Origin: a bacterium
Lineage (GTDB): Bacteria; CSSED10-310; JAJRTK01
NCBI GenBank assembly: GCA_024278345.1
Contig: JAJRTK010000129.1
Span: 1 to 25,467, forward strand
Length of the DNA: 25,467 nt
Direction of reading: 5' to 3'
Each line of letters starts with the position of its first letter. Position 1 is the stretch's first letter. Shown one piece after another: positions 1 to 25,467 of this stretch. The notes beneath the pieces were generated by a model that worked only from the letters and a program-made list of their open reading frames with translations, searched no databases and was not told the origin of the DNA. Made by a program: the position numbers and the translations under genes.

Positions 1-9
1 GGAACCCGG

Positions 10-111
10 CGGAGGCTCTGCCTCCGGACCTCCGCTGGGAGCGCCGCTCCCAGACCCACGCCAGGGAGCCAGCTCCCTGGACCCACATCTTTGTGCGCTG
101 CGCGCTTTTTT
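10..111. repeat. Tandem array of short GC hairpins ending in a T-run
   Basis: Perfect short inverted repeats follow one another: 10-26 (7-bp stem, loop TCT), 35-53 (8-bp stem CTGGGAGC, loop GCC) and 61-80 (9-bp stem CCAGGGAGC, loop CA). They are separated by short linkers resembling GACCCACG. A weaker GCGC-TGC-GCGC hairpin (95-105) is followed directly by six T (106-111), so the right end could work as an intrinsic terminator on the plus strand. The style matches the hairpins at 25380-25413. Similar hairpin-plus-ACCC arrays occur in intergenic regions of various bacteria. I see no coding potential here. The function is unknown; termination, an RNA structural element or a dispersed palindromic repeat are the options. 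Confidence 0.6.
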
Positions 112-266
112 CGGGTGGCCGGTACCATGACCGAGGCCGGATTAGTTACGACACCACAGATGTGACCATGATTGAAACCGGGCAGGTCTGGCAACTCCGT
201 GAGAGCTCCGGAAAGGTTTGGTGGTCTCCTCGCCTCGGCGGCCTTCCGGCCTTTCTCCGGTCTTTC

Positions 267-292
267 GCATGGAGGCCTTCCGGCCTCCATGC
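267..292. repeat. Strong 11-bp-stem hairpin
   Basis: A perfect inverted repeat, GCATGGAGGCC, with loop TTCC and its complement. The core GGCC-TTCC-GGCC also occurs alone at 240-251, so the loop and inner stem are duplicated 27 bp apart. No T-tract follows, so it is not a standard intrinsic terminator. It continues the hairpin-rich character of the left end of the window. Confidence 0.5.
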
Positions 293-294
293 TG

Positions 295-837
295 GCGTGT
301 ACTTTCACGGTAACCATCGGCGATTCAGCTAACTGGTCGCCCCTCGGGGAGATGCGCCTCCAAACGTGGACGCTGGATATCGCCCTGATGCTGCACCAGT
401 TGACAGGAGGCCCCGGGTGGTCGATGTTTTCCGAGGATTTGGTGTGGGCGGTGCTTTGGGCCTACAATCAGGTGGGTCGTGTGGAAGGGGCGGACAATCC
501 ACGTCCAACGCGGCGCTTGCGAGCAGGTGCAGGCGATATTCCAGGATCTCGTGTTGAAGGCGCTAGAGCCGGATCTCGGCAACTCTTTCTTCGTCGATTA
601 CGACAATTACGGGAACTGCGGCTGGCGGAGCGGGGACATTCCGATGCCGAGCTGAAAGTCCGGTCTCGAATGATGCGGGCTGGTTTGCCCTATTTGTGGG
701 TGGTCTCTCAGACCGAGCCGCAACCCACGGCGACGCCGGTGGCCGGGCGATCCGTCTCGGCGGAGCCGGGGTATTTGCCGTTGGCGCAGTTGTTCCTTGG
801 GTCGGCGCTCCTCCTTGTGTTCCGTCGGTGGGCCTAG
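295..837 (+). pseudogene. Possible frameshifted gene remnant, unidentified
   Basis: There is no clean gene here, but the signal is not random. In the frame of position 295 the codons look like real coding sequence (GC-rich third positions) to about position 500. From about 505 to about 600 the coding-like codons lie one frame over, where the reading ends in a stop at 653-655. From about 610 to the stop at 835-837 the first frame looks coding again and ends in a hydrophobic segment followed by RRWA, like a C-terminal membrane anchor. Two compensating indels in an old gene, or sequencing errors, would give this pattern. No family is recognised. A 221-residue open frame starting at 172 spans the region, but its first 40 codons cross the hairpin region and look non-coding. 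Confidence 0.3.
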
Positions 838-942
838 GCCAGGGAGTTCGGGGTTTCCGGGTGACTTTGCCTCGCCGGTTCCGCCGATGGCACGAGAGGT
901 GAAAACGGCGAGCAGCGGTCGGTCGGATGGCCGCCGATGCGA

Positions 943-970
943 GGGGAACACAAAGCGGATCCTGTTCCCC
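943..970. promoter_or_regulatory. Inverted repeat in the leader of the tlpA-like gene
   Basis: GGGGAACA (943-950) and TGTTCCCC (963-970) form a perfect 8-bp inverted repeat with a 12-nt spacer. It ends 16 nt before the Shine-Dalgarno-like AGAGGA (987-992) of the thioredoxin-like gene starting at 999. It could be a transcription-factor operator or an mRNA hairpin. The absence of a T-run argues against a terminator. The regulator is unknown. Confidence 0.35.
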
Positions 971-998
971 GGTTCTAACTTTGTTCAGAGGATGACCA

Positions 999-1544
999 AT
1001 GTCCAGTCAGAAAAGTATTTTTCTTGTGGCGATTTTGGGTGTATTGGGTGCTGTTTTGACCTACTACGTGGCGATCCGTGGTCCTGTACCGTTCCAATCG
1101 TCGGATATGGGGGCCGTGCTCCGTGGAATGGTGGCTCCCGATTTCGAGTTGGCCGCCTTGGAAGGTGGGGTCACGAAACTCGAGAATCTAAGGGGCAATT
1201 ATGTTCTCATCAATTTTTGGGCCACCTGGTGCCAGCCCTGCCTGGATGAGATGCCTTCGCTGGAGGCCCTGTACCGCCGGTACAAGTCGCGGAAATTCGT
1301 GGTGCTGGCCATCAACATGAACGAACGGAGCGACGATCTCAAGGAGTATGTCAAGGAAACCGGCTTGACTTTTCCCATCTTGCTCCAAGGACAGCGCCTG
1401 GCAAAGCGGTATGGTACGGAGAAGGTGCCGGAGTCCTACGTGATCGATCCGCGAGGAATCGTGAAAGGCAAAATCATTGGGGCCCAGGACTGGACGTCAG
1501 AGAGCACACTCCAGTACTTCGATGCTCTGCTCGGTGGAGGGTGA
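999..1544 (+). CDS. TlpA/ResA-type membrane-anchored thiol-disulfide oxidoreductase
   Basis: The 181-residue protein has one N-terminal membrane segment (about residues 7-26), which anchors a periplasmic thioredoxin-fold domain. The redox motif WCQPC is at residues 77-81 (Cys78, Cys81), preceded by the typical INFWATW strand. The cis-proline region VPESYVID (Pro144) is followed by the expected D-P-R-G turn. Proteins of this family reduce or oxidise periplasmic disulfides, often in cytochrome c maturation. No ccm or ccs gene is in view, so the substrate is unknown. The ATG at 999 has AGAGGA six bases upstream. The gene is convergent with the tamA-like gene, whose stop lies 38 bp away. The family call is strong; the specific role is not assignable. 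Confidence 0.93.
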   Translation: MSSQKSIFLVAILGVLGAVLTYYVAIRGPVPFQSSDMGAVLRGMVAPDFELAALEGGVTKLENLRGNYVLINFWATWCQPCLDEMPSLEALYRRYKSRKFVVLAINMNERSDDLKEYVKETGLTFPILLQGQRLAKRYGTEKVPESYVIDPRGIVKGKIIGAQDWTSESTLQYFDALLGGG

Positions 1545-1555
1545 CCTTTCCATCT

Positions 1556-1575
1556 TCGCTGTGAAAAGCCAGCGA
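1556..1575. terminator. Small hairpin between convergent genes
   Basis: TCGCTG and CAGCGA form a 6-bp stem around an 8-nt loop in the 38-bp gap between the tlpA-like stop (1544) and the opposing tamA-like stop (1583). The location suits a bidirectional transcription end, but there is no clear T-run on either strand, so this is a weak call. Confidence 0.25.
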
Positions 1576-1582
1576 TCCCGGG

Positions 1583-4500
1583 TCAAAAGGGATGACCGAT
1601 GACCACATAGTAGTCCCACGACAGGTAGCCGAGATCTTCGTCGAATGCGGCTCCGGCGTCGAAGCGGAGAGGGCCGATGGGAGTGTCAAAACGGAGCCCG
1701 GCTCCGAGCCCCGTTTTCAAAGCCCACGGCCTGAAATCGCCGACTTCGTCGAAAACGTTGCCGAAATCACCCCAAACCTGGCCGCCGAGACCGAAAAAGA
1801 GAGGGAACCGGTATTCAAGGTTGTAAAGAGCGAGGGCGTTGCCTCCGACGACGATCTCTTTTTCCGGGAGCGTGCCGTCCGGAAGCGGGGGAAGGCTGCC
1901 GAGAGAACTCCCAAACTGGTCGCGGATACCCCGAAGGGTTCCGTAACCCCCAAGGGTGGACCGCTCGTTGAACGGCAGATTCGCGCCCAGAGAATACCGG
2001 ATGCTGGTGGCCAGGACGTGGTTTTTCCGGAGCTGCCGATAAAAGCGTGCCTGGGTGCTGAGCTTGATGAAGTTATTCTCTGACCCGATTTCCTTGCGTG
2101 CGATTTCAAGGGAAATCTCGCCGACGATACCGGCCGTGGGGTTGAAGGGGAAGTTGCGGCTATCCACCGAAAAGGAGGGAGTAATACTGGATATCCGCTG
2201 GCTGCCGATGTCTTCTTCTTGGATGCGATCACCTAGGTCGAGGTCGTAGAGGCGTGTCAAACTGAAGCGGTAGGCGGCACTAAGGCGGGAAGTGCGGTTA
2301 AGTCGGCGGCTCATGACAAGAGTTCCACCAATATCCTGCGCGCTGTAAGAGCTCTTTTCTCCTTCGTAGGTGACGTCTTTACGCTGGTTGTCGAGGCTCA
2401 TGGAGAGGTTGAGAGTCAGGTCATCGCGGCTCAGGTGAGGATGGCCGAGCTGAAACCGGTATTCTTGCCGGTCGAAACTGATATCGGCGGCAAAGCCAAT
2501 CTGTGCGCCGTATCCGCCGATGTTCCGGTAGATAAAGTCTCCGCTTATCTTGTTGAGAGGCAGACGGAAGAGCGTACCTTCGGAGCGTCCCGTGAAGCCG
2601 ACGCCGAAGCCGACGGTCCCCGCCGGCAGCTCTTCAAGCTCCGCGAGGATGGTCTTCAGGCCATAGTCATCTTCGATCCGGTTGAAGTACTGTACATCGA
2701 AGAGGCCGAGGTTCCGGACGCGGCTGGCGCTTTCGAAGAGTTTCTTGAGGTCGAACGGATCGCCTGGCCGATAGGTGATCTCCTTTTGGACAGTCCATCG
2801 GTGGGAGCGGTTCAGGCCGCGGATGATCGTGGGACCGAAGACGAAGAGCTCGCTTTCGTAAATGCGGTAGACCACCTGGACTTCCGCTGGCCATGGCTCC
2901 ATTTCCGGAGTCCGGAGGAGTGGCTTGGGGCTGGCGATCTCCACGACGGTGGAAGAGTAACCACGGTCATTGTAGAAGGAGTAGAGGAGGTATTGGCCGT
3001 CGATGACTTTTTCCGGTTCGAAGGGCTGGCCCGCCTGAAAGGGGAGACGCTCAAGGAGTTCAGAAGTGGGTATTGCGTGGTTCCCCTGGATGGTGATGCC
3101 GGCGACATGGGTCTGGATTCCCTCGGAGACGAGGAAGGTCACATCGACCTCTTTGGCATGGTACACCCGGGTGATCTGGACCTCGGTGGCATGGAAGCCT
3201 TGGCGCCGGTAGAGGGCTTGGATGCGCAAGATGTCCTGCCGGAGTGCGTCGGGATCGAGATTGCCTTTTCTGAAGAGACCCGCTGGCCGTGTATTGAGAG
3301 CCTTTCGGAGCGTTTTTGTCCGAAGCGCGGTGTTGCCCTCGATCTTGAGTGCCGCCACGGAATAGTGCTGGCCGGCATCGATCCGATATTCGACAATGGC
3401 CTGCTGTTTTCGGCCTCGGATGACACGAGTCGCACGGATCTTGGCCTTGGGATAACCTAGGGAATGGTAGTAGCGTTTCAGGTTTCGTTCACCCTGTTGC
3501 AGGATGGGCAACTCGATGGAACGGTGATCCCAGATCGGCAGGAGGTCCTCGTAGACGTTCCCTACGATCCTGGACCAGAATTCGCGGTAGAAAGGGAGCT
3601 TGGCAAAATTCCAGTTGGCGGGGAGAGGAGTCTGAGGGTTGGTCCGCTTAATCTGGAGCAGCATCCGGGGTCCGAGTTGTCGCCGGATCGTCACTTTGGC
3701 CGAGTGCTTTTTGGCTTTGTAGTGGACCTGTTCCACGCTGAGCTCCAGCTCGAAGTAGCCACGCAGGGCGAGCCGTTTTCGGATTCGGTCGAGCTTGTGA
3801 TTGAGGCGCTTGCGGCTGAATCTCCGGCCGACGAGGGATTTGAGGCTTGCCTGGATTTCAGCGGCGGCCTCTGAATCGTCAGGAGGTCGGATGGTGATTT
3901 CGCGCAAGATGGCCGGTGGCCCGTGCTTGATGTCAAAATCGATCTGGACGCTCTTTCCCCTTTGGAGAATCCGGGGTTTGACCGTGGCCTCGAAAAAGCC
4001 GTCTCTTTCCAACAATTGGCGTAAGTTTGCCGCGGAAAGGTCCACTTGAGCGCCGTCGAAAGGCCGGCCCTCACGGATAGTCAGGGAGCGGTAGGCCAGG
4101 GTTTTGCTCAGCGTTGGGAAAGAGGGAAAAAGGATCAGAGGCCAGGGGAGAGGAAAGGGCCAACGGCGGTATCCTCCGTGGATCCGGATCTTTGACATGT
4201 AGGGTCTTCGCTCAAGATAGACGATGACGTTGGCACGTTCGGGAAGGCCATCGGTGTAGATCCGGATATCGGGCTCAAAATCGCCGATGAGCCACAGATT
4301 GCGGAGGGTAATGGCCACGTCTCTAGGCCAGAGACGCTGGCCGGGTTGGATCGCCATGGCATCTTGGAGCCGCGCCTCGGAGTAAGAGCCGTCGCAGTCG
4401 ATGATGATCTTCTCAATAAGGGGCGGTAGGTTTTCCGGCACACCTTCTCCGCTAGACAGATCTTCTCCCCCTTGTACCAGGTTTTGGGCCGTGGCCCTCT

Positions 4501-4684
4501 TTTTTGCCGGCGCTGTCTCATCCGCGGCAACGCTCCGAGGCAGAGCCACCAGAAGAGCCACCCCCACGACGAAGAGTCGCCGGGCAAAACGGGATTCGGA
4601 GAGGCACGCCTTCCCGGTTTTCGACCGCGGGCCACGACTTTTCCTTTCGAAGCCCGTTGTCTTGGGGGCAGTGGAATTCTTCAT
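1583..4684 (-). CDS. tamA: TamA/BamA-family outer-membrane protein with about seven POTRA-like domains
   Basis: The 1033-residue Omp85-superfamily protein has a long basic N-terminus, a hydrophobic signal segment (about 37-49) and a likely cleavage near residue 54. Seven POTRA-like units follow (about 89-168, 163-262, 259-345, 342-443, 442-527, 526-617, 616-687). They are recognised by repeated strand-helix-helix-strand units with motifs such as LKIEGNTAL and ITIQGNHAI. POTRA 2 carries a Pro/Trp/Phe-rich insertion (173-190). The barrel covers about 688-1033, with the loop-6 motif LRGI (917-920) and a terminal GHPF ending in Phe, as expected for a beta-signal. TamA has three POTRAs and BamA usually five. 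The start chosen is the ATG at 4684, which overlaps the TGA of tamB in an ATGA; an upstream in-frame ATG (4861) lies inside tamB. Pairing with tamB favours a TamA-like role; BamA is the alternative. Confidence 0.88.
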   Translation of the reverse strand: MKNSTAPKTTGFERKSRGPRSKTGKACLSESRFARRLFVVGVALLVALPRSVAADETAPAKKRATAQNLVQGGEDLSSGEGVPENLPPLIEKIIIDCDGSYSEARLQDAMAIQPGQRLWPRDVAITLRNLWLIGDFEPDIRIYTDGLPERANVIVYLERRPYMSKIRIHGGYRRWPFPLPWPLILFPSFPTLSKTLAYRSLTIREGRPFDGAQVDLSAANLRQLLERDGFFEATVKPRILQRGKSVQIDFDIKHGPPAILREITIRPPDDSEAAAEIQASLKSLVGRRFSRKRLNHKLDRIRKRLALRGYFELELSVEQVHYKAKKHSAKVTIRRQLGPRMLLQIKRTNPQTPLPANWNFAKLPFYREFWSRIVGNVYEDLLPIWDHRSIELPILQQGERNLKRYYHSLGYPKAKIRATRVIRGRKQQAIVEYRIDAGQHYSVAALKIEGNTALRTKTLRKALNTRPAGLFRKGNLDPDALRQDILRIQALYRRQGFHATEVQITRVYHAKEVDVTFLVSEGIQTHVAGITIQGNHAIPTSELLERLPFQAGQPFEPEKVIDGQYLLYSFYNDRGYSSTVVEIASPKPLLRTPEMEPWPAEVQVVYRIYESELFVFGPTIIRGLNRSHRWTVQKEITYRPGDPFDLKKLFESASRVRNLGLFDVQYFNRIEDDYGLKTILAELEELPAGTVGFGVGFTGRSEGTLFRLPLNKISGDFIYRNIGGYGAQIGFAADISFDRQEYRFQLGHPHLSRDDLTLNLSMSLDNQRKDVTYEGEKSSYSAQDIGGTLVMSRRLNRTSRLSAAYRFSLTRLYDLDLGDRIQEEDIGSQRISSITPSFSVDSRNFPFNPTAGIVGEISLEIARKEIGSENNFIKLSTQARFYRQLRKNHVLATSIRYSLGANLPFNERSTLGGYGTLRGIRDQFGSSLGSLPPLPDGTLPEKEIVVGGNALALYNLEYRFPLFFGLGGQVWGDFGNVFDEVGDFRPWALKTGLGAGLRFDTPIGPLRFDAGAAFDEDLGYLSWDYYVVIGHPF

Positions 4685-7600
4685 TTGAAGTTCCACCGGA
4701 CCTTGAGATCGACGTCGGTCTTGGAGAGCTTGCCCTGGTTGTTTCTGCCCTCGATGAAGATGTTGCTGCTCAACTTGTATTGGACAATGATCAAGGGTGG
4801 TGCGGTGGCCGGGAGGATTTGGGAGGCTAGAATATTGACTTTTCCAAGCTTTTTTCCCCAAGTGATCCGGGCTCCGTGCAGGCCGGACTCGCTGATGACG
4901 GGATCCACCAGGAACCGGTCGGCGGCAAGGATGTTTCCCACGCGCTGGAAAACCGAATCCTCGAGCTGGAGTGCGATGGAGGCGACGTCCACAAGTTGCT
5001 CGTAGCTCCGGTTTCGCTGCTCTTCAAAGCCAGTCTCGGGGTTGACGTAGGTGGAAGCCGAACCGGTGAGGATGAGAGCCAAGATGTCGAGCTCGGAAAG
5101 GGGCGGCACCGAGCGAAACGTCACTCTGGGAGAATAGGCGTTGCCCGTGATGCCGATGGTGACCACGTAATCTTCGATCTCCCCTTGGAACTCGATGTTG
5201 ACACTGGGCTCCGGGCGACTTGGGTCAAGGAAGTCGATGGTACCGGTTCGAACCTCGAACTCCTGCGATTCGTAGGCGAGCCTTCCCTCGTCGATGCTCA
5301 TGCTGCCCAGGAAACCCATTCTGAGGTACGTGCCCACGACTTTGAAGTCCGGTGCGCTGATTTTGAGGACGACCCCTTTGGAATCGACCTGGATCTTGTT
5401 GGGAAAGAGAACTTCGAGGTCCAGCACAGGATCGATGGAGGTCGCTTCAATTTCTTCCAGTGTGAGGCGGGGCCGCGCCAGAAGCAGCTCGCCAGTGGTC
5501 TGCTGGGCGAGCTTGACAATGATCGGTTTGAGCTCAATGCGACCGCGGTAGCGGGCTCGTTCCATGACCAGGCGGCCAGATACCTGCGGTACCGCGGCCG
5601 TGCCCCGGACATCCACCGCGGGGCTGACGATGGTATCCATCTCCGGCAGGTAATGGTAGCGCAGTTTCTGGCCCGTACAATGGAGGTCAAGAAGGATGTC
5701 CTCCAAGAGCGCCGAGTTGGCCACCACCGTGCCCCACAGTTGGATGGGACCCTCGCCGAAAACCGCCGTGACGGGGACCTCTTCCGTGGCCCACAGGTTA
5801 GGATAGTCGATCTCGATGGGCCCCGAAATATTGTAAATGCTCTGATCGAGGCTCACGAGTTTGAGGTAACCATCGGAGATCGTGGCGCGACCGGTAATTC
5901 GCGGCTCCCGCAGGCGCTCCACCAGCACCCGAAGGCCGACTTCGCCCTTGCCGGTCACGGACTCGATGGCGTTGGTGGTATCAAATGCTTTGATCACCGC
6001 CATATTTGCCAAGCCAGTCGCCAGGAGCTCAAAGGTGCCCAAGACCTCGTAGGTCGCTTGAACCGTGAACGAGCCAGCCGTGCCTTCCAGGATTACCGGC
6101 GATAATGTGAAGTTCCGGTGAGCAAGCTGGAGGCGGACCGGTTTGGCGTTTTCTACTTGAAGCTCCGTCAGGCTGAGGGCCGTTCGCTGGAAGGCGCCCT
6201 CCATCTTGAGGTGCTCGGGGTGCGCCGCGGATCCGGTGAGCTCGAACCGCCCGTCGAGCTCGCCTCCTATGAAAAGCGGCAGCCGCTCACTGACCAGCCC
6301 CAGAAGGGGTGCAAAAGGGGTTTCGGAAAATTCGAGGACCAGATCCAGGGGAAGGGAAGGGAGAAGCCCCAGGGAACCGGAAACCCGGATAGAGTTGTCG
6401 AAAAGGGAGGCATTCACGAAGAGTTTCGCTCCCTGGATGTCAAGATCCAGTGTCACGTCTCCAGCGCGGATTCCCGCGATGGTCAGATCCGAAGTTTCCA
6501 GGGTTAGCCGAAGGATCGGCCTTGACAGGACGCCCTCCAGGGAGAGGATCAGCCGCACTGTGCCCTTCACCGGCAAGGGGAGCCCAAAGAAGCGGAGCAA
6601 GACCTCCAGGTCGAAGGGGCCGGCATCAAAGTCGAGCTCCAGGCGGCTTGGAATCTCGGCAAGCCCTACCAAGGAGATCGGCGAACCGTTGACGGAGGTG
6701 TCGAAGTCCTCGATCTTGAGGCGGCCTTGGTCTATTTGGGCCTTCAGGGTGAGATGATCGACCTTTTGTCCTCCGATCCATCCGGCTTGGAGCGACTCGA
6801 TCTCCACCTTGCCTTGGAGCTTGCCTCCCTTTTTCAAAAGATCCGCCTTACCGCGAAGATGCCAGGAGCCCGCCAGGTTCCAGTCGAGCTGGTGGAAGAG
6901 GCGGGAGACGGAATAGCCCTTCGATTCCAGCTCAATTTGAAGATCGGGCATCAAGGAGAGCCAGTCAAGGGATACAAAGGGGGAGCGAACTGCTTCGAGG
7001 CCTCCCTTGCTCCCGCTCTTGATCCAGCCTTTGGCCTCCAGGCCGGAGTCACCATCGGCCAGCAGAGCCTGGAAGCGGGTGACATCGTCCTCGAACTGCA
7101 AGCTGCCTTGGAGTTTGTCGAAGGCGAACGACTGGTAGAGCCCGTTCTGAATGGAGAATCTAGCATCGACGATGGCGCGACCGGGCCGCCCTTTGATGCG
7201 ACCGTGGACCTTTCCAGCGCCTCGGCCGAGGGTCCAGGGGTAGCCGTCGATCTCCCTCGACAGAAGATAGGGGCTGGCCGCGTAAGCCAAGATGCCGATC
7301 TCCGGGGAATCGACCTGGAAGCTCAGATCATACGACTTGTCGAATCCAATGCGCCCGAATCCATTGAGCTCGGAATCCGTGACAGCAAGCCTAGCTGCTT
7401 CGATGAAGACCGTGCCTTGGGCAATGGAAAGATCCAGCCGCCCAGTCAGGGGCAAGACGGCGTCGCGCAGGTCATCGAGCTTGAAGCTACGGATTTCCTT
7501 TGGCGGAAAGGTCTCTTCCCGCCCAAGATTAGAGCGGCTTCGGGCTTCTCTGGCGGCAAGCTTGGACACCAGCGAGAAAACTTCCGTCAGATCGACCTTG

Positions 7601-9000
7601 GAACCGCTGTCACCGATGTCGATACCGGGACTCTCCATGTTCGCATACCATGGTGGGGGCGGGGCTTCCGACGACGCAAGGCTCAGGTAATCCGTGGCTC
7701 GCCGCGGGCCTTTTCCTTCGAGCCAGACCTGGATCCGGCCCAGGTAATCTTCCTTGGAAAACCCGTGGCTGGAAATCTGAGCATAGGCGCCCACCCGGGC
7801 ATCGAGGCGTAGAGGCATTTTGAATGTCTGAAGGAGTTGGAGAAGGCGCCCATCGTGGAGAAAAGCCTCCGCCGTCAACGACCGTCGTGCCTTGGCCAGT
7901 TCGAGCTCTCCGGTCAGTAGAACGTCGCCGCCAAATGCCTGGAACCTCAGTTCTCTGGCCGTCACATGGGAACGGCGGAGCCGGAGCTCGCCCGTGAGCT
8001 GCCGCCCTCCTCCTCGCCCTGCCTGGAAAGCGGGAGAAACCAGTTTTACATCGATCTGGATATTTCTGGCGAGACCCTCGGCGGTTCCGTCCAGAACCGC
8101 GTGTCCCTCAAGAACCACGGGAAGGTGCAAGGCCCGCGTGAGATCTTCCAGTTCCAGTTCCCAGGTGACAGGGATGTGGAGCAGGGGATCTAGAAAATTT
8201 TCTAGTGCCGGTCCCACGGAGTGGAGCTTGGTGTTTTTTTCGAACTCCAGCGTGAGACTGGCCGCTTTTATTCCATCGATATCGACTTGAGCGTCTCGGA
8301 GGCGGATCGCTCCCGTCGTTTCGAGCCGGGTTCCGACGCGGAGGGCAATCCGCGGCGCGTCCAGATTTGCCGTGTAATAGGCTCCAGAGGCTTCCCGCCG
8401 GAGCTCCAGGTAGAGATTGCTGGCGTTGAGCTCCAGATTCTGCCGCTCCAGGCGCATCCCGTATCGGCCACGAACCAGCGTCGCTTTTTCCAGCTCGATT
8501 TTTCTGAAGATGATCTCGAGAATCTCCCGGCGGCTTCGCTTCTTTTTCTTCTTTTTTCCGGAACGCGGGATGTTCTTCCGTTTTTTGGCATCCATTTCGA
8601 AATATAATTCCGGACCGTCAAGGTAGACTGAGCGAAAGGCCAACCGACCGCCTAGAAGTGCTCCATAGTTCGGTTCGATGGCGATCTGGTCGGCACGACC
8701 GAAGTACGGATAAGAAAAGCCAACCCCATTTTGGATCTCCAGCCCCTGGATCCAAATGGTTCTCCAGCCCAACTGGATTTTTTCGATGGAAACGCTGCGC
8801 CGAAGAGCGATGGAGAAACCTATGGAAACTAAATCTGGAAGAGCCAAGTAGAGGCCTATGAGGAGGAATGATGCAAAAGCCACCGCGTAGACGCAGCCCG
8901 TGCGGAGAATGAACTTCGCACGCCTTCGCCGTCTCAAACGAGGGGTCTCCGGTTTTTTTTCCGAGGTCTCGGGAGCTATGGAGGGTTCTGTTTCGGGCAT
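4681..9000 (-). CDS. tamB: TamB-like translocation/assembly module protein (DUF490)
   Basis: The 1439-residue protein has a basic N-terminus and one membrane anchor (about 31-53). A long AsmA-like, beta-rich periplasmic region of repeating hydrophobic strands follows, and a typical TamB C-terminal domain (roughly the last 340 residues) includes LSELDILALILTGSA and ends in short beta-strands. TamB spans the periplasm from the inner membrane to an Omp85 partner and is linked to outer-membrane protein assembly and phospholipid transport. Residues 139-158 are very lysine/arginine rich, with a run of six Lys (8527-8586 in DNA). The gene overlaps the tamA-like gene by ATGA, so the two are probably translationally coupled. 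In Escherichia coli the order is tamA then tamB; here it is reversed. The start at 9000 has only a weak ribosome site (CGGTGG). Confidence 0.9.
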   Translation of the reverse strand: MPETEPSIAPETSEKKPETPRLRRRRRAKFILRTGCVYAVAFASFLLIGLYLALPDLVSIGFSIALRRSVSIEKIQLGWRTIWIQGLEIQNGVGFSYPYFGRADQIAIEPNYGALLGGRLAFRSVYLDGPELYFEMDAKKRKNIPRSGKKKKKKRSRREILEIIFRKIELEKATLVRGRYGMRLERQNLELNASNLYLELRREASGAYYTANLDAPRIALRVGTRLETTGAIRLRDAQVDIDGIKAASLTLEFEKNTKLHSVGPALENFLDPLLHIPVTWELELEDLTRALHLPVVLEGHAVLDGTAEGLARNIQIDVKLVSPAFQAGRGGGRQLTGELRLRRSHVTARELRFQAFGGDVLLTGELELAKARRSLTAEAFLHDGRLLQLLQTFKMPLRLDARVGAYAQISSHGFSKEDYLGRIQVWLEGKGPRRATDYLSLASSEAPPPPWYANMESPGIDIGDSGSKVDLTEVFSLVSKLAAREARSRSNLGREETFPPKEIRSFKLDDLRDAVLPLTGRLDLSIAQGTVFIEAARLAVTDSELNGFGRIGFDKSYDLSFQVDSPEIGILAYAASPYLLSREIDGYPWTLGRGAGKVHGRIKGRPGRAIVDARFSIQNGLYQSFAFDKLQGSLQFEDDVTRFQALLADGDSGLEAKGWIKSGSKGGLEAVRSPFVSLDWLSLMPDLQIELESKGYSVSRLFHQLDWNLAGSWHLRGKADLLKKGGKLQGKVEIESLQAGWIGGQKVDHLTLKAQIDQGRLKIEDFDTSVNGSPISLVGLAEIPSRLELDFDAGPFDLEVLLRFFGLPLPVKGTVRLILSLEGVLSRPILRLTLETSDLTIAGIRAGDVTLDLDIQGAKLFVNASLFDNSIRVSGSLGLLPSLPLDLVLEFSETPFAPLLGLVSERLPLFIGGELDGRFELTGSAAHPEHLKMEGAFQRTALSLTELQVENAKPVRLQLAHRNFTLSPVILEGTAGSFTVQATYEVLGTFELLATGLANMAVIKAFDTTNAIESVTGKGEVGLRVLVERLREPRITGRATISDGYLKLVSLDQSIYNISGPIEIDYPNLWATEEVPVTAVFGEGPIQLWGTVVANSALLEDILLDLHCTGQKLRYHYLPEMDTIVSPAVDVRGTAAVPQVSGRLVMERARYRGRIELKPIIVKLAQQTTGELLLARPRLTLEEIEATSIDPVLDLEVLFPNKIQVDSKGVVLKISAPDFKVVGTYLRMGFLGSMSIDEGRLAYESQEFEVRTGTIDFLDPSRPEPSVNIEFQGEIEDYVVTIGITGNAYSPRVTFRSVPPLSELDILALILTGSASTYVNPETGFEEQRNRSYEQLVDVASIALQLEDSVFQRVGNILAADRFLVDPVISESGLHGARITWGKKLGKVNILASQILPATAPPLIIVQYKLSSNIFIEGRNNQGKLSKTDVDLKVRWNFK

Positions 9001-9185
9001 GGACAGGCCACCGAAAGTTGCTTCCCTGGCACGGGAAAGGGGGGATTTTCTCCGCTCCGCGGGAAGACGATTCTTCGCTGCGCTTCTTTTCCAGATTGCT
9101 TGAGCTTCAGGGCGATGCCTGATACATTCGTGGTTCCCCCTTTTCTACCCTGTGACTTCCCGACTCTGACAAGTGGCGATGGACT
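9001..9185. promoter_or_regulatory. Divergent intergenic region between tamB and the response-regulator gene
   Basis: These 185 bp separate two divergently transcribed genes and must hold promoters for both. The best plus-strand candidate is listed separately. On the minus strand I see only a poor candidate (TTGTCA and TAGAAA, 19-nt spacing), which I do not call. Confidence 0.4.
9100..9128 (+). promoter_or_regulatory. Candidate sigma-70-like promoter
   Basis: TTGAGC (9100-9105) and TACATT (9123-9128) are separated by 17 bp and lie about 57 bp upstream of the GTG start at 9186. Each box matches about four or five of six consensus positions. Housekeeping promoters of this lineage are not known to me, so this is only a consensus match. 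Confidence 0.35.
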
Positions 9186-9908
9186 GTGACTCAATCTCTT
9201 CTCAAGATTCTGGTGGTCGATGATTTGCCGGAGAATGTCGAGCTGATTCGGCGGTACCTGGAGTCCAACCTGTACCAAGTGCGCACCGCTGCCAATGCCA
9301 AGGAAGCCCTGGGACAGATCCGCCGCGAGCTCTTCGACCTCATCCTTCTCGACATCGTCATGCCGGGGATGAGCGGTATCGATTTGTGCCGTGTCCTCAA
9401 AACTCACGAGCGGACGCGCCACATTCCTATCATTCTCGTCACCGCCGTGACCCAGGTCAAGGATAAGATTCGCGGCTTCGAAGCCGGGGCCGAGGACTAC
9501 ATCTCCAAGCCCTTCTCGGGGGCGGAACTCTTGGCTCGCGTCAAATCGGTGCTCAGAATCAAGACGCTCCACGACGAGATGCGGCTGGCCAACGAAAAGC
9601 TGCGGGAGACCCTGGCCCAGCTCAAGGATGCTCAGAGCCAACTGGTGAAGAACGAGAAGGTGTCGGTGATTCAAGCCACCGTGGCTTCGGTCAACCACGA
9701 GATCAATAATCCACTTTGTTCCATCAGCCTCGATGTCCAAATGCTCCAGATCGAGCTGGCGGAAAGCGACGAATCCGTCCTGCTCAAGCTCAAGCGGATC
9801 GAAGAGAACGTCAAGCGGATCCATAGGGTAACCCAGAAACTGGCTCGCATCAAGGATCCATCGGCGAGCGAGTTCCTGCCAGGGCAGCAGATTCTCGACC
9901 TTGGATGA
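9186..9908 (+). CDS. Response regulator (REC) fused to a histidine-kinase DHp domain lacking the ATPase domain
   Basis: The 240-residue protein begins with a receiver domain (about 5-122): acidic pair D12/D13, phospho-acceptor D56 in LLDIVMPG, T86, and K108 in SKPF. A coiled-coil linker (about 126-160) leads into a histidine-kinase dimerisation helix with the H-box HEINNPL (His171, residues 171-177). The second DHp helix (about 197-222) is followed only by a short tail and a stop. No N, G1 or G2 boxes of a HATPase domain exist here or downstream before the next gene at 9972. It could act as a phospho-relay intermediate or be phosphorylated in trans by another kinase. The start is GTG, with a stop codon in frame at 9153. 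The neighbour downstream is a DUF885 gene, 63 bp away. Confidence 0.85.
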   Translation: MTQSLLKILVVDDLPENVELIRRYLESNLYQVRTAANAKEALGQIRRELFDLILLDIVMPGMSGIDLCRVLKTHERTRHIPIILVTAVTQVKDKIRGFEAGAEDYISKPFSGAELLARVKSVLRIKTLHDEMRLANEKLRETLAQLKDAQSQLVKNEKVSVIQATVASVNHEINNPLCSISLDVQMLQIELAESDESVLLKLKRIEENVKRIHRVTQKLARIKDPSASEFLPGQQILDLG

Positions 9909-9971
9909 TCGCGGGGCAGAACTCAGTCCAGCGGGGGATGCCAGGCGACCAGTGCGCAGCGGAGGCGAGCG

Positions 9972-11666
9972 ATGGGAGCGGAAACCAACACAGCATGCGT
10001 TGCCGACATTCCAATACCGAAATCTTGCGCTCTTGATGAACTGACTCGTCGCTATCTGGATGCCATCGTGGAGTTTGAACCCGTGGAAGCCACTTTTTGG
10101 GGTCTCCACGCCGCGGATCACCGCCTTGGCGAACCCTCCGAGGAAAGCAGAGCAGGCCGGCTGCACCGATATCGACAGCTCTTACGGGAATTGCGTGATC
10201 TTGCCCCCGATCAAGCAGCCGCGGACTTGGATGGCCCTCTCTTGGAAAATCTCCTCCAGCGCCGAATTTACGATCTGGAGGTGCGACGGCTCCATCGAAG
10301 CAGTCCCTCTTTTTACCTCGAGACCATCACCCAGTCAGTCTTATTGCTTTTGCTTCGGGATACGGCTCCGTTGGAAGATCGCCTCGAAGCCGTGGCTGCA
10401 CGCCTTGCCCAGGTGCCGGGTTTTCTTTCCCATGCAGTCCGACAGCTCCAGTCACCTCCGGAGATTTGCCTCGAAACCGCTCTCGGCGAGCTGGAGGGAA
10501 CGCTTCAGTTCCTCCACTCCACCTGTCCCGTGTTGGCTGAGCAGAATCCTTCGGTTGGCCACCGGTTACTGGACGCCAATCTTATGGCGCTCCGGGCACT
10601 TTCTTCCTTTGGCGATTTTCTCCGGCGCGAGCTGACGGTGGGGGGGCAACGGAATTCCGCCTTGGGAAGAGACCGGTTCGTGGAGCTCTTGCGCCTCCAG
10701 CTCATGGTTTCGGGTTCTCCTCTTGAGCTTGAGGAGATTGCCCGGGAGGTCATTGCCTCCACGAAGGTCGCCATGGAACGGTTAGCTTCAAAAGCGGGTC
10801 ACGGTGGCTGGCTGGGGCTCTTGGGGGAGATCCAGGGAGAGCACCCCGATGGCTCCAGCCTTTTGGACTGTTATCGAACAGCCGTGAAAAAGGCGCGACG
10901 CTTCTTGCTAGAGAAGAATCTCATTTCCATACCCGATGGCCTGAAACTCGAGATCGCGGAGACTCCCGCGTCACTTCGCCCACTCATTGGAACCGCTGCC
11001 TACATTCCACCTTCACCGCTGGGAGAGGATGCCACGGGCCATTTTCTGGTGACTCCGGTTCCCGACGACGAAAGCTGTGAGGCAAGGCTCCGAGGCCACA
11101 ACCGAGCTTTCATCCGCTTGACGGCCGTCCACGAAGCCTTTCCGGGGCATCATCTTCAGCTTTCCATGGCGAAGCTCGGGGGCTCCACACTTCGGCGCCT
11201 TGCCGAAAGCCCGGCGTTCGTCGAAGGTTGGGCGCTTTATGGCGAAGAGATGATGGAAGAAGCTGGTTTTTACGACCGCCATGCAAAGTTCTTGCGCCTC
11301 AAAGATCTATTGTGGCGGGCATGCCGCGCCGTCATCGACGTTGGGCTGCACACCGGTTCCATGAGCTTCCAGGAGGCCCTCGATCTGCTGGAGGACGAAG
11401 TCAAGCTCCACCGGAATGGCGCGATTTCCGAAGTCACGTGGGCCAGCCTTTTTCCCACCTACCCGCTTTCCTACCTTGTGGGCCAAAGGCAGATGCTGAG
11501 TTTTCGGCAGCGCTGGTTGGCCACGAAGGAGTCCGGGCTTCGAGCCTTCCACGACAAACTGCTGTCAGCGGGAGCCCTTCCTTTGCCACTGGTGGAGCGC
11601 CACCTGTTCCCACGGGCTCCCCCGAGGCCCAAACAACCCAAGATCGTGGCTCCCACTTCAACGTGA
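9972..11666 (+). CDS. DUF885-family metallopeptidase-like protein
   Basis: The 564-residue protein has hallmark DUF885 motifs: HEAFPGHH (387-394), the equivalent of the usual HEGYPGHH; EGWALYGEEM (418-427); a conserved His in DVGLHTGSMSF (H460); and YPLSYLVGQ (497-505). The histidines and the glutamate in EGWALY fit a zinc-dependent peptidase-like active site, but the substrate is unknown for most of the family. No signal peptide or membrane segment is visible, so it is probably cytoplasmic; many relatives are lipoproteins or secreted. The ATG at 9972 has GGAGG (9961-9965) six bases upstream. It probably shares a transcript with the preceding response-regulator gene. It is convergent with the TPR gene, with six bases between the stops. 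Confidence 0.92.
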   Translation: MGAETNTACVADIPIPKSCALDELTRRYLDAIVEFEPVEATFWGLHAADHRLGEPSEESRAGRLHRYRQLLRELRDLAPDQAAADLDGPLLENLLQRRIYDLEVRRLHRSSPSFYLETITQSVLLLLLRDTAPLEDRLEAVAARLAQVPGFLSHAVRQLQSPPEICLETALGELEGTLQFLHSTCPVLAEQNPSVGHRLLDANLMALRALSSFGDFLRRELTVGGQRNSALGRDRFVELLRLQLMVSGSPLELEEIAREVIASTKVAMERLASKAGHGGWLGLLGEIQGEHPDGSSLLDCYRTAVKKARRFLLEKNLISIPDGLKLEIAETPASLRPLIGTAAYIPPSPLGEDATGHFLVTPVPDDESCEARLRGHNRAFIRLTAVHEAFPGHHLQLSMAKLGGSTLRRLAESPAFVEGWALYGEEMMEEAGFYDRHAKFLRLKDLLWRACRAVIDVGLHTGSMSFQEALDLLEDEVKLHRNGAISEVTWASLFPTYPLSYLVGQRQMLSFRQRWLATKESGLRAFHDKLLSAGALPLPLVERHLFPRAPPRPKQPKIVAPTST

Positions 11667-11672
11667 AGAAAA

Positions 11673-12203
11673 TCAGGTGCAGTCCAAGAGGCGATCAATT
11701 TGCTGGAGCAGGTTGCGCATGCGCTTTTTGGCTTCGGTATCCTGGGAGAGTTCAAGGCATTTTTGATAGGTGTTCCGCGCCACCTGGTAATGGTCAAGGT
11801 GGAAGTAGCAGTGTCCGATACGTTCCAGGATCCAGGTGTCGGAAGGATCGAGGTTCTCCGCCTCGTGGAGAACTTCCAGGGCTTTACGGTGCTTGGCCAG
11901 GTGAAACAGGGCGTTGGCGTATTTTTTGGCCAGCGACATCGAAAAATAGCCCAGTAGCACCAGATCCTCGCATAGCTGAACCGCCCGCCAGTGGTTGTTT
12001 TCGCCAAGATAGAGATTGAGCAGAAGAAGGTAGGGAACGAAAGAAAAAGGTCGTTTGGCTCGCTCAGCTTCGCACAATCGGATCGCCTTGGCGCAAGAAC
12101 TCTCCCGCTGCCGGAACGAAAGCAGCGTGACTCTGGCCGTCAGGAAAAGATGGCTGCAGAAAAGGCCGAGGCCATGGAAGAATCCTCTGCACCTCTTCAT
12201 CAT
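11673..12203 (-). CDS. Small TPR-repeat protein, unknown function
   Basis: The 176-residue protein has a short basic and hydrophobic N-terminus (MMKRCRGFFHGLGLFCSHLF), possibly a signal or anchor. About three TPR-like helix pairs fill the rest (roughly residues 52-87, 88-121 and 122-157), the middle one resembling ALFHLAKHRKALEVLHEAENL and the last GHCYFHLDHYQVARNTYQKCL. TPRs mediate protein-protein contacts and no catalytic motif is present. An in-frame ATG exists at 12275, but the start at 12203 is preferred because AAAGGGG lies seven bases upstream. It lies 155 bp downstream of gatB on the same strand and may be at the end of that transcript. It is cysteine-rich for its size (about seven Cys). 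Confidence 0.75.
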   Translation of the reverse strand: MMKRCRGFFHGLGLFCSHLFLTARVTLLSFRQRESSCAKAIRLCEAERAKRPFSFVPYLLLLNLYLGENNHWRAVQLCEDLVLLGYFSMSLAKKYANALFHLAKHRKALEVLHEAENLDPSDTWILERIGHCYFHLDHYQVARNTYQKCLELSQDTEAKKRMRNLLQQIDRLLDCT

Positions 12204-12358
12204 GGGACATCCCCTTTCGCAAGTTCCGCTTTTTGAGTGGCGATCTCCCCTCTCCTTACAAAATAAGATACCCAATGGCCGGCGGCAAATTTTTTTGCGG
12301 GGGCTTCCGCTGGGTCACGCCTCCAGTGCCTGCCTAACGTTGCTCGCTCTCCGCCCTT

Positions 12359-13813
12359 TCAGCGCCCTTGAGCGCTGTCCCCCCTGCGGCTCAGAGCCTT
12401 CCGCAAGAGCTCATTCAAAAGCTTTGGATCGGCGCGACCACCGGTCTCTTTCATGATCCGACCAACGAAGAAACCCATCATGCGGGTTTTTCCCGCCAGG
12501 TACTGCTCGACGTTCCGCGCCTCTGATTCCAGAAGCTCTTCCACCATGGGGCCAAGTTTATTGGGATCGGCGATAGCGGAGAGACCTTCTTTCTCGACGA
12601 TCCGCCGAGGTCCAAGGTCGCTTGTCAGCATGATGCCGAAGACCTTCCTCGCGATCTTACCAGAAATAAGACCACCCTCGATGAGGGCGACCAACTCCGC
12701 AAGGCGCCGAGGTTCAACGGGCGGGTCGAAGCCGCCTTCTCCCTTGGACTCGCGGAGCAATTCTCCAAGGAGCCAGTTCGCCACCATCTTCGGTGACCGG
12801 TGGATGGCCAGGGCGGCCTCATAGTAATCGGCGATATCCCTCTCCCGAGTCAGAAGCTCCGCGTCATACGCCGACAGGCCCATCTCTTCCACGAACCTCT
12901 TTTTCCGAGCATCCGGCAGCTCCACCAATGAATCGCGGACCCGCTCCAGCCATTCGTCGGATATCTCTAGGGGAACGAGGTCCGGATCAGGAAAATACCG
13001 ATAGTCGTGCGCCTCTTCCTTGGAGCGCATGGAGAGGGTAATTCCCCGGGCCGAATCGAACAGCCGCGTCTCCTGGACAACTTGGCCGCCATGTCGGAGG
13101 ATGCGGGCTTGGCGCTTTTCCTCGTGGAGAATAGCCAGGCCAACGAAGCGAAAAGAATTGACGTTCTTGATCTCCGCGCGAGTTCCAAAGGCGCTCTGCC
13201 CGGGACGCCGGAGAGAGACATTGATATCGCAGCGCATCTGCCCCTTCTCCATGTCGGCGTCACTCACCCCCAGATAGCGGAGGATTCCGCGAAGGCGCCG
13301 CAGATAGGCCTTGGCCTCTTCGGCTGTCCGGAGCTCGGGCCGGGAGACAATCTCCAGGAGAGGCACGGAGCCGCGGTTGAAATCGATGCGGCTCAGGGGA
13401 GCTCCTGTCTCATCATGGAGCAGTTTTCCGGCATCCTCCTCGATATGGATGCGTTCGATGCCGATCCGCTTCGTCTGCCCCTCGCCAAGATCGATCTCCA
13501 GAAAACCACCTTCGCAGATCGGCTGGGAAAACTGGGAAATCTGGTAGCCCTTGGGCAAATCGGGATAAAAATAATTCTTTCGCGCGAAGCGGCTTTTCCG
13601 CCGGATGTCGCACCGGGTGGCCAGCCCAAGGCGTATCGCCAAGTCGATGACGGCGCGATTCAGGACGGGAAGCACACCGGGAAGCCCCAGGCAAACAGGG
13701 CAGACATCACGATTCGGTTCTTCGGCAAACCGGACGGCGCAACCGCAGAATAGCTTCGAGCGGGTCTTGAGCTGGGCATGGACTTCCAGCCCAATGACAG
13801 TTTCGAATTCCAT
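12359..13813 (-). CDS. gatB: Aspartyl/glutamyl-tRNA(Asn/Gln) amidotransferase subunit B
   Basis: The 484-residue protein has normal GatB length. The N-terminus shows the conserved IGLEVHAQL (7-15), zinc-site cysteines C23, C25, C38 and C41, and the signature DFNRGSVPLLEIVS. The C-terminal tail (YqeY-like) contains a KTRMMGFFVGRIMKE-like segment that contacts tRNA. GatB activates the mischarged Asp-tRNA(Asn) or Glu-tRNA(Gln) with ATP and receives ammonia from GatA. The start at 13813 has GGGAG about 12 bases upstream. It follows gatA by 90 bp on the same strand. gatC is not adjacent and must be elsewhere. This implies the indirect pathway for Gln-tRNA and/or Asn-tRNA. Confidence 0.97.
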   Translation of the reverse strand: MEFETVIGLEVHAQLKTRSKLFCGCAVRFAEEPNRDVCPVCLGLPGVLPVLNRAVIDLAIRLGLATRCDIRRKSRFARKNYFYPDLPKGYQISQFSQPICEGGFLEIDLGEGQTKRIGIERIHIEEDAGKLLHDETGAPLSRIDFNRGSVPLLEIVSRPELRTAEEAKAYLRRLRGILRYLGVSDADMEKGQMRCDINVSLRRPGQSAFGTRAEIKNVNSFRFVGLAILHEEKRQARILRHGGQVVQETRLFDSARGITLSMRSKEEAHDYRYFPDPDLVPLEISDEWLERVRDSLVELPDARKKRFVEEMGLSAYDAELLTRERDIADYYEAALAIHRSPKMVANWLLGELLRESKGEGGFDPPVEPRRLAELVALIEGGLISGKIARKVFGIMLTSDLGPRRIVEKEGLSAIADPNKLGPMVEELLESEARNVEQYLAGKTRMMGFFVGRIMKETGGRADPKLLNELLRKALSRRGDSAQGR

Positions 13814-13903
13814 TGGGATTTTTTTCTCCCGCGACTCATCTGGTTGAAACGGAGGGCTCCAGCCAAGCGAAAGACCCTTTTTGGGCGTTGAGTTCCGCTC
13901 TCA

Positions 13904-15451
13904 TCAGGCGCCATCCGACGCCCGCTGCTCGCATCGTGAAGCCGCGATATCCGGCCGTGAGCCCGCAGCGGAAAAATCTGGCCGCCGGTTCCGGAAACCG
14001 CACTCTAGCTCCAAGAGATGACCCACCTGGAGCAACAGCGATTCGGAAAAGGCGCCCGACAGAATCTGCACCCCGATGGGAAGACCTTCTTCACTCATCC
14101 CACACGGCACGACTAATCCGGGAATCCCCGCAAGATTGACCGAAACCGTGAAAACGTCGCTCAAATACATCTTGAGGGGATCGCCGAGCCTCTCACCCAG
14201 GCGAAAAGCCGGCTCGGGGGTCACCGGCATCACGACGAAATCTACATTCTGGAACGCCGTATCAAATTCCTGACGGATCAGAGTCCGGACTTTCTGAGCC
14301 TCCAAATAGTAAGCGTCATAGTAGCCCGAGGAAAGCACGTAGGTCCCCAGCAAGATCCGCCGCTGCACTTCGGACCCGAATCCCCGGGACCGGCTCTTGC
14401 GGTAGAGCTCCGCCAGGTTTTTCGCCTTGCCCCGGAATCCGTACCGGATGCCGTCGAAACGAGCCAGGTTCGCACTCGCTTCCGCCGTGGCAATCACGTA
14501 GTAGCAGGCGACGGCCAGGTCCCATGGGCAAAGGCGGATCGGCACGCGAAGCGCTCCCAGCTTCTCGAGCCTGGAAATGGACTCTTCCGTCGCGCGCCGG
14601 ACCTCCGGGTGGAGGCCGGCACGAAGAATCTTGTCCGGAACCCCCATCCTGAGCCCCTGGATCGGCTTCCCAAGATCGCAGGTGAAATCTTCCGCCGGCA
14701 GCGGCGACGACGTGGAATCCCGGGGGTCGTGGCCGGAGATGATTCCCAGCAAAATCGCGGCGTCTTCCACCGTCCGGGTCAAAGTCCCGATCTGGTCCAG
14801 ACTCGACGCGAAGGCCACCAGTCCGAAGCGCGAGACGCGACCGTAGGTCGGCTTGAGACCCACGACGCCGCAAAATGCCGCTGGCTGGCGTACCGAGCCG
14901 CCCGTGTCCGAACCCAGAGCCGCCAAGGCCGTCCCGGCGGCCACGGCCGCCGCCGAACCCCCCGACGAGCCACCGGGCACCCGCTCCAGATCCCAGGGGT
15001 TCCGCGTCGAACCATAGGCGGAACTCTCCGTTGACGAGCCCATGGCAAACTCATCCAAATTCGTTTTCCCCAGGAATACCGCGCCCGCGCGGCGCAGACG
15101 CTCCACCACCGTGGCGTCATACGGCGCCACGAATCCCTCCAGAATCCGAGAACCACAGGTCAAGGGCATCCCGCGGACACAGATGTTGTCCTTGACCGAA
15201 ATGGGCAAACCCTGAAGCGAAGCCCTCGCTGGGATTCCGCCCTCCCCGAGGGAAACACCCGGCACCTCTTGGTGAAAATAATCCCGAGACGCCTCGCTGG
15301 GCTCCTCCAGGTGGAGATAGGCGCCGATCCGAGGCTCCAATTCCATTGCCCGCTCGTAGAATGCGCGGCAAAGGCGAATCCCATCTCCATCTCCCTCTTT
15401 CAGCGCCGCCATGGCGCGAGCCAAGGTCCAACCGGTGACATCCTCTTCCAT
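13904..15451 (-). CDS. gatA: Aspartyl/glutamyl-tRNA(Asn/Gln) amidotransferase subunit A
   Basis: The 515-residue amidase-signature enzyme releases ammonia from glutamine for transfer to the mischarged tRNA. The catalytic triad is visible: Lys87 in ISVKDN, cis-Ser162 in GGSSGGSAAAVAAG and nucleophile Ser186 in GSDTGGSVRQPA. The block GVVGLKPTYGRVSRFGLVAFASSLDQIG is diagnostic of GatA rather than a generic amidase. The C-terminus has about 25 extra residues rich in Arg, Ser and Ala. The start at 15451 has AAGGA six bases upstream. It sits 63 bp after the Ser/Thr kinase stop with no obvious terminator between, so read-through from the kinase locus is possible. gatB follows 90 bp later. Confidence 0.97.
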   Translation of the reverse strand: MEEDVTGWTLARAMAALKEGDGDGIRLCRAFYERAMELEPRIGAYLHLEEPSEASRDYFHQEVPGVSLGEGGIPARASLQGLPISVKDNICVRGMPLTCGSRILEGFVAPYDATVVERLRRAGAVFLGKTNLDEFAMGSSTESSAYGSTRNPWDLERVPGGSSGGSAAAVAAGTALAALGSDTGGSVRQPAAFCGVVGLKPTYGRVSRFGLVAFASSLDQIGTLTRTVEDAAILLGIISGHDPRDSTSSPLPAEDFTCDLGKPIQGLRMGVPDKILRAGLHPEVRRATEESISRLEKLGALRVPIRLCPWDLAVACYYVIATAEASANLARFDGIRYGFRGKAKNLAELYRKSRSRGFGSEVQRRILLGTYVLSSGYYDAYYLEAQKVRTLIRQEFDTAFQNVDFVVMPVTPEPAFRLGERLGDPLKMYLSDVFTVSVNLAGIPGLVVPCGMSEEGLPIGVQILSGAFSESLLLQVGHLLELECGFRNRRPDFSAAGSRPDIAASRCEQRASDGA

Positions 15452-15514
15452 TCCTGGTCCTTTTCTTTATGAGCCGATTCCATCAGTCCTCATGCACGAA
15501 TATCCCTTCTGCTC

Positions 15515-18500
15515 TTACGCTTCTCCGTCGGAATTCGAGCTGTTTTGCTCAAGGAGATCAAGTCGTTTCGCAATTCGGCGTTCCAGGAGCTTGAAGCCCC
15601 TTGTTGCGGCGTCAGTCAGGGTCTTTTCCAGCAATTCTCGGCCACGGACCTCATCTTTCTTGAGCTCCAAGAGTCCGCTCCGCCACCGAATCTCCAGCAG
15701 CAGATCCATGTAGCCGGTGTGCTGGAAGTCTCGGAGAAGGGAGCCGAGAAGTTCTCGCGCTTCCTCTTCGAGCCCTTCCGCTGCCAGGCAGTTCGCCACG
15801 GCGAACTCGACGATGATCTGGTTCCGCTGGTTCCTGCTACCGGACATCAGATCCTGAGCGAACCCGGCGGTGGAGGTGGCCTCGTCGGTCCGGCCACTGG
15901 CTAGAAGGAACTGGGAAAGGACCGCCAATGCCTGAGCCTCATCATCGGTGCGGCTCTGGTCTCGAAATACCGTGATGGCGGCGGAGAGGTGCTTTTCTAT
16001 CCCCTCGAGGCTGCCATCGGCCAGGCCAACCGTAGCAAGAGCAACCTGGCTCTTGGCGACGTTTCGGTCCTCGCCGATTTCTAAGCGTAGATTTAGCGCC
16101 TTTTCGTGTTCGTCACGGGCCAGTTTCGTCTCGCCCATGGCAAGATAGACTTGTCCAAGATTGTAGCGTCCGTAGCCGATGCTCCGCCTGTCGCCGATCC
16201 GGCGGGCGGTTTTCAGGGCTTCCCGCGTAATCTTCAGTGCCCGGGCCAGCTCACCTTGCTCCCGGAATACACGGGACAATGCGTTGAGAGAGATCACCGT
16301 ATTGCCCGGGTTTCCAGTTTTCCGGTCGATCTCGAGCGCCGCCTCGAGCTTGAGCCTGGCTTCCTCAAGATTGCCCTGAAGATGGAGAATCCAGCCGATG
16401 CTCCGAAGAGAGCTGGCGATGCCCTGCTGGTTGCCGATCTTCCGAAAAATCCGTAACGCTTCGGCGTGGAGGCTCCGTGAACCAGCCATGTCTCCCAGCC
16501 TTCGCGTGACCCCCGCCAAATGCCGATAGCAGACCGCCTGGTTTTCCAAGTCTCCCAATTTCCGGAAAATCTCCAGGGCCTCATAGTGCATGTTCTTGGC
16601 TTCAGTGATATCTCCGTGTTGCTCCACGAGGAAGTAGGCCAGCCGGGTGAGAGACTTCGCCACTCCGGACTGGTTCCCGATGGTTCGAAAGATCTCCATG
16701 GCCTCTTGCTGGGTCTTCTTCGCGCCCTTGTGGTCCCCTTGGCGTAAGAGCAGACCTGCGAGCTCTTGCAGGCTCTCCGCCACCCCACTTCGAATTCCGG
16801 CACTCTGGAAAAGCTGGCGGGCGCTTTCCAGTTTTCTCCGGGACAAGTCCAGATCCCCTCGGGCTTCCAGGGCGGCGGCCTCGAGAAGGCGAGCCTCGGC
16901 CACCAGGATCTTTGCGCCAAGTTTCTCCCCTTTTGCAGCCGCCTTTTCCGCTGCCGCTCGTTGCCGGCCTGTGTCCGTCAGCGATTGGGCTATTCTGGCC
17001 TCGGTGAGATCGATCCGGGGATCGCTCGATTCCGGCAGCGGCAAAGAACGGAGCTGAGCCAGTGTATGGAGGGCATTGCGCGGAACGCCGGCGTGGATCT
17101 GAGCCGCAGCCAGCAAAAGCCCGTACTCCAACTGATCCGGGTAGAAGATCCAAAGGGATTGGTAAATTTCCACGGCCTTGGCCCACTGGCCAGCCGTCTC
17201 CCTGTACTGTGCTTCCACCATCATGTTGTCGGCGCGGGAGAGGTTTCCCGCCAGCTCGAACGCCCGCCGGGCCTCGCTTCTGGCTTCCCGGTCGAAGCCC
17301 AGCTTTTGCCAGGCGGCCGCCAACGCGGAGTGGGCCAGGGCATGGTCGGGCTCCAGGGTCACGGCCTCGGAAAGCAGTCTTCGCGCCTCCAGAGCATCGA
17401 ATCTCCGCAAACGTTCCAGACCCTCGGAGTAACGCTTGGCGGCCGCCGGGTTCCGGGGGAGCGTGGCGCGAACAATGTCCACCTCACCGGCGGATAACCT
17501 TCCGATTCCCAGGCTGCTACGGAGCTCACCGCCCAGCCGGCTCACCATGTCGAAGAATTCCGCTTCCGGCCCTACCTTTGCCTGCGACAGAAGCATGGCT
17601 CCCGTCTTGGCATCCTGGAGCCGCAAGTCGAATCGAATCGAAGGTTCTTTTCCCGAGTCCAGAAACAAATAGCTCCCGGAGACAAAATAGTCGGCACCCA
17701 GCCTGTTTCGGAGCCTCGCCATCGTTTCCGTCGAAAGCGCCTGACCTTCCTTCAGATCGAGCTCAAGATTCATCCTCACGATGAGCTCGTTGGGGATGAC
17801 CCGCATCTTTTCTCCCAGCACCAATTCCGTCTCCAGCATCTCCGTGAGGGCCGTGGAAATCCATGCCGCGCCGGGGTCTTCGGATAGGTTCCTGAAGCCC
17901 AGGACCGCCACGAGCTTCCGGGAACCATTGGGAAAAAACCACCGACTCGCCGCCATAAACCCGACGCCCACCACCATCAAGAAGATCAAAACCACTGCGG
18001 CCCAGCGCCAAATGCTTCTTTCAGAGAAAAGAAAACCGGGCTCTTTCTTGCCCTGCAGAGTTTCCACCAATTCCCGAGCACTGGTGAATCGCTTGGCCGG
18101 GTCGCGCTCCAAGCATCGAAGAATCGCTCGCTCCCACCTGGAATCGAGATCAGGAACAAAAAGACGAGGGGCGGGAGGCGGCTGCTTGAGCCGTAGAACC
18201 GCCGTGGCAAGAGCGTTCCCCTTGGAAAAGGGCCGATGCCCCGTCATCATCTCGTACATCACGATGCCCAAGGCATAGATGTCCGAGGCTGGCGTGACGC
18301 GGCTCCCCTCCACCTGTTCCGGGGACATGTAGGCAGGCGTCCCGATGAGTGTTCCCGCGTCGGTGATGGAGTCGCCTTCCGAGTCCTGCGTGGATTCGAT
18401 CCGAGCCAACCCAAAATCGGTGACCACGGCACGTTCCCGACCATTCTCCTCCACGAGCATCACGTTAGAGCTCTTGAAGTCCCGGTGGATCACTCCCACC

Positions 18501-19147
18501 CGGTGCGCCGCTTCCAGGGCTTCGGCCATCTGCTCCAGAAGCGGGAGGGCTTGCGCTGGCTTCATGGGGCTTTCCCGCCGTAGACGGGCCATCAGAGTCT
18601 CGCCGTCCAAGAACTCCATCGTCAAGAAGGTGATCCGCTGGTTGGCATGGGAAGAGCCACGGGCATCCGGCTGGAAGTGATAAGAAAGATCGAAAAGCCG
18701 GCAAACATTCGGATGAGTAACCTTGTGAGCAAGCTGGATCTCACGGCGGAACCGCTCAATGACCCGCCTTTCCTTGGCGATCTCTCCTCGGACGGTCTTG
18801 AGAGCAACCCTGACGGACAGCTCGAGATCCTTGGCCTCGTAGACTTCGCCCACGGCACCCTGGGCTAGAAACCTAACGATCCGATAGCGGCCCGCCACGA
18901 TATCTCCCGGCCCAAAGATCGTCTTCTCCAAAGATCTCGGGCCCTTCTCCTTTTCTCCTGCGTCATGCTCCGTCAGCGTAGAACCCGTATCGGACAGTTT
19001 CGAGGAAAGAATTGGCACTGCCCGCCGGAGTCCCACCGGGGTCTCGGAGCTCGCGAGCTCCGCCTCCTCACGAGGTCCGGGAGCCGTTTCGCTATCGGGA
19101 ACCTCCGGGTTCCCCGGTCTTCCATCTTTCCCGTGGACCGCGGTCAT
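15515..19147 (-). CDS. Transmembrane Ser/Thr protein kinase with TolB-like domain and TPR repeats
   Basis: The 1210-residue protein has a cytoplasmic eukaryotic-type kinase domain (about 88-365): loop LAQGAVGEVY with Ala in place of the first Gly (A95), VALK Lys117, HRDFKSSN (221-228, catalytic D223), DFG (D244) and TPAYMSPEQ. A membrane segment (about 379-401) follows. Next comes a TolB/FlgO-like region (about 409-548, with AVLGFRNLS and LGADYFVSGSYL), then TPRs; from about 783 to 1062 these form tight 40-residue repeats of the MalT/LGN type. The catalytic residues suggest an active kinase whose extracytoplasmic part senses or binds partners. An in-frame ATG exists at 19321, inside the preceding gene; the ATG at 19147 is chosen because AGGAG lies seven bases upstream and it clears the preceding stop by 16 bp. 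Confidence 0.93.
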   Translation of the reverse strand: MTAVHGKDGRPGNPEVPDSETAPGPREEAELASSETPVGLRRAVPILSSKLSDTGSTLTEHDAGEKEKGPRSLEKTIFGPGDIVAGRYRIVRFLAQGAVGEVYEAKDLELSVRVALKTVRGEIAKERRVIERFRREIQLAHKVTHPNVCRLFDLSYHFQPDARGSSHANQRITFLTMEFLDGETLMARLRRESPMKPAQALPLLEQMAEALEAAHRVGVIHRDFKSSNVMLVEENGRERAVVTDFGLARIESTQDSEGDSITDAGTLIGTPAYMSPEQVEGSRVTPASDIYALGIVMYEMMTGHRPFSKGNALATAVLRLKQPPPAPRLFVPDLDSRWERAILRCLERDPAKRFTSARELVETLQGKKEPGFLFSERSIWRWAAVVLIFLMVVGVGFMAASRWFFPNGSRKLVAVLGFRNLSEDPGAAWISTALTEMLETELVLGEKMRVIPNELIVRMNLELDLKEGQALSTETMARLRNRLGADYFVSGSYLFLDSGKEPSIRFDLRLQDAKTGAMLLSQAKVGPEAEFFDMVSRLGGELRSSLGIGRLSAGEVDIVRATLPRNPAAAKRYSEGLERLRRFDALEARRLLSEAVTLEPDHALAHSALAAAWQKLGFDREARSEARRAFELAGNLSRADNMMVEAQYRETAGQWAKAVEIYQSLWIFYPDQLEYGLLLAAAQIHAGVPRNALHTLAQLRSLPLPESSDPRIDLTEARIAQSLTDTGRQRAAAEKAAAKGEKLGAKILVAEARLLEAAALEARGDLDLSRRKLESARQLFQSAGIRSGVAESLQELAGLLLRQGDHKGAKKTQQEAMEIFRTIGNQSGVAKSLTRLAYFLVEQHGDITEAKNMHYEALEIFRKLGDLENQAVCYRHLAGVTRRLGDMAGSRSLHAEALRIFRKIGNQQGIASSLRSIGWILHLQGNLEEARLKLEAALEIDRKTGNPGNTVISLNALSRVFREQGELARALKITREALKTARRIGDRRSIGYGRYNLGQVYLAMGETKLARDEHEKALNLRLEIGEDRNVAKSQVALATVGLADGSLEGIEKHLSAAITVFRDQSRTDDEAQALAVLSQFLLASGRTDEATSTAGFAQDLMSGSRNQRNQIIVEFAVANCLAAEGLEEEARELLGSLLRDFQHTGYMDLLLEIRWRSGLLELKKDEVRGRELLEKTLTDAATRGFKLLERRIAKRLDLLEQNSSNSDGEA
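15962..16801 (-). repeat. About seven tandem 40-residue TPR coding repeats
   Basis: Within the kinase gene, residues about 783-1062 repeat with a 40-residue (120-bp) period. The consensus resembles EALxIFRKIGN followed by a short variable stretch, then SLxxLAxxLxxQGD and xxAK. Copies differ, so this is an old protein repeat rather than a recent DNA duplication. The longer 40-residue period, against the canonical 34, is typical of MalT/LGN-type TPR arrays. Confidence 0.7.
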
Positions 19148-19163
19148 GCCTGTTCTCCTGCAT

Positions 19164-21794
19164 TCAGAATGTCGTACCGCTGGCGATGTAGAAGGAGGTC
19201 CCTTCATCCGTCTGGACCACCGACAACCCGAATCGGGCCGATTGCTCCAGGACGTTGACGAAAAAACCACCACCAACGGCAGGATGCCATTCCTTCGAAG
19301 ATTCGCCATCCAGAAAAACACGGCCGAGGTCGCCCAGCGCCATCACTCCCCATTGACCCGGCACCAGGAAGGTGAATCGGCCCACAAGAAAACTGAGCTC
19401 CAACGAACCTGATACCGACGCCTCTCCCGCGAACCGGTTGAGCAGATACCCTCGAAGAGTCTCCGAACCTCCCAGGTACGCGGCGCCGTGGTAGGGAAAG
19501 TTTCCCAACACCTTCTCCCCACTGACCCGGATCCCCATTCCAGCACGGCTGGAAAAGTCTACCCGCGTCGCCCAACGCGCTCCCACCGATCCGTAAGAGC
19601 TTCTGACATCCCATAGACCGGGAACCCAGACTCCTTGAGCTTCCAATTGGCTTCTCAGGCCCCGGACGTCACCGGGATTCCCGGAAGCCAGCTTGAAACC
19701 ACCGCGTAAGCCAAGCTGCCCAAACCGCTCTTTCGCGCCGTAAGGCAGTGTTCCACCTAACAGCGTTCCAGCGTCGATGTCCAGAAACGAGATCTGGAGC
19801 TCGGGACCCACAAAAAGGTCGAACCACTTTTTCGCCTCGTAGTGGATCTCCGGCACCACGCGGATCGTTCGCTTTTCCAGCTCGTAGAACTCATCCGGCA
19901 TCTCCCGAGATGTCTCGTTGCCGAACCCATAAAAATTCAGGTTGTCGAATCCAGACCACCCGGCTTCCAGCGTTGAGAAAATCCTGGAATTCCGCCGACG
20001 GTATTCTCCCCGGTAACTGCCTGCCGACCTCATGACACCAAAGGCGAATCCAGCCCGTACCACGTGCCGGAAAGCATAGGGGTTCTTCCGGAATCCATAG
20101 TTGGTCCAGGTAGCTCCGCCCCCCAGAACAGGCCCACCGTCCGGAGAAAACCCGATCCACAAGAGCGGTTGTCGCCGCTGCCCCCAATCCCTTGGAAATG
20201 CCCAGGGCTGCGTCGGATCGGGCAAGGGGTTCTCGTAAGGCTCCGGCCCAACCCTGACTTTCCCCTTGCCGGCCACCAGGTTTGAGCCCTGGCTATCGAA
20301 AAAGCGAATTTCGCTTCCCTCTGTGACGCGGATCTCATCGTCGCCTTCACCGCCCACGACGAAGATACGGATCTTTGTCTCGCCTTCCGCCACGAATTCG
20401 TCGGCTCCACCGTGAAGATAGATCCGCACCTCCCGCGTCTCCGGGTAGTGGAACGTCCGGCGGAAATAGACCTTCCGGATGAATTCCCCCCCCTCAGCCC
20501 GGGCCACTGAAAGCTCGAAGCCTCCATCCCCAAGGCTCCGGATTTCGGCGCGATCATTTTGGTCGGTACAGTGAACATCCACCTCCGCCGCCAGATGGTG
20601 GTAGAATCTATCAACGACCTCGAAAAGCCCGGCCCGCCGTTTTTTCAAAAGCTGGGCCAGCCCAGTTCCATTTTTTTCGTAGAGCTCTTTTGGCATTCGC
20701 CGGACAGCCGACTCGATGACGTCGTCAGTCAGTCGCCTCTCCACTTCCTGGGCTAGGTCGTCCCAGTCCGATTTCTCCAAACTGGTGAGAAGTAACCGGT
20801 CCACTTGCCACCCGTTGGTCGTGGGTCCCTCGATATTGGGGTAGTGATCCCGGAAGACTAGAAGTTTTGGCTGGTAGAAGCGGACAAGGAACATCAGGGC
20901 GCCCTCGTAATTGGCGAAAGCCTGGTCCCGATCCTCGGGGATCGGCTGCCATCCCACCCGATCAGGAAACTTTGCCCACCGCCACTGCTTCCGGTGGCGA
21001 TCCCAGTCACCCAGGAAAAGATCAAGGATCCGCGCCCGCAGGAAGGCCCGGGCATCGACCCGTTCGTTTCCCCCATCCAAAAGCCTCTTCCAAAGCTTAG
21101 ACGTACTGATGATCTCCGTCGCGCCATGGAAGCCGGGATTCGTTTCCGACACGGCGCCAGGATACTCTTCCAATGTCCCAACCCGCCCAGCGAAATCTTC
21201 TCTGAATTGGCCCAGAGAAGGATCGTCGGGCATGACCACCAACCTTGGAGTCAGGTGCAGCACCCCCACGGCCTCCGCCAGGGTAGGCACCATGAGAGGA
21301 CCGGCGGGATGCGCCCCGGCAAGCTGATCCTGCACGAGCCGGCCCGCCAATGTGGCTCGAAGTTCCGCCGGCAAAACTTCGGTCAGGTTCTTGACGATGC
21401 TCCGGAACGTGTAGTCCCGGCCATCGGCTCCCCGCATCGCCAGCCCTGGCGTCTGCATTCCGCCCACCCGGAAACGAGGCGTCAATCCCCCGGCCACCTT
21501 TCCAAGGTCCAGAACCTCCACTTCCATGGGAGTCGTCCAGAGATCCCGGTAGTCCCTTCCGAACATCCAACGATGGAATGAACCCGCTTTGAGATGAGCC
21601 GCCGGCGTCACGACGCGCCTCTCCACCTGACTCATGACTTTGCCGGGATCCAAATCCTCAGCCCGGGGAGAACCCGCACTTCCCGCTATCCCAAAAACGA
21701 AAACCAGACCGGCTAACCATAAACTCTTCCACCGGTTCACCCCCGAGCTCAACCGGCAAGACCACGGTCGTGTCTCCCTCCACATCAACATCAT
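19164..21794 (-). CDS. Fusion of an atypical kinase-like domain with a BamA/D15-type outer-membrane barrel
   Basis: The 876-residue protein has a signal peptide (about 22-45). Residues about 100-345 resemble HipA/Fam20-like atypical kinases: GRDYTFRSIVKN (125-136) as a possible beta-3 lysine strand (Lys135), VVMPDDPSLG (186-195) as hinge, GDWDRHRKQWRW (262-273) as catalytic-loop candidate (D265) and PIPEDRDQAF (284-293) as metal-site candidate. A strand-rich RTX-like linker (about 455-505, GGEGDDEI) follows. The C-terminus (about 540-876) is an Omp85-type barrel with FYGFGNETS, the loop-6 motif LRGY (780-783) and a terminal Phe. I recall similar motifs in Bacteroidetes barrel proteins preceded by a metallophosphoesterase; no phosphoesterase is present here. 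Kinase activity is inference. The start at 21794 has GGAAGG seven bases upstream. It is followed 16 bp later by the Ser/Thr kinase. Confidence 0.82.
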   Translation of the reverse strand: MMLMWRETRPWSCRLSSGVNRWKSLWLAGLVFVFGIAGSAGSPRAEDLDPGKVMSQVERRVVTPAAHLKAGSFHRWMFGRDYRDLWTTPMEVEVLDLGKVAGGLTPRFRVGGMQTPGLAMRGADGRDYTFRSIVKNLTEVLPAELRATLAGRLVQDQLAGAHPAGPLMVPTLAEAVGVLHLTPRLVVMPDDPSLGQFREDFAGRVGTLEEYPGAVSETNPGFHGATEIISTSKLWKRLLDGGNERVDARAFLRARILDLFLGDWDRHRKQWRWAKFPDRVGWQPIPEDRDQAFANYEGALMFLVRFYQPKLLVFRDHYPNIEGPTTNGWQVDRLLLTSLEKSDWDDLAQEVERRLTDDVIESAVRRMPKELYEKNGTGLAQLLKKRRAGLFEVVDRFYHHLAAEVDVHCTDQNDRAEIRSLGDGGFELSVARAEGGEFIRKVYFRRTFHYPETREVRIYLHGGADEFVAEGETKIRIFVVGGEGDDEIRVTEGSEIRFFDSQGSNLVAGKGKVRVGPEPYENPLPDPTQPWAFPRDWGQRRQPLLWIGFSPDGGPVLGGGATWTNYGFRKNPYAFRHVVRAGFAFGVMRSAGSYRGEYRRRNSRIFSTLEAGWSGFDNLNFYGFGNETSREMPDEFYELEKRTIRVVPEIHYEAKKWFDLFVGPELQISFLDIDAGTLLGGTLPYGAKERFGQLGLRGGFKLASGNPGDVRGLRSQLEAQGVWVPGLWDVRSSYGSVGARWATRVDFSSRAGMGIRVSGEKVLGNFPYHGAAYLGGSETLRGYLLNRFAGEASVSGSLELSFLVGRFTFLVPGQWGVMALGDLGRVFLDGESSKEWHPAVGGGFFVNVLEQSARFGLSVVQTDEGTSFYIASGTTF

Positions 21795-21958
21795 CCCTCA
21801 GCCTTCCTTGCCCCGTTACGCCAGCCACAAGTCAACAAGAGCTTGAATCTGATCGCCTTTCCTTCCTACCCTGGGACAGTCAATCTTCCTTAAGCCTGTC
21901 CAACCGCCAATCAAGGAATTCCCGTGCCAGCGATCCTACGCCACAAGGACAGAAGACC
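21795..21958. promoter_or_regulatory. Divergent intergenic region
   Basis: These 164 bp lie between the barrel-fusion gene (minus) and the PAP2 gene (plus) and must drive both. Weak plus-strand boxes (TTGAAT then TACCCT, 18-nt gap) and TTGACT elements on the minus strand are present, but none is convincing. No strong inverted repeat was seen. Confidence 0.35.
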
Positions 21959-23020
21959 ATGAACACCCGACTTTGGCGAATGTTGCCCGCCTTTCTTTTG
22001 CTGGCTCTTTTCTTCCCCGCTTCCGCACCTGCCGTACATTTTCACGACTCGTGGCTCGACCGGCCCCTCCAAACTTCGGCGAATTCCTTTCTCGGCATCC
22101 TTGACCAACCCCAGGTCAATGACGCTTCTCCCACTTCTTTCAAGCAACTACCTAGCCCCCAAAAACCCAACTTGGGCCTCCGTTACGACCTCAAATGGGA
22201 CCTGCCCGTCACACTCGGCGGCCTGGCCCTCTGGTTCACCCTCGAGGTCACCGATTCCCTGGCGCCCGCGAACTGCCGGTGGTGCGATAGCGATGCCCAA
22301 GGAAACAACTCCCTCAACGGCCTCGACAATTCGCTCAGAAATTCTCTTCTGTGGGACAACCCCAAGAGGGCACAAAGTTTCAGCGACCTGCTCTTCCTGG
22401 GAATCGCCCCCTTGACAGCCTTTGGCCTGAATGCCGCCGCCGCCGCTCACGACGGAAGCTTCGACCTCAACCGCCAATGGATGGTGGAGTCTATGATCAT
22501 TCTCGAAGCCGCGGCCATGACAGCCAACTTTACCCGCCTCCTCAAATTTGCCTTTGCTCGAGAACGACCCGCTGTCCACTTCGGGACCCAAGACGGCCTG
22601 AACGTCCCCGATGCAAGCCGGAACACTTCTTTCTTCTCCGGCCATGCCAGCATGACCTTTTCCCTGGCCGCCGCCGGTGGCACCATCGCCTCCATGCGCG
22701 GATACCGTTGGGCACCCCTGGTTTGGGCCGGCGGCATGACCATCGCGGCGACCACGGGATACCTGCGCATCGCCGGTGACCGGCACTACTTCACCGATGT
22801 CCTGGCAGGAGCTATCGTGGGATCGGCCGTCGGCTTTGCCGTACCCTATTTCTTTCACCGGCCCCGTAAAAAAACTCCCGGAAACCGCTTCTCCAAAGCT
22901 CTGCCCTTCGACGGCGATGCTTCTCTCCAGCTTCCTCAAGGAGCCAGTCCACAAAAGCTCACCATCGATCTCTTTCCTCTCCAAGGCGGCGGATACGTGG
23001 GCTTTCGCTGGCGGCGCTAA
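21959..23020 (+). CDS. PAP2-superfamily phosphatase, secreted or membrane-anchored
   Basis: The 353-residue protein has an N-terminal signal sequence (about 8-25). All three lipid-phosphatase motifs are intact: K196-x6-R203P204 (KFAFARERP), S227G228H229 (FFSGHAS) and R270-x5-H276-x3-D280 (RIAGDRHYFTD). H229 and H276 are the expected nucleophile and acid/base. Hydrophobic helices at about 84-100, 143-163, 176-195, 232-244, 252-270 and 281-298 support a membrane protein, followed by a hydrophilic tail of about 50 residues. Likely substrates are undecaprenyl pyrophosphate, phosphatidylglycerophosphate or lipid A phosphates; sequence alone cannot choose. The start is the ATG at 21959, with AAGGA nine bases upstream; an open in-frame extension to 21770 crosses the divergent promoter region and looks non-coding. 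Confidence 0.92.
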   Translation: MNTRLWRMLPAFLLLALFFPASAPAVHFHDSWLDRPLQTSANSFLGILDQPQVNDASPTSFKQLPSPQKPNLGLRYDLKWDLPVTLGGLALWFTLEVTDSLAPANCRWCDSDAQGNNSLNGLDNSLRNSLLWDNPKRAQSFSDLLFLGIAPLTAFGLNAAAAAHDGSFDLNRQWMVESMIILEAAAMTANFTRLLKFAFARERPAVHFGTQDGLNVPDASRNTSFFSGHASMTFSLAAAGGTIASMRGYRWAPLVWAGGMTIAATTGYLRIAGDRHYFTDVLAGAIVGSAVGFAVPYFFHRPRKKTPGNRFSKALPFDGDASLQLPQGASPQKLTIDLFPLQGGGYVGFRWRR

Positions 23021-23173
23021 GATGACTGCCGCTTCACAAAACCGGGCCGCCTCTGGACAATTCGGCAAAAACAGGCGATGTTTGCTAAAGTTAGGGTGCT
23101 AGATTCAAAGGGCTCGGTCTTCGGGGACGCCCTCCCGAAGGCGAAATCCCCCGATTGGAGAAAAGAAAAGCAA

Positions 23174-23671
23174 GTGCCGATTCTATCCAAAAGAACCCGC
23201 TACGCCTTACATGGCGTAGGCTACATCGCGGCTTTTGCCGAGGGCAAACCCGTGCCTCTCGACCGGATCCTGAAGTATCTGAAAATCTACTCCCGCCACC
23301 TCACGCTCTCGTCGGGCTACATCCGAAAGATATTTCAAGACATCTCCAGGGCGGGCCTGATCCAGGCGACCTTTGGCCCGCGAGGTGGATACTCCCTGGG
23401 GCGGGCCGCGGAAGAGATCAAGCTCCTTGACATCGTCGAGGTCTTGGAGGGACCGATATTCTCCGATTGTTGCCTCCTTTCCTCCGGCATTCACGGCTGT
23501 CCCGTGGAGACCAATTGCGGCGTCCGCAAAATCATCCACGGCGCCGAAATGGCCCTCTACCGCTTCCTCCATGATACCACCGTCGAAACACTCACCAAGG
23601 AAATGGTTTTCCCGGATGGCCCAGCCAACGAAGGAAAACCAGGGGAAATCCTCACCATCGAGAGTTCTTAA
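23174..23671 (+). CDS. Rrf2-family transcriptional regulator, probable Fe-S sensor
   Basis: The 165-residue protein matches the Rrf2/IscR/NsrR layout: N-terminal LSKRTRYAL (4-12), a winged helix with SSGYIRKIFQDISRAGLI, the wing GPRGGYSLGR (68-77), the conserved IKLLDIVEVLEG (82-93), then a cysteine loop (C99, C100, C109, C115). Such cysteines hold an iron-sulfur cluster that senses iron, nitric oxide or redox state. The spacing is longer between the first two ligands than the usual five residues. The GTG start at 23174 puts the family's N-terminus in register; an ATG at 23078 would add 32 unrelated residues. GGAG lies 13 bases upstream of the GTG, a weak site. It sits between the PAP2 and porin-like genes on the same strand, and its target is unknown. 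Confidence 0.88.
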   Translation: MPILSKRTRYALHGVGYIAAFAEGKPVPLDRILKYLKIYSRHLTLSSGYIRKIFQDISRAGLIQATFGPRGGYSLGRAAEEIKLLDIVEVLEGPIFSDCCLLSSGIHGCPVETNCGVRKIIHGAEMALYRFLHDTTVETLTKEMVFPDGPANEGKPGEILTIESS

Positions 23672-23867
23672 TCCCTGCCACACCATCTTGTGAGTTCCGG
23701 CGATGATCTCCCACCTCGGGGATCTTTCGGCGGTGGGCCGCCTTCAGGGCAAAATATCCCAAAAGCGCTTTCCTTTTCCTGGTTGCGTTCCGCTCCCGTC
23801 AGCGGCCATCCGGCCGCCGACACTCGCCCCTTTTCTCCACGAATCGGCCTCCCTCCCAAGGAAGACG

Positions 23868-25070
23868 TTGCCCCATTCCCCCAATAACCGCGATCCCTTC
23901 CTCCCCCACAAGCATCCAGCGCCGCACCACTGGTGGCTCCCATTTGCTTCTCTTGGCCGCAAGGGCCAAGGGCCGCTCTCTCTTCGTTTTCACGCCTACT
24001 GGATCGGCCTCGCCCTTTGCCTTGTGACAACGGCCACCCCTCTCCGGGCCGAGGTCGAAAGCCAGATCCGCGGGGAAATCCGAAGCCGCCTCGCACTCTT
24101 TTCACCCATCCACGGCGACAACTGGGCGCTGGAACTCCGGGCCCGGCCCGAGCTCGTCGTCTTCCTTACCCAGGATCTCTCCGCGACGGTCACCGTCCGG
24201 GGCCAAAGAAATCTGGGCCGCGGAGCGGATCTCCTGGGCGACGGCGATTTTACCCTGGATCGCGCCTTTATTGATCTCCGCCTTGGCCAATGGGACCTTC
24301 GCCTGGGCCGACAGTCCGTCAACTTCGGCTCGGCTCTTATATGGAATCCCATCGACCTCGTGGACTCCAATATCCCCCTGGACTTTGACATCGTCAAAAA
24401 CGGCGTCGATGCGATCCGCGCATCCTACTCCCTTTCATCGACAGCCAGTTTGACCGGCCTGATGGCCTTCCCGGAGGACTCGGTCCTCTCCATGATCAAG
24501 GCGGATCTCTTGCTGGGAAGTGCCGATATCTCCCTGCTCGCCGTCGATGATCGAGTAGCCGGCGCCTGGGTCTTGGGGCTGGATCTCAAGGGGGATCTCG
24601 GGGTCGGCTATTGGTTGGAGGGCGCGGCCCATTTCCCGGAAAAAGGCGCCGCTTACCAGGACTTCGTCGTGGGACTTGACTACTCCTGGCCTCTCTTCGA
24701 CCGGCTCTACCTGGCTCTCCAGTTCCACCGCGACGGCTCTGGCGGCACCGGAGTCGATAATTACGACTACGGTGGCCTCATCACCGGTCGAAAGGGATTT
24801 CTTGCCAGGGACTACGCCTCCATCCTCTCCAGCTTGGTGATCAAGGAAATCAATACCCTGAACGGCAGCCTCATCTACAATCTCGACGACGACAGCTACA
24901 TCACCACCCTTAGCGGGAGCCGCTACTTCTTCGAGAACCTCCTCGCGTCGGTCAGAGTCAGCCTCTTCCGAGGCTCGGGACCCGGAGAGTTCAACCCCGT
25001 GGAGGGTCACCCTCTGGAAGGGCTCCAGCCCACAGAAAGCTACGAGCTTTGGCTGGAGTGGCGATTCTAG
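23868..25070 (+). CDS. Porin-like outer-membrane beta-barrel protein
   Basis: The protein has about 400 residues. A signal-peptide core (FHAYWIGLALCLVTTATPLRA) is followed by a predicted mature start near EVESQIRGE (about 24050). The rest is alternating amphipathic strands: LRLGRQSVNFGSALIWNPIDLVD resembles the strand-turn motif of porin-like barrels in which a GRQ strand precedes a WNPxD loop, and the protein ends in WLEWRF with a terminal aromatic residue. The transported substrate is unknown. The start is uncertain. The only in-frame ATG (23703) gives a long Pro-rich leader with no ribosome site, whereas the TTG at 23868 has AAGGA (23858-23862) five bases upstream. Even so, the n-region is about 45 residues, unusually long. 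The 196 bp after the Rrf2 gene shows no other gene. Confidence 0.78.
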   Translation: MPHSPNNRDPFLPHKHPAPHHWWLPFASLGRKGQGPLSLRFHAYWIGLALCLVTTATPLRAEVESQIRGEIRSRLALFSPIHGDNWALELRARPELVVFLTQDLSATVTVRGQRNLGRGADLLGDGDFTLDRAFIDLRLGQWDLRLGRQSVNFGSALIWNPIDLVDSNIPLDFDIVKNGVDAIRASYSLSSTASLTGLMAFPEDSVLSMIKADLLLGSADISLLAVDDRVAGAWVLGLDLKGDLGVGYWLEGAAHFPEKGAAYQDFVVGLDYSWPLFDRLYLALQFHRDGSGGTGVDNYDYGGLITGRKGFLARDYASILSSLVIKEINTLNGSLIYNLDDDSYITTLSGSRYFFENLLASVRVSLFRGSGPGEFNPVEGHPLEGLQPTESYELWLEWRF

Positions 25071-25379
25071 ACCCTCGGCCCCGGCGCGCTCCATGGCGAA
25101 CTCGATTTCGGCAAGAGATTCCTTGCAAGGCGAGTGCATCGCTCTTGGAATTTCAAGCGAACGTGCGACTGGGCGATGGTTTTGCTTTTTTTTCAAGAGA
25201 TTTGACAGGCTTTCACTTGCACCTCCGCGCAATGCCCCTCTCGGCCGCGAAGGGCGAAGGCTGCTGCATAGGTACCCCAAAACATGCATCAGGTCGAGAA
25301 TCATGACCAGATGAATGCCACGCCTCTTGGCTTCCGCATCGCTCGGAGGATCACGCCGTGCGTTACCCGAAGGTGGTCC
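25071..25379. other. Gene-free stretch after the porin-like gene
   Basis: No reading frame here has convincing codon bias or family motifs. There is a T-run (about 25186-25195) without a strong preceding stem, so a terminator cannot be called. A TTGACA-like hexamer near 25202 lacks a matching -10 box. The open frame on the minus strand (24435-25433) is a shadow of the porin-like gene. Confidence 0.4.
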
Positions 25380-25433
25380 GGGGATTCCATCCCCTGGCAG
25401 GGCTTCGCCCTGCACCCACCAGGGAGCACGCAA
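25380..25433. repeat. Tandem GC hairpins at the right edge
   Basis: GGGGAT-TCC-ATCCCC (25380-25394) is followed immediately by GCAGGGC-TTC-GCCCTGC (25397-25413), then ACCCACCAGGGAGC. The last part is a degenerate copy of the CCAGGGAGC arm seen at 61-69, followed by GGACCC as at 79-84. The style (three-base loops, ACCCAC linkers) matches the array at 10-80. A further small stem, GTTGC with GCAAC (25440-25457), lies beyond. Function is unknown. Confidence 0.55.
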
Positions 25434-25467
25434 GGACCCGTTGCAATGAAAAGCAACGAGTTCCCCA

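Follow-up and report, generated by a model that had tools for sequence, protein, structure and literature searches.

What does a kinase-like domain do when it is joined, in one exported polypeptide, to an outer-membrane barrel of the Omp85 type? This question is raised by a gene in a window of 25,467 nucleotides (the whole stretch of contig JAJRTK010000129.1 that was analysed), present as a single copy in the genome of the window. Our preferred reading, with a rough probability of 55% for the whole, is that an Omp85-superfamily barrel would here carry, on its periplasmic face and in place of POTRA domains, a protein-kinase-like (PKL) domain, akin to HipA, HipA_2 and CotH, that acts as an envelope phosphotransferase. 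The features concerned are the following:

19164-21794, minus strand: Omp85-barrel gene, ATG start, 876 aa, laid out as signal peptide, HipA/CotH-like kinase domain, beta-strand linker and Omp85-type barrel
21660-21794, minus strand: putative signal peptide region, residues 1-45, hydrophobic from residue 24, then AGSAGSPRA-ED (by eye)
20559-21620, minus strand: kinase-like domain, residues 59-412 (domain alignments; profile matches to CotH, HipA, HipA_2 and CtkA)
21387-21407, minus strand: FRSIVKN, residues 130-136, with N-lobe-type R131 and K135
20982-21011, minus strand: GDWDRHRKQW, residues 262-271, catalytic-loop-like, aligned to GN.D.H.KN of HipA and GNFDRHNGNW of CtkA
20925-20933, minus strand: DRD, residues 288-290, DFG/DxD-like metal-binding motif, aligned to PWD.D.SF of CotH
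20160-20558, minus strand: beta-strand-rich linker, residues 413-545 (AF2 strands, of moderate confidence in the linker only; motif count)
19167-20159, minus strand: Omp85-type outer-membrane barrel, residues 546-876 (Omp85_fam match; homologues pass the Pfam Omp85 cut-off)
19446-19457, minus strand: LRGY, residues 780-783, loop-6-type motif of Omp85 barrels (direct reading)
15515-19147, minus strand: Ser/Thr protein kinase with TPRs (Pfam Pkinase, 2.9e-46, and TPR), downstream of the Omp85-barrel gene
21959-23020, plus strand: divergent PAP2-family phosphatase gene (Pfam PAP2, 2.5e-17)

The C-terminal part of the protein was assigned to the barrel of the Omp85 superfamily from profile matches: the NCBIfam model Omp85_fam aligned to residues 772-876 (E-value 5e-9, under its curated cut-off), homologues scored 44-50 bits against Pfam Omp85 (PF01103), above the cut-off of 24, and LRGY conforms to the (V/L)RG(F/Y) pattern of loop 6 in the superfamily. 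These matches bear out the BamA-type barrel with LRGY proposed in a first-pass annotation of the locus. The Pfam scan of the window protein returned no family at E<=1 and detected neither POTRA nor phosphoesterase, in line with the absence of POTRA noted in the same annotation, and a PDB search with the protein as a single sequence gave no match. At least one POTRA domain is typical of the Omp85 superfamily, if not universal; the region preceding the barrel was strand-rich and without POTRA-type helices in an AF2 model (moderate confidence). The earlier description of this region as RTX-like proved weak, since the linker holds a single strict nonapeptide-type RTX turn (GGEGDDEI at 481) and no tandem repeats, which rules out an RTX repeat array. 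The N-terminus, read by eye without a dedicated predictor, is likely a signal peptide as first annotated, its hydrophobic stretch ending in SPRA-ED. An exported location is indicated by this signal peptide and by a lipobox in several relatives, and we infer that the kinase-like domain faces the periplasm because it lies N-terminal to the barrel, following the established topology of Omp85 proteins.

The kinase-like reading of residues 59-412 is supported by sequence profiles and not by structure. When 51 family members were scanned against Pfam, CotH was the commonest match (5 members, best E-value 0.0031), and HipA_2 and HipA_C were found once each among 18 weakly matching families. Two CotH matches inspected individually both span the catalytic-loop region, with 13.2-15.4 bits against the curated cut-off of 23.8 for PF08757, so the family does not belong to CotH by cut-off on the scores seen, and the window protein itself had no CotH match; scores for HipA_C (PF07804) were likewise below the curated cut-off (one member at E-value 0.12, the window protein with no match). 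Comparison with hhalign gave scores of 46 for HipA, 35 for CotH and 31 for HipA_2 with a 15-row domain profile, and of 34, 30 and 30 with a 51-row profile. The HipA and CotH alignments fall on the GDWDRH loop, that of CotH also on the DRD motif (PIPEDRDQAF in the family), and that of HipA_2 on the C-terminal helices, elsewhere in the domain. In a PDB search with the 51-row profile, CtkA (3akj) ranked first of all PDB sequences (E-value 0.073, at DTLLGNFDRHNGNW). Each single match is weak, most centre on the catalytic loop, and the N-lobe has no independent match. The aligned positions of the PKL catalytic-loop Asp (D265), the Mg-binding Asn (occupied by Q270) and the DFG/DxD Asp (D288/D290) are in register with HipA, CotH and CtkA, and we judge it very probable that the domain belongs to the PKL superfamily. 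The kinase reading first given, HipA/Fam20-like, is thus partly supported, the HipA/CotH-type component being backed by controlled profile comparisons and by conservation of catalytic-type residues. The closest relations are with HipA, HipA_2 and CtkA (PF07804, PF20613 and PDB 3akj), for which hhalign and the profile search of the PDB concur on a catalytic loop G(D/N).DRH..(Q/N)W; these proteins are cytoplasmic, whereas the family described here is exported to the envelope, has mostly Gln in place of Asn, has no HipB partner among the loci seen and stays below the Pfam cut-offs. We are aware of no fusion between CotH and an Omp85 barrel.

Conservation was counted in an alignment of the kinase-like domain from 51 diverse family members. 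The three motifs lie at the residues originally given for them, and their columns, invariant or near-invariant in the homologues, set them beyond chance: R131 and K135 are each found in 50/51 members, D156 in 51/51, D265 in 46/51, H267 in 47/51, W271 in 51/51, D288 in 51/51 and D290 in 50/51, and position 270 is Gln in 48/51 and Asn in the remaining 3. K135, D156, D265, Q/N270, D288 and D290 are thus kept in 90-100% of members, and the putative catalytic residues are intact in the window protein. This pattern bears on a somewhat unlikely alternative, a PKL-fold pseudokinase or ligand-binding sensor that would bind a phosphorylated envelope ligand and, without transferring phosphate, control the action of the Omp85 barrel (insertion, export or movement of lipids). 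Such a sensor would fit with a periplasm that, to our knowledge, is not known to hold ATP, with the Gln found at the Mg-binding position of most members, which also counts against an active kinase, and with the loss of the catalytic Asp in some paralogues (GDWSRR, ADFGKH, GDWNKT). However, with D265 kept in 46/51 divergent members and each of K135, D288 and D290 in 50/51 or more, the pattern is that of an active site and not of a plain binding site, and catalytic loss is limited to a few lineages and paralogues. On balance, we lean towards an active enzyme. Because active-site-type residues are conserved, the domain is predicted to phosphorylate a component of the envelope, which could be a protein, a lipid or a glycan.

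Two further observations concern degenerate copies. Tandem or divergent clusters of barrel-less domain copies (L113:7126-12151 and L114:7433-10778) each contain one copy with GDWSRR, and this absence of the catalytic Asp from one copy per cluster suggests active/inactive pairs of the domain. In Hymenobacter-type proteins (L007:6774-10529 and L136:6141-9887), degeneration affects the phosphatase motifs as well as the kinase-like one (ADFGKHEDNW) within a single polypeptide; since this looks like a single lineage, it was counted as one event.

The Omp85 protein with a kinase-like module is a member of a large family and not a curiosity of the window genome. The product of the window gene is 44% identical over residues 26-876 to a protein from an Acidobacteria MAG, whose genome has four matching places, and 19/297 genomes of that phylum matched the window protein as query, several in the barrel only. 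Homologues are also held by Bacteroidota plasmids (Persicobacter, Hymenobacter, Parabacteroides), where they are called hypothetical protein if annotated. Scans of viral contigs yielded no usable homologue. With the 15-row domain profile, matches were obtained in 6/386 broadly drawn genomes and in 111/296 genomes of one phylum (that of genome G637), taken to be Bacteroidota from the plasmid matches. None of seven other genomes from the window's own phylum matched this profile, and presence there is therefore patchy. Four architectures were found: domain and barrel, as in the window protein (about 850-960 aa); phosphoesterase, domain and barrel (about 1200-1340 aa); barrel-less domain (about 420-570 aa, with a lipobox in several); and, at L119 and L120, adjacent separate genes for a kinase-like lipoprotein, a PF00149 lipoprotein and an Omp85 barrel, spaced by -4 to 13 bp. 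No Pfam model covers the kinase-like middle domain, the barrel-less copies tested had no NCBIfam match, and the domain family is apparently undescribed so far; in a literature search whose coverage left out most subscription papers, no paper linking Omp85 to a kinase domain was found.

A phosphoesterase is fused to the kinase-like domain or encoded beside it at 21/45 loci examined. The absence of a phosphoesterase had been annotated correctly for the window gene, but is misleading for the family. Nearly all fused members carry GDxG, GDNxY, GNH(D/E) and GHxH, which we take to be the purple acid phosphatase pattern, and relatives of the window gene (Persicobacter P0004, L137 and others) combine N-terminal PF00149, the calcineurin-like phosphoesterase family, with C-terminal PF01103. 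This combination resembles the 'Metallo' class of Omp85 proteins, which carries PF00149, termed a metalloprotease there, and which is described alongside a 'noNterm' class with similar barrels (Heinz and Lithgow, 2014; PMC4104836); the available portion of that article makes no mention of a kinase-like middle domain in the 'Metallo' class. By domain content, as distinct from the sequences of that study, the class probably corresponds to the fused phosphoesterase form described here; the window protein differs in having no N-terminal PF00149. The novelty lies in an Omp85 protein that carries a so far undescribed kinase-like module, the 'Metallo' class with PF00149 being known already.

In the preferred reading, the purple-acid-type phosphatase present in the same polypeptide or operon in many relatives would oppose phosphotransfer, and phosphate would probably be both attached and taken off at the outer membrane by the kinase-like/phosphatase unit, the barrel serving as an anchor or a gate. 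The modules, how they are conserved and that they recur together are established by the sequences, whereas the PKL fold, the orientation, catalysis, substrate and donor are deduced. Counting against such a unit, a phosphatase domain is missing from the window protein, and the PAP2 gene divergent from it belongs to a family that is not enriched at these loci (5/45 versus 1/20 control stretches, p 0.39), which rules out PAP2 as a conserved partner. The broadest form of the proposal, that widespread periplasmic kinases tethered to the outer membrane work against a fused purple-acid-type phosphatase and use a non-ATP donor (polyphosphate, or a lipid or sugar phosphate) for reversible phosphorylation of the outer membrane or the Omp85 barrel, is in our view doubtful. 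If the domain is active, kinase chemistry would take place at the outer membrane, in a compartment without known ATP, and a kinase/phosphatase pair would sit on an Omp85 barrel in more than one third of the sampled genomes of a major phylum. The 'Metallo' class would also gain a function, its N-terminal domain having been interpreted in 2014 as a protease, and the phosphate donor would become a directly testable question.

Gene neighbourhoods were compared between 45 family loci and 20 control stretches from the same genomes (Fisher p, which overstates independence since the loci are related). HD-PycTM was found at 18/45 family loci versus 1/20 controls (p 0.003), and the following had no occurrence in the 20 controls: SdiA-regulated lipoprotein (17/45, p 0.0006), PPK1 (12/45, p 0.007), adenylate-cyclase-type genes (8/45, p 0.04), SixA (5/45, p 0.15) and PPX (2/45). 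These counts, all but that of the adenylate-cyclase-type genes, speak for a more specific version of the preferred reading, compatible with it and in our estimate unlikely, in which the kinase-like domain uses or makes polyphosphate in envelope phosphate metabolism, next to PPK1, SixA and PPX relatives, and the fused phosphatase cleaves phosphate. The genome of the window (88% complete) yielded no PPK1, however, and none lies beside the Acidobacteria-type loci examined; the conserved Bacteroidota neighbourhoods could partly reflect shared ancestry of gene order. The concern raised early on that an unusual phosphate donor would be needed stands; polyphosphate is at most a lead, drawn from neighbourhoods in Bacteroidota and not transferable to the window organism, for which a PPK1-derived donor is unsupported. 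The HD proteins of the 18 loci (L126:4052-5281 and relatives) are HD phosphohydrolases fused to a PycTM (Pycsar effector) domain, often with cyclase-like genes, and at five loci (L146:3313-5718 and 4 others) a protein of about 800 aa without Pfam match lies close to the family gene.

Convergence, with GDWDRH...DRD as a metal site or structural feature of an unrelated fold, appears quite unlikely. It draws on sequence matches that are under curated cut-offs and mostly short, and on low-confidence AF2 models (two-row alignment; pLDDT 43.5 for residues 46-545 and 39.2 for residues 59-412), Foldseek on the first of which returned noise. Against it, nine unrelated profiles taken from the same loci scored 11-20 (maximum 20.1), below all three atypical-kinase profiles, and none of 120 column shuffles reached the observed score of HipA or CotH, the two tested in this way (shuffle maximum 24.5). 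The matches moreover keep the register of both motifs and in part involve the separate C-terminal region, and CtkA heads the PDB profile search. A reading in which the barrel exports the N-terminal domain as a passenger to the cell exterior, the model originally put forward for PlpD, a patatin-like Omp85 protein, is very unlikely. PlpD also has an enzyme-like domain ahead of its barrel (PMC4104836), but the kinase-like domain occurs in barrel-less lipoproteins and in a gene of its own next to one for a free-standing barrel and so need not be a passenger, and no evidence of a cleavage site was seen. PlpD further differs in having POTRA and a lipase, where the window protein has no POTRA and a kinase-like domain.

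In the window, the Ser/Thr kinase gene starts with an ATG 16 nt past the stop of the Omp85-barrel gene, preceded by GGAGAA, and its product has an apparent transmembrane stretch; the two genes may be co-transcribed as an operon. Adjoining the PAP2 gene, positions 23703-25070 (plus strand) encode a protein of 455 aa that weakly matches the Wzi, DUF1302 and phosphate-porin families and is possibly another outer-membrane barrel.
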